From: Rhodoferax sp.
GTDB taxonomy: Bacteria; Pseudomonadota; Gammaproteobacteria; Burkholderiales; Burkholderiaceae_C
Reading direction: 5' to 3'
Length of the DNA stretch: 64,000 nucleotides
Assembly: GCA_031291305.1 (NCBI GenBank)
Contig: JARLJH010000040.1
Coordinates: 99,265 to 163,264 of the forward strand
Shown: piece by piece, positions 1 through 64,000 of the stretch
Numbering within the stretch: the first letter of the stretch is position 1
Layout of the letters: each line of letters starts with the position of its first letter
Position numbers and translations under genes: made by a program
Notes under the pieces: generated by a model
What the model was told of the DNA's origin: nothing
The model's database searches: none
What the model saw: only the letters and a program-made list of their open reading frames with translations

Positions 1-330
1 GTGGGTGCCCACACCCGACACCATGTGCATTTGCCGTTATTGTCTGAGGAAGATTGCGTTCATGAAATAGCCGGCAGCTTGGCGGAGCTTAGGGACGTTT
101 GCCACGTGAATGTGGATCATTTTTGTTATCCCTATGGCGAGTTCAAGCCGGAGCATGCGGCCATGGTAAAGCGGGCGGGATATTTGACAGCGACGACCAC
201 CGAGCGCGCACGTTGCAAGACAGGTGATGATTTATGGCAGTTGCCACGTGTACCGGTGGTTCGGTCTACCACGCTGCCGGTGTTCTGGCTCAAACTGGCC
301 ACAGCTTACGAAGATCGGCGCAGAGATTGA
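1..330 (+). CDS. Polysaccharide deacetylase (NodB-type), C-terminal part
   Basis: The frame is open from the first base, so the gene begins left of the window and only about its last 109 residues are present. It starts inside a metal-binding NodB motif: GAHTRHHVHLPLLS matches the family pattern H-(S/T)-x3-H-P that holds the metal. FCYPYGEF and the following AGYLTATTTE fit the later FxYPxG and GYxxAxT motifs. Such enzymes remove acetyl groups from surface glycans or lipid-linked sugars. The stop lies 17 bases before the next glycosyltransferase start, so both are probably in one LPS operon. Family membership is fairly sure; the substrate is unknown. Confidence 0.75.
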   Translation: MGAHTRHHVHLPLLSEEDCVHEIAGSLAELRDVCHVNVDHFCYPYGEFKPEHAAMVKRAGYLTATTTERARCKTGDDLWQLPRVPVVRSTTLPVFWLKLATAYEDRRRD

Positions 331-347
331 ATCAAGAGGCTGATTGG

Positions 348-1514
348 ATGTCGAAGAGGCGGCTTCGCATTGCTGTATTGAACCGGCAGTTCTCGGTCAC
401 GGGAGGTGGGGCTGAGCGGTATTCGATTGCTTTGGTGGAGAAGTTGGCTGAGCAGCATGACATTCATGTGTTTGCCCAACAGATTGATCACCATTGGCCT
501 GGTGTGACGTATCACCGCGTTTCCCGGCCTATCAGCCGTCCGCGATGGCTCAATCAATTGTGGTACGCCACAGCCACCTGGTGGGCCACGCGCAAAGGTT
601 TTGATGTGGTGCACTCACACGAGAACACGTGGCATGGCAATGTGCAGACCATGCATGTACCACCGGTGAAATACAACTTGTTTCACGGTAAAAGCGGCGT
701 TGCCTTAGGGGTGCGCTGGCTAAAGGTGCTGACCAGCCCGCGTTTGCTGGTGTATTTGTGGCTTGAGTGGCGGCGACTTTACATGTTCAGGTTGCGTTCC
801 ATTGTCGCTACCTCTGGCAGCTTGTTGTCGCAAACGATTGAAGTTTATCCAGATTGCCGATCAGGTATTCAAGTTCTTCCCCCTGGTGTTGATCTGGTCC
901 CAGGTGCCGCTGAAGCTGATCAAAAATCTATGGCCCGGCAACGTTTGGGCTTGCCTTTGACCGGGCGATGTGTGCTGATGGTTGGCAATGATTACCGGAA
1001 AAAAGGATTGCTCGCGCTATTGGGCGCGATGAGCCAATTGCCTACTAATTGCTATCTGGCTGTGGTTGGCAATCCCAGTCAAATCCCCCAATTCAAAGCA
1101 CTGACTAAGGTACCAGAACTAAAGAATCGGGTATTTTTCTTGGGTTCGCGAAAAGAGATGAACGATGTGTATTCGGCCGCTGACTGCCTGGCTCATCCAA
1201 CCCTGGAGGACACTTTCGCAATGGTCGTCCTTGAGGCTATGGCCCATGGGCTGCCGGTGGTGGTTAGCGACGAGAAGTATTGTGGTATTTCCGCCTTGCT
1301 GGCGCACGAAGTTGATGCATTGTTATTGGAGAATCCAACCATCTCCGGCGCACTGGCGAATTCGATCAAGCGAGTATTGGAAGACGGTCCGTTGCATGAA
1401 CGGCTGGTCAAAAATGGCATGGCCTTCGCGAACAACCATCGCTGGAAAGATGTCGGTGATGGTTACAACAAAATTTATAACGCTATCGCAAACCAAACGC
1501 GCAAATGTCAATGA
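348..1514 (+). CDS. Glycosyltransferase family 4 (WaaG-like, LPS core)
   Basis: A 388-residue GT-B glycosyltransferase expected to transfer a hexose from a nucleotide sugar to the growing LPS core at the cytoplasmic face of the inner membrane. The N-terminus RIAVLNRQFSVTGGGAERY is the acceptor-side glycine-rich loop. VLMVGNDYRKKGLLALLGA opens the donor domain, and EDTFAMVVLEAMAHGLPVV carries the E-x7-E signature of GT4. ATG 348 is preferred over the frame's upstream in-frame codon at 234, because the earlier codon would overlap the deacetylase and add a non-conserved stretch. The stop overlaps the next gene by 10 bases, suggesting translational coupling. WaaG-like is inferred from the neighbours, not proven. 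Confidence 0.8.
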   Translation: MSKRRLRIAVLNRQFSVTGGGAERYSIALVEKLAEQHDIHVFAQQIDHHWPGVTYHRVSRPISRPRWLNQLWYATATWWATRKGFDVVHSHENTWHGNVQTMHVPPVKYNLFHGKSGVALGVRWLKVLTSPRLLVYLWLEWRRLYMFRLRSIVATSGSLLSQTIEVYPDCRSGIQVLPPGVDLVPGAAEADQKSMARQRLGLPLTGRCVLMVGNDYRKKGLLALLGAMSQLPTNCYLAVVGNPSQIPQFKALTKVPELKNRVFFLGSRKEMNDVYSAADCLAHPTLEDTFAMVVLEAMAHGLPVVVSDEKYCGISALLAHEVDALLLENPTISGALANSIKRVLEDGPLHERLVKNGMAFANNHRWKDVGDGYNKIYNAIANQTRKCQ

Positions 1515-2581
1515 ATCCCCACAACATCTTACTCATCAAGTCCCACAGCATGGGCATTGGCGATGTCTTGCGCAGTTCTGCTGCCTGGCAGGCTTTGAAG
1601 CTGCGCTGGCCAAATGCTAAGCTGCATCTGCTGTTTTTGAGTCGCCACCCGGGCTATCCCACCGAGCAATTGATACGCGAACATCACTTGCTGGAAAGTG
1701 CTCACTTTATCACCGTCACCACGGATGTACCAGGCTTTGTTGCGAGTCAACGCTTGCCAAGGTCCGTGGTCTACGCGGCCATTGATGAGGTGCTGAAGGG
1801 GATCCCGATTGATCTGATCGTCGATTTCGAACCAGGCGGCATGCGTACCACGCTGCTGACATGGCGACTTGCGCATGAGAAGAAGGCTGAGTCAGTCGGC
1901 ATCGCGCAGTTTCCGCTACGTCGTTGCTTTTACGACCATGCAGCACCTTCAGTTCGGGCCTATTGCAAGCGCAAGAACTTGCCATTGCTCATGGATTACA
2001 CCGAGAAGGATTTCGTGGCCCTGGTGGCTCTGGGCATTGATCGCAAGGACAACAACATCAATCTGCGCGTCAGTCAAGCGGGTCTGGCCTGGCAAAAGGA
2101 GCATTTGTCGAGCCAAGATGACTTATTTACGGTGACATTGAATATTGGTTGTGGCACCAACGGCGCCTTGCCTAAACGTCCGCCAATGGCTGCACTCATA
2201 GACTGTATGGTGGCACTATATCGTGCTAGACCGTTTAGGCTGAATCTATCAGGGGCTGATTTTGAAGCCACAGTCAACGCTGATTTCAGGCGAGATTTTT
2301 CTATGGCCTTGGGTGAACAAGGTATGTGCTGCGAAGTGAAGGATTGGGCGGGTCGATGTAGTCTGAGTCAATTAACCGGTTTACTGGGTGCCTCGGGTTT
2401 GGTGATCTCCAGCGACTCGGGGCCGTACCACATGGCGGTTGCACTTGGTGTTCCCACTGTATGCTGGTTCAATTTTGATACGCCGCCGTCCTATCATCGT
2501 CAAAAAGGTGTTGCGGTGGCGATCAACCCATCGCCCGACGATTTTGTAGATGCAGTGCGAAGGGTTTTAGAACTGGCTTAA
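1505..2581 (+). CDS. Glycosyltransferase family 9 (heptosyltransferase-like)
   Basis: A 358-residue protein of the ADP-heptose:LPS heptosyltransferase family. The start NILLIKSHSMGIGDVLRSSA is the typical GT9 first strand and acceptor loop with a conserved GDVL. Near the C-terminus VISSDSGPYHMAVALGVPTVCWF is the donor-site motif S-D-(S/T)-G-x2-H-x-A-x-A-x-G. It overlaps the preceding GT4 gene by 10 bases, so the two are co-translated. It faces the msbA-like gene tail to tail, with the two 3' ends overlapping by about 15 bases. The exact acceptor sugar cannot be read from sequence. Confidence 0.8.
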   Translation: MSMNPHNILLIKSHSMGIGDVLRSSAAWQALKLRWPNAKLHLLFLSRHPGYPTEQLIREHHLLESAHFITVTTDVPGFVASQRLPRSVVYAAIDEVLKGIPIDLIVDFEPGGMRTTLLTWRLAHEKKAESVGIAQFPLRRCFYDHAAPSVRAYCKRKNLPLLMDYTEKDFVALVALGIDRKDNNINLRVSQAGLAWQKEHLSSQDDLFTVTLNIGCGTNGALPKRPPMAALIDCMVALYRARPFRLNLSGADFEATVNADFRRDFSMALGEQGMCCEVKDWAGRCSLSQLTGLLGASGLVISSDSGPYHMAVALGVPTVCWFNFDTPPSYHRQKGVAVAINPSPDDFVDAVRRVLELA

Positions 2582-4294
2582 TCGACGGAAATCCTGATAA
2601 GGACCTTCAACATTTTCCAGAGTCTGGTGCGTGCCCGTTTGTACGATGCGCCCGGCTTGCAGTACCACAATTTTGTCGGCATCCTTCACTGTGGACAGTC
2701 GGTGGGCGATGGCGATGGTGGTCCGGCCTATCATGATTTTTCGCAATGCATCTTGCACCAGTCGTTCGGTATCTGTATCGAGCGCCGAAGTAACTTCATC
2801 AAGTATCAGGATGGGTGCATTCTTGTACATGGCTCGCGCGATGGCAAGCCTTTGTCGTTCGCCGCCTGAGAGCAGGCTGGCGTTATGTCCAACCGGTGTG
2901 TCAATACCTTGTGGAAGTGAATCAATGAACGTTTTAAGGTTGGCTGCCTCGACACATTCTTGCGCGCGCGCCCGATCTAGTGGTTGTCCCAGAACAATGT
3001 TGTTTAGCACACTGTCGTTGAGCATGATGACGCTCTGACCAACAAAGGCAAACTGCCTGCGCAGAGACTGAATGTTCCATTCGCTTAATTCGATGCCGTC
3101 CAGATAGACATGCCCCTTGTCGTAGTTGACGAAACGTGTCAGAAGCTGTGCCAGTGTGGACTTCCCAGAACCTGAAAGTCCAATCAGCGCGACAAATTCT
3201 CCGGGTTTGACGCTTAAACAGATGTCGTTCAACGCAGGCGCGTCCGCGTTGGGGTAAGTAACTTGAACATGATTCAGCTGAATGGCGCCTGAACATCGGT
3301 CGATGTTGAACGCGCCGCTTTCCTCGTCCTTGACGGTTTCGATCAGGTTCAATGCCCGTTCCATGGCGACGAGTCCACGCGTTACCGTACTGGCCACTTC
3401 GGACAAATGTTTGATAGGTGCAATCAACATCAACATGGCAGTAATGAAAGCCATGAAGCCACCTGCCGTTAGAGCATGTGCATCGGTCTGAAATAACGCG
3501 ATGGTGATTACCGCAGATAGAGCTACAGACGCAAATATCTGTGTCATTGGTGTCACTGCCGAACCCGCCATAGCGGATTTCATGGCAATACGCATGATCT
3601 GTTCATTTACTTTGGCAAAGCGTTCCGTTTGCTGCGCTTGCGCGCCCTGGATGCGAATTTCTTTATGAGCCAATACACTTTCCTCCACCACATAGGCCAG
3701 CCTGTCCACTTCAGACTGAGCATCTTTGGTCAGCCGATACAGTCTTTTGGCAAGGACACGCATTGAAATTGCTATGACTGGAAACAAGCATGCGACGATC
3801 AAAGTGAGTTTCCAGTTCAGAAAAAGCAGGTAACCCAGTAAGGCGATGATCGTGACGCTGTCTTTGACGATGGTGGTGACCGACTGCAGCAACAGGATGG
3901 CACCGATGTTGGTTTCGTATACAAGGGTATTGGCCAGTGCTGTGGCCGGTTGCAGGCGATAAAGCTCCAACTCTGCCAAGGTCACTTTGGCAAACATGCG
4001 CGTTCTCAAGGCGTGCAGGCTGGTTTGCGCCACTTTCGCTAGCGACACGTCGGCAACAAAGGACGCCAGAGAGCGCAGAGAAAAAATGCCGATGAGCACA
4101 ATCGGTACCAGCCATGGTGGCATCGTGCGTGAAGAAAAACCACTGTCAAGCAGTGGTTTAAGCAGTGCAGGAATGGTCGGTTCGAGTGCAGAACTCACCA
4201 ACACCGCCACCCCCGAAGTCAACCAGGCGTACAGCGGACGTTTGAAATGTGGAAATACCCTCTGGAACCGTTGGATCAGTGCTGTTGGACTCAT
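2567..4294 (-). CDS. msbA: Lipid A export ABC transporter, MsbA family
   Basis: A fused permease-ATPase half transporter of 575 residues that flips lipid A-core across the inner membrane as a homodimer. Residues 1-300 hold about six membrane segments; the C-terminal third is the nucleotide-binding domain with Walker A GLSGSGKST, signature LSGGERQRLAIARA, Walker B ILILDE followed by VTSALD, and the switch His in IAIAHRLSTVKDAD. Length matches E. coli MsbA (582). ATG 4294 is chosen; an in-frame GTG at 4330 would overlap the upstream gene. The surrounding LPS genes support msbA, although other ABCB-type exporters look alike. Confidence 0.82.
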   Translation of the reverse strand: MSPTALIQRFQRVFPHFKRPLYAWLTSGVAVLVSSALEPTIPALLKPLLDSGFSSRTMPPWLVPIVLIGIFSLRSLASFVADVSLAKVAQTSLHALRTRMFAKVTLAELELYRLQPATALANTLVYETNIGAILLLQSVTTIVKDSVTIIALLGYLLFLNWKLTLIVACLFPVIAISMRVLAKRLYRLTKDAQSEVDRLAYVVEESVLAHKEIRIQGAQAQQTERFAKVNEQIMRIAMKSAMAGSAVTPMTQIFASVALSAVITIALFQTDAHALTAGGFMAFITAMLMLIAPIKHLSEVASTVTRGLVAMERALNLIETVKDEESGAFNIDRCSGAIQLNHVQVTYPNADAPALNDICLSVKPGEFVALIGLSGSGKSTLAQLLTRFVNYDKGHVYLDGIELSEWNIQSLRRQFAFVGQSVIMLNDSVLNNIVLGQPLDRARAQECVEAANLKTFIDSLPQGIDTPVGHNASLLSGGERQRLAIARAMYKNAPILILDEVTSALDTDTERLVQDALRKIMIGRTTIAIAHRLSTVKDADKIVVLQAGRIVQTGTHQTLENVEGPYQDFRRLSQF

Positions 4295-4295
4295 G

Positions 4296-5405
4296 CTAAG
4301 AAACAAATCTTGGACGCGAAGGTGATGCACTCATCAGCTGTCTCAACTTATTAACTACATGACTGGCTTCAATGTCATTCACAGAACCAGTCGGACTGAC
4401 CAGTGCCATATCATGATAATCTCGCGGTAATCTATACGCTGGCGGTATGCGCTCGATAAACAGTCCCAAAATTATTTTTACATCGCAGGCCACGCCCAAA
4501 TGCATTAACCCACCATCTGCACACACTAACATATCGCAACACGCAAAAATTGTTTTAATGTCATCCAGACTTGTCTGGTTGACTTTGTTTTCGATATCTA
4601 AATATGAATTATTTTGCATGATTTTTTGTGCCTGCAATTGAGCAATTTCACCAGTACCTGTCAGCGTGATATGGTGTCGCATGTCGTCGCTTAAACCGCT
4701 CACAACCTGACTCCAACTCTGATAAGTGCGGACACTGTCCACGCCACCGAGCGCAAGCACGATACGCAGTCCTTCCTTTCTTGACTGCTGCTTGCAAGCG
4801 TCATAGTGAATTTTCTGCTTTCCATGCCATTCAAGTTGTATTTGTTGTTTTGTCCAGAGATCACTAATTCGCTGCGCACCCCATTGTGCCCTTGAGAAAT
4901 CAGGTACATCGTAAAACTCCTGGATACAAACCCATGGCAACGATTTAAAAAATCTAATTTTATGTTTCAATGATCGATGATGGATACTCTGAATAATCAC
5001 AAAGTCATACTTGTCCCCCAAAGCCTGTTCAGGCGCCGTGAAGATGTGGCGAAACCATGGATCCTTTTGATAAAGAGGACCTAAGTTCTGCTTGCAAAGT
5101 AAATCTACTTCACAACCAAACTCAGAAAATAAGCTTCTTGCAGCTAGATCCATGAGAGAATCCCCGATTTGCGCGGTTCGTTCGTAAATCCAGAGACCGT
5201 GGGTCCATTGTTTATCAGTAACGGTCCTCCGTAACTTACCTTGTCCAGTCAAAAATAAATAGAGTTTACGCGCCAATAATCTTTTGCCCAAATGTGCAAG
5301 CCCTTCGGTTTGAGCATAGTCTGACAGAGCGGGTACCGCATGACTCAGCGGTTGGGTGACGATGAGTTTGCCCTGGTTTTCAAGCCAATCTTTAAAGATG
5401 CTCAC
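4296..5405 (-). CDS. GT9-like glycosyltransferase (LPS core biosynthesis)
   Basis: A 369-residue protein. The C-terminal half contains LVCADGGLMHLGVACDVKIILGLF, a variant of the GT9 donor motif with D-G-G-x-M-H-L-G, and an upstream IVLALGGVDSVRTYQSW segment. The N-terminal half is poorly conserved and I do not recognise a closer subfamily. The GTG start at 5405 follows a good ribosome binding site (AAAGGA, about 8 bases away). It overlaps the O-antigen ligase gene upstream by 14 bases and ends 1 base before msbA, so these three form one operon. The base composition is AT-rich like the ligase, hinting at common foreign origin. Confidence 0.65.
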   Translation of the reverse strand: MSIFKDWLENQGKLIVTQPLSHAVPALSDYAQTEGLAHLGKRLLARKLYLFLTGQGKLRRTVTDKQWTHGLWIYERTAQIGDSLMDLAARSLFSEFGCEVDLLCKQNLGPLYQKDPWFRHIFTAPEQALGDKYDFVIIQSIHHRSLKHKIRFFKSLPWVCIQEFYDVPDFSRAQWGAQRISDLWTKQQIQLEWHGKQKIHYDACKQQSRKEGLRIVLALGGVDSVRTYQSWSQVVSGLSDDMRHHITLTGTGEIAQLQAQKIMQNNSYLDIENKVNQTSLDDIKTIFACCDMLVCADGGLMHLGVACDVKIILGLFIERIPPAYRLPRDYHDMALVSPTGSVNDIEASHVVNKLRQLMSASPSRPRFVS

Positions 5406-6696
5406 ATGCAGATTCCTTTAATACCAAGTTGCTTGCAACAAAGCTAGTAAATAGAATAAATGTCCAACCCTCCCATTGGTTGTTCAAAGAGGAGTCGGTT
5501 AGAGCATTAATCAAGAAAATGGTGATTGCCGCTAATGTAGAGTATCTGATTTCCGGGGAATTTATCTGACGCAATCCAACATAAATCTCTCTGAGAAGCC
5601 ATAAAAAAATCCCCATACCTATCATACCATACAATGATAGCATGGTCATATACTCATTGTGTGTGTGGTAGTGATTTTGTGGTACTAGAGGGTCGTTGGA
5701 TTTGATCAGAAAGTCTCTGAATGCACCCCCGCCTGCGCCCAATAAAGGGTGTTGAACAAATAAATTCCAACTAATAGCCAAGTAGTGCAAGCGAATTCCA
5801 CCGGACGTCGTTATATCTGAGTGTGCAAAATAATTATGCGCTTCTTTATAAATGGATTCAAGTCGCAATTGAATTGTATTGTTGCTGATGATTAATATTG
5901 TACTAAAAAACAATATTCCCAGTGAAGCGAGTATTTTATTTTTTTTGCTAAAATTCAACAAAAATAATAGTGTGATATAGCTTCCGATTAGACCGATCAA
6001 TGCCATTCTTCCTTTTATTAGAAATAAAAGGCTAAAAATTCCAAAGGAAATTCCGATAAGATACAGAAAAACCTTCTTTTTATCATAAATAGAAAAAACA
6101 AAAAGAATGGCACAAAAAATAGAAGCCATAAATCCATGAACAATCTGATTTCGAAAATAAACAAGATTTCTCCCTTGGTCTGTTACTCGTATATAGCTTT
6201 CATTTGCGAAGTTTGCGCCGTCGAATCCAAACCAGTTGAAAACACCGAAAAAATCCAAATAAGTTGGTAGCATTAGCATAGCCACGCCGCACAAGAATGC
6301 TATGATGAGTTGTTTGTAATTGTTTCTACAATACTGAGTCTGTAAATAAGCAAGGGCTGGAATCATTAGAAGTTTTTCGTACCGCCAGGCTTCATAGGCG
6401 TAGAGTGACTGAGGTGCCGCCGTCCAAATCTTTGAAAGAAGTATCCAGCCTAACAATATCACGGGTAAATAAAGTATTCTTGTATTGTATTTGCTGATAT
6501 TTATACCAAGATTTCCTGTGTTGATTCTTTGATTTATAATGTTAAATATATCCAAGAATAAAATGCAGCATAGTATGAAAATAGAAATTCTGTATAAAGC
6601 GCTTGAAAAAGGAATGGCGAAACAGAATGCCAGTAGCGTGTATTTCGTAATTTTTCTTTTATTGTTCATTGCTCGTTTTGTTTGATTTGATGTCAT
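5392..6696 (-). CDS. O-antigen ligase / Wzy_C-family membrane protein
   Basis: A 434-residue very hydrophobic protein with around ten membrane segments. The Wzy_C signature region is clear: RLHYLAISWNLFVQHPLLG, then GAGGGAFRDF and HTHNEYMTMLSLYG, where the periplasmic loop Arg and His are the residues expected to act in glycan transfer. Members either ligate O-antigen to lipid A-core (WaaL) or polymerise O-units (Wzy); the LPS core neighbours favour ligase. Base composition is markedly AT-rich compared with nearly everything else in the window, a common sign of horizontal transfer in O-antigen loci. The start could also be ATG 6669. Confidence 0.75.
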   Translation of the reverse strand: MTSNQTKRAMNNKRKITKYTLLAFCFAIPFSSALYRISIFILCCILFLDIFNIINQRINTGNLGINISKYNTRILYLPVILLGWILLSKIWTAAPQSLYAYEAWRYEKLLMIPALAYLQTQYCRNNYKQLIIAFLCGVAMLMLPTYLDFFGVFNWFGFDGANFANESYIRVTDQGRNLVYFRNQIVHGFMASIFCAILFVFSIYDKKKVFLYLIGISFGIFSLLFLIKGRMALIGLIGSYITLLFLLNFSKKNKILASLGILFFSTILIISNNTIQLRLESIYKEAHNYFAHSDITTSGGIRLHYLAISWNLFVQHPLLGAGGGAFRDFLIKSNDPLVPQNHYHTHNEYMTMLSLYGMIGMGIFLWLLREIYVGLRQINSPEIRYSTLAAITIFLINALTDSSLNNQWEGWTFILFTSFVASNLVLKESACEHL

Positions 6697-7049
6697 TCAT
6701 ATTGAATGGAGAATGAGGGTTGCATTTGGTTTTTTGGTTGGCAAATTTGCAACGGCGGCGTTGGTGTCAAGGTGCAAGCAGGTATAAAACCGTTCACCCT
6801 GGTGTAGAAAAAGCAGTTCCCAGTCTGAATGAGCCTGCGGAAAAGTACACAATCCATTGGCGAATAGTGGTCATGCTGTGTCGGGACTAGCAATGGATCG
6901 GCATGCGAAGGCGTACTCAAGTTGGTTGTTGTGGGGTTCGGGGTCGAAGGCCCCTGTTTTGCCAGCATTATCGGTGTGCTCGTTGCTTGCCACCGGATCA
7001 GGTGTGTCGCTTAGACTATGCTCCACGATGATCATGGATATATTTAAAA
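6697..7049. other. Divergent intergenic region without a convincing gene
   Basis: This 353-base gap separates the minus-strand ligase operon from the plus-strand GT2-tolB genes, so promoters for both directions should lie here. I see no reliable -35/-10 pair, no ribosome binding site before either start, and no coding pattern resembling a known family. An open minus-strand frame in it has unusual Pro/Thr/Cys-rich composition and no start signal, so I do not call it. Confidence 0.4.
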
Positions 7050-7829
7050 ATGGCTAAGTTGCCCACGTTAAGCGTCATCATCATTTCCAAAAACGAGTCA
7101 GCTAACATTGAGGCCTGTCTGGACTCGGTTGCATTTGCCGACGAAGTGATTGTGCTTGATTCGGGAAGTTCAGATGACACTGTTTGCTTGGCGCGTGCCA
7201 AAAGAGCCAAGGTCTATACGATGGATGACTGGCCTGGGTTTGGCCTGCAGAAGAACCGAGCGCTTGCTCTTGCCAACTGTGAGTGGGTTCTGTCAATCGA
7301 TGCTGATGAGCGCGTGAATCAAGACTTGGTCAAGGAAATTCAAAAAGTAATTGCAGAGGCGAAATGGGATGCCTTCGAGGTTTCTCGTTTGACACAGTTT
7401 TGTGGTGAATGGATTCATCATTGCGGCTGGACTCCTGATCATGTGCTACGTTTGTTCAGGCGTGGCGCAGCAAAATTCAGTGATGATTTGGTGCACGAAA
7501 GGGTGTTGCTTGCATCAGGCGCAACGTGTGGTCGGCTTAAATTTCCACTGCTGCACTTTAGCTATCCAGCGCCTTCACATTACTGGCGCAAACTTGAACA
7601 ATACAGCCAGGCCTGGGCGGCGCAACGCGTGACGAGAGGTCAAAAAACATCCATGTGGCGCGCTGGTGCCGCCGGTATCGCGGCTTTTTTGAGAAGTTAT
7701 TTTTTTCGGTTGGGTTTTCTGGATGGGGCGATGGGCTTTGCGGTGTGTACCATGCAGGCCCAAGCTGCTTTTGGCAAATATTTTGCTTTGTATTGTTTGA
7801 ATCAAAAAAATGATCCGCCAACTTTTTAA
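7050..7829 (+). CDS. Glycosyltransferase family 2 (LPS core, WaaE/KdtX-like)
   Basis: A 259-residue GT-A enzyme. [20 protein letters not shown] is the first beta-strand and nucleotide-binding loop, [12 protein letters not shown] the UDP-sugar contact, and [12 protein letters not shown] the D-x-D metal site. The later segment [20 protein letters not shown] and LVHERVLL is typical of WaaE/KdtX-type core glucosyltransferases that add sugar to inner-core heptose. Its stop overlaps the tolB start by 20 bases, so tolB is probably translated from the same message. No ribosome binding site is obvious. Confidence 0.78.
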
Positions 7830-9096
7830 GTTCATTCGCCAGTTTTTTCCATCTTTGTTGCTACTGTTTTTCAGTATGCACGCTTTTGCTCAATTTCGTG
7901 TCGAGGTTTCTGGCGTGGGCCTGACCCAGGTTCCCATTAGCATCGCGCCTTTCAAGGGTCAATCGGCTTCAGGTCAGAAAATCGCGGACATTGTGCAGGC
8001 TGATCTAGAGCGCAGTGGTCAGTTTCGTGGGGTTGCGGTGAACGCTGGCGTGCTTGATGAGGTCTCCCTGCCGAATTTGTCTGTGTTTCGTCAAGCTGGT
8101 TCCGATGCATTGGTGTCTGGCAGTGTGGGAACGCTTGCCGACGGTCGAATAGACGTGCGGTTCAGGCTTTGGGATGTCGTTAAGGGTCAGGATTTGGGTG
8201 GGCAGAGCTTTGCAGTGGCGCCTGCGGATGTGAGGCTTGCCGCACACCGTGTTTCTGACTATGTTTACGAGAAGCTCACCGGCGACAAGGGTGCTTTTTC
8301 GACCCGTATAGCCTATGTCACCAAGTCCGGGTCGCGATACCAATTGTGGGTGGCCGACGCCGATGGCGAAAATGCTCAGTCGGCACTGGCGAGTTCCGAA
8401 CCCATTATTTCTCCGGCGTGGTCGCCAGACGGCAATCAACTCGCATATGTGTCATTTGAGTCACGTAAGCCAGTGATCTATGTTCACAACATAAGCACAG
8501 GTAAGAGGCGACTCATTGCCAATTTCAAGGGTTCCAACAGTGCGCCAGCTTGGTCTCCAGACGGGAAGACTCTGGCTGTGACCTTGAGTCGTGATGGTGG
8601 ATCGCAACTCTTCCTGTTGAGTGCCGCAGGCGGCGAGCCACGGCGCTTAGTTCAGTCCAACAGCATTGACACAGAGCCCGTGTTTTCACCTGATGGTCGC
8701 AGTATTTACTTTGTCAGTGATCGCGGGGGGTCTCCCCAGATTTATAAGGTAGGAATATCCGGCCAAAATGTTGAGCGTGTGACATTCACAGGTGCTTACA
8801 ACATTTCGCCATCCATTAGCCAGGATGGCCGTTGGATGGCTTATATTTCTCGCGTCAGTGGCGCATTCAAACTCTATCTGATGGAGATTGAAAGTGGTAC
8901 CGTTAAGGCACTGACGGATACCTCGGCAGATGAGAGTCCGAGTTTTGCGCCCAACAGCAAATTGGTAGTTTACGCGACGCAGTCTCAGGGGCGTGAAGCC
9001 TTGATGACCACCACGCTGGACGGTAAGGTGAAAGCTCGTCTCAATGGCCAGACTGGTGACATCAGAGAGCCAAATTGGGGCCCTTTTTTGAATTGA
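7810..9096 (+). CDS. tolB: Tol-Pal system beta-propeller protein TolB
   Basis: A 428-residue periplasmic protein (E. coli TolB has 430) that binds Pal and links the inner-membrane Tol motor to the outer membrane during division. It has an N-terminal signal peptide ([13 protein letters not shown] before QFRVEV), a small alpha/beta domain to about residue 160, then a six-bladed propeller with repeated (S/T)PxWSPDGxxxAY-like units such as [16 protein letters not shown] and [15 protein letters not shown]. The start lies inside the end of the GT2 gene. No tolQ, tolR or tolA precedes it here. Confidence 0.95.
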
Positions 9097-9115
9097 TGAT
9101 TTCTAGGAGCGATTG

Positions 9116-9649
9116 ATGAGGAGTTTGCTGTTTTCTTTAATTTCCAGTGCACTTTTGATGGGGTGCGGGAGTACAGTGCCTTTGAACAATGTTCCAGTAG
9201 CTGACGCCACAGCGATTCCGGTGTCAGCTACTGCGGGCCAATACGACGGTTCAGGTGTCCAAAGTGGTGGAGTCGCTTCAGTGGATATGGGCCAGTCCGG
9301 AGCGCAAGCTGCTTTGCCAGCCGCCAAACGTATCATTTATTTCGACTATGACAGCTTTATTGTCAAGCCAGAATATCAGGCATTGATTGTTGAAAATGCA
9401 AAATTAATCATGAACAAAGCCAGCCAGAAAGTGGCTGTTGAAGGGCACACCGACGAGATGGGCGGCAGGGAGTACAACCTGGCGTTGGGTCAGAAGCGCG
9501 CTGAGGCGGTGGTCGGTGCGCTTAGTGTGCTGGGTGTACCAAAGAGCCAGCTTGAAGCAGTGAGTTTTGGCAAAGAAAAGCCTGCCGTGTTGGGTAATGA
9601 TGAGGCGGCCTACGCCAAGAATCGTCGGGCAGAAATCAGGTATCAATAA
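9116..9649 (+). CDS. pal: Peptidoglycan-associated lipoprotein Pal
   Basis: A 177-residue outer-membrane lipoprotein. The signal ends in a lipobox LLMGC, so Cys17 is predicted to be lipidated. The C-terminal OmpA-like domain (YFDYDSFIVKPEYQALIVEN, then VEGHTDEMGGREYNLALGQK-RA) has the Asp and Arg that grip diaminopimelate of peptidoglycan. ATG 9116 follows TAGGAGC; the preceding in-frame TTG at 9113 is less likely. It lies 19 bases after tolB and 5 bases before cpoB. Confidence 0.94.
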   Translation: MRSLLFSLISSALLMGCGSTVPLNNVPVADATAIPVSATAGQYDGSGVQSGGVASVDMGQSGAQAALPAAKRIIYFDYDSFIVKPEYQALIVENAKLIMNKASQKVAVEGHTDEMGGREYNLALGQKRAEAVVGALSVLGVPKSQLEAVSFGKEKPAVLGNDEAAYAKNRRAEIRYQ

Positions 9650-9654
9650 AGCGG

Positions 9655-10434
9655 ATGAAAGTTATGCCTATGCGTTTGGTCAAGTCTTATGTTGTTTTTA
9701 CTTTTTGCATGCTTGTTGCAACGTTGGGGCATGCGTCACTTTTTGAAGACGACGAAGCACGCAAAGCTATTTTGGATTTGCGTCAACGCGTTGAGAAGCT
9801 CCGATCAGATACTGATCAAATGCAGTCGAGCAGCAAAGATGATAATGCTGGATTGGGGCGTGGTTTGCTTGATTTGCAGCGACAAATAGAGTTGTTGCGT
9901 TCAGAGCAAGCCGCAATGCGTGGTGTCAACGAGAAACTGGTCAAGGACCTGACTGACTTGCAGCAGCGTTATAAGGATGACTTGCAGAGCCTGTCGGAAC
10001 GGCTTTCCAAGTTAGAGCCTGAAAAAATTACTATAGACGGTGTAGCGTTTTCAGCTGGTCCGGCAGAAAAACGTGACTATGACGCGGCACTTGCCGTTTT
10101 TAGAAATGGTGATTTTGCGACTGCACAGAACCTTTTTGCCGGTTTTTTGTCCAGATACCCGACCAGTGGGTATGCGGTGACGGCTTTGTTCTGGTTGGGT
10201 AATGCACAGTACGCCACACGTGATTACAAAGAAGCGGTGATCAACTTCAGGGCACTGATAGCAAAAAATCCAGAGCATTTGCGTGCTCCGGAAGCTGTTT
10301 TGTCAGTAGCTAACTGTCAGCTTGAATTGAAAGATTCCAAAGGTGCCCGCGTAACTTTGACAAACTTGATCAAGGCCTATCCCCAATCCGAGGCAGCAGT
10401 TGCAGCCAAAGAACGCTTGGCGTCGATCAAATAG
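9655..10434 (+). CDS. cpoB: Cell division coordinator CpoB (YbgF)
   Basis: A 259-residue periplasmic protein that couples Tol-Pal to peptidoglycan synthesis at the septum. It shows a signal peptide ending around GHASLF, a trimerising coiled coil rich in Lys/Glu/Gln heptads (about residues 35-120, with ILDLRQRVEKLRSDTDQMQ), and TPR repeats in the C-terminal half (YDAALAVFRNGDFATAQNLF and similar). It starts 5 bases after pal, completing tolB-pal-cpoB. Confidence 0.9.
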   Translation: MKVMPMRLVKSYVVFTFCMLVATLGHASLFEDDEARKAILDLRQRVEKLRSDTDQMQSSSKDDNAGLGRGLLDLQRQIELLRSEQAAMRGVNEKLVKDLTDLQQRYKDDLQSLSERLSKLEPEKITIDGVAFSAGPAEKRDYDAALAVFRNGDFATAQNLFAGFLSRYPTSGYAVTALFWLGNAQYATRDYKEAVINFRALIAKNPEHLRAPEAVLSVANCQLELKDSKGARVTLTNLIKAYPQSEAAVAAKERLASIK

Positions 10435-10451
10435 TTTTTTCATAGTTCAGC

Positions 10452-11219
10452 ATGCACGATAGGCGTTTTGCTGGCCTGGACAGGCTGTTTGGTTTGACGG
10501 GTGCCCGAGGGATCAGGCAGTCGCACGTGGTTGTGGTTGGGGTGGGTGGCGTTGGTTCCTGGGCAGCAGAGTCCTTGGCCCGGAGCGGCGTTGAAAAGTT
10601 AACCCTGATTGACTTTGATCATGTTGCCGAGTCTAACGTCAATCGGCAAATTCATGCTACGGAGGCCACATTTGGGCAAGCCAAGGTATTGGCCATGCGT
10701 GATCGAATCCATACCTTTTCCCCATCCTGTGAGGTGACTTGCATCGAAGAGTTTGCATCACCGTCTAACTGGCCGCAGTTGTTGCCAGATGGTGTTGACG
10801 CGGTAATAGATGCATGTGATCAATCGAACGTCAAAGCAATCATGTCCAACTGGGCGGTCCAGAGTCGGACAATTTTTGTTTCCTCTGGTGCGGCGGGAGG
10901 TAAAAGACAAGCGCATCTTGCCAGCGTTGAAGATTTGTCCGAAGTAACACACGACCCACTCTTATCCAAAGTAAGGTACCAACTTCGCAAGGAATTTAGT
11001 GCGCCTCGGGAAGGAAAAAAAATGGGTGTAACTTGTGTTTTCAGTCGCGAACCAGTGGCACCACCAGACGCGTCTTGTGCAGTAAGTAGCGACGGTTCAC
11101 TCAATTGTCATGGTTTTGGCTCATTGGTCACAGTGACAGCCACGTTTGGCCAATGTGCAGCAGGTTTTGTCTTGAATGAACTGGCGTACAAAGGCGACAG
11201 ACGTTTGAATCAAGTTTGA
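10452..11219 (+). CDS. tcdA: tRNA threonylcarbamoyladenosine dehydratase TcdA
   Basis: A 255-residue E1-like (ThiF/MoeB-fold) enzyme that cyclises t6A37 to ct6A in ANN-decoding tRNAs with ATP. The nucleotide-binding glycine motif is VVVVGVGGVGSWAAESLARS, followed by LIDFDHVAESNVNRQ with the Asp and Arg that contact ATP. CVFSREPVAPPD and the C-terminal GSLVTVTATFGQCAAGFVLN belong to the TcdA branch rather than ThiF. It sits 17 bases after cpoB and directly before tRNA-Lys(TTT), which is itself a t6A37 tRNA, a suggestive though not proven link. Confidence 0.9.
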   Translation: MHDRRFAGLDRLFGLTGARGIRQSHVVVVGVGGVGSWAAESLARSGVEKLTLIDFDHVAESNVNRQIHATEATFGQAKVLAMRDRIHTFSPSCEVTCIEEFASPSNWPQLLPDGVDAVIDACDQSNVKAIMSNWAVQSRTIFVSSGAAGGKRQAHLASVEDLSEVTHDPLLSKVRYQLRKEFSAPREGKKMGVTCVFSREPVAPPDASCAVSSDGSLNCHGFGSLVTVTATFGQCAAGFVLNELAYKGDRRLNQV

Positions 11220-11232
11220 AATTGGCTATAAT
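11205..11232 (+). promoter_or_regulatory. Sigma-70 promoter of tRNA-Lys
   Basis: TTGAAT at 11205-11210 and a perfect TATAAT at 11227-11232 are spaced by 16 bases. The -35 box lies inside the last codons of tcdA. The tRNA begins about 28 bases after the -10 box, a normal distance for a stable RNA with a short 5' leader. Confidence 0.75.
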
Positions 11233-11260
11233 ATAAGGCTACGCAAATTGCAAAGAATTC

Positions 11261-11336
11261 GGGATGTTAGCTCAGTTGGTAGAGCAGCGGACTTTTAATC
11301 CGTTTGTCGTGGGTTCGACCCCCGCACATCCCACCA
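11261..11336 (+). tRNA. tRNA-Lys (anticodon TTT)
   Basis: A 76-base gene that folds as a complete cloverleaf: acceptor GGGATGT pairs with ACATCCC, the D arm is GCTCAGTTGGTAGAGC, the anticodon stem GCGGA/TCCGT frames loop CTTTTAA with anticodon TTT, and the T arm has GTGGGTTCGACCCCCGC. CCA is encoded at the 3' end (11334-11336). It has its own promoter and terminator. Confidence 0.97.
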
Positions 11337-11341
11337 GATAT

Positions 11342-11371
11342 AAAAAACCCGGCATCAAGCCGGGTTTTTTA
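11342..11371. terminator. Rho-independent terminator, likely bidirectional
   Basis: A-run, then ACCCGGC / GCCGGGT around the loop ATCAA, then a T-run, so the hairpin is flanked by A6 and T6 on both sides. It ends the tRNA-Lys transcript on the plus strand and can equally serve the convergent TauE-type exporter gene on the minus strand. Confidence 0.9.
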
Positions 11372-11391
11372 TAGGGAAGAAATTTCTGGAT

Positions 11392-12207
11392 TCACGCCTT
11401 TACACCACGGTAAAGCATGTATGCCGCAAGCAAATACAAAACGCTGGCGAATACCCGTTTGAGTTTCTTGACTGGTAACTTGTGCGCCGCTGCGGCTCCC
11501 AGAGGTGCCGTCATTACGCTGCAACTAGCAATGACGATCAAGGCGGGTAGCCAGATATAGCCCAGAGAATATGGTGGCCGCTGAGTTAACCCCAAGCCGC
11601 CAAAGACGAATCCAGTGGCATTGGCTAATGCTACTGGGAATCCGAGTGCGGCAGAGGTCGCTACGGCGTTTCGGATGGGGATGTTGCACCAAGTCATGAA
11701 TGGAACGCTGATGAAGCCGCCACCAGCGCCCACCAAGCCAGAAAAAAACCCAATTACAGATCCTGCACCAATCAATCCCGTCGTGCCAGGCATCGATCGG
11801 CTTGGCGCTGGCTTCCTATCCAAAAACATCTGGGTCGCAGAGAAACTCACAAACAGTGCGAAAAATAAAGCCAAAGATGAACCCTTCAAAAGGGTAAAGA
11901 TGCCCACACTGGCAATGGCAGCACCCACCACAATGCCTGGTGCCAAACTTTTGACAAGATCCCAGCGGATGGCGCCACGACTGTGGTGAGCCCGCACGCT
12001 GGATATGGACGTAAAAACAATGGTGGCCATTGACGTGGCAATGGCCATTTTGATGGATAGATCAGCCGCAACACCTTGGCTAGAAAGAATGGCGGTGATA
12101 AAAGGCACCATGATCATGCCTCCACCTATTCCAAGAAGTCCTGCGAGAAATCCGCTTGTTAGCCCCAGAAGGCACAAAATCAGGATCAGGGTGGGTTCAA
12201 AGTGCAT
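11392..12207 (-). CDS. TauE/SafE family sulfite/anion exporter
   Basis: An inner-membrane protein of about 271 residues with some eight hydrophobic segments. The duplicated motif GLLGIGGGMIMVPF near the N-terminus and GLVGAGGGFISVPF near the middle is the hallmark of the TauE/SafE (DUF81) family, proposed to move sulfite, sulfoacetate or other sulfonates. An alternative GTG start at 12234 would add nine residues. It stands alone between the tRNA terminator and a 240-base gap before ftsB; substrate unknown. Confidence 0.82.
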   Translation of the reverse strand: MHFEPTLILILCLLGLTSGFLAGLLGIGGGMIMVPFITAILSSQGVAADLSIKMAIATSMATIVFTSISSVRAHHSRGAIRWDLVKSLAPGIVVGAAIASVGIFTLLKGSSLALFFALFVSFSATQMFLDRKPAPSRSMPGTTGLIGAGSVIGFFSGLVGAGGGFISVPFMTWCNIPIRNAVATSAALGFPVALANATGFVFGGLGLTQRPPYSLGYIWLPALIVIASCSVMTAPLGAAAAHKLPVKKLKRVFASVLYLLAAYMLYRGVKA

Positions 12208-12448
12208 GAGTTTGCCGATAAGGGTGTCTGCCACGCCACCAGACCGGCATCCTGAACCGGGGTTCAGGTGGGCGAGGTCAGTACCGTCTTGGGTTCATCT
12301 AACGCGAGATGATCACGCCGACAACACTATGTTCCAAGCCCTGGCTCAATGAGCATTGGTTCAAGGAATTTACAGCCCAGCGAACGCGACAGACCGAGAC
12401 ATTGTAGGGCTGCCTCCGGTGATCAACAAGACTTAGGCGTTTTCGGAC

Positions 12449-14025
<1,577 letters not shown>

Positions 14026-14071
14026 TCAGTAGTTAAACAACGGTAAAAAATTTTAAGCAAGTACGATTGAA

Positions 14072-14928
14072 TCAGGCAGAAAAGTCATTTTCAAGAAAGC
14101 CATGCTTTTTGGTCACTTGATCAAGGTCCAGTAAGGTTTCCAGCAGGGCTTTCATGTGTTTGAGAGGTACGGCGTTTGGCCCATCGCTCATCGCCTGGGC
14201 TGGGTTTGGATGCGTCTCCATGAACAACCCTGCAACACCCACAGCCACTGCAGCACGCGCCAGCACGGGTACCATCTCACGCTGGCCGCCACTGCTGGTA
14301 CCTTGGCCACCGGGCAATTGCACCGAATGTGTAGCATCAAATACCACTGGCGCATCCGTGTCACGCATAATTGCCAGTGATCGCATGTCGCTGACGAGGT
14401 TGTTATAGCCAAAGCTAACCCCTCGCTCGCAGGCCATGAAATTGTCTTCTTCAAGACCTTTTTCATGTGCGGCTGCGCGAGCTTTGTTAATGACATTTTT
14501 CATGTCACCCGGAGCCAGAAATTGCCCCTTCTTAATGTTTACCGGCTTGCCACTTTGGGCCACCGCGCGGATGAAATCCGTCTGCCGACACAAAAACGCC
14601 GGGGTTTGCAGAACGTCAACGATAGATGCAACCTGGGCAATCTGGTCTTCAGAGTGAATGTCGGTCAGCACCGGCAAACCCAACTCGCGTTTGACCTTGG
14701 CCAGGATATCCAGGCCCTTTTCAATGCCAGGGCCGCGAAATGTGCTGCCGCTGGAACGGTTGGCCTTGTCAAAGCTACTCTTGAAAATGAAGGGAATACC
14801 CAGGCTGGATGTGATTTCTTTCAGAGTACCAGCGGTGTCCATCTGCAGCTGCTCAGATTCAATCACGCACGGCCCTGCAATCAGAAAAAAGGGCTGGTTC
14901 AGGCCAATCTCAAAGCCACAGAGTTTCA

Positions 14929-14929
<1 letters not shown>
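14072..14929 (-). CDS. kdsA: 3-deoxy-8-phosphooctulonate synthase KdsA
   Basis: A 285-residue enzyme condensing phosphoenolpyruvate with arabinose 5-phosphate to make Kdo-8-phosphate for the LPS inner core. Motifs: [25 protein letters not shown] with the substrate Lys/Arg, LTDIHSEDQ, and [12 protein letters not shown]. Its ATG overlaps the pyrG stop by one base (TGATG), indicating translational coupling. Its role connects it with the LPS genes at the left of the window, although they are 7 kb away. Confidence 0.97.
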
Positions 14930-16695
<1,766 letters not shown>

Positions 16696-16709
16696 TTACA
16701 TTGCGGCGC

Positions 16710-17930
16710 ATGAAAGACCTTGCTGGAAAACACATTGTTTTAGGCCTGACCGGCGGTATTGCCTGCTACAAGTCAGCGGAGCTGTGCAGACTGTTGATCA
16801 AGTCTGGTGCCACCGTGCAGGTGGTGATGACCGCCGGGGCCGAGCAGTTCATAACCTCGGTCACTATGCAGGCGCTCAGCCAGCGTCCGGTGGTCCTGTC
16901 GCAGTGGGATGCGCGCGAGGCCAACAACATGGCACACATCAATCTCAGCCGCGAGGCCGATGCTTGCTTGATCGCCCCCTGCAGCGCCGATTTCGTCGCC
17001 AAGCTGGCCCACGGTCAGGCCGGTGATTTGCTGAGCCTGATGTGTCTCGCGCGGCCTGCTAATGCGGTGCCGCTATTGATTGCTCCGGCCATGAATCGTG
17101 AAATGTGGGCGCATCCCGCCACTCAGCGAAACATGGCGCAGGTGGCTGCCGATGGTGCCGTGCTGCTGGGCGTGGGGCGTGGCGATCAGGCCTGCGGTGA
17201 AACCGGTGATGGCCGCATGCTGGAGCCGTATGAGTTGCTGGAAGATCTGATCGCTTTTTTTCAGCCGAAAGTCCTGGCGGACCAACATGTGTTGGTGACT
17301 GCCGGGCCGACTTACGAGGCTATCGACCCGGTGCGCGGCATCACCAATCTGTCCAGCGGCAAGATGGGTTTTGCCATTGCCCGCGCCGCGCGTGAAGCCG
17401 GTGCAGAGGTGACGCTGGTGGCTGGCCCAGTCGGTTTGCCAACGCCTAGGGGTGTGCACCGCGTCGATGTGCGTTCAGCATCAAATATGCTCGCAGCCGT
17501 TATGGATACTGCGCCAGTAGCGTCCATTTTTATAGCGACTGCGGCGGTCGCAGATTGGCGACCCGAGCACGCTTCAGAACAGAAGATCAAGAAGGACGCC
17601 TCTGGCGCAACGCCGGTGCTGAGCTTTGTGGAAAACCAGGACATCCTGGCGACGCTGGCGCAGTCGCCGCGTGCGCAGAGTGGAGCGTTGTTTTGCGTCG
17701 GTTTTGCCGCAGAGAGCCATGATCTGATGGCCAACGCCCAGGCCAAACGCCTGCGCAAAGGCGTGCCGCTGCTGGTAGGCAACATTGGCCCTGCCACTTT
17801 TGGGCGCGATGACAACGCCTTGTTGCTGGTGGATGAGCGCGGTGTGGTTGAGTTAGCGCGTGACAGCAAGCTTTCTCTTGCTCGTCAATTAATAGCTAAT
17901 ATCGCTTTTAGAATAAGGGCTAGAGACTAA
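16710..17930 (+). CDS. coaBC: Bifunctional phosphopantothenoylcysteine decarboxylase/synthetase CoaBC (Dfp)
   Basis: A 406-residue coenzyme A biosynthesis enzyme. The flavin-binding CoaC domain begins [17 protein letters not shown] and contains the PAMNREMW motif; the CoaB domain starts [27 protein letters not shown] and has the K-x-K-K motif [10 protein letters not shown] 16710 is preferred to TTG 16701. The last dozen codons (encoding [12 protein letters not shown]) are part of a dispersed repeat copy, so the native C-terminus has been replaced or extended. dut begins 2 bases after the stop. Confidence 0.95.
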
Positions 17931-17932
17931 TA
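17889..17932 (+). repeat. Repeat family A, copy 1 (3' end of coaBC)
   Basis: AATAGCTAATATCGC, a short spacer and AATAAGGGCTAGAGAC follow the family pattern: TAGCTR, a C-rich half, then ATAAGGGCTAGAGG. Here it supplies the last coaBC codons and the stop and ends directly before the dut start. Confidence 0.7.
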
Positions 17933-18382
17933 ATGCTTGATATTGACATCAAAATCCTAGATCCACGCCTGGCGGACCAAATGCCTGCTTACGCCACCCC
18001 GGGCAGCGCCGGTCTGGATTTGCGCGCCTGCCTGAGTGAGGCGCTGACTCTGCAGCCCAATGCCTGGCAACTGGTGCCCACGGGAATGGCCATTTATTTG
18101 AAAGACCCTGGTTATGCGGCGCTTATCCTCCCGCGTTCTGGTCTGGGCCACAAGCACGGCATCGTGCTGGGTAATCTGGTGGGGTTGATTGACAGCGATT
18201 ACCAGGGCCAATTGATGGTGAGCGCCTGGAACCGCAGTGACGTCGCCTTCACCATCACCCCCATGGAGCGCATCGCCCAACTGGTGGTGGTGCCGGTGAT
18301 GCAGGCACGTTTTAATCTTGTGGCTGAATTCCCCGCCAGTGAGCGCGGTGAAAGCGGCTACGGCTCCACGGGCAGGACCTGA
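17933..18382 (+). CDS. dut: dUTP diphosphatase
   Basis: A 149-residue trimeric dUTPase that hydrolyses dUTP to dUMP. The five family motifs are present: [14 protein letters not shown] (1), [11 protein letters not shown] (2), [15 protein letters not shown] with the catalytic Asp (3), [10 protein letters not shown] (4) and the Gly/Ser-rich [12 protein letters not shown] tail (5). It follows coaBC with a 2-base gap, a common pairing. It ends tail to tail with the FKBP gene 17 bases away. Confidence 0.97.
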
Positions 18383-18399
18383 CGTCCGTCAAAGGGGGC

Positions 18400-18933
18400 T
18401 CAGTGCAACGTGTCGTTGCCTGGGGCCTGGTGGATGATCGGCGTGATTCTGAAAAAACCGGTACCCGCTGTTCCGCTGCCAATTTCTTCTTCGGTGGCTT
18501 CACGCACCGCACGTACGGTGAGTTTCAGGCGCAAGGCAATGCCAGCCAGCGGGTGGTTGCCGTCCAACACCACATGTTCAGGGTAAATTTCGGTCACGGT
18601 ATAGAGCGCGTCTTGCGGTATTTCCGGGTTGCAGCCAGCGGGCAGGGCGGTGCCGTCAAAGGTCATACCTTCCTCAAGTTCCGCAGGAAATAGCGCGCGC
18701 GGTTCCAGAAATACCAGTTGTTCGTTGTACTCGCCAAAGCCTTGTTCGGGCTCAATCTGCAGATTCACTGTGCTGCCGACGCTATAGCCCTGCAGCGCGT
18801 TTTCAATAACCTCAAACAGGTCGTCGCCACCAATTAAAAACTCGACGGGTTCGTCGAGGACATCCAGTTCTTCACCCAGCGTATCACTGAGCGTCCAGCT
18901 TAAAGCAGCTACGCATTGTTGATTGATTTTCAT
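18400..18933 (-). CDS. FKBP-type peptidyl-prolyl isomerase (SlyD/SlpA type)
   Basis: A 177-residue cytoplasmic prolyl isomerase and folding chaperone. It shows the split FKBP fold with the IF chaperone insert: the FKBP strand with EPVEFLIGGDDLFEVIENAL and SVGSTVNLQIEPEQGFGEY, then the insert around VTEIYPEHVVLDGNHPLAG and the closing LKLTVRAVREAT. The metal-binding His-rich tail of E. coli SlyD is absent. ATG 18933 is chosen; upstream in-frame codons would run into the divergent gene's promoter space, which is only 31 bases. Confidence 0.85.
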   Translation of the reverse strand: MKINQQCVAALSWTLSDTLGEELDVLDEPVEFLIGGDDLFEVIENALQGYSVGSTVNLQIEPEQGFGEYNEQLVFLEPRALFPAELEEGMTFDGTALPAGCNPEIPQDALYTVTEIYPEHVVLDGNHPLAGIALRLKLTVRAVREATEEEIGSGTAGTGFFRITPIIHQAPGNDTLH

Positions 18934-18964
18934 ACCTAGAATTGTCGCATCACAGGAGTCATCA

Positions 18965-20101
18965 ATGGATATCACCCAAGCGCTGCCCTTGTTGGGGGGC
19001 ATCAGCCCGCAGCAATTTATGAAACGGTATTGGCAAAAAAGGCCGTTGTTGGTGCGTCAGGCGATCCCCCAATTCAAGGCGCTGCTCAGTCGTGCGGCAC
19101 TGTTTGAACTGGCTGCCGATGAAGATGCGCAAGCACGTCTGGTGGTGCACGACGTAGGCAAAAAGCCTGGCTGGCAACTCAGGCACGGACCGTTTCAGCG
19201 CAAGACCTTGCCGCCCTTCAAGCAGGCGGGCTGGACCCTGCTGGTGCAGGGCGTGGATCTGCACGACGAGTCCGTGCACGAATTGATGAACCAGTTCCGG
19301 TTTGTGCCGGATGCTCGCCTGGATGATGTGATGATCAGTTACGCCACCGATGGTGGCGGTGTTGGTCCGCACCTGGATAGCTACGACGTGTTTTTGCTGC
19401 AAGCCCAGGGGCACAGGCGGTGGCGCATCGGGCGGCAAAAAAAGCCGGTCCTTCAAGAAGGCGTGCCGCTCAAGATCCTGACCAACTTCGAGCCCGAAGA
19501 AGAGTTTGTGGTGGAGCCGGGCGACCTGTTGTATCTGCCACCCGGCTATGCCCACGACGGCATTGCGCAGGGTGAGTGCATGACCTATTCCGTTGGCTTT
19601 CGCATTCCCAAGAAGGCTGAGCTTGCGCGCGAACTGTTGCAACGTTTAGCTGATGAGGCGCAGGATGAATCGCGCGAAGTTCTCTACCGAGACGCCAACC
19701 AGTGCGCGGTTGATCAGCCAGCAGCTATTCCACCAGCTATGTTGGAGTTTGCGCAGAAGGCGGTTCACGATGCCTTGCAAGACCCATTTGCAGTAGCGCG
19801 GGGGCTGGGCGAGTACATGACTGAGCCCAAACCCCATGTATGGTTTGATGCGCTGGACGTCGATCATGTGGAATTGTCTGGACGAGACTTACTTTTGGAT
19901 CGCCGCACCAGGATGATGTTTGACGAACAGCATATTTTCATCAACGGTGAAAGTTTCAACGCTAGCGGACGTGATGCCGCGCTGATGCGTCGTTTTGCCA
20001 ATCAGCGTCGACTGGGTGGTAAGGATGTTGATAGGTTCAGTACGCAGGCGAAAAATCTGGCTGCTACCTGGGTTTTGGCCGGATGGCTAAGCTTGGTTTG
20101 A
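18965..20101 (+). CDS. JmjC/cupin 2-oxoglutarate oxygenase, RoxA (YcfD) type
   Basis: A 378-residue Fe(II)/2-oxoglutarate dioxygenase of the family that hydroxylates an arginine in ribosomal protein uL16. FMKRYWQKRPLLVRQA is the usual N-terminal motif. The metal ligands H-x-D are in GPHLDSYDVFLLQ (about residue 130), with the distal His in LYLPPGYAHDGIAQG. The C-terminal winged-helix part (EYMTEPKP to the end) is also typical. A clear AGGAG sits 8 bases before ATG 18965. Confidence 0.85.
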   Translation: MDITQALPLLGGISPQQFMKRYWQKRPLLVRQAIPQFKALLSRAALFELAADEDAQARLVVHDVGKKPGWQLRHGPFQRKTLPPFKQAGWTLLVQGVDLHDESVHELMNQFRFVPDARLDDVMISYATDGGGVGPHLDSYDVFLLQAQGHRRWRIGRQKKPVLQEGVPLKILTNFEPEEEFVVEPGDLLYLPPGYAHDGIAQGECMTYSVGFRIPKKAELARELLQRLADEAQDESREVLYRDANQCAVDQPAAIPPAMLEFAQKAVHDALQDPFAVARGLGEYMTEPKPHVWFDALDVDHVELSGRDLLLDRRTRMMFDEQHIFINGESFNASGRDAALMRRFANQRRLGGKDVDRFSTQAKNLAATWVLAGWLSLV

Positions 20102-20134
20102 GTCCCGAGCACAAGCCTTCGCCCGCGTCAATGG

Positions 20135-20162
20135 TGAAAACCATCACGAACCTGACTATAAT
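20135..20162 (+). promoter_or_regulatory. Candidate promoter of the small lipoprotein gene
   Basis: A perfect TATAAT at 20157-20162 with a weak GTGAAA at 20135-20140 spaced by 16 bases. It leaves a leader of about 95 bases before ATG 20265. Confidence 0.4.
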
Positions 20163-20264
20163 CAAAATCTGAGCAAATTTCGCGTCAGCGTTGTGTGCTT
20201 AGGGTGTGCAGGAAACTGCATCAACAATTTTCGAAAATTGTCTTTTTTTATTAGGTATTTACAA

Positions 20265-20459
20265 ATGAACAAATCTCTCGTACTCGCTGCTGTGATCGCC
20301 GCTGCTGCTTTGGCTGCTTGTGGCAAGAAAGAAGAAGCTCCCGCTCCTGCGCCGGCTCCCGTCGCTGCTGAGCCAGCACCTGCTCCTGCCGCTCCTGCAT
20401 CTGTTGCAGCTCCTGCTGACGCTGCCGCTTCTGCAGCTGCCCCAGCCGCTTCCAACTAA
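20265..20459 (+). CDS. Small Ala/Pro-rich lipoprotein
   Basis: A 64-residue predicted lipoprotein. The signal MNKSLVLAAVIAAAALAAC ends in a lipobox with Cys19, followed by GKKEE and then a low-complexity Ala/Pro/Val tail (APAPAPVAAEPAPAPAAPAS). There is no recognisable folded domain. It resembles the tiny abundant lipoproteins seen in many Burkholderiales. It has its own promoter candidate and a strong terminator, so it is likely a monocistronic, well-expressed transcript. Function unknown. Confidence 0.8.
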   Translation: MNKSLVLAAVIAAAALAACGKKEEAPAPAPAPVAAEPAPAPAAPASVAAPADAAASAAAPAASN

Positions 20460-20475
20460 TTGGCAGCTCGGTTCC

Positions 20476-20505
20476 AAAAAGGCCACCTTCGGGTGGCTTT
20501 TTTTT
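20476..20505 (+). terminator. Rho-independent terminator after the small lipoprotein
   Basis: GCCACC TTCG GGTGGC is a tetraloop hairpin followed by eight T residues, 22 bases after the stop codon. Confidence 0.92.
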
Positions 20506-20626
20506 GGTTCGGAGTCACAAATATTGATCTGCGTCAATCAACTGTTTGAGGTGTGCAGGATTTGACTTGGAGCAAGTTACATAATTAATAACTTATATTA
20601 TATGGGGCCTTTTTGAGGTGTAACTC

Positions 20627-21910
20627 ATGTTGACCATTCTCTCAATCGTTTTTGTTTTGGCTTATGTGTCAATCGCGCTGGAGCATCAGATCAGCGTTAA
20701 CAAATCTGCCACAGCGCTGATTGGCGCGGGTTTGTTGTGGACCATTTATGCCATGCTGGCACCTGATGCGGCGCTGGTTGAAGAGCACTTAGGTGCTTCA
20801 CTGATGTCTACTGCCCAGATCGTGTTTTTCCTGATGGGGGCCATGACGATTGTCGAAGTTGTCGATGCGCACAACGGTTTCGTCGTGATCACCTCGCGCA
20901 CCAAGACAACCAAACTCTCAACACTGATGTGGCTGGTAGGTTTTGTGGCCTTCTTCCTCAGCTCTATTCTGGACAACCTGACGACGACCATCGTCATGGT
21001 GTCGTTGATGAAGAAGTTACTGGACAAGCGCGACGACCGGCTGTTTTTTGCCGGCATTATTGTGATTGCCGCTAATGCCGGTGGCGCCTGGACGCCCATT
21101 GGCGATGTGACCACGACCATGTTGTGGATCGGCGGCCAGATCACTACGCTGAGCATTATGAAAGCCCTGTTCATTCCATCCATGATCAACCTGCTGGTGC
21201 CGCTGGTGGTGACGGCCTACCTGCTGAAGGGTAAGCCGGTAATTGCACCAGTACGTCAGGAAGATGGTCGGGCCGTGCTGACCAGCAGCTTTGAGAGCAG
21301 CCTGATGTTTTTCATGGGTATGGCCATTTTGATGTTGGTGCCGGTGTTCAAAACCATCACCCATCTGCCGCCTTTCATGGGCATTCTGTTTGGCTTGGGC
21401 ATCCTGTGGCTGGTCGGCGACCGATTGCACAAAGGCAAGGCCGACGAGGACAAGAACCATCTGACGATCGGACACGCACTGTCGCGCATCGACATGAGCT
21501 CGGTCGTGTTCTTCATTGGCATCCTGTTGGCGGTGGCCTCGCTGGAGCACACACACATTCTCAGCGCGCTGGCAGACTGGCTGGACAAGACCATTGGCCG
21601 TCAGGACATCATCGTGATCGTCATCGGATTGGTGAGCGCCGTGGTGGACAACGTGCCGTTGGTGGCCTCTTCCATGGGTATGTACAGCATGGCTCAGTTT
21701 CCGCATGACAGCTTTTTGTGGGAGTTCGTTGCATACTGCGCTGGCACCGGTGGCTCGATATTGATCATCGGCTCTGCGGCTGGGGTGGCTGCCATGGGCC
21801 TGGAGAAAATCAATTTCTTCTGGTACATGAAGCGCATCAGTGGCCTGGCGTTGATTGGTTATTTTGGGGGGGCGTTGTTTTACATTGCTGAAGCGCATTT
21901 GCTGCACTGA
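20627..21910 (+). CDS. nhaD: Na+/H+ antiporter NhaD, first copy
   Basis: A 427-residue membrane antiporter of the NhaD/IT superfamily that exports sodium or lithium in exchange for protons. It shows around twelve hydrophobic segments and the conserved transport core: SILDNLTTTIVMVSLMKKL, then IIVIAANAGGAWTPIGDVTT and VVDNVPLVASSMGMY in the second half. ATG 20627 follows GAGGTG. It is the first of two tandem nhaD genes; a TTGACT box at 20562 may be the -35 of its promoter, but the -10 is weak. Confidence 0.9.
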   Translation: MLTILSIVFVLAYVSIALEHQISVNKSATALIGAGLLWTIYAMLAPDAALVEEHLGASLMSTAQIVFFLMGAMTIVEVVDAHNGFVVITSRTKTTKLSTLMWLVGFVAFFLSSILDNLTTTIVMVSLMKKLLDKRDDRLFFAGIIVIAANAGGAWTPIGDVTTTMLWIGGQITTLSIMKALFIPSMINLLVPLVVTAYLLKGKPVIAPVRQEDGRAVLTSSFESSLMFFMGMAILMLVPVFKTITHLPPFMGILFGLGILWLVGDRLHKGKADEDKNHLTIGHALSRIDMSSVVFFIGILLAVASLEHTHILSALADWLDKTIGRQDIIVIVIGLVSAVVDNVPLVASSMGMYSMAQFPHDSFLWEFVAYCAGTGGSILIIGSAAGVAAMGLEKINFFWYMKRISGLALIGYFGGALFYIAEAHLLH

Positions 21911-21943
21911 TGTACCCACTGATCGCATACTGATTTCTCCGTT

Positions 21944-21979
21944 GACAAGTGCCCGGCTGATTCCAACCGGGTGCCTGTC
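21944..21979. other. Stem-loop between the two nhaD genes
   Basis: GACAAGTGCCCGG and CCGGGTGCCTGTC form a 13-base imperfect stem around a 10-base loop. No T-run follows, so it is not a classic terminator; it could slow transcription or protect the upstream message. Confidence 0.5.
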
Positions 21980-22053
21980 CGACCGATGAAACGTCAGCCG
22001 TCATAATGCATGTGGACAAATCTTCTTGAAACCATTTGGAACGGTATTGATAC

Positions 22054-23340
22054 ATGCTGACAGCCCTGATTATTGTTTTTGTTTTGGCCTATGCTGCTAT
22101 CGCGCTGGAACACCCTCTCAAGATCAATAAATCTGCCTCTGCGCTGATCGGTACGGGTCTGCTTTGGACCATCTATGCCCTGGCCAGCGGTGATTCGCAT
22201 CTGGTCAGCGATAACCTGTCCGAGTCGTTGATGAGCACCGCACAGATCGTGTTCTTTCTGATGGGGGCAATGACTATCGTCGAAGTTGTTGATGCTCATA
22301 ACGGGTTTGAAGTCATCACCTCGCGCATCAAGACCACCCAACTCTCCACGCTGATGTGGATGGTGGGTTTTGTGTCATTTTTTCTTAGCGCCATTCTGGA
22401 CAACCTGACCACCACCATTGTCATGGTGTCGCTGATGAAAAAGCTGCTTCACAAGCGTGATGACCGGTTGTTTTTTGCAGGCATCATTGTGATTGCGGCC
22501 AATGCGGGCGGGGCCTGGACACCGATTGGCGATGTGACCACCACCATGCTGTGGATTGGTGGGCAGATCACGGCGCTCAACATCATGAAAGAGTTGTTCA
22601 TTCCTTCGATGATCAACCTGCTGGTGCCGTTAGCCGTAACCGCCTTTATCTTGAAGGGCAAAAAGGTTGAGTCGCCTGAAAAGACTGTCAATTTGCACGG
22701 ACTGGAATCGACGGATTTCGAAAGAAACCTGATGTTTTTCTTGGGCCTGGCTATTTTGGTGGCGGTGCCCGTGTTTAAGACCATCACCCATCTGCCGCCG
22801 TTCATGGGTATCCTGTTCGGTTTGGGGATTTTGTGGCTGGTGGGCGACGTGCTGCATCGCAACAAATGTGATGAGGATAAAAATCATCTGACCCTGTTGC
22901 ACGCCCTGTCGAAAATTGACATGGGCTCGATCGTGTTCTTCATTGGCATTTTGTTGGCGGTGGCTTCGCTAGAGCACACGCACATTCTGACCTCGCTGGC
23001 GCAATGGCTGGACCGCACGGTGGGCCGTCAGGACGTGATTGTGCTGATCATCGGCATGATCAGCGCCATCGTTGACAACGTGCCGCTGGTGGCCGCGTCG
23101 ATGGGCATGTACGACCTGCAGCAGTTCCCGCCTGATACCTTCCTTTGGGAGTTCATGGCTTACTGTGCCGGAACAGGTGGGTCCATCCTGATCATTGGAT
23201 CGGCTGCGGGTGTAGCGGCCATGGGGCTGGAAAAAATCAATTTCTTCTGGTACGTCAAGCGCATCAGCGGCCTGGCTTTGCTGGGGTATTTTGGCGGTGC
23301 CTTGTGGTACATCGTAGAAATGCGGCTGTTCCCGGGGTGA
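22054..23340 (+). CDS. nhaD: Na+/H+ antiporter NhaD, second copy
   Basis: A 428-residue paralogue of the preceding gene with the same core motifs (AILDNLTTTIVMVSLMKKL, ANAGGAWTPIGDVTT, IVDNVPLVAASMGMY). By eye about four of five residues match. The most variable part is the cytoplasmic loop near residues 205-225 (KGKKVESPEKTVNLHGLEST against KGKPVIAPVRQEDGRAVLTS). The spacer between the copies is 143 bases and holds a stem-loop, so the copies may be co-transcribed at different levels. Confidence 0.9.
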   Translation: MLTALIIVFVLAYAAIALEHPLKINKSASALIGTGLLWTIYALASGDSHLVSDNLSESLMSTAQIVFFLMGAMTIVEVVDAHNGFEVITSRIKTTQLSTLMWMVGFVSFFLSAILDNLTTTIVMVSLMKKLLHKRDDRLFFAGIIVIAANAGGAWTPIGDVTTTMLWIGGQITALNIMKELFIPSMINLLVPLAVTAFILKGKKVESPEKTVNLHGLESTDFERNLMFFLGLAILVAVPVFKTITHLPPFMGILFGLGILWLVGDVLHRNKCDEDKNHLTLLHALSKIDMGSIVFFIGILLAVASLEHTHILTSLAQWLDRTVGRQDVIVLIIGMISAIVDNVPLVAASMGMYDLQQFPPDTFLWEFMAYCAGTGGSILIIGSAAGVAAMGLEKINFFWYVKRISGLALLGYFGGALWYIVEMRLFPG

Positions 23341-23347
23341 GCGCGTC

Positions 23348-24328
23348 ATGAAGCCTTCCTTGCTGGTTGCGCGTGCTGTTTTCCCGGAGGTGCTGGAGAA
23401 ACTGACCATGCATTTCGAATTGACATCCAATCAGGACGACACCCTCTGGTCGTCCGTAGAGTTGATTCGCCAATTACAGGACAAAGTCGGCGTGTTCACT
23501 ACGGGTAGCGAGCGCATTGACGCAGCGGTGTTGTCCGCCTGCCCGGATTTGAAAATCTGCGCCAACATGGCCGTTGGCTTCAACAATTTTGACGTGGTGG
23601 CGATGACCGCAGCAGGTGTTCTTGCCACCAACGCGCCCGACGTGCTGACCGAGACCACGGCCGATTTTGGCTTTGGTTTGTTGCTGGCTACAGCGCGGCG
23701 CATCACCGAATCAGAGCACTTCTTGCGCGCAGGCCGGTGGCATCGTTGGCGCTACGACATGTTTGCCGGTGCCGAAGTACATGGCAGCACGCTGGGCATT
23801 TTGGGCATGGGACGCATCGGCCAAGGCATTGCCAGGCGCGGTGCGCATGGGTTTGGGATGCAAGTCATTTATCACAACCGCGCGCGTCTGGACGAGGCGA
23901 CGGAGGTGGCCTGTGGTGCTCATTACGTCAGCAAGGAAGAACTGCTCAAGCGCTGCGACCATCTGGTGCTGGTGTTGCCTTACAGCGCCGAGTCGCATCA
24001 CGCCATTGGCGCAGCGGAATTGGCGCAGATGAAACCGACGGCCACGCTGGTCAATATCGCGCGCGGCGGTATTGTGGACGATGTCGCGCTGGCCGCGGCC
24101 CTGCGCCAAGGCCGTCTGGCGGCGGCGGGGCTCGATGTGTTTGAGGGTGAACCCACCGTCCACCCGGACTTGGTGGCGCTGTCCAACGTGGTGTTGACTC
24201 CACACATTGCCAGCGCCACCATCCCGACACGGCGCGCCATGGCGAATCTGGCGGCGGATAACCTGATCGGTTTCCTGATCCATGGTCAACCCCTGACGCC
24301 GCTGAACCCCCAGGTGCTTGGTCGCTGA
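23348..24328 (+). CDS. D-2-hydroxyacid dehydrogenase (GhrB/glyoxylate-hydroxypyruvate reductase-like)
   Basis: A 326-residue NAD(P)H-dependent reductase of the D-isomer-specific 2-hydroxyacid family. The nucleotide motif is LGILGMGRIGQGIARRG. The catalytic Arg is in NIARGGIVDD, the Glu in LDVFEGEP, and the His in LTPHIASAT. The motif set fits glyoxylate, hydroxypyruvate or 2-ketogluconate reductases; the exact substrate cannot be fixed. It begins 7 bases after the second nhaD and may be co-transcribed. Confidence 0.85.
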   Translation: MKPSLLVARAVFPEVLEKLTMHFELTSNQDDTLWSSVELIRQLQDKVGVFTTGSERIDAAVLSACPDLKICANMAVGFNNFDVVAMTAAGVLATNAPDVLTETTADFGFGLLLATARRITESEHFLRAGRWHRWRYDMFAGAEVHGSTLGILGMGRIGQGIARRGAHGFGMQVIYHNRARLDEATEVACGAHYVSKEELLKRCDHLVLVLPYSAESHHAIGAAELAQMKPTATLVNIARGGIVDDVALAAALRQGRLAAAGLDVFEGEPTVHPDLVALSNVVLTPHIASATIPTRRAMANLAADNLIGFLIHGQPLTPLNPQVLGR

Positions 24329-24413
24329 CATCGTACTGCGTGAGGGAAATTGCTGTGAAGGCGGCCACTGTGGGCCAGGTGAGCGGCAAGCCTGCTTCTT
24401 GGTGACTACATTA

Positions 24414-24476
24414 GTTATAGCTGTTTGTCCTTTATCAATAAGGGCTAGAGCCCCATTTTCCATATAAAAATATTTA
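24414..24476 (+). repeat. Repeat family A, copy 2
   Basis: TTATAGCTGTTTGTCC, then TTTATCAATAAGGGCTAGAG and an AT-rich tail ending near TTTACT. It lies 86 bases downstream of the hydroxyacid dehydrogenase, in the same orientation. Confidence 0.8.
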
Positions 24477-24537
24477 CTCGCCTCTACGATGCGCTTGTCG
24501 TTTTGAAACACAATGGCGGCACTGGAGAACTTCAAAC

Positions 24538-25959
24538 GTGACTGAAATGACGATGTGGGGCGCATTGGCGCTGGGTGTGATCAATGTATTTTTGTTGCTG
24601 GTGCTGCTGCTGCGCCAGGGGCGGGTGGCTGAGCCCAGTGCGGCGCAGTTGGCGCAGCAGCAGCTTGAGCAGCAAACGCAGCTGGCCCGGCACCAGGCAG
24701 TGTTGACGCAACTGGCCACCAGCTCCGAGAAACTCACGCGAGAGTTGCAGCGCGACATCGCCGAGTCGGCCCGCAATGCGCGTCAGGAGTTGTCGCAAAA
24801 CCTGGCCACCTTCCAGCAGACGCTGGTGCAGCAGGGCGCCGAAGCCACGCGCACACAAAACACACAGATCGACGCCTTTGGCCAGCAACTGTCACTGCTG
24901 CAAAAGACGCTGTCTGACACGCTGTCAACGCAGCTCAGCAGCCTGAGCGAGTCCAATGTGCGGCGCATGAGCGAGATTCGCGAAACCCTGGAGAAGCAGC
25001 TGGCGCAGTTGCAGACCAGCAATGCCGCCAAGCTCGACGAAATGCGCGCCACCGTGGACGAAAAACTGCAAGCAACCTTGCAAACCCGGCTGGGCGAGAG
25101 CTTCAAGCAGGTGGCCGACCGGCTGGAGCAGGTGCACAAAGGCCTGGGCGAGATGCAGACGCTGGCGCAAGGCGTCGGCGACCTTAAACACTTGCTGACC
25201 AACGTCAAGACCCGCGGCATTTTTGGCGAGGCGCAGCTCGCCAGCTTGCTGGAACAGGTGTTTGTACCCGACCAATATGCCGCGCAGGTGGCCACGCGTC
25301 CCGGTAGCAAGAATGTGGTGGACTTCGCCATCAAGCTGCCAGGGAAATCGGATTCCGGCGAGCCGCTGTGGTTGCCGATTGACGCCAAGTTTCCCAATGA
25401 AGACTATGAACGCCTGCTGGACGCGCAAGGCCGCGCGGATGTGGTGGCCGCCGAGCTGGCTGGGCGTGCTTTGGAGCAACGCATCCGGCTGGAGGCGAAA
25501 TCCATTTCCGAGAAGTACGTGGAGCCGCCTTACACGACCGACTTTGCCATTCTGTTTCTGCCCACCGAAGGCCTGTATGCCGAGGTGCTGCGTCGTCCGG
25601 GCCTGATGGAAGCCCTGCAACGCGATTGCCGCGTCACGCTGGCTGGCCCGACCACGCTGCTGGCCATGCTCAGCTCCCTGCAGATGGGATTCAGAACCCT
25701 GGCGCTGGAAAAGCGCTCCAGCGAGGTCTGGCAGGTGCTGGGCGCGGTGAAGACCGAGTTTGGCAAATTTGGCGATGTGCTGGCCAAGGTGAAGTCTCAG
25801 ACCGAAACCGTCTTGAAAACTCTCGACAGTGCCCAAACCCGCAGCCGTGCTATGGGACGTGCTCTTAAAACTGTAGAGGCGTTGCCGGACACCCAAGCCC
25901 AGGCACTGATCACGCTGGACAAGGATTTTGACAGCGTTGAAGGTGTGTCGGGTGCGTGA
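24538..25959 (+). CDS. rmuC: DNA recombination protein RmuC
   Basis: A 473-residue protein anchored by an N-terminal membrane segment (LALGVINVFLLLVLLL), followed by a long coiled coil (about residues 25-210) and the RmuC nuclease-like domain: RGIFGEAQLASLLEQV, then PIDAKFPNEDY and FLPTEGLYAEVL. Members limit inversions at short inverted repeats. GTG 24538 is preferred because GGAG lies 10 bases before it; ATG 24547 is the alternative. Confidence 0.9.
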   Translation: MTEMTMWGALALGVINVFLLLVLLLRQGRVAEPSAAQLAQQQLEQQTQLARHQAVLTQLATSSEKLTRELQRDIAESARNARQELSQNLATFQQTLVQQGAEATRTQNTQIDAFGQQLSLLQKTLSDTLSTQLSSLSESNVRRMSEIRETLEKQLAQLQTSNAAKLDEMRATVDEKLQATLQTRLGESFKQVADRLEQVHKGLGEMQTLAQGVGDLKHLLTNVKTRGIFGEAQLASLLEQVFVPDQYAAQVATRPGSKNVVDFAIKLPGKSDSGEPLWLPIDAKFPNEDYERLLDAQGRADVVAAELAGRALEQRIRLEAKSISEKYVEPPYTTDFAILFLPTEGLYAEVLRRPGLMEALQRDCRVTLAGPTTLLAMLSSLQMGFRTLALEKRSSEVWQVLGAVKTEFGKFGDVLAKVKSQTETVLKTLDSAQTRSRAMGRALKTVEALPDTQAQALITLDKDFDSVEGVSGA

Positions 25960-26020
25960 GTGTCCTTGATCCCTCGGGGAATGACGCGGCATCGCCAGTG
26001 CTGAATGTGGGGTCAGCCTA

Positions 26021-26476
26021 GTGCGGCTGATTGCGGGCCAGATCAGCTTGCATGCCTGTATGGCCGGCATGCGCATGGCAGCACACCTGATGGCCTTGCG
26101 CGAAGGCTACAGCGCCATGGCTGTGGGTGTGCTGCTGTCGCTGTTTGCATTGACTCAGGTATTTCTGGCTTTGCCACCGGGGCGTTATGCGGATCGTTAC
26201 GGTTTCAGGCGCCCGGTGAGCTGCGCCGTGATCGTCGCCTGTAGCGGTGCAGCGTTGGCGGTGTTGTTTCCGTTGTTTCCGGTGCCGGGCCTGTCGCTGG
26301 GGTCGGTGCAGCCGATGATCATGAGCATGCTGCACCAGATCACACCCGAGGCGCGCCACGGAGAAGCGCTGGTGTTCTGGACGGTGGACACGGCCGTGAG
26401 GATGGGGCTCGCTCGGCTTGGCGACTGCGACCACCGGCCCACAAGCTTCCGATGGTTGAGTCTTGAACGTTTATAG
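26021..26476 (+). pseudogene. Decayed MFS transporter gene
   Basis: A frame of about 150 residues contains two separated pieces of an MFS permease. The first is the N-terminal part (SLHACMAGMRMAAHLMALRE to LPPGRYADRYGFRRPV with the loop 2-3 motif G-R-x-A-D-R). The second is a late piece (SVQPMIMSMLHQITPEARHG) joined to VFWTVDTAVRMGL. Normal MFS proteins have about 400 residues, so the middle and parts of the end are deleted. A valid GTG start remains at 26021, so a short product could still be made. Confidence 0.7.
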
Positions 26477-27361
26477 CGCGTAAAAGCGCTTGATCACGTC
26501 CCAGCCCGCCTCGGGCGTATCGACGTAGTGGAACAGCTTCAGATCTTCGGGCGAGATCACACCTTCTTCGAGCATCACGTCGGTATTGAGCAGGCGCTTC
26601 CAGTAGTCGCTGCCAAACAGCACGATGGGAACTGGCTGCGATTTACGCGTCTGCACCAGTGTGATCACTTCAAACAGCTCATCGAGCGTGCCAAATCCTC
26701 CAGGGAAGGCCACCAGCGCCTTGGCACGCATCATGAAGTGCATCTTGCGCAGGGCGAAGTAATGAAATTTGAAACTTAGTGCGGGGGTTACGTAGGGGTT
26801 GGCACGTTGCTCATGCGGCAGGGCGATGTTGAGTCCGACAGTGGGTGCACCCACTTCGTGGGCACCCCGGTTGGCCGCTTCCATGATGCCAGGGCCACCG
26901 CCGGTGCAGATATAAAGTTTGGCCTTTGAATCCAGATCTGTACTGTGTTCCGCCACCAGCCGGGCAAACAGTCGCGCCTGATCGTAATAGCGGGCATTGC
27001 TCAGATGGCGTTCGGCCAATTTGATGGCCGCAGCATCGCCGTCTGCCTGGGCTTGCGCCATGGCCGCATCAGCGGTTTCCGGCGATGGAAAACGGGCACT
27101 GCCAAAAACCACCACGGTGTTGTCGATGCCTTGTTCGATCTGGTCCAGATCGGGTTTGAGCATTTCGAGCTGAATGCGGATGCCACGGGTTTCACGGCGC
27201 AGCAAAAATTCGGGGTCGGCAAAGGCCAGACGGTAAGCATTGGGATGCAGGACCGTATCGTCGATCGGATGCTTGAGCAGATCGGCCAGGGCATCGGCCA
27301 GCTTGTTTTCCACGATGTGTTGGGGCAGGGGTTGAGTGTGATCCATGGCCTGAATTGTCAT
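26471..27361 (-). CDS. LOG family protein (TIGR00730 type nucleotide phosphoribohydrolase)
   Basis: A 296-residue Rossmann-fold protein. The diagnostic motifs are ICTGGGPGIMEAANRGA and VAFPGGFGTLDELFEVIT (the PGGxGT-xx-E signature), found in LOG-type enzymes that split nucleoside 5'-monophosphates into base and ribose phosphate. It is longer than the short cytokinin-activating LOGs (about 190 residues), with an extra N-terminal helical domain. Start at ATG 27361 or 27346. Its 3' end meets the decayed MFS gene on the other strand. Confidence 0.82.
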   Translation of the reverse strand: MTIQAMDHTQPLPQHIVENKLADALADLLKHPIDDTVLHPNAYRLAFADPEFLLRRETRGIRIQLEMLKPDLDQIEQGIDNTVVVFGSARFPSPETADAAMAQAQADGDAAAIKLAERHLSNARYYDQARLFARLVAEHSTDLDSKAKLYICTGGGPGIMEAANRGAHEVGAPTVGLNIALPHEQRANPYVTPALSFKFHYFALRKMHFMMRAKALVAFPGGFGTLDELFEVITLVQTRKSQPVPIVLFGSDYWKRLLNTDVMLEEGVISPEDLKLFHYVDTPEAGWDVIKRFYAL

Positions 27362-27362
27362 A

Positions 27363-27394
27363 CAAAGAAAAAGGGCCTCACATCGTGAAGCCCT
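27363..27394 (-). terminator. Rho-independent terminator of efp
   Basis: Read on the minus strand, AGGGCTTCAC GAT GTGAGGCCCT forms a stem with a run of five T residues directly after it, 36 bases past the efp stop. The LOG gene starts just beyond it on the same strand. Confidence 0.85.
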
Positions 27395-27429
27395 GCTCGT
27401 TCCGGCCGCGAAGCCTGTTGCTCGAAGCT

Positions 27430-27984
27430 TTACACGCGCTTGCGGTATTCACCAGTGCGGGTGTCGATTTCGACCTTGTCGCCTTGCGCCACAAAAATCG
27501 GCACACCAACGTCGAAGCCGGTGGCGATCTTAGCGGGCTTGAGCACCTTGCCAGATGTGTCGCCTTTGACAGCGGGTTCTGTCCAGGTGATTTCACGCAC
27601 CACGGTGGTCGGCAGTTCGACAGAAATGGCCTTGCCGTCGTAGAACACCACTTCGACTTCCATGCCGTCTTCCAGGTAGTTCAGCGAGTCGCCCATGTTT
27701 TCGGCTTCGACTTCGTACTGGTTGAACTCGGCATCCATGCACACGTACATGGGGTCGGCAAAGTAGGAATAGGTGCAGTCTTTTTTGTCCAGGATGACCT
27801 GGTCGAGCTTGTCGTCGGCCCGGAACACGACTTCGGTACCAAAGTTGGCGATCAGGCTTTTGAGCTTCATGCGCACGGTAGCGGCACCACGGCCACCACG
27901 GGCGTATTCTGTTTTCAGGACGACCATGGGGTCTTTGCCGTGCATGATGACGTTGCCGGCGCGAATTTCTTGAGCGATTTTCAT
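27430..27984 (-). CDS. efp: Elongation factor P (Arg32 type)
   Basis: A 184-residue translation factor that relieves ribosome stalling at polyproline. The tip loop of domain I reads [14 protein letters not shown], placing an arginine at residue 32, the residue rhamnosylated by EarP in Pseudomonas, Neisseria and many betaproteobacteria (instead of the lysine modified by EpmA). Length and the three beta-barrel domains are normal. The gene for its modifying enzyme, earP, lies 92 bases upstream on the same strand. Confidence 0.96.
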
Positions 27985-28076
27985 AAAGTCAGAGTGAAGT
28001 TAGGCCGCGCATCTGGCGGCGAGGGCGGCATTAGCACTCGATGAAAAATCGATCACACGCCGCAAAGCCCGCTATT

Positions 28077-29210
28077 TTAATGGGTTTTTGCGATGAAATC
28101 GAGCAACTGACTTGCCAGATCATTCTGCGCCAGAAGAGATTGGCGTGCGCGAGTAAACGTGATTGGCCATTCGAGCAGCGTTTCCTGCTTCATCAACGGT
28201 GCGACAGGCTCCGTGGTTGACGCTCCAGGAAGTCCGTTCCAGATCGCATGTGTGCGACGCAGTGAAGGCGGGGCTTGCAGCCAGTCCAGAAAGGCGTTGA
28301 GCTTGTTGTGGTGAGCATCGTCGTGCTGCGGATAAATCTGCCAGACAAACGGTTTACCGGCCCACAAGGCGCGCACCAGTGAGTCTTCACCGCGCACAAA
28401 ATTCAGGTCACAGGCCCACAGCAGTTGGTCGTAATCTGTCTGCGAAAACACTGGCGCGTATGAAATAGAGAGCATGCTGCCCTTATTACATAAGGGCTGG
28501 AGGTCAATTTTGTCACCAATAAGTTGACGCACTGCGGCAGCCGCCCGGCCAGGTGTGACGAGCAGCAAGGTGGGTACAGCATCCGCTGCCAGTGCCTGCA
28601 GCAGCGCGGCCAGGCCAGGGGGTTCGTAGCAAAACAGCGATACCAGACGCTGGCCTTGCCAATCGATGCCTTGCCCAGCCAGCCATGCGGCGCGGTCAAA
28701 GCCGACCTGGCGCTGCAGCAAATCGGGCTCGCGCAGCAGGCCGCCGGTGTCAGGTGTGAAGCCGGGGTAAAAAAAGCGCTTGGTGAGTCCCTGGCCCGGA
28801 CCCTGCATCACCGGTGAGGGCAGGGTGTGGCAGCGCACCACATAGCCTTCGGCGCTCAGGTATTCCAGGTTGATCCACAAGCTTTTTTTGCCTTTAGCCC
28901 TTATATGGCTTGCATAAGCAGCTATGAATTCAGGATCAGTATCGCAACCAAAGGCTTCCACCAGCACGTCGCCGGGTGCCTGACCATGTGCGTCAAATGG
29001 TGTGGTCCAGGCGAATACCTGTACGCCAGGCGCACCCTCTGGGGCCATCCATGCCAGTGCGCTGGCGTCGTCTACCCACAGCCGCACCGTCTGCCCGCGC
29101 TGCGCCAAATTGACGGCCAGACGCCAGCAGACGCCAATGTCGCCAAAGTTGTCGATCACTTGGCAAAAAATGTCCCAACACAAAGTGGGGTGAACAGGTG
29201 GCAGATGCAT
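28077..29210 (-). CDS. earP: EF-P arginine rhamnosyltransferase EarP
   Basis: A 377-residue GT-B enzyme that transfers rhamnose from dTDP-rhamnose to Arg32 of EF-P. The N-terminal motif CQVIDNFGDIGVCWRLA contains the conserved Asp pair needed for activity. The dTDP-sugar site is LNFVRGEDSLVRALWAGKPF followed by VWQIYPQ. ATG 29210 is taken; a TTG lies six codons upstream. Two stretches are encoded by dispersed repeat copies (about 28881-28928 and 28471-28515), which add residues in loops. It diverges from uvrC with 27 bases between the starts. Confidence 0.93.
   Translation of the reverse strand: MHLPPVHPTLCWDIFCQVIDNFGDIGVCWRLAVNLAQRGQTVRLWVDDASALAWMAPEGAPGVQVFAWTTPFDAHGQAPGDVLVEAFGCDTDPEFIAAYASHIRAKGKKSLWINLEYLSAEGYVVRCHTLPSPVMQGPGQGLTKRFFYPGFTPDTGGLLREPDLLQRQVGFDRAAWLAGQGIDWQGQRLVSLFCYEPPGLAALLQALAADAVPTLLLVTPGRAAAAVRQLIGDKIDLQPLCNKGSMLSISYAPVFSQTDYDQLLWACDLNFVRGEDSLVRALWAGKPFVWQIYPQHDDAHHNKLNAFLDWLQAPPSLRRTHAIWNGLPGASTTEPVAPLMKQETLLEWPITFTRARQSLLAQNDLASQLLDFIAKTH
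28471..28515 (+). repeat. Repeat family A, copy 3 (inside earP, antisense)
   Basis: AGCATGCTGCCCTTATTACA, then TAAGGGCTGGAGGTCAATTTTG. In the earP frame, which reads the other strand, it encodes roughly KIDLQPLCNKGSMLSIS. Confidence 0.7.
28881..28928 (-). repeat. Repeat family A, copy 4 (inside earP)
   Basis: On the minus strand ATAGCTGCTTATGCAAGCC is followed by ATATAAGGGCTAAAGGCAAA. It is read in the earP frame as AAYASHIRAKGKKS, just before the conserved LWINLEYLS strand. Confidence 0.75.
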
Positions 29211-29237
29211 GGTCGGGATTGTCCACAATAGCGGCCT

Positions 29238-31364
29238 ATGTCTGATTTGCCTGAAAATTCAAAATCACCACTGGCGGTGAATCCTGATGCGGCCCCGTCG
29301 CCTGTTATGACACCCACCTTGCCCGCTGTCGCCGACTCGCCGGAGGCTGCGATTGAGGCTGGCAGCCACCCTGAGCAATTGCTCAGCGACGTGGCCAGTC
29401 TGCCTGCGCTGCCTGGGGTCTACCGCTACTTCGACGCGCAGGGCCAGGTGCTCTATGTGGGCAAGGCCATCAACCTGAAAAAGCGGGTGTCGAGTTATTT
29501 CCAGAAGAACCACGGCGGCACGCGCATCGGCCACATGGTCAGCAAAATTGTGCGGCTGGAGACCACCGTGGTGCGCTCCGAGGCTGAGGCGCTGCTGCTG
29601 GAAAACAACCTGATCAAGACGCTCAACCCGAAGTACAACATCCTGTTTCGGGACGATAAAAGCTACCCGTACCTGAAGATCAGCGCAGCGGCACCTTTGC
29701 CGAAAGATATCAAAGATATAGCTGATAGCCTTTTAAAGACGGGGGCTAAAGGCCAAAATGGTCTACAAAAAACCGGTGTCAAGGTGAATGGCAACTGGTT
29801 CCCCCGCGTGGCCTATTACCGTGGCGCGGTCGAGAAAAAACACCATTACTTCGGCCCGTATCCCAGTGCCTGGGCGGTGAAGGAAGCCATTTTGTTGATG
29901 CAGAAGGTATTCAAGCTGCGCACCTGTGAGGACAGCGTGTTCAGCAACCGCACCCGGCCTTGCCTGCTGTACCAGATCAAGCGCTGTTCCGGTCCGTGTG
30001 TCGGGCACATCTCACCCGCCGGGTATGCGCAAGACGTGGCGGATGCCGAGCGTTTCCTGAACGGTGACGCGCAGGAAGTGATGACCGAGTTGGAGGCCCG
30101 CATGATGGCGCACGCCGACAAGCTGGAGTTTGAGCAGGCTGCCGAATTGCGCAACCAGGTGTCGGCGCTCTCCAACGTGTTGCACCAGCAGTCGGTGGAC
30201 AACGTGAGCGATCGCGATGTGGACATTCTGGCCGTCAAGGTGCAGGGCGGTCGCGCCTGCGTCAACCTGGCCATGGTGCGCGGCGGCCGACATTTGGGCG
30301 ATCGACCCTACTTCCCGGTGCAGGTGCAGGACAGCGCAGGGCTGGACGTTGCTGACGACGATGTACCCGAGCGCTCCGTGGAGTCGCAAATCCTCGACGC
30401 CTTTATCGCCCAACATTACCTCAACGTGCCGGTGCCGCCCTCGCTGGTGGTCAGCGGCCCGGTGGACAAGGATTTGCTCAAAGCGCTGGCGGTGCAGACC
30501 GGTATCAAGGTCAGCGCCGAGAACAACCCGCGCTCGCAGCGCCGTGTCTGGCTGGAGATGGCTCAGACCAACGCCAACCTGCAACTGGCCCGCCTGCTGT
30601 CCGAAGAGGGCTCGCAGCAGGCGCGCACGCGTGCACTCTACGAAGCGCTGGACTTGTTGATTGACAACCTGGACGAACTGCGCATCGAGTGTTTTGACAT
30701 CTCTCACACGTCCGGCGAATCCACCCAGGCCTCCTGCGTGGTGTTTCACCACCACAAAATGCAGAACGCCGAGTACCGGCGTTACAAGATCACCGACATC
30801 ACGCCCGGCGACGATTACGCCGCCATGCGCCAGGTGCTGCTGCGCCGCTACGGCAAGCTGGCTGAGGTGTTGAATGAAGCCAAACGCACCGGCGAAACGC
30901 CTGCGGGCACCGGCCGTCTGCCGGACTTGGTGTTGGTCGATGGCGGCAAAGGCCAGGTCAGCATGGCGCGCGAGGTGTTCACGCAACTGGGGCTGGACCT
31001 GTCGCTGATCGTCGGCGTGGAAAAAGGCGAGGGCCGACGCATCGGTCTGGAAGAACTGGTGTTTGCCGACGGGCGCGAGAAGGTCTACCTGGGCAAGGAC
31101 TCCGCCGCGCTGATGCTGGTGGCGCAAATTCGCGACGAGGCGCACCGCTTTGCCATCACCGGCATGCGCGCGGCCCGCGCCAAGGTTCGCATGGATGGCG
31201 GCAAGCTCGAAGAAATCCCCGGCATCGGACCCAAGCGCCGCGCACGCTTGTTGCAGCGTTTTGGCGGTGTGCGCGGCGTGGCGATGGCGTCGGTGGATGA
31301 CATGGCCAGTGTGGAAGGCATTTCGCACGATCTGGCGGAGGAAATTTACCGCGCGTTGCATTGA
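29238..31364 (+). CDS. uvrC: Excinuclease ABC subunit C with repeat-derived insertion
   Basis: A 708-residue UvrC (E. coli 610) making both incisions in nucleotide excision repair. Order: a Pro/Ala-rich N-terminal extension of about 47 residues; GIY-YIG nuclease ([22 protein letters not shown]); Cys-rich [23 protein letters not shown] helices near residue 290; RNase H-like domain with [17 protein letters not shown] and [11 protein letters not shown]-terminal helix-hairpin-helix pair ([20 protein letters not shown]). Between PYLKIS and [10 protein letters not shown] an extra stretch of about 30 residues ([20 protein letters not shown] onward) is encoded by a family A repeat in frame. Confidence 0.96.
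29711..29764 (+). repeat. Repeat family A, copy 5 (in-frame insertion in uvrC)
   Basis: ATAGCTGATAGCCTTTTAAA, then GACGGGGGCTAAAGGCCAAA match both halves of the repeat. No stop codon arises and the reading frame continues unbroken on both sides. Confidence 0.8.
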
Positions 31365-31457
31365 GGGGCCGAATACCGAACCATGTCTTGCATGGCAGGC
31401 TGCTCAATTGCAGGGCCATGTGACGCAACGCACACGACTGCATGCCACAATTGGTGC

Positions 31458-32024
31458 ATGTTCTGGACCATTCCCACCCTCATGACCTGGGCGCGCATCG
31501 CGGCCATTCCTTTGATCGTCGGGGTGTTTTACCTGCCCATCGCGCCCATGCACCGCAACGAGATTGCCACGGTGATGTTTGTAGTGTTCGCCGCCACCGA
31601 CTGGTTGGATGGGTTTTTGGCTCGCAGACTCAATCAGGTGTCGGCTTTTGGTGCGTTTCTGGACCCGGTGGCCGACAAGTTTCTGGTCTGCGCCTGCGTG
31701 TTGGTGCTGGTGCACTTAGGTCGCGCCGATGTGTTTGTCGGGCTGATCATCATCGGTCGCGAGATCGCCATCTCGGCGCTGCGTGAGTGGATGGCGCAAA
31801 TCGGCGCCTCGCGCAGTGTGGCGGTGCACATGATTGGCAAACTCAAAACCACGGCGCAGATGGTGGCCATCCCTTTCCTGCTGTTTGACGGCATGTTGTT
31901 CGGGGTGATCGACACCCATGCCTGGGGCGTCTGGCTGATCTGGCTGGCCGCCATCATGACCGTCTGGTCCATGGTGTATTACCTGCAAAAGGCATTGCCC
32001 GAGATCCGCGCCAAGGTGAAGTGA
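31458..32024 (+). CDS. pgsA: CDP-diacylglycerol-glycerol-3-phosphate 3-phosphatidyltransferase PgsA
   Basis: A 188-residue inner-membrane enzyme making phosphatidylglycerol phosphate. It carries the full CDP-alcohol phosphotransferase motif D-x2-DG-x2-AR-x8-G-x3-D-x3-D in DWLDGFLARRLNQVSAFGAF followed by LDPVADK. It has about five hydrophobic helices. ATG 31458 gives the family N-terminus (FWTIPTLMTWARIAAIP). It follows uvrC by 93 bases on the same strand, an arrangement found in many proteobacteria. Confidence 0.95.
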   Translation: MFWTIPTLMTWARIAAIPLIVGVFYLPIAPMHRNEIATVMFVVFAATDWLDGFLARRLNQVSAFGAFLDPVADKFLVCACVLVLVHLGRADVFVGLIIIGREIAISALREWMAQIGASRSVAVHMIGKLKTTAQMVAIPFLLFDGMLFGVIDTHAWGVWLIWLAAIMTVWSMVYYLQKALPEIRAKVK

Positions 32025-32075
32025 GGCGGCTCACGGGCGGATCAGCCATCAAGCGAGGACGCTTACCCCCACGAC

Positions 32076-32792
32076 CTATGCATCAGGGAACAAACGGTAT
32101 CCGACGCCACTCTCGGTGAGTAAGTGGCGAGGCTGTGCCGGGTCACCCTCCAGCTTTTGCCGGAGGTGGCCCATGTAGATCCGCAGGTAGTGGTTTTGCT
32201 CAGAGTGGGACGGCCCCCACACATCGCGAAGCATCTGCTTGTGGGTGATCACCCGCCCGACATTCGCCATCAGAACCGCCAGCAGGCGGTACTCTATCGG
32301 CGTCAGATGAACCTCGGCACCCGCACGGCGAACAATTCTTTCCGCCCGATTGACTTCAACATCACCAAATCGGAAGACCGCGTCAGCTTGCGCCACGCCG
32401 TCGTGCTGCGCTTCAGTGGCGACCGTTCTGGGGCGACGCAGGTTGGCGCGCACGCGCGCCATCAGTTCGCCCAAACCAAAGGGCTTGGTCAGGTAATCAT
32501 CGGCACCCGCGTCCAGGGCGGCGATTTTGTCAAGCTCGTTGGTGCGGGCCGACAACACCAGGATGGGCACGTTCGACCAGCCGCGCACATCGCGGATCAC
32601 ATCGATGCCATCACCGTCTGGCAGGCCCAGGTCAACGATCAGCAGCTCAGGTTTTCGGGTACCTGCATCGGCCAGACCCCGTTTGGCAGTATCCGCTTCA
32701 TGCACTTGCCAACCCTCTGCCTCCAAGGCGGCGCGCACAAACCGGCGGATTTGAATTTCGTCTTCGATCAGAATGACGACAGGTTGGGTCAT
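32076..32792 (-). CDS. kdpE: Response regulator KdpE
   Basis: A 238-residue OmpR-type regulator of the kdp operon. The receiver domain has the acidic pocket (LIEDE), the phosphoacceptor Asp in LLIVDLGLPDGDG and the conserved Lys in DYLTKPFGLGEL. The C-terminal winged helix contains LTPIEYRLLAVLMANVGRVI. Its ATG overlaps the kdpD stop by four bases. It is the last gene of the operon. Confidence 0.95.
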   Translation of the reverse strand: MTQPVVILIEDEIQIRRFVRAALEAEGWQVHEADTAKRGLADAGTRKPELLIVDLGLPDGDGIDVIRDVRGWSNVPILVLSARTNELDKIAALDAGADDYLTKPFGLGELMARVRANLRRPRTVATEAQHDGVAQADAVFRFGDVEVNRAERIVRRAGAEVHLTPIEYRLLAVLMANVGRVITHKQMLRDVWGPSHSEQNHYLRIYMGHLRQKLEGDPAQPRHLLTESGVGYRLFPDA

Positions 32793-35548
32793 GGTGTCTC
32801 TGGGGGTGGATTTCTGGGTAAGGTGAATGTGAATTCGGCACCGCCGCCTGCGGCTTGAGCGGCCCTGATCTTGCCACGGTGGGCATCAATGATAGCTTTG
32901 CAGATCGCCAATCCCAAACCCACCCCTCGCGTCGAAGATTCATTGTTGCCGCGCGTGAATTTGGCAAACAGGTCGTCTTCTTTTCCTTTGACACTCAAAG
33001 GCAGGCCGGGACCAAAATCCCGCACAGTCATCACCAACGTGGTGGGTGTGATGCTGGCGCTCACCATGATCGCTGGCTCGGATGGGGGGTTCGCCACGCC
33101 GTACTTGGCCGCGTTCTCCAACAGGTTGACCAAGACCCGCTCAATCAAGCTGGCATCAAACTCAACCAAAGGCAAGTCGTCAGGCAGTTCGGTTCGCACC
33201 GACAGCGGGCCCAACGCATGGCGAGAAGAACGGATGGCGCTGCCGACGACTTCTTCCACGGATTGCCAGTCTTTTCGCAGCTCGACTTGACCACTTTCCA
33301 AGCGGGCCATTTCCAGCATGTTGGTCACCAACGTGCTCAATTCGCGCGCTTCGTGGCTGATGTTCCGGGCGGAATGGCGTTGCTCGTGTGTCAAAGGGGT
33401 GGAGGCCGCCAAGACCTCGGCTTGCCCCACCAACGCGGTCAACGGCGTGCGGATATCGTGGGACATGGCGGCCAGCAAAGTGTTACGTAGTCGCTCGGAC
33501 TCCATTTGCACCACGGCTGCCTGCGCCACATCCACGTAGTGCACCCGCTCCAGGGCAATGGCAATTTGTCGTGCCAGTGTCTCCAACTGCTGGATCTGCT
33601 CTGGAATCAATAGCCAGCGGGGCTTGGCCGGTAACAAGGCCAGCACACCACGAATCCGCATGGGGGCTTGCAAAGGCACAAAATGCCATAGGCTGCCGGG
33701 CAGGGTGGCGGTGGCAACACCCGCCCGTTGCCCGTTGCGAAACGCCCAGTCAGCCACGCTGGTATCCAGTGATACAGGCAGCTGGGCATCAAAACTCAGC
33801 TGGTCATTGGCGTCTGGCAAGAGCACCCGGACATCACCTTCAAACGTGCGACGCGCCAGACTCTCTGCGCTTTCCACGACTTGGGAGGTGAGCAACGCAC
33901 CGGACAAGTCACGTGACAGTTCAAAAAGGGTTTGCGCTCGCCGTTCACGGGTGGCCGACACCTGGGCAGCAAACCGCAGGTTGGCGGTCAACTGGCCGAT
34001 CAACAGGCCGACGGCCAGCATGACCACAAAAGTCAGCAGGTACTGCACGTCGCTCACCGCAAACGAAAAGCGGGGTGCCACGAAGAAAAAATCGAAGGCA
34101 GCCACGGACAGCACCGCTGCCAGCATGGAGGGGCCCCGACCCAGCTTGACAGCGACCAGCACCACGCACAATAAGAAAAACATGACGATGTTGGCCAAGT
34201 CAAACAAGCGCGCCAGCGGAAACGCCAACAGGGTGGTGAGCAAGCACGCTCCCCCTGCCAAGGCATAACGCGGCCATTCCTCCATCCAGACACTGGTTTG
34301 GGTGTCGTCCTGCACAGGTCTGGGTAGGGCGGTGGGCAGTTTGCGGACGCTTTCAGAGGCCCCTACCTCCACCACATCGATGGTGGGGGCCAAGTTGGCC
34401 AATTGACGCGTGATGCTGGGTCGGATCATCCGCCGCAGTTGCCCCCAACGCGAGGGGTCCGGTCGGCCAATGACCAAGGTGGCACAGTTCAAGGTCTGCG
34501 CATGCGCCATCAAGGCTTTGGCCACATCCTCGCCGGTTAACACGGCGGTGCTGGCACCGAGTTCTTCGGCCAGCTTGAGCACCGTCAACGTTCTATCGCG
34601 CTCGGGTGCAGGGCGACGCTGCAGGCCAGGGGTTTCCACATAGGCGGCAAACCAGCGCACATTGAGCTGCCCGGCCAAGCGTGCAGCGCTGCGAACCGCG
34701 TGCTCCGCACCTTCTTGTGGCCCCACACACACCAGCATCGCGCCGGAGGTGTTCCAGGCCGGTGTTCCGCTGGCGTGGCTGTTGAGGGTTCTTTGCGTGT
34801 GTTGTGAGCGGTAAGTGCGCACATCGTCACCGACATGTTCGGCGGTGCGGCGCAGGGCGATTTCCCGCAGCGCAATCAGATTACCCTTGCGAAAGAAGTT
34901 TTGACTGGCCCGCTCCGCCTGTTGGGGAATGTAGACCTTGCCGGCCTTCAACCTGGCCAGCAGCTCATCGGCGGTGACATCCACCAAAACGATTTCATCA
35001 GCGCCATCGAGCACCGTGTCGGGCACGGTTTCATTGACCCTGACCCCGGTGATTGAGCCCACCGTGCCGTTCAAACTCTCCAGGTGCTGGACGTTGATCG
35101 CCGTCCAGACATCAATGCCCGCATCCAGCAACTCCTGTACATCCTGCCAGCGTTTGGGATGGCGAGAGCCCGGCGCGTTGGAGTGTGCCAGCTCATCAAC
35201 CAACAAGATGTCGGGTTTGGCGGCCAGGGCGGCATCAAGATCAAGCTCCAGCAAAACTTGCCCCCGGTGTGACACTTTGCGCAGCGGCAAGAGTTTGAGG
35301 TTGGCCTCCAAAGCCATGGTTTCCTTGCGACCATGGGTTTCCACCAGCCCCACCAGCACGTTTTTTCCGGCCTGTTGCGCCCCTTGCGCAGCGCTGAGCA
35401 TGGCGTAGGTCTTGCCCACACCGGCACTCGATCCGAAATAGACCCGCAGCTTGCCACGCATGACCGCCAGGTCATCCTCTCGCAATTGCGCCAGAAGCGC
35501 GTCGGGGTCGGGTCGGGAATCAGTTGCTGAATTAGGGTGTAGAGCCAT
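32789..35548 (-). CDS. kdpD: Sensor histidine kinase KdpD
   Basis: A membrane sensor kinase of about 919 residues (E. coli 894). The N-terminal KdpD domain has Walker [17 protein letters not shown]; a universal-stress-like domain follows (about 250-370), then four membrane segments near 430-530, a GAF-like region, the phosphoacceptor His in [19 protein letters not shown], and the ATPase N/G boxes ([28 protein letters not shown]). Starts at 35548 or 35563 both slightly overlap kdpC. It senses K+ limitation and phosphorylates KdpE. Confidence 0.95.
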
Positions 35549-36122
35549 GACTTGAGTGTGCATCAAGTGCCAGGTTGAGTTGCAGTACGTTGACGACCGG
35601 TTCACCGATCAGCCCGAGTATCGGGCGCTGCGTGGCCTGGTCAATCAACGCCTGCACCACTTGGGGGGACAACTGGCGCGCCTTGGCAACGCGGCCCAGT
35701 TGGTACTGCGCCGCAGCCAGACTGATGTGGGGGTCAAGCCCGCTGGCAGACGCGGTGACCAGGTCAACGGGAACTGCAGCCGGGTTTGATGGGTCCGACG
35801 CGCGCAGTGCTGCCACCCGCGTCTTGACCACATCGGTCAGGGCTGGGTTCATCGGGCCCAGGTTGGATCCGCTAGACGCACCAGCGTTGTTGGCCATCGG
35901 GCCGGTGGCAGAAGGGCGCCCCCAAAAATGGGCCGGGTCCGTGAAGCTCTGCCCGATCAGCGTCGATCCGACGGCTTTGCCGTCTCGAAGGATGAGGCTG
36001 CCGTGGGCTTGGGCCGGAAACAAGCTTTGCGCCAGGCCGGTCACCAGCAGCGGGTAGGCAATGCCGGTCAAAAGAGAGAGCGCAAAAAATAGCACCAGTG
36101 CGGGTCTGAGTATGTGTTTCAT
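35532..36122 (-). CDS. kdpC: K+-transporting ATPase subunit KdpC
   Basis: A 196-residue subunit with one N-terminal membrane helix ([20 protein letters not shown]) and a periplasmic/cytoplasmic-face domain. Conserved parts are [20 protein letters not shown], then [10 protein letters not shown], and [20 protein letters not shown]. It supports nucleotide binding to KdpB within the KdpFABC complex. It lies 124 bases after kdpB; the gap contains a family A repeat. Confidence 0.95.
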
Positions 36123-36164
36123 AAAATTTCCTGTGAGGTTGGCGTTGGTATTGCAGGGTGGCTG

Positions 36165-36222
36165 AATTTGTTATCAAATAGGCCTCTAGCCCTTATGAAT
36201 CAATCGCAAGAAGCTATCGTTT
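36165..36222 (-). repeat. Repeat family A, copy 6 (between kdpB and kdpC)
   Basis: On the minus strand GATAGCTTCTTGCGATTGAT is followed by TCATAAGGGCTAGAGGCC and an AT-rich tail. It begins about 25 bases after the kdpB stop in the direction of the operon. Confidence 0.8.
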
Positions 36223-36246
36223 GAATAGTATTCAGCCGGTCATGCC

Positions 36247-38304
<2,058 letters not shown>

Positions 38305-38335
38305 AAAAGTTACTCGCTTTTTGGATGGGTGTGCT

Positions 38336-40135
38336 TCACGCCGCTGGCCATAGCATCAGGTGCTCGACCATCGGTCCCAGCGCCAAGGCTGGCACATAGT
38401 TCAACAAACCCACCAGCAGCACCGTGCTGATCAAGAGAAACACAAACAAGGGGCCATGGGTCGGCATGGTTCCCGCTGTCTCCGGTAGCCGCTTTTTGGA
38501 AGCCAAGGCACCGGCAATTGCCAGAACCGGCACGATCACGCCAAAGCGGCCCAGCCACATAACGATGCCCAATAGCGTGTTGTAAAACGGTGTGTTGGCG
38601 GACAGCCCGGCAAACGCGCTGCCGTTGTTGTTGGCCGCTGAGCTCAGGGCGTACAGAATTTCCGAAAAACCATGCGGGCCGGGGTTGGCAATACCGGCCT
38701 GGCCCGCACTGGCCATGACAGCGATTGCCGTACCGGCCAGCACCAGGATCGGTGTCACCAAAATGGCAATGGAGGTGAGTTTCATCTCATGCACCTCAAT
38801 CTTCTTGCCCAGGTATTCCGGCGTGCGGCCAATCATCAAGCCCGCGATGAACACCGCCAGGATGGCAAAGATCAGCATGCCATACAGGCCACTGCCGACA
38901 CCGCCAAACACCACCTCACCAAGCTGCATCATCACGATGGGCACCATGCCCCCCAGCGGTGTGAACGAGTCGTGCATGGCATTCACCGCGCCGCACGATG
39001 CCGCCGTGGTGATGGTGGCAAACAGGGTGGACGCATTGATGCCAAAGCGCGCCTCTTTACCTTCCATATTGCCGCCGCTCTGCAAGGCACTGCTGGTTTG
39101 ATCCACGCCCAAGGGTGTCAACAGCGGGTTGCCTGCTTGTTCTGCAGGGGTGATGGCTATGACGGCCACCACGAAAATCAGCGTCATGGCCGCCAGCACC
39201 GCCCAGCCTTGGCGAGGGTCACCCACCTCGCGCCCAAAGGCAAAACACAGCCCGGCAGGTATCAGGAAGATGCTCAACATCTGCAAGAAGTTGGTCAGCG
39301 CATTCGGGTTTTCATAAGGGTGCGCCGAGTTGGCGTTGAAAAACCCACCGCCGTTGGTGCCAATCATCTTGATGGCTTCTTGCGAGGCCACCGGGCCCAT
39401 GGCCAGGGTTTGCTTGTCGGTCTTTTGGTCTTCCATGACCGGGTTGCCTTGCGCGTCTTTCAGGGGCTGACCATCGGCACCATTTTTGGGTGTCTGGTAG
39501 CTGGTGGCTTCCAGCGTGCTCACGTCCTGGTATGCGTCAAAGTTCTGGATTACCCCTTGACCTGCCAGAAACACGGCAAACACCAGCGACAAGGGCAGCA
39601 GCAGCCACAGCGTCAGGCGCGTGATGTCGACCCAAAAATTGCCAATCACCCCGGTAGACCTGGCCGCAAAACCGCGAAACAGCACAAACACCACAGCAAT
39701 GCCGGTGGCTGCTGAGAAAAAGTTTTGTACCGCCAGCGCCAGCATCTGCGTGAGGTAACTCATGGTGGACTCCCCCGCATAGCCCTGCCAATTGGTGTTG
39801 GACACAAAGGCAATGGCGGTGTTGAAAGCCGAGTCGGGTGACACTGCGGCCATGCCCGCCGGATTCAGCGGCAACCAGGCTTGCCAGCGTTGCAGCAGGT
39901 AGACCACCAACGCACCCAGTGCGTTGAAGGCCAGCAGCGACAAAGCATAGTGCGACCAGTTCATGGTGCGATCGGCAGAGGTGCCAGCCAACCGGTACAA
40001 GGGAGATTCCACGCGGTGCATCCAGCCAGGCAATCGCCCCGTGCTGATGCGGGTTAACCAGATGCCCAGCGGCCATGCCGTGACCCCTAAAACACCGAGG
40101 AAAAGAGCCAGTTGGCCCCAGGCTGAGGTACTCAT
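38336..40135 (-). CDS. kdpA: K+-transporting ATPase subunit KdpA
   Basis: The 599-residue K+ channel-like subunit. The four selectivity-filter loops are visible: [16 protein letters not shown], then [36 protein letters not shown] and [15 protein letters not shown] 40135 is preceded by a strong GGAGGAG and shares a TGATG overlap with kdpF; the longer open frame upstream covers kdpF and is not used. Confidence 0.96.
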
Positions 40136-40233
40136 CAAAACTCCTCCGCACGAATGAGCGCGTATACCAAATAGGCCAGCAGCAGTGCGGCGCAGAGTCC
40201 GCCTGCGCCGTAAATCACAGTCAGACTGATCAT
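40135..40233 (-). CDS. kdpF: KdpF, small stabilising subunit
   Basis: A 32-residue single-helix protein ([20 protein letters not shown] then [12 protein letters not shown]). The C-terminal YLVYALI-x-AE is the conserved KdpF ending; E. coli KdpF has 29 residues. Its ATG overlaps the stop of the preceding 34-residue gene (ATGA) and its TGA overlaps the kdpA ATG. It stabilises the KdpABC complex in the membrane. Confidence 0.9.
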
Positions 40234-40334
40234 GATTGCCCCTTGGTGGTTGGCTCCAGCCGCTTGAACCCCAGCACCAGCAGGGCAGTCGTACCCCACA
40301 GCAGGGCGCCACCCAACACAAACACGATATCCAT
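40230..40334 (-). CDS. 34-residue membrane protein at the head of the kdp operon
   Basis: A short gene encoding [20 protein letters not shown] then [14 protein letters not shown]: one hydrophobic helix of about 20 residues and a positively charged short tail. A very good ribosome binding site (AGGAGA, 7 bases before ATG 40334) and a 4-base ATGA overlap with kdpF show it is a real, coupled gene and the first of the operon. It does not match the KdpF pattern (no YLxYALxxAE). I know no named function; a second small Kdp subunit or a regulator of the complex is an inference. Confidence 0.75.
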
Positions 40335-40378
40335 GGTCTTTCTCCTATCAAATCGATGGGAGAAGCATATTTTTCAGG

Positions 40379-40435
40379 GCGTAAAAATGGGGAAGAGAGT
40401 GCCTCAAGTGCTGTAAAGAATGCGTAAAAATGGGG
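40379..40435 (-). promoter_or_regulatory. Candidate KdpE operator of the kdp operon
   Basis: The 14-mer GCGTAAAAATGGGG occurs twice (40379-40392 and 40422-40435), with CTGTAAAGAA at 40411-40420 next to the second copy. On the operon strand these read TTTTTACGC, TTCTTTACAG and TTTTTACGC. Direct TTTAC-type repeats suit an OmpR-family regulator such as KdpE. The proximal box ends about 45 bases before the first start, with a TATGCT-like -10 at 40363-40368. Confidence 0.55.
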
Positions 40436-40576
40436 CATTGTGAGCGCCAACACTTCGGATTTGGCACTCCATCAGTGCTCAAAATCTCAGGACTTTGCAA
40501 GCTGATATTTGAGTCAACCATTCATTGAACCATACCAATAGACAATCATGATTTCGACTTCGCATAAGGTGACAAC

Positions 40577-41671
40577 ATGGTCAGCCACAAGATCGCGGTG
40601 ATTGCAGGTGATGGCATTGGCAAAGAGGTGATGCCCGAGGGCCTGCGGGTGCTGCAGGCCGCCGCCAGCAAGTTCAACATCCCGCTGCAGTTTGACCACT
40701 TTGACTTTTCAAGCTGGGACTATTACGAGCAGCACGGCCAGATGCTGCCCGACAACTGGAAAGCGCTGATTGGTGCTCACGACGCCATCTATTTCGGGGC
40801 GGTCGGCTGGCCCGAGAAAATTCCGGATCACGTGTCGCTGTGGGGCTCTCTGCTGCAGTTTCGTCGCGAATTTGACCAGTACGTGAACCTGCGCCCGGCG
40901 CGGCTGATGCCCGGTATCACCTGCCCGGTGGTGCGGCGCGACGGCAGCGCCAGAGCGTCTGGCGAGATCGACATGGTGATCGTGCGTGAAAACACCGAAG
41001 GTGAATACTCCAGCATTGGCGGGCGTATGTATGCCGACACCGAGCGCGAAATCGTGGTGCAGGAAACCGTGATGTCGCGCGTCGGCGTGGACCGGGTGCT
41101 GAAGTTTGCGTTTGATCTGGCTCAGTCACGTCCCAAAAAACACCTGACCAGCGCAACCAAGTCCAATGGCATCGCCATCACGATGCCGTACTGGGACGAG
41201 CGGGTGGCCGAGATGGCCAAAGCCTACCCGGATGTGACGGTGGACAAGTTCCACATCGACATCCTGACCGCGCACTTTGTGCAGCGGCCGGATTTTTTTG
41301 ATGTGGTGGTCGGCAGCAACCTGTTTGGCGACATCCTCAGCGACCTGGGTCCGGCTTGTACCGGCACGATTGCCATTGCGCCGAGTGCCAATTTGAACCC
41401 GGAGCGCAAATTCCCATCGCTCTTTGAGCCGGTGCATGGCTCAGCGCCGGACATTGCTGGCCAAGGCGTGGCCAACCCGATAGGGCAGATCTGGAGCGGC
41501 GCGCTGATGCTGGACTTTTTGGGCTACCGTGCCGCGCATGATGCGGTGTTGCAAGCCATTGAGGGTGTGTTGAAACCGGGGAGCGGTGCACCGCGCACAC
41601 CTGATCTAGGTGGCACCGCCAGCACGCGGGATATGGGGTTGGCGATTACTGAGGTGCTGCTGTCTTTGTAG
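40577..41671 (+). CDS. Tartrate/isopropylmalate-type dehydrogenase
   Basis: A 364-residue NAD-dependent decarboxylating dehydrogenase of the isocitrate/isopropylmalate superfamily. It opens IAVIAGDGIGKEVMPEGLRV. The substrate site shows VIVRENTEGEYSSIGGRMY and the metal site SNLFGDILSDLGPACTGTIA, with the NAD loop EPVHGSAPDIAGQGVANP. GRMY and the DYYEQHGQMLPDNW region resemble tartrate or D-malate dehydrogenases more than LeuB. It stands alone; its stop codon lies at the start of a family A repeat. Confidence 0.85.
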   Translation: MVSHKIAVIAGDGIGKEVMPEGLRVLQAAASKFNIPLQFDHFDFSSWDYYEQHGQMLPDNWKALIGAHDAIYFGAVGWPEKIPDHVSLWGSLLQFRREFDQYVNLRPARLMPGITCPVVRRDGSARASGEIDMVIVRENTEGEYSSIGGRMYADTEREIVVQETVMSRVGVDRVLKFAFDLAQSRPKKHLTSATKSNGIAITMPYWDERVAEMAKAYPDVTVDKFHIDILTAHFVQRPDFFDVVVGSNLFGDILSDLGPACTGTIAIAPSANLNPERKFPSLFEPVHGSAPDIAGQGVANPIGQIWSGALMLDFLGYRAAHDAVLQAIEGVLKPGSGAPRTPDLGGTASTRDMGLAITEVLLSL

Positions 41672-41719
41672 CTACTAACCTTTATGGAATAGGGGCTAGA
41701 GGTCAATATTCCATAAAAA
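41665..41719 (+). repeat. Repeat family A, copy 7
   Basis: TTTGTAGCTACTAACCTTTA, then TGGAATAGGGGCTAGAGGTC and an AT-rich tail. The TAG of TAGCTA is the stop codon of the dehydrogenase gene. Confidence 0.8.
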
Positions 41720-41747
41720 AAACCACCTGCCATGTCGTGACAGGTGG
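41715..41747 (-). terminator. Rho-independent terminator of dapA-bamC
   Basis: On the minus strand CCACCTGTCA CGACA TGGCAGGTGG forms a long stem followed by eight T residues. It lies about 16 bases after the bamC stop and abuts repeat copy 7. Confidence 0.9.
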
Positions 41748-41762
41748 CTTGCACGCAAGCGC

Positions 41763-42851
41763 TTACTTCAGGTCGTCTGCCAGCACCTTGATGATGCGTT
41801 GAGCATCTGCCTGGTCGGCAGCGGAACCGTCGGCGTTTTGCACCGAGACGGTGCTGGCATTGCCCTGACTGACCACCGACACCCGGAACTGGAGGGGTTT
41901 GGCATCGGGCTTGGATTTGCTGAAAAGCTTGGTCAGGAAACCCGGCTCAGCCTTGTCTGCATTGGGTGCGACATAGCGCACAAAGTAGAGGCCTTTGCTG
42001 CGGTCACGGTCTTCCACGGTGAAATTCGTGCGGTCCAGCGACAGGCCGACACGGCGCCAGGCACGGTCAAACCCGTCGGCCAGTTGCACGACAGGTTGAC
42101 CACCCACCGTGGCGACTTTTGAGGTGTCTTGGGTAACACCGGCAGCGATCAAGGCCTTGGATTGCTCTTGCGTGACACCCAGTTTCACCATCAGGCGGCG
42201 CAAAAATTCAGCTTCGAGCTCGGGGTCGGTCGCGCGGGGCTGCCAAATGGTGCGGTCTTTTTGAGCGCTGTCATAGACCTCGACCATGCCACGGTGGCTG
42301 ATGAAAATGTCGGTGCTGCCGTCGGCATTGCGCTCTAGCCGGGTGCGGAACTTGTCGCGCTCGCCGGTGGAATACAGCGAGTCAAACACTTTGCCCAGCG
42401 TGTTTCGGATGAAATCCTGCGGAATCTTGGCACGGTTTTCGGCCCAGTCGGTTTCCATGATGCCCAGGTTGGCCTGATCCATGGCCAGCAAAAAGCCGTT
42501 TTCTTCCCAGAACTCTTTTACTGGTTCCCACAATTTGTCGGCTGGACGCTTGACGACCAGCCAGCGTTGTGTGCCCTCACGCTCAACGTGTACGTCGCCC
42601 ATGGAGGAGGCGGCTGTAGGTGTTGTCTGGACGACAGTTTGGCCTAATTGATAACTTGACGCTGTGACCGCAGCGCCGGGCACGCTGTATCGATTGTCCT
42701 TGGACAGTTGGGTCAGGTCAGGCGGTACCTCCAGCGTGGGGGTTTTGGCAGCGGCTGCGCTCTTGTAGTCAATCTTGTCGCTCTGTAGCACCGAGCAAGC
42801 GCCCAAGGCTAGCGTCAGGCCAAGCAGAGCAAATTTGGAGAAATGGTTCAC
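41763..42851 (-). CDS. bamC: Outer membrane assembly lipoprotein BamC
   Basis: A 362-residue lipoprotein of the BAM complex that inserts beta-barrel proteins in the outer membrane. The signal ends LTLALGAC with Cys19 as lipid site. An unstructured stretch (KIDYKSAAAAKTPTLEVPPD-L) matches the N-terminal BamC segment that wraps BamD. Two helix-grip domains follow (RWLVVKRPADKLWEPVKEFW and GFDRAWRRVGLSLDRTNFTV). It lies 37 bases after dapA; dapA-bamC is the classical proteobacterial order. Confidence 0.93.
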   Translation of the reverse strand: MNHFSKFALLGLTLALGACSVLQSDKIDYKSAAAAKTPTLEVPPDLTQLSKDNRYSVPGAAVTASSYQLGQTVVQTTPTAASSMGDVHVEREGTQRWLVVKRPADKLWEPVKEFWEENGFLLAMDQANLGIMETDWAENRAKIPQDFIRNTLGKVFDSLYSTGERDKFRTRLERNADGSTDIFISHRGMVEVYDSAQKDRTIWQPRATDPELEAEFLRRLMVKLGVTQEQSKALIAAGVTQDTSKVATVGGQPVVQLADGFDRAWRRVGLSLDRTNFTVEDRDRSKGLYFVRYVAPNADKAEPGFLTKLFSKSKPDAKPLQFRVSVVSQGNASTVSVQNADGSAADQADAQRIIKVLADDLK

Positions 42852-42888
42852 AAAAGATCCTTCAGGAAAAAAGATTGGCAGTACCCGA

Positions 42889-43782
42889 TTACAGCAAGCC
42901 CACGGCGCGCAGGGCTGCTTCCACCACCGGCTGGTTGGCGGATGTCAGTTCAGTCATCGGCAGGCGAAGCGTGGGGCCGCACAGACCCATGCGGTGTGCC
43001 GCCCACTTCACGGGAATCGGGTTGGCCTCGACAAACAGGTTTTTGTGCAGTGGCATGAGTTTGAACTGGATCTCCATCGCGCGCTTCACGTCGCCAGCGA
43101 TGGCTGCCATGCACAGCTCGTGCATCAAACGGGGTGCCACGTTGGCGGTGACGCTGATGTTGCCTTGGCCGCCGCACAGCATTAGGGCCACAGCAGTCGG
43201 GTCGTCGCCTGAATAAATGGCAAAACCTTCGGGTGCTTCGCGAATCAGCCACTGGGCGCGACCGATGTCGCCGGTGGCTTCTTTGATGCCGATAACGCCA
43301 GGCACCTGCGCCAGGCGCAAAGCGGTTTCGACGGCCATGTCCGCCACCGAGCGGCCAGGCACGTTGTACAGCACCATCGGCAGATCAACAGCTTCGGCGA
43401 TGGTCTTGAAGTGCTGGTACTGGCCTTCCTGCGTGGGTTTGTTGTAGTAGGGCACAACCTGCAACTGGCAGTCGGCACCGACGCTTTTGGCAAAACCAGC
43501 CATTTCAATCGCTTCGGCCGTGCAGTTGGACCCGCAGCCAGCCATGATCGGCACGCGACCGGCGGCTTGCTCGACCGATACGCGGATCACCTCGCAGTTT
43601 TCCTGAATGCTTACCGTGGGTGATTCGCCGGTGGTGCCCACCACGCCAATGCAGTCGGTGCCCTCAGCGATGTGCCAGTCAATGAGCTTGCGCAAGGCCG
43701 GGTAATCTACCGCGCCGTCTGGCAGCATGGGGGTGATCAAGGCAACGATGCTGCCGGTGATGGGGCGGGGTAGAGATGTCAT
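42889..43782 (-). CDS. dapA: 4-hydroxy-tetrahydrodipicolinate synthase DapA
   Basis: A 297-residue TIM-barrel aldolase condensing pyruvate with aspartate semialdehyde in lysine and diaminopimelate synthesis. GTTGESPTV is the pyruvate-site motif; Tyr is in [11 protein letters not shown]; the Schiff-base Lys is in [10 protein letters not shown]. Full length. It probably shares a transcript with bamC. Confidence 0.97.
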
Positions 43783-43810
43783 CTTGAGAGCTGGCTCCTA
43801 GGTTAGCGCG

Positions 43811-44419
43811 TTATTCTAGCGAGAGTGGGTGACGCGCCGGGGCGGGTTCTGGGACTTTACCTGGTGCTGGCGCCACGGCGGCGATGCGTTGTACAAAGCG
43901 TTCGGGGGCGGTCAAAAATCCGCTTTCATAGGCGACCACGTTCAGGTTTTGACAAAGCTGCAACAGCTCACCTGGTCGTAACAAAAAATCCGGCCGCGAA
44001 GGCTTGCCGACGGTTTCGTTGCCCACCGCAAACGTCTCGTAGAGCAGTACGCCGCCTGGGGTCAGGCTTTGCAGGATGGTCGGAAACAGCGCCCGCCACA
44101 GGTAGTTGGTAACCACCACCACATCAAATTGGCGAGGTAAGCCAGATTGCATCAGTGGCCACGGGGCGTTTTCGATATTTGCCTGAATGAATTCACCGTG
44201 TGCACGGGCGGCTTGCGCTGCCTCCGCAGAACGGTCAATACCAGTCACTTCAAACCCCTGTGTAGCAAACCAGGCCATGTGTCGGCCTTGTCCGCAGGCG
44301 ATGTCCAGCACGCTGCCATGGGGCTTGGCCAGATGCGCCCAGCGCCGCACCCAGGCCGACGGCTCACCCAAACCGTGCGGACGGGGTGGTGGGGCAGAAG
44401 CCAGGTTGGAGACGCTCAA
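43811..44419 (-). CDS. Class I SAM-dependent methyltransferase
   Basis: A 202-residue protein with methyltransferase motif I VLDIACGQGRHMAWFA, motif II-like VTGIDRSAEA, and the later FDVVVVTNYLWRALFP and LTPGGVLLYETFA strands. The family is close to TehB-like small methyltransferases of unknown target. The first codon appears to be TTG at 44419, overlapping the stop of the preceding 41-residue gene (TTGA). It ends 28 bases before the dapA start on the same strand, so it may run with dapA-bamC. Confidence 0.75.
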   Translation of the reverse strand: MSVSNLASAPPPRPHGLGEPSAWVRRWAHLAKPHGSVLDIACGQGRHMAWFATQGFEVTGIDRSAEAAQAARAHGEFIQANIENAPWPLMQSGLPRQFDVVVVTNYLWRALFPTILQSLTPGGVLLYETFAVGNETVGKPSRPDFLLRPGELLQLCQNLNVVAYESGFLTAPERFVQRIAAVAPAPGKVPEPAPARHPLSLE

Positions 44420-44541
44420 ACGCAGCCCCAGACCTGATTCGCCAGCGTCATCAGAAAATCGGGTTGGCCGTACATGGCGAACACCAGCAACAACAGTCCC
44501 AGCATGGCGATGTACCAGAAGAACTTGGTGGCAGGTTTCAT
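44416..44541 (-). CDS. 41-residue single-helix membrane protein
   Basis: The product MKPATKFFWYIAMLGLLLLV then FAMYGQPDFLMTLANQVWGC-V has one membrane helix after a short positively charged N-terminus. It starts 4 bases after the MFS gene stop and its TGA overlaps the TTG start of the methyltransferase gene, so it is embedded in a tight operon. I do not recognise a named family; the compact coupling is the main evidence that it is translated. Confidence 0.7.
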   Translation of the reverse strand: MKPATKFFWYIAMLGLLLLVFAMYGQPDFLMTLANQVWGCV

Positions 44542-44545
44542 GGTC

Positions 44546-45766
44546 TCAGGTCGCTTGTGGCAGGGGAGCGCGTTCAATGGCAGCTTCCTTGATGGGCAGA
44601 TTCAGCAGCGCGGCCAACACGCCCAGGGCAATGGCGATGTACCAGACGATGTCATAACTGCCGGTCTTGTCATACAGCAGGCCACCCAACCAGACCCCCA
44701 GAAACGAGCCAATCTGGTGGCTGAAAAACACAAAACCACCCAGCATCGAAAAATGCGCCACGCCAAAAATCTGTGCCACCGCCGCATTGGTGGGCGGCAC
44801 GGTGGACAGCCACAGCAAGCCCATGACCGCCGAGAAGATATACACGCTCATCGGCGACAGCGGTACCAGCAAGAACACGCTGATCACCACTGCCCGCGTC
44901 AGGTAAATGAACGCCAGAATGTACTTTTTGGGCAGGCGTTGCCCCAGCGCGCCCGAGGCGTAACTGCCAAACACATTGAATAGCCCGATCAGTGCCAGTG
45001 AATAGCTCGCCACCTGGGGCGCCAAGCCGTGGTCTTTCAAGTAGCTGGGCATGTGCACGCCGATGAACACCACCTGAAACCCGCAGACAAAGTAACCCGC
45101 CATCAGCAACAGGAAGCTGCGGTGGTGAAGAGCCTCGCGTAGCGCCTGCAGGATGGACTGGTCGCGAAAATGCCCGGCGCCACCTCGGAAATCGGGTTCG
45201 CGCAGCCAGCCGGCCAGCGGCACCATTAGCAGCGCGGCCAGCGCCAGGGCCATCAAGGCTTGTTGCCAGCCCAGGCTGTTGATCAGAAAACCTTCGGTCG
45301 GCACCATCAGAAACTGGCCAAACGACCCGGCCGCTGCCGCAATCCCCATGGCCCAGGAACGCTTGCTGGCAGTCACGTTGCGGCCAATCACGCCATACAC
45401 AATGGCATAGGTGGTACCCGCCTGTGCCAGACCGATCAACACCCCGGCGGTGAGGGAGAACATCAGCGCACTCGTCGCGTAAGCCATGCCCACCAGACCC
45501 AACGCGTAAAACAGGGCTCCGGCCACAATCACCCGGAAGGCACCAAACCGGTCAGCCAGCATGCCGGCAAAAATGCCCGAAAAGCCCCACACCAGGTTTT
45601 GCAGCGCCAGTGCCAGCGCAAAGGTTTCGCGGTTCCAGCTCCGATCCTGGACGATGGGTTGCAGCCACAGACCAAAGCCATGGCGGATACCCATGGACAC
45701 GGTAACGATGGCCGCGCCACAGATCAGAATCTGCTGTAGGGAGAGCTTTGGAGCGGTTTTTGACAT
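44546..45766 (-). CDS. MFS transporter (oxalate/formate antiporter-like branch)
   Basis: A 406-residue twelve-helix permease. The loop 2-3 motif is GMLADRFGAFRV; FGLWLQPIVQDRSWNRETFA near residue 35 and the GLAQAGTTYAIVYGVIGR helix are typical of the monocarboxylate/oxalate-formate antiporter group. The substrate cannot be read from sequence. First gene of a likely operon with the 41-residue protein and the methyltransferase. Confidence 0.82.
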   Translation of the reverse strand: MSKTAPKLSLQQILICGAAIVTVSMGIRHGFGLWLQPIVQDRSWNRETFALALALQNLVWGFSGIFAGMLADRFGAFRVIVAGALFYALGLVGMAYATSALMFSLTAGVLIGLAQAGTTYAIVYGVIGRNVTASKRSWAMGIAAAAGSFGQFLMVPTEGFLINSLGWQQALMALALAALLMVPLAGWLREPDFRGGAGHFRDQSILQALREALHHRSFLLLMAGYFVCGFQVVFIGVHMPSYLKDHGLAPQVASYSLALIGLFNVFGSYASGALGQRLPKKYILAFIYLTRAVVISVFLLVPLSPMSVYIFSAVMGLLWLSTVPPTNAAVAQIFGVAHFSMLGGFVFFSHQIGSFLGVWLGGLLYDKTGSYDIVWYIAIALGVLAALLNLPIKEAAIERAPLPQAT

Positions 45767-45947
45767 CGCTGGAATATAGCGAATCGGCGTGGCATTTTTC
45801 GAAACCGGGAATTGATAGGGTGTGATTCAACGTGAAGTGGCGTGTTGGCGCAGACCGTCATGCCGCCAACGCGCGCGCTTGTGTTGCCGTTGGATGTCAT
45901 GGGGCGTGCGTCCCGAGCGATGAACCAGCAGCATCGACGCGCGGCGC

Positions 45948-46073
45948 GGCGACTGGGTCAGGTGCGTGCGGTTTTGGGGTGAAAGCACGCGCGAGGCTAC
46001 GTAGCGGTATTCGAAAACCCAGGGCGCGCGCATTTCACCCCAAAGCCCGGTCACCTGACCCAATCACCACGCC
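45948..46073 (+). repeat. Repeat family B, copy 1 (long inverted repeat)
   Basis: The left arm GGCGACTGGGTCAGGTGCGT, with GGTTTTGGGGTGAAAGCACG next, pairs with a right arm ending in TTTCACCCCAAAGCCCGG then TCACCTGACCCAATCACC. The middle (about 30 bases) is not conserved between copies. The decamers GGGTCAGGTG (45955-45964) and CACCTGACCC (46052-46061) are exact complements. Confidence 0.85.
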
Positions 46074-46157
46074 TTATCGGTTTTTGAGGCTGCACGTGGC
46101 CTGCAGAAACCCGGACAACCCAGGCAAAACATGCAAAGCTGGCGAAATATGCACCTG

Positions 46158-46210
46158 TTTTTGTAGCTGTCAGCCCTTTTGTTATGAGGGCTAGCGTCTG
46201 TTTTTGTATT
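46158..46210 (+). repeat. Repeat family A, copy 8
   Basis: TTTTTGTAGCTGTCAGCCCT, then TTTGTTATGAGGGCTAGCGT and TTTTTGTATT. It lies between family B copies 1 and 2. Confidence 0.8.
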
Positions 46211-46240
46211 CAGTCCGTCAACACCCACACTGTTGAGACA

Positions 46241-46374
46241 GGGTGATTGGGGCAGGTGACCGGGCTTTGGCACCAAAGGCGCGCGTCTCTGGGTCTCTGG
46301 TATAGGCGCACTGATCGACACCGCTCGCGCGTGATTTGGCCCCAAAACCGCATGCGCCTGGCCCGGTCGCCCCG
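46241..46374 (-). repeat. Repeat family B, copy 2
   Basis: It begins GGTGATTGGGGCAGGTGACC with GGGCTTTGGCACCAAAGGCG and ends GTGATTTGGCCCCAAAACCG then CATGCGCCTGGCCCGG. Opposite orientation to copy 1 and the most degraded: GGGGCAGGTG faces CGCCTGGCCC with one mismatch and one G-T pair. Confidence 0.75.
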
Positions 46375-46454
46375 GCGTGCGTAGAGGAGGTCTTCCATCA
46401 GCCCGCATCCGATTGAATCACCCCCGAAATGACGCAAAATTTCCAGACTTGAAG

Positions 46455-46474
46455 AACTGGTTATGCATCCAGTT
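46455..46474. promoter_or_regulatory. LexA-like palindrome upstream of parE
   Basis: AACTGGTTATGCATCCAGTT is a palindrome with perfect 6-base arms that fits the CTG-N10-CAG rule and resembles the ruvA-type box CTGG-N8-CCAG. It ends 32 bases before the parE start and would cover the -35 area of the TACAAT box at 46493-46498. Confidence 0.4.
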
Positions 46475-46506
46475 AAATGCTCGCCCGTTGACTACAATCG
46501 CGCGCT

Positions 46507-48477
46507 ATGGCAACCAAAATGAACTCTGAATATTCCGAAGGCTCGATCCGCGTTTTGAAAGGGCTGGAGCCCGTCAAGCAGCGCCCGGGCATGTACACAC
46601 GCACCGACAACCCCCTGCACATCATCCAGGAAGTGCTGGACAACGCTGCTGACGAGGCGCTGGCCGGACACGGCAAAAAGATCAAGGTCACGGTGCATGC
46701 CGACGGTTCGGTGAGCATCGAAGACGATGGCCGCGGCATCCCGTTCGGCCTGCATCCCACCGAAAACGCGCCAGTGATCGAACTGGTGTTCACCCAGTTG
46801 CACGCTGGCGGCAAGTTTGACAAGGGCAAGGGCGGCGCCTACAGCTTTTCGGGCGGTTTGCACGGCGTGGGGGTGAGCGTGACCAATGCGCTCAGCACCC
46901 GGCTGGAAGCCACCACTTACCGCGACAACCAGGTGGCACGACTGGTGTTTTCCGCGGGTGATGTGATTGAACCCCTGACCGTTCGCCCGGCGGGAGACGG
47001 CGAGCGCCGCTCCGGCACCTGCGTGCGCGTCTGGCCGGACGCCAAGTATTTTGAATCGATGGCGCTGCCGATGGCACATCTGGAACATCTGTTGCGCAGC
47101 AAGGCGGTGCTGATGCCGGGTGTGACCGTGTCGTTGACACAGGAAAAGACCAAAGAAACGCAGACTTGGGTGTTCAAGGGTGGTCTACGCGATTACCTGA
47201 CGCAAACGTTGACCGGTGAGCCGGTGATTCCATTGTTTGAGGGCGATGGATTCGCTGACGCGCAAAACGACAGCTTTGCCGACGGCGAAGGTGCGGCCTG
47301 GTGTGTGGCGTTTACCGAAGACGGCCAGCCGGTGCGTGAAAGTTATGTCAACCTGATTCCGACCACCGCAGGTGGTACGCATGAGTCGGGCTTGCGCGAT
47401 GGCCTGTTTACCGCGGTGAAAAGCTTTGTCGAGCTGCATTCGCTGTTGCCCAAGGGTGTCAAACTGTTGCCGGACGACGTGTTTGCGCGTGCCAGCTATG
47501 TGCTGTCCACCAAGGTGCTCGACCCGCAGTTTCAGGGGCAGATCAAGGAACGCCTGAACTCGCGCGATGCGGTGCGGTTGGTCTCCAACTTTGTGCGCCC
47601 CGCGCTGGAGCTGTGGTTGAACCAGAACGTGGAGTACGGCAAAAAGCTGGCTGAGCTGGCCATCAAGGCCGCGCAGAGTCGACAAAAGGCCGGGCAGAAA
47701 GTCGAAAAACGCAAAGGATCCGGCGTGGCTGTGCTGCCGGGCAAACTGACAGATTGCGAAAGCCGCGACATTGCCGACAACGAAGTTTTTCTAGTCGAAG
47801 GTGACTCGGCTGGCGGCAGCGCCAAGATGGGCCGCAACAAGGAAAGTCAGGCGATCCTGCCGCTGCGCGGCAAGGTGCTCAACACCTGGGAAGTGGATCG
47901 TGACCGGCTGTTTGCCAACAACGAAATCCACGACATTGCGGTGGCCATTGGCGTCGATCCGCATGGCCCGAACGATTCGCCCGACCTGAGCGGCCTGCGT
48001 TACGGCAAGATTTGCATCCTGAGCGATGCGGACGTGGACGGCTCACACATCCAGGTGCTGCTGCTGACGCTGTTCTTCAAACATTTTCCCAAACTGATCG
48101 ACGCTGGACATGTGTACGTGGCGCGCCCACCGCTGTTTCGCGTGGATGCCCCGGCACGCGGCAAAAAACCTGCCTCCAAAGCCTACGCTCTGGATGACGG
48201 TGAGTTGACCGCCATTCTGGACAAGCTGCGCAAGGAAGGTGTGCGTGAAGGCGCCTGGACCATCAGCCGCTTCAAAGGTTTGGGCGAGATGAATGCCGAG
48301 CAACTGTGGGACACCACGCTCAACCCGGACACGCGGCGTTTGCTGCCGGTGCATTTGGGAGCACTGGACTTTGCCCAGACCTCGGAGCTGATGACCAAGC
48401 TGATGGGCAAAGGCGAAGCCGGTGCGCGGCGCGACCTGATGGAACTGCATGGAGATTCGGTCGAGGTTGATGTGTAG
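46507..48477 (+). CDS. parE: DNA topoisomerase IV subunit B
   Basis: A 656-residue ATPase subunit (E. coli ParE 630). GHKL motifs: VLDNAADEALAGHGKK, then IEDDGRGIPFGLHP and FSGGLHGVGVSVTNALS. The TOPRIM domain contains LVEGDSAGGSAKMGRNKESQ and LSDADVDGSHIQVLLLT. The length and the MGRNKESQAILPLRGK-VLN run suit ParE rather than GyrB. It partners with parC 525 bases downstream to decatenate chromosomes. Confidence 0.95.
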   Translation: MATKMNSEYSEGSIRVLKGLEPVKQRPGMYTRTDNPLHIIQEVLDNAADEALAGHGKKIKVTVHADGSVSIEDDGRGIPFGLHPTENAPVIELVFTQLHAGGKFDKGKGGAYSFSGGLHGVGVSVTNALSTRLEATTYRDNQVARLVFSAGDVIEPLTVRPAGDGERRSGTCVRVWPDAKYFESMALPMAHLEHLLRSKAVLMPGVTVSLTQEKTKETQTWVFKGGLRDYLTQTLTGEPVIPLFEGDGFADAQNDSFADGEGAAWCVAFTEDGQPVRESYVNLIPTTAGGTHESGLRDGLFTAVKSFVELHSLLPKGVKLLPDDVFARASYVLSTKVLDPQFQGQIKERLNSRDAVRLVSNFVRPALELWLNQNVEYGKKLAELAIKAAQSRQKAGQKVEKRKGSGVAVLPGKLTDCESRDIADNEVFLVEGDSAGGSAKMGRNKESQAILPLRGKVLNTWEVDRDRLFANNEIHDIAVAIGVDPHGPNDSPDLSGLRYGKICILSDADVDGSHIQVLLLTLFFKHFPKLIDAGHVYVARPPLFRVDAPARGKKPASKAYALDDGELTAILDKLRKEGVREGAWTISRFKGLGEMNAEQLWDTTLNPDTRRLLPVHLGALDFAQTSELMTKLMGKGEAGARRDLMELHGDSVEVDV

Positions 48478-48485
48478 CTCTGTTG

Positions 48486-48539
48486 TTTGTAGCTGTCGAC
48501 GCTTTATCAATAAGGGATAGAGAGTGATTTTGTATATAT
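48486..48539 (+). repeat. Repeat family A, copy 9
   Basis: TTTGTAGCTGTCGACGCTTT, then ATCAATAAGGGATAGAGAGT and an AT-rich end. It starts 9 bases after the parE stop, in gene orientation. Confidence 0.8.
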
Positions 48540-48604
48540 GTTGTTGCGGTGCTGCCAATTTGCTTGGTATTGGCTGGGTTGGTTGATGGATGACGCTGTT
48601 GGTA

Positions 48605-48687
48605 CGCGCCGCATGGCGGCCGGTTGGGGCGGTCTCCTCATACTGGAGTACCAGAAATCGTCAACCGCCCCAACCATCCGCCACGCG
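48605..48687 (+). repeat. Repeat family C, hairpin 1
   Basis: The left arm GGCGGCCGGTTGGGGCGGT (48615-48633) pairs with ACCGCCCCAACCATCCGCC (48664-48682), with only two mismatched positions. The 30-base loop holds a small internal palindrome CTGG AGTA CCAG. Its central 28 bases (48635-48662) are identical, on the other strand, to the loop of hairpin 2. Confidence 0.8.
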
Positions 48688-48790
48688 AGTTCTTTGATCG
48701 CCAGGCTTTGTAATGGGGAACCAGAATCCATGTTCAATTTGAATTCAGCCGATCTTCACAACATGTCTCACTATTGCGTCCAGCGAGGTG

Positions 48791-48850
48791 GTCCCTGTGG
48801 GCGGCTGACGATTTCTGGTACTCCAGTATGAGGAAGCTGCCCGCAGGGAC
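48791..48850 (-). repeat. Repeat family C, hairpin 2
   Basis: GTCCCTGTGGGCGGCT (48791-48806) pairs with AGCTGCCCGCAGGGAC (48835-48850), with two G-T/A-C type differences. The 28-base loop at 48807-48834 is the exact reverse complement of positions 48635-48662. The stems of the two hairpins differ in sequence although each is self-complementary. Confidence 0.8.
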
Positions 48851-48917
48851 AGCCTTGCGGGTATGAAGCCAAGCGTTTGCTCTATACGAAGTTCATCACG
48901 CCATGGTTTCCAAAATA

Positions 48918-48974
48918 GATATTTATATAGAAAATTGGCTTCTAGCCCCTTTGCAACTTGCGCTAGTAGCTACG
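48918..48974 (-). repeat. Repeat family A, copy 10
   Basis: On the minus strand GTAGCTACTAGCGCAAGTTG is followed by CAAAGGGGCTAGAAGCCAAT and an AT-rich tail. It lies 28 bases before parC and points away from it, an exception to the usual co-orientation. Confidence 0.8.
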
Positions 48975-49002
48975 TTTAAGTGAGCATTTAACTGATTAAC
49001 TC

Positions 49003-51405
49003 ATGACTGATCAACTGATTATTGACACCCTCCCACCGGTCGAGCCCGAAGGCGACGACGCGCTGAATCTCGCCAGCTATGCGCAACGCGCCTACCTGGA
49101 ATATGCCCTGAGCGTGGTCAAGGGCCGGGCTTTGCCTGACGTGTGTGACGGCCAGAAACCGGTGCAACGCCGCATTCTGTACGCCATGTCGCGCATGGGT
49201 CTGGGCTTTGGCGGGGCCAATGGCAATGTCGGCGCCAAGCCGGTCAAATGCGCGCGCGTGGTGGGTGACGTGCTGGGCCGCTACCACCCGCATGGCGACA
49301 GCGCCGCGTACGACGCGCTGGTGCGGATGGCGCAGGACTTTTCACAGCGTTACCCGCTGATCGACGGCCAAGGCAACTTTGGCAGCCGCGACGGAGATGG
49401 CGCTGCGGCCATGCGTTACACCGAGGCGAGGCTGGCCAAAATCACCAGCTTGTTGCTGGACGAAATTGACGAAGGCACGGTTGATTTTCAGCCCAATTAC
49501 GACGGCAGCACCGAAGAGCCACGCCAGTTGCCCGCACGGCTGCCATTTGCGCTGCTCAACGGCGCCAGCGGCATTGCCGTCGGTTTGGCCACTGAAATCC
49601 CGAGCCACAACCTGCGCGAAGTGGCCGATGCCTGCGTGGCACTGATCAAGTCGCCGGACTTGACCGATGACGAGTTGTTTGCGCTGCTCCCAGGCCCGGA
49701 TTACCCCGGCGGCGGGCAGATCATCAGCAGTGCGGGCGAGATTGCCGAGGCTTATCGCAGCGGTCGCGGTTCACTCAAATGCCGTGCGCGCTGGAAGATT
49801 GAAGACCTGGCACGCGGCCAGTGGCAACTGGTGGTGACCGAATTGCCGCCGGGCGTCAGCACCCAGCGCGTGCTTGAGGAAATTGAAGAACTCAGCAACC
49901 CCAAAGTCAAGGCTGGCAAAAAGGCGCTCACGCTGGAGCAAAACCAGCTCAAAGCCACGTTGCTGTCGGTGCTGGATTGCGTGCGTGACGAGTCCAGCAA
50001 AGACGCCGCCGTGCGCCTGGTGTGCGAGCCCAAGACCAGCCGCATTGGTCAGCAGGAACTGATCAACACGCTGCTCGCGCATACCAGCCTGGAAACCACC
50101 AGTCCGATCAACCTGACGATGATTGGCCTGGATGGTCGACCGACGCAGAAGTCGCTGCGCCAAATGTTCACTGAGTGGATTGCCTTCCGCCAGACGACCA
50201 TTGAGCGGCGCTCGCAGCACCGGCTCAACAAAGTGCTGGAGCGCATCCACATTCTGGAGGGCAGGGCGCTGGTGCTGCTCAATATTGACGAAGTGATCGC
50301 CATCATCCGCCACAGTGATGAGCCCAAGGCGGCGTTGATTGAGCGCTTCAAGTTGAGCGACCGGCAGGCTGAGGACATCCTGGAAATCCGCCTGCGCCAA
50401 TTGGCCCGGCTGGAAGCCATCAAGATCGAGCAGGAACTCAGCGGGCTGCGTGGCGAGCAGCAAAAGCTCGAAGAAATTCTGGGCAGTCCGGCGGCGCTGC
50501 GTCGGCTGATGATCAAGGAGATCGAAGGCGACGCCAAAACCTTTGCCGACGAGCGCCGCACGCTGATCCAGGCCGAGAAAAAAGTGGTGCTGGAAATCAA
50601 GGTGGTGGACGAACCTGTCACCGTGGTGGTCAGCCAAAAAGGCTGGGTACGTGCACAAAAAGGCTGGGCCAAGGACAAGGGCGCTGCGGGTAATGGCAAT
50701 TCTGGCAACGCGATGCCACCGGCGGAATACACCTTCAAAGCCGGTGACGCGCTGTACGGCACCTTTGAATGCCGCACGGTGGATACGCTGCTGGCTTTTG
50801 GCTCCAATGGCCGGGTGTATTCCGTGCCGGTGTCGCTGCTGCCCGGCGGGCGCGGTGATGGTCAGCCGATCACCAGTCTGATTGAGTTGGAAGCGGGCAC
50901 GCAACTGCTGTTCTACTTTGCGGGGCCGGTTGGCGCCAGCTTGCTGTTGTCCAGTTCGGGCGCTTACGGTTTTCTGGCCAATGTGGAAAACATGGTGAGC
51001 AAGTTCAAGGCCGGCAAGGCGTTTGTGACTGTCAACGAAGGCGAAACCCTGTGTGCCCCTTCGGTGGTTGCCTGTGATGCTGGCTCTGCGCCTTGGCTGG
51101 CTGCCACGCATGTGGCCTGCGCATCGACCGGCGGGCGCATTTTGACGTTTGAGATCAGTGACCTCAAGACCATGGCCAATGGCGGGCGCGGTCTGATGCT
51201 GATTGACCTGGAGGACAGGGACACGCTGGCTGGAGCCGCCGCCTACACCCGAAGCGTGCGCATCGACGGCATCGGCCGCGGTGGCAAGGTGCGTGACGAA
51301 ACGCTGGAAATTCGCAGCCTCAACAATGCCCGCGCCGCACGCGCTCGCAAGGGCAAGCTGGCAGACCTGGGCTTCAAACCGGCGTCCGTCACGCGGGTGG
51401 AATAG
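49003..51405 (+). CDS. parC: DNA topoisomerase IV subunit A
   Basis: An 800-residue subunit carrying the DNA cleavage activity. The winged-helix region reads [20 protein letters not shown], then [18 protein letters not shown] and the catalytic Tyr in [11 protein letters not shown] (about residue 135). The quinolone-resistance region keeps Ser in HGDSA, so no classical resistance change is seen. The C-terminal beta-pinwheel (from about residue 550) is shortened compared with GyrA, as in ParC. Confidence 0.95.
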
Positions 51406-51488
51406 GCCGTTCAATCGGGGCGTGCGTCGGCGCACGCTGCTCAGTCAGGCCATGGTGCATTGGAGGACTACGGTCTGAATTTGGATTT

Positions 51489-51498
51489 GTGTATACAT
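51489..51498. promoter_or_regulatory. Candidate GntR/FCD operator 1
   Basis: GTGTATACAT contains the palindrome TGTATACA, the kind of short dyad used by FadR/FCD regulators (NanR, UxuR and ExuR use related GGTATA-type sites). Its centre is 63 bases, six helical turns, from that of operator 2. Confidence 0.5.
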
Positions 51499-51535
51499 TT
51501 CATCGGTGTTTACCCTTGATTTAGGTCAATATCGC

Positions 51536-51564
51536 TTGAATATTAAGTTTGTTGTATACATAAT
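51536..51564 (+). promoter_or_regulatory. Predicted vanAB promoter with overlapping operator 2
   Basis: TTGAAT (51536-51541) and CATAAT (51559-51564) are spaced by exactly 17 bases. The second TGTATACA palindrome (51553-51560, extended TTGTATACAT) overlaps the start of the -10 box, a repressor-like position. Transcription would begin near 51571 and the leader of about 255 bases would include family B copy 3. Confidence 0.5.
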
Positions 51565-51636
51565 TGGCGCATGACGACGAAACCCAAACTGTCAAGCGGC
51601 GATGAGCTGTCGTGGATGTTCTGCTTTCCTTGGTTG

Positions 51637-51758
51637 GGGTGATTGGGCAATGTGACCGGGCTTTGGGGTGAAAGGCGCGGCGGAGAAATTGGCGCTTTGG
51701 CGAAGGTTCCCGCGTGATTTCACCCCAAAACCGCACGCACATTGCCCAGTCGCCTCAG
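51637..51758 (-). repeat. Repeat family B, copy 3 (predicted van leader)
   Basis: It begins GGTGATTGGGCAATGTGACC with GGGCTTTGGGGTGAAAGGCG and ends CGTGATTTCACCCCAAAACC then CGCACGCACATTGCCCAGTC. GGGCAATGTG (51645-51654) and CACATTGCCC (51738-51747) are exact complements. Confidence 0.85.
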
Positions 51759-51827
51759 CCAAGTGCCCGCAATCCGTCGAAATGATCTAACCCAACTGAC
51801 CCCATTCCATCCTCAAGCGAGTTCACC

Positions 51828-52880
51828 ATGTTCCTGAAAAACACCTGGTACGTTGCCGGTACCCCCCAAGACATCGACGGCAAACCCCTGGGCCGCACCA
51901 TCTGCAATGAGCGCATTGCGTTCTTTCGCGGTGAAGGCGGCCAGGTGTCGGCGGTAGAAGACTTTTGCCCGCACCGCGGTGCGCCACTGTCGCTGGGTTT
52001 TGTACGCGACGGCAAACTGGTATGTGGTTACCACGGGCTTGAAATGGGTTGCGAAGGCAAGACAATTTCTATGCCAGGCCAGAGAGTGCGTGGGTTTCCT
52101 GCTATCAAAACCTATGCAGCAGTGGAGCGCTATGGCTTTATCTGGGTGTGGCCGGGCGAGCAGTCTTTGGCCGACCCGGCGCTGATTCCGGAGTTTGAAT
52201 GGTTCGATAACCCGGCTTGGGCGTACGGTGGCGGGCTTTACCACATCAACTGCGACTACCGTCTGATGATCGACAACCTGATGGACCTGACGCACGAAAC
52301 CTATGTGCATTCCACCAGCATTGGCCAAAAAGAGATTGACGAGACGCCATGCACCACCAAGGTGGAAGGCGATAGCGTGATCACCAGCCGACAGATGAGC
52401 GGCATCCAACCGCCACCGTTCTGGCAGATGGCTTTGCGCGCCAATGACTTGCCCGACGATGGCCCGGTGGACCGCTGGCAGATTTGCCGCTTCACGCCGC
52501 CGAGTCATGTGCTGATCGAAGTGGGTGTGGCGCTGGCGGGCAAGGGTGGGTACAACGCCGCGCCGCAGGACAAGGCCTACAGCGTGGTGGTGGACTTCAT
52601 CACGCCCGAGACCGAGACCTCGATTCACTACTTCTGGGGCATGGTGCGCCAGTTCAAGCCGCAGGACGCCGCGCTGACGGCCAGCATCCGCGAAGGGCAA
52701 GGCGCGATCTTTGCGGAGGACCGCGAAATGCTGGAACGTCAGCAGAAAAACATTCTGGCCCAGCCGGATCGCCAGTTGCTGATGCTCAACATTGACGCCG
52801 GTGGCGTCCAGTCACGCCGTGTGATCGACCGGTTGATGGCACTTGAGCGTGCCAAGCCCAATACAGCCGTTGCCGCGTAA
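51828..52880 (+). CDS. vanA: Vanillate O-demethylase oxygenase subunit VanA
   Basis: A 350-residue Rieske non-heme iron oxygenase that demethylates vanillate to protocatechuate and formaldehyde. The Rieske cluster ligands are in CPHRGAPLSLG and CGYHGLEMGC. The mononuclear iron site is in NLMDLTHETYVHSTS (D/E-x3-D-x2-H-x4-H). The start FLKNTWYVAGTPQDIDGKPL is typical of VanA and related aryl methyl-ether demethylases. Its reductase VanB follows by 19 bases. Confidence 0.88.
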   Translation: MFLKNTWYVAGTPQDIDGKPLGRTICNERIAFFRGEGGQVSAVEDFCPHRGAPLSLGFVRDGKLVCGYHGLEMGCEGKTISMPGQRVRGFPAIKTYAAVERYGFIWVWPGEQSLADPALIPEFEWFDNPAWAYGGGLYHINCDYRLMIDNLMDLTHETYVHSTSIGQKEIDETPCTTKVEGDSVITSRQMSGIQPPPFWQMALRANDLPDDGPVDRWQICRFTPPSHVLIEVGVALAGKGGYNAAPQDKAYSVVVDFITPETETSIHYFWGMVRQFKPQDAALTASIREGQGAIFAEDREMLERQQKNILAQPDRQLLMLNIDAGGVQSRRVIDRLMALERAKPNTAVAA

Positions 52881-52899
52881 CTATCAACACCATAGCAAC

Positions 52900-53865
52900 A
52901 TGACAAGCTCAACCTTGAACGTGCGTGTGGCGCGCAAATGGCAGGAGGCACCCGACATCTGTGCCATCGAACTGGTGGCAGAACCCGGGCAGGTGTTGCC
53001 TGCGTTTTCAGCCGGTTCACACATTGATGTGCATTTGCCCGGTGGCCTGACCCGGCCGTATTCGCTGTGCAACGACCCGTCTGAGAATCACCGTTACCAG
53101 ATCGCTGTGTTGCGGGACCCGACCTCACGCGGCGGCTCGGTGGCGGTGCACGAGCAGGTTCTGCAAGGGCAGCTGCTGCAGATCAGCACCCCCAAAAATC
53201 ACTTCGCGCTGGCACATGACGCCCGCAAGCATCTGTTGCTGGCAGGCGGCATTGGCATCACGCCGGTGCTGTGCATGGCCGAGCGTTTGGCCAATACCGG
53301 CGCGGATTTCGATCTGCATTACTGCACCCGCTCACGGGCGCGCACGGCGTTTGTGCAGCGCATCGGGAGTTCGGCGTTTGCGAGTCGGGTGCATTGGCAT
53401 TTTGACGACGAGGCGCCCGCGCAAAAGCTCGATATCGACCAGACCTTGGCGCAGCCCGAATCGGGTTTGCATCTGTATGTCTGCGGCCCCAAAGGCTTTA
53501 TGGATGCGGTGCTGCGCAGTGCCCGCGCCCAGGGTTGGCCAGAGGCGCAACTGCATTACGAGTTTTTTGCAGCCGAGGTGGCCTCTTCTGCCGATGCCAA
53601 CAGTTTTGAAGTGCAACTTGCCAGCACCGGCAAGGTGGTTGTGGTGCCGCCAGGCATCAGTGTGCTCAAAGCGCTGGCCGCCGAAGGTGTGGATGTGCCG
53701 TTTGCTTGCGAGCAGGGCGTGTGTGGCACCTGCCTGACGCGTGTGCTGCAAGGCGTGCCGGATCACAAAGATGCCTACCTGACGCCCGAGGAACAGGCCG
53801 CCAACGACCAGTTCATGCCCTGCTGCTCGCGCGCCAAGACGCCGCGGCTGGTGCTGGATCTTTGA
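52900..53865 (+). CDS. vanB: Vanillate O-demethylase reductase subunit VanB
   Basis: A 321-residue class IA oxygenase reductase. It has an FMN-binding domain with RPYSLCNDPSENHRYQIAVL, an NAD-binding domain with LLLAGGIGITPVLCMAERLA, and a C-terminal plant-type [2Fe-2S] ferredoxin with C-x4-C-x2-C in FACEQGVCGTCLTRVL and a last Cys in FMPCCSRA. ATG 52900 is the family start. It passes electrons from NADH to VanA. Confidence 0.9.
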   Translation: MTSSTLNVRVARKWQEAPDICAIELVAEPGQVLPAFSAGSHIDVHLPGGLTRPYSLCNDPSENHRYQIAVLRDPTSRGGSVAVHEQVLQGQLLQISTPKNHFALAHDARKHLLLAGGIGITPVLCMAERLANTGADFDLHYCTRSRARTAFVQRIGSSAFASRVHWHFDDEAPAQKLDIDQTLAQPESGLHLYVCGPKGFMDAVLRSARAQGWPEAQLHYEFFAAEVASSADANSFEVQLASTGKVVVVPPGISVLKALAAEGVDVPFACEQGVCGTCLTRVLQGVPDHKDAYLTPEEQAANDQFMPCCSRAKTPRLVLDL

Positions 53866-53911
53866 TCCTGTGGCTTAATCCCTTCACCCGTGTTGATTGA
53901 AAGCCAAGCTC

Positions 53912-54622
53912 ATGAAACCCACCCTTGTCCTGTTGCCCGGTTTGATGTGTGATGCCGCCGTGTGGGCGCCGCAGATTGAGTCTTTGTCGGATCTGGTGGA
54001 TTGCGCCGTGGTGGATTACGGTTTGCGCGATTCGATCACCGCCATGGCGCGGTTGGTGCTGGACAGCACGGCGTTAGCGCGCTTTGCGCTGGCCGGGCAT
54101 TCGATGGGCGGTCGCGTGGCGCTGGAAGTGATGCGCCTGGCGCCCGAACGCGTCGAGCGACTGGCCCTGCTTGATACAGGCACCCACCCGCTGGCGCAGG
54201 GCGAAGCGGGTGCCAAGGAGCGGGCAGGGCGCATGGCGCTGGTTGAACTCGCTAGAGACAAGGGCATGCGTGTCATGGGACAACAGTGGTTGCCGGGCAT
54301 GGTGCATCCGGATGTCATCGGCAGCGCGCTGTTTGAGTCGGTGCTGGAGATGCTGGAATGCAGCAGCCCGGAGCAGTTTTCAGCGCAAATCAACGCCTTG
54401 CTGACGCGCCCAGACGCCGCGCCCGGCCTGAGCGCCATCACCTGCCCGACACTGGTGCTGACCGGTGAACACGACGTGTGGAGCCCACCGGCTCAGCATG
54501 CCGCCATGGCTCAAGTCATCGCCAGCGCGCAACTGTGCATCGTGCCGCACAGCGGCCACATGTCCACGCTGGAGCAGCCCGAGGCGGTGTCCAGTGCCAT
54601 GCGGCAGTGGATGCTACGCTAA
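53912..54622 (+). CDS. Alpha/beta hydrolase
   Basis: A 236-residue alpha/beta hydrolase. The oxyanion region is VLLPGLMCDAAVWAPQ, the nucleophile elbow GHSMGGRVA with Ser, the acid in VLTGEHDVWSP and the His in PHSGHMSTLEQPEAV. The fold group includes esterases and 3-oxoadipate enol-lactonase-like enzymes. It follows vanB by 46 bases on the same strand, so a role in aromatic ester or lactone hydrolysis is plausible but not shown. TTG 53897 is a less likely start. Confidence 0.8.
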   Translation: MKPTLVLLPGLMCDAAVWAPQIESLSDLVDCAVVDYGLRDSITAMARLVLDSTALARFALAGHSMGGRVALEVMRLAPERVERLALLDTGTHPLAQGEAGAKERAGRMALVELARDKGMRVMGQQWLPGMVHPDVIGSALFESVLEMLECSSPEQFSAQINALLTRPDAAPGLSAITCPTLVLTGEHDVWSPPAQHAAMAQVIASAQLCIVPHSGHMSTLEQPEAVSSAMRQWMLR

Positions 54623-54623
54623 A

Positions 54624-54680
54624 GGTAGCTACATGCCCCTTAGATCAAGGGGCTGTCAGCCAATATTCTTATAAAAATTT
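54624..54680 (+). repeat. Repeat family A, copy 11
   Basis: GGTAGCTACATGCCCCTTAG, then ATCAAGGGGCTGTCAGCCAA and an AT-rich tail. It starts 2 bases after the hydrolase stop, in gene orientation. Confidence 0.8.
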
Positions 54681-54686
54681 GGGCGC

Positions 54687-55271
54687 TTAGCTTTCGCCCA
54701 GCCCAATCGGTGCCGGGGCGTGGTTGACGATGCGGGTGAAAAGCCTGTCGTAGATCGGGTCACGCGGGTATTTGCCGGTGAGTGGGTCGCAGTTGGCTGC
54801 AAACGCTGCATCGATTTCCAGCCAGTCGGCATCGCCGAGGACTTTCAACGCGGCGGGGATGACCACCGTTTCCTCCAGGCGCATGTGCTCCAGATAAAAG
54901 CCTAGGTAGCGTTTGATAGCGGTATCGAAAGCTTCGCGCCGGGTGTCGCCCAGCAGTTCCCAGGCCAGTAGCAGGTGCTGCAATTCGCGCACCGCGGCTT
55001 CACCCTTGATGTGGTCATTGTCAAGCCGCTCAATTACCTCGCGGGTTTCTGGCGCCAGCCGCGCTACCGGAGGAAACAGCAATTCTGTCTCTTTGGGGTG
55101 GTGCAAGCGCTCGGGAAACTCGTCGATGTAGAACAGCATGGCGCGCATCACATCAAAGTAGTCTTGTGGCTTCTTACCCGGACCACGTTCCACCATCATG
55201 CCGATGGAGCGCAGCATGGACGCCAGCGTGGTGTGCTCGTCGTGAATGATTTGAATGCTTGCTTTAACCAC
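54687..55271 (-). CDS. Hemerythrin-like HHE domain protein
   Basis: A 194-residue all-helical protein with the spacing of a di-iron hemerythrin domain: HDEHTTLASML near the N-terminus, RLHHPKETELLFP (about residue 57), LDNDHIKGEAAVRE, and GFYLEHMRLEETVV. Such proteins bind oxygen or nitric oxide or protect iron-sulfur enzymes; no partner is fixed. It lies between the van genes and the liv operon and could protect the Rieske/ferredoxin system, which is only a guess. Confidence 0.78.
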   Translation of the reverse strand: MVKASIQIIHDEHTTLASMLRSIGMMVERGPGKKPQDYFDVMRAMLFYIDEFPERLHHPKETELLFPPVARLAPETREVIERLDNDHIKGEAAVRELQHLLLAWELLGDTRREAFDTAIKRYLGFYLEHMRLEETVVIPAALKVLGDADWLEIDAAFAANCDPLTGKYPRDPIYDRLFTRIVNHAPAPIGLGES

Positions 55272-55286
55272 GAGGGTACCTCTTAG

Positions 55287-55342
55287 ATTATTTATATAAA
55301 AACAGGCTTTTGCCCCTGTATATTAATGCTTTATTGCTATGT
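55287..55342 (-). repeat. Repeat family A, copy 12
   Basis: On the minus strand CATAGCAATAAAGCATTAAT is followed by ATACAGGGGCAAAAGCCTGT and an AT-rich tail. It lies 21 bases after the livF stop, in gene orientation; its two halves are more degraded than in other copies. Confidence 0.6.
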
Positions 55343-55363
55343 AATAAGCAGCAAAATGGATGG

Positions 55364-56101
55364 CTATCGCGCCACGCCTAGGAGTTTATCCAGCAACTCT
55401 GGTTGCTCCTGCAGGCTGCGTGCCGTGCCCGAATACACCACCGTGCCACGGTCAAGCACGGCTGCCGTGTCGGAGATGGCCAAAATCGCCTGCGGATGTT
55501 GTTCGACGATGATGGCTGACAGCCCTTCCTCACGTGTGATGCGCCGGATGGCGCGCAACAACTCCTGCACGATGATTGGCGCCAGCCCTTCGCAGGGTTC
55601 GTCCAGCAGCAGCAGGGTTGGGTTCAGCACCAGTGCGCGGCCCAGCGCCAGCATTTGCTGCTCGCCACCCGACAGTTGCGTGCCCAGATTGCTGCGGCGC
55701 TCGGCCAACCGCGGAAAAAGTTCATAGACGCGCTCTGGTGTCCAGGGGCTGGAGCTGCGCCCCTTGCGGGCGGGCCGTGCCACGGCGGTCAGGTTTTCAT
55801 GCACCGACAGCGACTTGAAGATGTTGCGCTCTTGCGGGACCCAGCCGATGCCCGCAGACGCGCGCACATGTGATGGTAGCTTGTGCAGGGTGACCGCTGC
55901 CGCGCCGACACCGAGTGCGATGCTGCCGCCATGCTGACGCGTGGCCCCCGCCAGGGTGTTGATCAGCGTCGTTTTGCCGGTGCCGTTGCGCCCCAGCAGG
56001 GCCAGCGTCTGGCCTTCATCAATAGACACCGACACATCATGCAAGACCACAGCTTCGCCGTAGCCCGCGCTCAAATCCCGTACTTGCAATAGCTCAGCCA
56101 T
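55364..56101 (-). CDS. livF: Branched-chain/aromatic acid ABC transporter ATPase LivF
   Basis: A 245-residue ATPase. Walker A LLGRNGTGKTTLINTL, signature LSGGEQQMLALGRAL, Walker B LLLLDEPCEGLAP. The LSGGEQQMLA form and length are those of LivF. ATG 56101 is preferred (GGAG 9 bases upstream) over 56110. It overlaps the 3' end of livG by 8 bases. Confidence 0.92.
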   Translation of the reverse strand: MAELLQVRDLSAGYGEAVVLHDVSVSIDEGQTLALLGRNGTGKTTLINTLAGATRQHGGSIALGVGAAAVTLHKLPSHVRASAGIGWVPQERNIFKSLSVHENLTAVARPARKGRSSSPWTPERVYELFPRLAERRSNLGTQLSGGEQQMLALGRALVLNPTLLLLDEPCEGLAPIIVQELLRAIRRITREEGLSAIIVEQHPQAILAISDTAAVLDRGTVVYSGTARSLQEQPELLDKLLGVAR

Positions 56102-56918
56102 GGTGATCATCTCCAGCGGCAGTTCCCACAGCGTCGTTCAATTCGTCGCCATGCCCCAAATACACCGCCTTCACCCTCGGGTCGTTGGCAATAGCGTCTG
56201 GGTCACCTTCGGTCAGCACGGTGCCGTTGACCAATACCGTCATGCGGTTGGCAAAGCTGAATACCAGGTCCATGTCATGCTCAATCAGCAAGACTGACAC
56301 GTCAGCGGGCAGGGCGGCCACGGTTTGCAGCAGCTCTTCGCGCTCACCGGCGGGCACGCCAGCCACGGGTTCGTCGAGCAGCAGCACACGTGGCTCGCAG
56401 GCCAGCGCGATGGCAATCTCCAGCAAGCGGCGCTTGCCGTAGGCCATGACCCGCGTCTCCTGGTTCATGACGGCGCTCAGGTGAAACTGTTCGAGCAATT
56501 GTTCGCAACGCTCGATGACGTGTTTTTTCGAACCCAGCGGCTGCCACCATTTGCTGCCCAGCCCCTGGTGCTGCGACACCGTCATGGCCAGCGCCTCCAG
56601 CGGCGTCATCGTGTCAAACAGCTGGTTGATCTGGAAGGTACGAACCATGCCGCGACGCACCCGCTGATACGGTGCCAGCTGGGTGATGTCGCGCCCTTCC
56701 AGGATGATGGCGCCCGAGGTAGGCTGCAACACGCCCGTCAGCAAGTTGATCAGGGTCGTCTTGCCCGCGCCATTGGGGCCGATCAGGGCGTGGCGCGCGC
56801 CTTTTTGCAGGTTGAGCGTGACGTTGTTGGTGGCCGTGATGCCACCGAATTTCATCACCAGGCCCTGCGCGGACAACACCGTCTCAGCCCCCGCGTTCAT
56901 GGATGTTTGAACACTCAT
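56094..56918 (-). CDS. livG: ABC transporter ATPase LivG
   Basis: A 274-residue ATPase with Walker A LIGPNGAGKTTLINLLTG and Walker B VLLLDEPVAGVPAGE. The ABC signature is degenerate: AYGKRRLLEIAIALACEP, where LivG proteins usually read YG-Q-R-RLEIARAL. AGRDI-like ITQLAPYQRVRRGMVRTFQI is the LivG Q-loop area. ATG 56918 has the ribosome binding site AGGGAG. It overlaps the livM end by 4 bases. Confidence 0.92.
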   Translation of the reverse strand: MSVQTSMNAGAETVLSAQGLVMKFGGITATNNVTLNLQKGARHALIGPNGAGKTTLINLLTGVLQPTSGAIILEGRDITQLAPYQRVRRGMVRTFQINQLFDTMTPLEALAMTVSQHQGLGSKWWQPLGSKKHVIERCEQLLEQFHLSAVMNQETRVMAYGKRRLLEIAIALACEPRVLLLDEPVAGVPAGEREELLQTVAALPADVSVLLIEHDMDLVFSFANRMTVLVNGTVLTEGDPDAIANDPRVKAVYLGHGDELNDAVGTAAGDDHHG

Positions 56919-57895
56919 GAGTGGCTCCCTGTGCTGCGCGGTTTGAGCCAGGTCCAGGGGCGAATCAGGCGTTCGCGCCCAACCAGCACCAGCACCACCA
57001 GGAACATGCCGATCCAGAAGGTCCAATACTGCGGCGTGATGCTTGAGATGGCGTCCTGCATCAGCTTGAACACAATAGCGCCCGCCACGCCGCCATACAG
57101 CCAGCCGACGCCGCCCACCACCAGCACCAGCATCACATCGGCAGAGCGGTGAAACTCGAACAAGTCCAACGAGGCAAAGCCGCTGGTCTGCGCCAACAAG
57201 GCACCAGCAGCGCCCGCCAATGCTGCCGCCACCGTGTACACCACGGCCAGGCGGCTGTTGACTGATATGCCGATGGCCATGGCCCGCAGCCGGTTGTCAC
57301 GAATCGCCTTCAGGGTGGCACCAAACGGTGAGTTGACAAAACGTCGGGCCAACACAAACAACACCAGCAGCACAGATAGTGAATACAGGGCCGATGTGCG
57401 ACCGAACATGTCAAAGTCATACTTGCCCAGCAGCGGCCCCATGACAACGCCCTCCAAGCCATCGGCACCGCCGGTCAGCCACGACATCTTGTTGGCTAGC
57501 TCGCCCAGAATCAGGCACACGCCCAGGGTGACCATCAGCCGGGTCAGGTCGGTACCCCGCAAGATGGTGGCACTGCACAATGCTCCCAATACAGTAGCTG
57601 TTGCCATACCAAACACGAGGCCTACAAGGGGGTCTGGCATAACCAACTTGGCAAACAGAGCGGCCGAATAAGCGCCCATGCCAAAAAACGCGGCGTGGCC
57701 CAATGACACGATGCCGGTGTAACCCAGAATCAGGTCCAGTGACAGAGCGAACAGCGCCACGATGGCGATCTCGTTGATGATCAGCGCGTGGCTGGGCAAT
57801 ATCACCGGCAGCGCAAGGGCCAGAATCCACAGCGGGTATTCCCAGGTTTTCCAGCGGCCGGTTTTTTGCAGGAGGTCTTGCGAGTTCGACATCAT
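56915..57895 (-). CDS. livM: ABC transporter permease LivM
   Basis: A 326-residue permease with some eight to ten hydrophobic helices. The family core GYTGIVSLGHAAFFGMGAYS and the cytoplasmic coupling stretch FGATLKAIRDNRLRAMAIGI are clear. Its start overlaps the livH stop (ATGA). With LivH it forms the membrane channel of the uptake system. Confidence 0.92.
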   Translation of the reverse strand: MMSNSQDLLQKTGRWKTWEYPLWILALALPVILPSHALIINEIAIVALFALSLDLILGYTGIVSLGHAAFFGMGAYSAALFAKLVMPDPLVGLVFGMATATVLGALCSATILRGTDLTRLMVTLGVCLILGELANKMSWLTGGADGLEGVVMGPLLGKYDFDMFGRTSALYSLSVLLVLFVLARRFVNSPFGATLKAIRDNRLRAMAIGISVNSRLAVVYTVAAALAGAAGALLAQTSGFASLDLFEFHRSADVMLVLVVGGVGWLYGGVAGAIVFKLMQDAISSITPQYWTFWIGMFLVVLVLVGRERLIRPWTWLKPRSTGSHS

Positions 57896-58764
57896 TTACC
57901 CCCTTTGCGCACAAACAGGCCTTGCGGGCGCCAGATCAAAATCGCGATCATCAGGCTGTACACAATGAAGCCGCCGAGTTTGGGAATGTAGTATTTGCCC
58001 GCCACGTCAGCCACGCCCAGTAGCAGGGCGGCCAATAGCGGGCCGGTGATGCTGGAGGTACCACCCACAGCCACCACGATCAAAAAGTAAATCATGTATT
58101 TCAGCGGAAAGCTCGGGTCCAGCCCCAACACTTCGGCACCGAGCGCACCGCCCAGTCCGGCCAAACCGGAGCCAACCGCGAAGGTGCCGAGGAACACCAT
58201 GTTGACGTTGATGCCTAGCCCGGCAGCCACGCGCTGGTCATCTACCGAAGCGCGCAACTGGCTGCCAAAGCGGGTTTTGGTCAGTACGTATTGCAGACCC
58301 ACGGTCAAGGCCGCACACACCAGAATGATGAACAACCGGTAGTGCCCCATGCCCAGCGTCCAGGCGCCGGAGCCCAGTTCGGTGCGGCCTTTGAGCCACT
58401 CGGGCAACTGGATGATCTGCTGACTGGAACCAATGAAGTAATCGGCGCTGGCCACGGCCATAAAGGTCAGACCAATCGAAAACAACACCTGATCCAGATG
58501 TGGCTTGTGATACAGCGGTCGGTAAAGCGTGCGCTCCAGAAGGCCACCGAGCAGTGCCGACCCCAAAAAAGCCACCGGCAGGCACAGCAAAAAAGGTACG
58601 CCCAGGTTTTGCATCAGCAGCACGGTGATGTAGCCGCCCACCATGGCAAAGGCGCCGTGGGCCAGGTTGATGAAATTCATCAAGCCCATGGTCACGGCCA
58701 GGCCCACGGCCAGGATGAACAGCAGCATGCCGTAGGCGATGCCGTCAAAGAGGATGGTCAGCAT
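57892..58764 (-). CDS. livH: ABC transporter permease LivH
   Basis: A 290-residue permease. MGLMNFINLAHGAFAMVGGY is the conserved LivH helix pair and FGSQLRASVDDQRVAAGLGI the EAA-like coupling loop. First of the tightly overlapping livH-M-G-F set; separated from the binding-protein gene by 276 bases holding family B copy 4. Confidence 0.92.
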   Translation of the reverse strand: MLTILFDGIAYGMLLFILAVGLAVTMGLMNFINLAHGAFAMVGGYITVLLMQNLGVPFLLCLPVAFLGSALLGGLLERTLYRPLYHKPHLDQVLFSIGLTFMAVASADYFIGSSQQIIQLPEWLKGRTELGSGAWTLGMGHYRLFIILVCAALTVGLQYVLTKTRFGSQLRASVDDQRVAAGLGINVNMVFLGTFAVGSGLAGLGGALGAEVLGLDPSFPLKYMIYFLIVVAVGGTSSITGPLLAALLLGVADVAGKYYIPKLGGFIVYSLMIAILIWRPQGLFVRKGGK

Positions 58765-58868
58765 GATCGGGTTGCGTTGGTTGGAGCAGCATGGGGTGAG
58801 TCACGTTGGTCAGGATTCAGAAGTCAGGGGCGTATCTCTTGGATAGTGTGATGGGGTGTAGCTACGCT

Positions 58869-59002
58869 TGGGCGCGGCGACTGGGCAATGTGCATGCGAT
58901 TTCGGGGTGAAATCACGCGTGAGTCGTTGTCGGTCATCGATGCACCATCTCCGCGCCTTTCACCCCGAAGCCCGGTCACATTGCCCAATCACCACGCCCA
59001 AG
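58869..59002 (+). repeat. Repeat family B, copy 4 (inside the liv operon)
   Basis: TTGGGCGCGGCGACTGGGCA with ATGTGCATGCGATTTCGGGG opens it; CTTTCACCCCGAAGCCCGG and TCACATTGCCCAATCACC then ACGCCCAAG close it. GGGCAATGTG (58883-58892) and CACATTGCCC (58977-58986) are exact complements, and the outer TTGGGCG/CGCCCAA also pair. It lies 38 bases past the stop of the binding-protein gene. Confidence 0.85.
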
Positions 59003-59040
59003 GGGGTGATCAACGCAAAGTTGCCGGACTTCTGAGTCGC

Positions 59041-60213
59041 TTATTTCTCTTTGCCCGGATCTTTCACGTCCTTGATGACGTCAAATTCGATGTTGTACAG
59101 CTGGCCGTCTTTCTTCTCGACCTTGCGCAGGTAAATGTTCTGCACCACGTCGCGGGTTTGTGCGTCGATGAACATCGGGCCGCGTGGGCTCTCGAAAATC
59201 TGGCCTTTCATGGCTGCCAGCAACGCATCACCGCCGCCCTGACCCTTGGTGGCCTTGAGCGCGTTGTAGATCACGCGCATGCCGTCATAGCCACCCACGG
59301 CCATGAAGTTCGGACGCATGCCTGGGTTGGCTTTCTCAAACGCTTGCACAAACGCCTTGTTGACGGCCGAAGGATGCGCTGCGGAGTAATGATGTGAGGT
59401 CACCACACCCAGGGCGCCATCACCCATGTCGTTGAGTTGATCGTCATCGGTGATGTCGCCAGTGCCGATCAGCTTGATACCGGCCTTGTCCATGCCGCGC
59501 TCCAGAAACTGCTTCATGACCGCAGCGCCTGCACCGGACGGCACAAAGACAAACAGGCCATCGGGCTGCAGATCACGCACTTTTTGCAGGAAGGGCGCAA
59601 AGTCTGGGCCGCGCAAGGGCACCCGCAAAGAGGCCAAAACCTTTCCACCATTGAGCTCGAAGCGCTGCAGGAAGTACTTTTCAGCGTCAATACCGGGGCC
59701 GTAATCGCTGACCAGCGTCACCACTTTTTTGATGCCATTCTTGGGAGCCCAGTCACCCATGGCCACCGACGCCTGTGCCAGCGTAAAGCTGGTGCGCACG
59801 ATGTAAGGCGATGCCTGGGTGATGCTGCTGGTGGCAGCCGCCATCACCACCATGGGAGTTTTGGACTGCGTGGCCAACGGCGCCGTGGCCATGGCCGAAG
59901 GGGTGATACCAAAACCGGCAAGCACGTCAACCTTATCGTTGACGATGAGTTCCTGGGCCAGACGCTTGGTCACGTTGGGCACGCTGGTGTCGTCCTTGAC
60001 GACCAGCTCCACTTTTTTGCCACCCACCATGTCACCGTTCTGCGCCATGTAAAGCTTGGCGGCAGCTTCAATCTGGCGCCCGGTGCTGGCCTGTTGTCCG
60101 GTCATGGGCAGAATCAGGCCAATTTTGAAGGTGTTGCCTTGTGCTATTGAATTACTAGCTGCTAGTGCAGATACAGCAAGGGCTACGGCGTGAAAGAATT
60201 GCCTCTTATTCAT
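59041..60213 (-). CDS. ABC transporter periplasmic binding protein (LivJ/LivK type)
   Basis: A 390-residue protein with a signal peptide (AVALAVSALAASNSIAQ) and the type I periplasmic fold: FKIGLILPMTGQQASTGRQI, then the hinge strands VDVLAGFGITPSAMATAPLA and VVTLVSDYGPGIDAEKYFLQ. Liv-type systems carry branched-chain amino acids, amides or, in many Comamonadaceae, aromatic acids. Next to vanAB the last is plausible. It is probably the first gene of the liv transcript. Confidence 0.88.
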   Translation of the reverse strand: MNKRQFFHAVALAVSALAASNSIAQGNTFKIGLILPMTGQQASTGRQIEAAAKLYMAQNGDMVGGKKVELVVKDDTSVPNVTKRLAQELIVNDKVDVLAGFGITPSAMATAPLATQSKTPMVVMAAATSSITQASPYIVRTSFTLAQASVAMGDWAPKNGIKKVVTLVSDYGPGIDAEKYFLQRFELNGGKVLASLRVPLRGPDFAPFLQKVRDLQPDGLFVFVPSGAGAAVMKQFLERGMDKAGIKLIGTGDITDDDQLNDMGDGALGVVTSHHYSAAHPSAVNKAFVQAFEKANPGMRPNFMAVGGYDGMRVIYNALKATKGQGGGDALLAAMKGQIFESPRGPMFIDAQTRDVVQNIYLRKVEKKDGQLYNIEFDVIKDVKDPGKEK

Positions 60214-60359
60214 GGGTTGTCTCCAAAGTGGTGGTTGGGTTTGCTATTTTTCCCCTAATGTGCAGGCAAATGAAGTTGAGCGCAATAGCGATTCCAGACT
60301 CTTTGTTATGCCGCTTTGCTATAACCAGGGGCGACGCTGCGCCAGGGTAGCCAGGGCAC

Positions 60360-61148
60360 TCAGCTGCGCTTGCGGATCAGCCGTACACCCGGCATCTGGT
60401 CAAGTCGCTGGCTCAGTACCGCTTCACGCAGGTTGCGCTGGGCGATGCGGGAGTGTTCGCGCATCAAGCTCTCGGCGCGGGAGCCTTCGCGCCGTTCAAT
60501 CGCATCGAGCACCTGCCAATGCTGGTCTTGCGCGACGATCAACATGTCGCGGGCTTTGGGCGAATGGGCTTGCACCACGACAAAACCCGAGTGAGACGCA
60601 AACGGCAGGCTGCATACGCGTTCCAGCTCTTTGCTAATGACTGCGCTGTCAGCCATTTCGCTCAACAGAGCGTGAAAGCGCTCATTGAGGCTGACGTAGC
60701 CAGAAAACGCATCGGCATTCAGCGCAGATTGGCCCAGCAGTGTGTCAATGTCGCGCAGACATTCACGTGCCTCGTTCAGCACCACGGGAGGCGCGCCGCG
60801 CTCGGCAGACAGTCGGGCCAGCAGGCCTTCAAGCGTGCCGCGCAGCTCAATGGCCTCGGAAATGTCACGTTCAGAAAACGTTTTGACCGCATAGCCGCCA
60901 TTGGGCAGGGCATCCAGCAGACCTTCTTGCTCCAACCGGGCCAACGCGGCTCGTACCGGTGTGCGGGAGAAGCCTAGCTTTTCAACAATAGTCAGTTCGG
61001 CAATGCGGGCCCCGCCGGGCAACTCGCCTGCCAGTATCAGCTCGCGCAGGCGCAGCAGCGCCTGTACCTGCACGCTGGCCTGCGCACCGATGTTGGTGTT
61101 GGGGGTCAACTTTTCAGAAGTAATTTGGTCTGTAGCGCTGGTATCCAT
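60360..61148 (-). CDS. GntR family regulator with FCD domain (VanR-like candidate)
   Basis: A 262-residue regulator. The N-terminal winged helix shows LRELILAGELPGGARIAELT, then KLGFSRTPVRAALARLEQEG and LLDALPNGGYAVKTFSERDI. The all-helical FCD effector domain follows (AIELRGTLEGLLARLSAERG, later NERFHALLSEMADSAVIS and the metal/acid-binding His in REHSRIAQRN). ATG 61148 is the natural start; the long open frame upstream belongs to a folD remnant. It sits beside the liv genes and is the best candidate reader of the TGTATACA sites before vanA. Confidence 0.87.
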   Translation of the reverse strand: MDTSATDQITSEKLTPNTNIGAQASVQVQALLRLRELILAGELPGGARIAELTIVEKLGFSRTPVRAALARLEQEGLLDALPNGGYAVKTFSERDISEAIELRGTLEGLLARLSAERGAPPVVLNEARECLRDIDTLLGQSALNADAFSGYVSLNERFHALLSEMADSAVISKELERVCSLPFASHSGFVVVQAHSPKARDMLIVAQDQHWQVLDAIERREGSRAESLMREHSRIAQRNLREAVLSQRLDQMPGVRLIRKRS

Positions 61149-61309
61149 TGCGTAAGAAGCTGCAAAATTTATAGCATTGTTGGATTTTGGGGTATCTCGA
61201 CGGCTCCCATTGCAAGAGGCGGCAACGAGTAAGCCCGACTTTAACGTCTTCATGAATGCTGCAATACCCTGAATGTCCCTAGGTTTGATCAACAACATAG
61301 AGGACCGCT

Positions 61310-61456
61310 TTGCACAATTCAAGCACGTCATGGGGTCGACCCCGCCGGGCAATGGGGCGGGCCAGGTGGCCTTTTTCTTCAGGTCTTCAATGTCCACGTC
61401 ACTAACGATGCGTCCATCGGGCAAGTGGTGATGCTCACGTCAACGTCCACCGTGCC
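61310..61456 (-). pseudogene. folD C-terminal remnant with frameshift
   Basis: On the minus strand one frame reads GTVDVDVSITTC and, after a shift of one base, the next frame continues PDGRIVSDVDIEDLKKKATW and PAPLPGGVDPMT. This matches the end of FolD (…IDVGINR-LPDGR-x-VGDVDF… and the signature PGGVGPMT, with one Gly to Asp change). The rest of the gene is missing. FolD makes methenyl- and formyl-tetrahydrofolate, a natural neighbour for formaldehyde-releasing vanillate demethylation. Confidence 0.6.
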
Positions 61457-61609
61457 AGGATGCGGTGAGCGGCGTTCATGGAGTGCTTCGCACAAGCGAA
61501 GCTCTACACAAAGCTGGTGAATGGAGTTTTACCAAGTCAAGCCCTTTACTGAGCGAGTCGGGTTCATGTCAGTTCAAAGTGGGTGGGGCTAACTGGTGCC
61601 GCAAAGCCA

Positions 61610-61908
61610 TGACCGTGAAGATTGCCTCAACGGCACCGGCTGCTCCAAAAAAGTGCCCGGTTGCCGATTTGGTTGAGCTGATGGCCGGGACTTATATCGG
61701 CAGCGCTGCCAGCACCGCGATCAGAATCGAACTGCGGGCGCGCCAGGCCGAAGGCGAGCTTGCTTCCAGCGTTGATGTCGCCGACTTGGCGCGCTATCTC
61801 ACCATAGTGGGGCAGGGCGCGGCGGTACAAGCGGCTGGCGGCGCAACTCGCGAGGAGCTACGGCGTGTTGTATCTGTGGCGATGCGTGCTTGGCCGGAGG
61901 TGAGCTGA
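61610..61908 (+). pseudogene. TetR-family regulator, C-terminal remnant
   Basis: The frame encodes IRIELRARQAEGELASSVDV then ADLARYLTIVGQGAAVQAAG and GATREELRRVVSVAMRAWPE, the usual last helices of many TetR/AcrR proteins. No helix-turn-helix domain precedes it; the upstream 50 codons (from 61465) resemble nothing known. It is likely what remains of a second tetR gene. Confidence 0.55.
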
Positions 61909-61923
61909 TCAAACAACTTATGC

Positions 61924-61974
61924 ATTGTTTTTTGGCTTTAGCCCCTTGCTTCATTGGGAAAGTCGCTGCAAATG
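61924..61974 (-). repeat. Repeat family A, copy 13 (degenerate)
   Basis: On the minus strand GCAGCGACTTTCCCAATGAA is followed by GCAAGGGGCTAAAGCCAAAA. The second half fits well and the first half is worn. It lies about 150 bases after the tetR stop, in gene orientation. Confidence 0.55.
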
Positions 61975-62120
61975 AAAGAGCAATAGTAAGCCTGTCAGTC
62001 GTCGGCCAAAACTCCGTGCACGTTGATGCGCGCAAACCGTAACTGTTGCAACAGGATTGCGTTCACCAGTATTCAATGGGTACGACGTACCAGCAAATGT
62101 AGGCACGAGCCTTATCTGGA

Positions 62121-62708
62121 TCAGGATATCTGGCAGGAGCTGGCGCCGGGTAATGCTGTCACCACCGCCTGCAGTATCTCGTCCGACAGTTCCGCGTCAT
62201 CCACCGCGCGAGCCAGTACCAGCGCGCCCACCATGCTGGCGTATGCCACTACGGCGCATTCGCGTTTCACCGCTTGAGTGCGCCCCGGCGCGAATGAGGT
62301 GAGCAGGTCCAGCATCTTACGTGTGCCATCGGTCACGGCTCGGCGCAGACTGCTTCCCTGTCGCGTGGTCTCGGCACCCAGTGACGCGATCACGCAACCC
62401 GCGCCTGGGTTGTCGCGGTGTTGCTTGCTTAAATAGCCCTGCATCACGGCAGCCAGGGGGTTGCCATTGGCTCGCCCGCCGACCTTAGTCCATGTTTCCA
62501 GTGCACTGTCAATCGAGCGTGAACAGGCCTCGGTCATCAGCGCTTCTTTGGAGCCAAACTGCCCGTAGAAGCCGCCGTGCGTCAGGCCTGCGCTTTTCAT
62601 CAAATCGGCCACGCCAATGCCGTCAAAGCCGCGTTCGCGAAACAGTCGTGAGGCGACATCCAGCACACGGTCTCGGTTCTGGATGGCTTGTTCTCTGGTG
62701 ACTTTCAT
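62121..62708 (-). CDS. TetR/AcrR family transcriptional regulator
   Basis: A 195-residue repressor-type protein. The helix-turn-helix domain is IQNRDRVLDVASRLFRERGF then DGIGVADLMKSAGLTHGGFY and GQFGSKEALM. The C-terminal ligand domain has the GCVIASLGAETTRQG motif typical of the subgroup (TetR_C_33-like) controlling a neighbouring reductase. Divergent from the SDR gene; two operator-like repeats lie between them, so autoregulation and control of the SDR gene are likely. Confidence 0.88.
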   Translation of the reverse strand: MKVTREQAIQNRDRVLDVASRLFRERGFDGIGVADLMKSAGLTHGGFYGQFGSKEALMTEACSRSIDSALETWTKVGGRANGNPLAAVMQGYLSKQHRDNPGAGCVIASLGAETTRQGSSLRRAVTDGTRKMLDLLTSFAPGRTQAVKRECAVVAYASMVGALVLARAVDDAELSDEILQAVVTALPGASSCQIS

Positions 62709-62726
62709 GTCTTTCTCCGGTAGGTC

Positions 62727-62773
62727 TTGTGATTTTAATGATGATCGTCATATAATTTAATGATGATGGTCAT
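62727..62773 (+). promoter_or_regulatory. SDR promoter with tandem TetR operators
   Basis: TTTAATGATGATCGTCAT (62734-62751) and TTTAATGATGATGGTCAT (62756-62773) are direct repeats exactly 22 bases apart; each contains the imperfect dyad ATGATGATSGTCAT. A perfect TATAAT (62751-62756) lies between them, with TTGTGA (62727-62732) 18 bases upstream as -35. Confidence 0.65.
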
Positions 62774-62804
62774 CATGTAACAAATCAACCCGAGGAATTT
62801 CACA

Positions 62805-63503
62805 ATGCAAGTCAAAAACTCTGTTGTCCTGGTCACCGGGGCCAACCGTGGCCTGGGTCAAGCCTTTGTCAACGCACTGCTGCAAGAGGGCGCAACCAAA
62901 ATTTATGCCGCCGCACGTGACCCCCGCAGCATCACACTGCAAGGTGTCGTGCCGATTCAATTGGACGTGACCAACGCTGCCGACATTGCCGGCGCAGCCT
63001 CGCGATGCACAGACCTGACCCTGCTGATCAACAACGCCGGCATTTACCGCAGCACCGCCTTCCTAGCGCCGGGCAGTGCGAATGCGGCCCGAGCCGAACT
63101 GGAGACCAACTTTTTTGGCCCCTTGGCGCTGAGTTTGGCCTTTGCGCCTATTTTGAAAGCCAACGGCGGGGGTGCCATCGTCAACGTGTTGTCAGTGCTG
63201 AGCTGGCTCAATATCAGCGCGGGGGCTACCTACAGCGCGTCCAAATCCGCTGCCTGGTCACTCACCAACGGTCTGCGCGGTGAGCTACGCCCTCAGGGCA
63301 CCCAGGTGGTGGGTGTGCATGTGGGCTTCATGGATACCGACATGGCTAGCGGCGTGACCATGCCCAAAGTCGATCCGCTGGATGTGGCGCGCCAGACATT
63401 GATTGCATTGGCCGAGGGCAAGGATGAAGTACTGGCCGATGATTTGAGCCGCCATGTGAAGCAGGGTCTGTCGGCTGGCGCGTATCTGGGCCAGGTTGCC
63501 TGA
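62805..63503 (+). CDS. Short-chain dehydrogenase/reductase
   Basis: A 232-residue NAD(P)-dependent SDR. The cofactor motif is VTGANRGLGQA, the structural NNAG is in LLINNAGIYRS, and the catalytic Tyr/Lys are in TYSASKSAAW with an upstream Ser in NVLSVLSWL. A good GAGGAA lies 10 bases before ATG 62805. It is driven by the TetR-type control region. Substrate unknown. Confidence 0.88.
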   Translation: MQVKNSVVLVTGANRGLGQAFVNALLQEGATKIYAAARDPRSITLQGVVPIQLDVTNAADIAGAASRCTDLTLLINNAGIYRSTAFLAPGSANAARAELETNFFGPLALSLAFAPILKANGGGAIVNVLSVLSWLNISAGATYSASKSAAWSLTNGLRGELRPQGTQVVGVHVGFMDTDMASGVTMPKVDPLDVARQTLIALAEGKDEVLADDLSRHVKQGLSAGAYLGQVA

Positions 63504-63578
63504 AGTACCCATGTGCTTGAGCCAATTTGTGTATTTCGGCCAACCGCTTCGCACCTAACACCTGAAAGGACAACAGCA

Positions 63579-63944
63579 ATGAAAGTTCATGGCGACATCG
63601 AGTTCACCATCATCCACCGGTCAGCCGAGCAGGTTGTGGCAGAGATGCCCGTACAACCGGGCGTGATCAATCCGTTTGGCGTGGTGCACGCGGGAGCCAT
63701 GCTGTGGTTTGCTGATGTGTGCGCAACTGTGCTGGCCTATGGCAAGGACGAGTTCGTGCCTGGCGCATCGGGTTTTCCGCTTGGCGTCAGCCTCAACGCG
63801 GCGTTTGTTGGCAACCAGCAGGCGGGTGTTTTGACAGCGACTTCCAGTTTTGTCAAACGCGAGCCTTGTCCAATGAGGTATGAGCCTGAACGGTTTGCGT
63901 ATTTCCACCCAGGAGTGAGCCTGAGTCGACGAATTTACGGTTGA
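63579..63944 (+). CDS. PaaI-type hotdog thioesterase, C-terminus replaced
   Basis: The first 95 residues fit a PaaI/YdiI-like acyl-CoA thioesterase: GVINPFGVVHAGAMLWFADV with the active-site HAG region, FPLGVSLNAAFVGNQQAG and LTATSSFVKR. After FVKR (base about 63860) the sequence departs from the family: the expected closing strands are missing and EPCPMRYEPERFAYFHPGVS appears instead. A ribosome binding site AAGGA precedes ATG 63579. The gene was probably cut by an insertion and may be inactive. Confidence 0.65.
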   Translation: MKVHGDIEFTIIHRSAEQVVAEMPVQPGVINPFGVVHAGAMLWFADVCATVLAYGKDEFVPGASGFPLGVSLNAAFVGNQQAGVLTATSSFVKREPCPMRYEPERFAYFHPGVSLSRRIYG

Positions 63945-64000
63945 ACTGGTTGCTTGATCATCCAAGGATGGTGATCAATATGGACGAGGCCAAACTGCGC
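63862..64000 (+). mobile_element. Possible left end of an insertion element
   Basis: From about 63862 the thioesterase homology stops abruptly. Near the edge an open frame begins at ATG 63968 and reads MVINMDEAKLR, which resembles the N-terminus of integrase-core transposases as I recall them. The frame runs off the window, and no terminal inverted repeat or target duplication can be checked. The call is tentative. Confidence 0.35.

Follow-up and report, generated by a model that had tools for sequence, protein, structure and literature searches.

What are the two hairpins that lie between the genes for the subunits of topoisomerase IV in this Rhodoferax genome, and why should they share a loop when their stems look unrelated? 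An initial annotation of the window (the whole stretch of 64,000 nucleotides that was analysed) had reported that positions 48635-48662 are identical to the reverse complement of positions 48807-48834, and that each copy is enclosed by a self-complementary stem of its own. Direct comparison of the sequences bore this out: the stems are as given there, and the identity extends one base further than had been claimed (48663/48806), so that the two window copies share 29 bases. (Note that we use the name F strand for the complement of the strand given in that annotation.) The features of the locus, in which the limits of the cores are based on the sequence and on a conservation table over 250 hairpins, are as follows.

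46507-48477, plus strand: parE-like gene (topoisomerase IV subunit B), upstream neighbour
48480-48605, minus strand: flank 3' of hairpin 1 on the F strand, A/C-rich and G-poor (T/G-rich on the plus strand)
48612-48687, F strand is the minus strand: hairpin 1, with a 26-bp stem, an internal loop and an apical mini-hairpin
48636-48660, minus strand: 25-base core of hairpin 1, consisting of C, GATTT, CTGG-TACT-CCAG, TATGA and GG
48688-48781, no strand: inter-hairpin spacer
48782-48857, F strand is the plus strand: hairpin 2
48809-48833, plus strand: 25-base core of hairpin 2, consisting of C, GATTT, CTGG-TACT-CCAG, TATGA and GG
48810-48814, plus strand: GATTT of the hairpin 2 core
48815-48826, plus strand: CTGG-TACT-CCAG of the hairpin 2 core
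48827-48831, plus strand: TATGA of the hairpin 2 core
49003-51405, plus strand: parC (topoisomerase IV subunit A), downstream neighbour

The hairpins occupy the 525-bp parE-parC gap. The best match of the parE-like gene was parE_Gneg, at 695.6 bits, which is under the cut-off of 723.35; parC matched parC_Gneg at 707 bits, above the cut-off of 628.9. Taken together, the two hairpins make up a single imperfect inverted repeat, in which positions 48609-48670 are 82% complementary to positions 48799-48860 (62 bases per arm, with 128 bases between the arms). Matches to the 28-mer with at most 3 mismatches were present in 0 of 100 shuffles of the window, compared with the two observed. RNA folding gave z-scores of -6.5 (plus strand) and -8.4 (minus strand) for hairpin 1, and of -5.8 (plus) and -3.9 (minus) for hairpin 2. 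Model R1 scored hairpin 1 at 83.7 bits on the minus strand and 28.0 bits on the plus strand (at 48610-48685), and hairpin 2 at 80.5 bits on the plus strand with no minus-strand match listed; note that the F-strand sequences of both window hairpins are among the 40 rows behind this model.

The loop is not confined to this locus. The initial annotation would have been contradicted by a lack of copies anywhere else; copies were found throughout the Rhodoferax genome itself and in many of its relatives, and the dispersed family with a fixed core and changing self-complementary stems that had been proposed is thus real. The genome contains 14 places with at most 3 mismatches to the 28-mer and 20 clear copies of a 20-base core, together with two weak matches at control level. 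A pattern open to any apex between CTG and CAG matched exactly at 24 places in this genome and is present in 21 of 399 genomes of the taxonomic family. With core patterns that allow one mismatch and miss diverged copies, we found the core in 23 of 60 relatives, all of the same genus; in 23 of 36 genomes of the genus (the Rhodoferax genome counted) and in 0 of 24 genomes of the order that lie outside the taxonomic family; and in 28 of 399 genomes of the taxonomic family, representing 14 of 141 genera, one of which (G123) had 61 matches. A scan of named genomes returned at least 117 stretches with the core, and among the 80 matches listed nearly all were from Rhodoferax, Limnohabitans, Polaromonas, Curvibacter, Comamonadaceae, Burkholderiales or records labelled beta proteobacterium. 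A gapped core pattern matched 71 of 369 genomes of the class, where a reversed control also matched many; among the 30 loci listed from that scan, a stem filter was passed only by the variant of the Rhodoferax genome itself and, with the common core, by G173. A model scan of the order, whose filters lose weak matches, found hairpins in 5 of 399 genomes, all of the same taxonomic family. Plasmids and phages gave partial matches at chance level, and IMG/VR gave 0 exact matches to the core. The hairpin family is scattered through freshwater and soil bacteria and is little described. The possibility that the window pair is one local inverted duplication that also covers the stems is ruled out by the 20 core copies in the same genome and by the copies in many others. 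(Five of the nine copies in one genome lie within 23 kb of a single contig, at G384:C13 61128-84155; the hairpin at locus L011, G000:C25:152892, has one arm from each of the two stem classes, as would be expected had the middle of a pair been deleted; and one Limnohabitans-type copy, L120, is on a contig that was assigned, likely through a binning error, to the planctomycete Singulisphaera.)

Which part of the hairpin is fixed? On the F strand the unit consists of a 26-base arm ending in C, then GATTT, a small hairpin, TATGA, and a second arm that starts from G. The constant core that the initial annotation described therefore stands; its single 28-base loop does not, and resolves into a 5x5 internal loop and an apical hairpin. 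The self-pairing of CTGG AGTA CCAG, half noticed at that stage, is the small apical CTGG-NGTA-CCAG hairpin that caps the internal loop, which reads TCATA/AAATC on the plus strand of copy 1. On the F strand the small hairpin is mostly CTGG-TACC-CCAG or CTGG-TACT-CCAG. Across 250 hairpins, 25 core positions are near-invariant apart from one apical base and one T/C position, and note that this conservation is partly an effect of the search, since the loci were gathered by core searches with few mismatches. That the core is conserved beyond this effect follows from model matches with other apices and from the orthologous parE-parC locus considered below. The model, built on 40 copies, led to hairpins in two further genera that have other apices (CGCAAAGCGTAGCGCG and CTGCGCATTGGGCAG) and keep CGATTT and TATGAG, the exception among the model matches being a weaker copy with TAGGAG (L334 1365-1444). 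The fetched loci contained 29 variant hairpins with 20 different apices and the internal loop kept, for which the search had required both halves of that loop, so that the model matches are the independent cases; at least seven of the 20 apices are clearly different and about nine are only 1-2 bases away from the common one. One case has a compensated change in the small stem (CGGG-TACT-CCCG). These findings indicate that what stays constant is a 5x5 internal loop between two helices, with C and GATTT on its 5' side and TATGA and G on its 3' side, and that the apical hairpin is replaceable. Judged by eye, the internal loop could form tandem G.A/A.G pairs followed by U.U, U-A and U.U.

The outer stem behaves in the opposite manner. 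In 140 non-redundant hairpins, to which no pairing filter was applied, 84.6% of the cells of a stem of about 26 bp pair in one register; sliding the stem by 1-3 positions lowered pairing to 38.6-46.9%, and shuffled partners gave 53.2%, with a maximum of 55.2% in 200 shuffles. In this set each stem pair shows on average three Watson-Crick types at a frequency of at least 5%, and the three innermost pairs are either weaker (39% and 51%) or almost fixed (96%). Alignment A1 comprises 40 rows chosen from 148 non-redundant hairpins, 47 of 250 hairpins having first been dropped for pairing below 75%; in these rows, selected for pairing, 93.1% of cells pair, the covariation score was 0.811 compared with 0.177 after shuffling, and 369 cells had changed on both sides compared with 97. 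The number of A1 pairs with any change on both sides (24) was not above that in shuffles (22.3), whereas the other measures exceeded theirs. The outermost A1 pairs (columns 3-12 with 67-76) have three or four Watson-Crick types each. Thus, the sequence of the outer stem is almost free and its pairing is kept in a fixed register. (The fixed register of the stem, together with the varying apex, rules out the idea that a fixed loop was inserted into unrelated palindromes.)

If the double helix alone mattered, A.C and G.T mismatches would be expected equally often on a given strand. On the strand of the initial annotation, isolated stem mismatches comprised 236 A.C, 42 G.T and 154 others, and hairpins richer in A.C outnumbered those richer in G.T by 144 to 16. 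When each hairpin was compared with its nearest relative, A.C had arisen from G-C in 79 cases and from A-T in 52, next to 22 G.T and 36 other mismatches and 362 compensated changes to another Watson-Crick pair. Because A.C arises from both G-C and A-T pairs, one-way deamination of a base is unlikely to account for the asymmetry, which was not seen at positions beyond about 26. An A.C mismatch on that strand is a G.T or G.U wobble on the F strand; the F strand alone therefore folds and is under selection. Fold energies agree, in that each window hairpin folds more stably on the F strand, both as RNA (hairpin 1, -59.5 kcal/mol on the minus strand vs -48.6 on the plus strand; hairpin 2, -45.7 on the plus strand vs -31.6 on the minus strand) and as DNA (hairpin 1, -32.6 on the minus strand vs -28.7 on the plus strand; hairpin 2, -20.4 on the plus strand vs -15.0 on the minus strand). 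The wobble asymmetry and the fold energies thus indicate that the initial annotation had given the wrong strand and that its complement is the meaningful one. We also entertained the idea that the complementarity had arisen by template switching between palindrome arms, in the absence of selection. Some stems are indeed near perfect over at least 26 bp; template switching, however, is blind to strand and would yield neither a 236:42 excess of A.C over G.T nor a fixed stem register around an invariant internal loop, so that this idea is already contradicted and we give it hardly any credence.

The main rival to the reading that we favour below is that the F strand is transcribed and that the hairpin is a structured RNA, acting as a small RNA or as an element for processing, stability or regulation, whose internal loop would be bound by a protein or another RNA. 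Tolerance of G.U-type wobbles together with covariation over 26 pairs is typical of RNA, both window hairpins fold more favourably as F-strand RNA than as RNA of the complement, and the hairpin is followed by a stretch rich in A and C and poor in G. This last feature is seen whichever way the next gene on the F 3' side points (A.35, C.29, G.18, T.18 in one direction; A.32, C.31, G.22, T.16 in the other, where the background is about a quarter each). Against an RNA, that next gene pointed away from the hairpin in 29 cases and toward it in 29, a count from which 52 of 110 unclear or too-short cases had been dropped and copies with GGGGTCAG tips skipped, and singles between same-direction genes likewise showed no preference of orientation (23 vs 20). 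Moreover, promoters leading into hairpins scored no higher than shuffled sequence, positions 48478-49002 gave no match to a sigma-70 promoter or a terminator, and no T run follows the hairpin (0 in the window spacer; T is 0.16-0.18 in the F 3' flank). Searches of Rfam 15 with 15 loci gave no family at gathering score, and the only hit in the window spacer was mir-1294 at 17.9 bits (E 0.45), compared with a gathering score of 90. In light of these findings we regard a structured RNA as unlikely, if still the strongest of the competing explanations.

Many hairpins occur in pairs. Neighbours less than 400 bp apart were inverted, and convergent on the CATACTGG strand, in 66 of 68 distinct cases and in 27 of 28 once redundancy had been filtered at 85%, which means that, read on the F strand, the two hairpins of a pair are divergently oriented. 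The loops of paired hairpins are 103-192 bases apart, except for two pairs at 242 and 272. No common content was apparent by eye in the inter-hairpin spacers among the Rhodoferax-type pairs listed. Many other copies are single. Degenerate partners of singles, sought with up to 7 mismatches, were present at the expected place in 2 of 82 cases (4 in a shuffled control), and singles are about as intact as members of pairs: in 40 singles and 78 pair members the median stem pairing was.957 for both, with means slightly lower in singles (.846 vs.900; p 0.74), and core mismatches averaged.80 and.40, respectively (p 0.79). By flanking genes, as assigned (like the gene directions given above) with a crude ORF caller that includes spurious ORFs, 80 singles were distributed as 23 ++, 21 +-, 20 --, two divergent and 14 inside a called ORF, and 52 pairs as 18 ++, ten +-, nine --, three divergent and 12 inside a called ORF. 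Most singles and most pairs are thus located outside called ORFs, and both kinds shun divergent promoters.

The parE-parC gap allowed the same site to be followed across species. In 24 genomes of the genus (G011, G014, G022 and G033, which had hits in another search, were not included), the pattern and the model agree that a hairpin is present at this site in 13 and absent in 11; six of the 13 loci keep both hairpins and seven keep one, and two of the hairpin-free spacers measure 75-76 bp. In G011 (locus L232) the model detected a hairpin whose core has diverged, which shows that the strict pattern gives too low a count; the loci of G014, G022 and G033 had none. Eight species that group together (support 84/97, on a branch that is not starred) all keep at least one hairpin, and the tree as a whole requires five changes in its presence. 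In 13 parE-side and ten parC-side hairpins, a set that includes two loci from named records, identity was.93 (parE-side) and.94 (parC-side) for the core and.63 and.58 for the stem, compared with.82 for parE coding sequence. The stems nevertheless pair at 82.8% and 81.9% of positions, which is modestly over shuffles on the parE side (maximum 77.5) and clearly so on the parC side (67.3), and all of these hairpins together have 53 G.T and 9 A.C mismatches. At least one hairpin thus persists at parE-parC across species while the stems are rewritten.

Such persistence raised the prospect of a chromosomal DNA site used by the host, in which an old mobile hairpin, extruded or single-stranded on the F strand, would now serve in fork, repair, topology or transcript-end function. 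The retention of a hairpin by all eight grouped species, the core that outlasts stem and coding sequence in identity while pairing holds at 82-83%, and the intactness of singles all speak for a host role. On the other side, the hairpin is unevenly distributed (28 of 399 genomes of the taxonomic family, with complete relatives that have no core), 11 of 24 parE-parC loci have none, and just 6 of the 13 with a match have both. We therefore consider a host site improbable.

In the parE-parC spacer of G021, a gene for a BglII-like restriction endonuclease (PF09195) and one for an N6/N4 DNA methylase (PF01555) lie between class-1 hairpin parts, with core pieces on both sides (L252 475-2041); this was the one case of a composite element around cargo that we saw. 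Cargo between hairpin parts calls to mind the attC sites of integrons, which are strand-specific, structure-driven single-stranded substrates with variable stems on the folded strand and conserved basal boxes. Beyond that general analogy and the G021 locus, a tyrosine recombinase acting on an attC-like substrate would have to do so with no conserved boxes at the stem base and with the fixed part near the apex, and we think it very improbable.

Evidence bearing on mobility comes from other lineages. Nine Polaromonas-type pairs form a unit of about 240 bp with unrelated flanks and with stems that differ between copies, and most of the nine have a common centre with CTACCGGTA and TACCGGTAG. (In the pairs of L069, L090, L094, L103, L115 and L123, the centre consists of GTAGCGC.CTACCGGTA and, further on, TACCGGTAG, and is itself GTAG-repeat-like.) Of 241 hairpins, 34, which are of the Limnohabitans type, are bracketed by GGGGTCAG and CTGACCCC; in 33 cases the offsets are 57-61/48-52. 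Each of five Limnohabitans-type genomes (L325-L329) has a single Y1 gene whose terminal repeat is TTAATTGGGGTCAGATCAACATTAATT or nearly so, with one mismatch between the gene's own two ends in two of the five, and this repeat is the same as the tips of the L074 hairpin. In these genomes the hairpin thus sits inside the MITE of a Y1 transposase, of which it could be a mere passenger. Tips of the GGGGWSAS type are absent from the window's copies and also from Rhodoferax- and Polaromonas-type copies. At L117 2970-4180 and L074 2300-3680, Limnohabitans-type hairpins occupy the middle of GGGGTCAG palindromes; a comparable GGGGTCAG palindrome near the former has no hairpin, one at L074 bears its tip twice, with the extra copy further out, in what looks like nesting, and a gene for a BrnA antitoxin (PF14384) lies between two GGGGTCAG MITEs at L117 3344-3706.

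The initial annotation had raised the prospect of an associated RAYT or IS200-type transposase gene. None of 31 fetched Y1 loci contained a copy of the hairpin, and nor did 11 further Y1 loci that were measured (all Y1 loci reach about 1.5 kb or less per side). A link to Y1 transposases is seen only for Limnohabitans-type genomes, by way of common terminal repeats. The Rhodoferax genome has a gene for a REP-associated tyrosine transposase (REP_Tyr_transpos; NF047646, 88.2 bits, cut-off 80) and an IS200 transposase gene (G000:C9 / L184 1456-1920; NF033573, over cut-off), neither with an adjacent hairpin. Y1 genes occur in 18 of 19 hairpin-bearing genomes and in 188 of 261 other genomes of the taxonomic family (Fisher p 0.03, uncorrected for kinship); hairpin-free genomes thus have them too, and G166 has hairpins with no Y1 match. 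This co-occurrence is suggestive at best, being weak and confounded by kinship. No autonomous element was seen in the loci that we read.

Our preferred reading, which we hold tentatively and with somewhat less than even confidence, is that the window pair is a dispersed, REP/REPIN-like mobile hairpin that works as folded single-stranded DNA and is probably read by a Y1 (HUH) enzyme. Its working form would be one folded single strand, exposed in replication or transposition; we infer DNA because hairpin orientation is unrelated to the direction in which neighbouring genes are transcribed. The internal loop would be recognised by a protein that is most likely a TnpA-REP-type HUH/Y1 nuclease or a related enzyme; a precedent is that TnpA-REP activity on the REPs of E. 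coli depends on a bulge (PMC8266576). Such a protein would need the stem only as a rigid handle and would have moved or copied the element, some copies of which may since have been kept for a role in the host. Recognition, which the initial annotation had offered as the likely reason for a fixed core, is accordingly retained here with a putative reader. On this reading the letters of the stem are nearly free, the fold of one strand and a small internal loop are fixed, and the wobble signature names the working strand, so that sequence alone yields a testable prediction of the substrate of a putative recognition protein. The hundreds of compensated variants constitute a natural set, and the locus between the topoisomerase IV genes bears on how such hairpins persist for long in place.

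How does the family compare with known systems? The usual definition of a dispersed bacterial palindrome rests on a conserved stem. In the open-licence PMC literature, four exact core strings were absent and no description of the hairpin family was found in titles or the openings of abstracts. Like the structured RNAs of Rfam, the family combines a covarying helix with an invariant internal loop; unlike them, its copies occur in both orientations to genes. It differs from an intrinsic terminator in that no T run follows the hairpin, and from attC in that the base of its stem varies with no conserved R boxes and its fixed internal loop is near the apex. It is distinctly possible, if somewhat doubtful, that the family is a separate class of bacterial structured element, whose hallmark is a GATTT/TATGA internal loop flanked by two helices that covary, and of which a single strand is used, with a putative reader dedicated to it; such a class might well be neither REP, attC nor a known RNA, with stems nearly free of sequence constraint.

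Among mobile elements, the TIRYTs described in section 16 of PMC3733652 pair GGGGWSAS terminal inverted repeats with a Y1 transposase. The Limnohabitans-type hairpin is like these, being the interior of a MITE with the terminal repeats of the transposase gene itself; unlike in TIRYTs, both tips are present at just 34 of 241 hairpins. A further close likeness is to REPs and REPINs (GTAG and CGTC palindromes), of which the GTAG type is mobilised by RAYT (TnpA-REP). Both are extragenic palindromes, mostly in inverted doublets, that shun divergent promoters, vary in copy number among species, are recognised on one strand and, in the REPs of E. coli, have a bulge in the stem. According to PMC8266576, a mismatch bulge in the stem of E. 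coli REPs is required for TnpA-REP activity, whereas complementary sequence may take the place of the loop and upper stem; compensatory changes are noted in REPIN hairpins in PMC3116915. The family also lies mostly outside genes, between co-directional or convergent ones, and has two inverted palindromes as a unit, yet many of its copies are single. Whereas Table 1 of PMC3733652 gives REP stems of 5-13 bp, which are family-specific, the stem here is about 26 bp with nearly free sequence, and what is fixed is a 5x5 internal loop beneath an exchangeable apex. CGTC was present at the F-strand 5' foot in 36 of 214 hairpins, compared with 18 in one shuffle, GTAG in 28 compared with 15, and a strict CGTC-spacing-GCG in 17 compared with 2; a CGTC/GTAG tag is thus weak or absent as a hallmark and at most a trait of a lineage. 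In contrast to REPINs, singles of the family are not clearly decayed relative to pairs, and no RAYT was found linked to its copies at the Y1 loci examined. Because tag, stem length, decay of singlets and linked RAYT all set it apart, we do not file the family as REP or REPIN, although it works like one.
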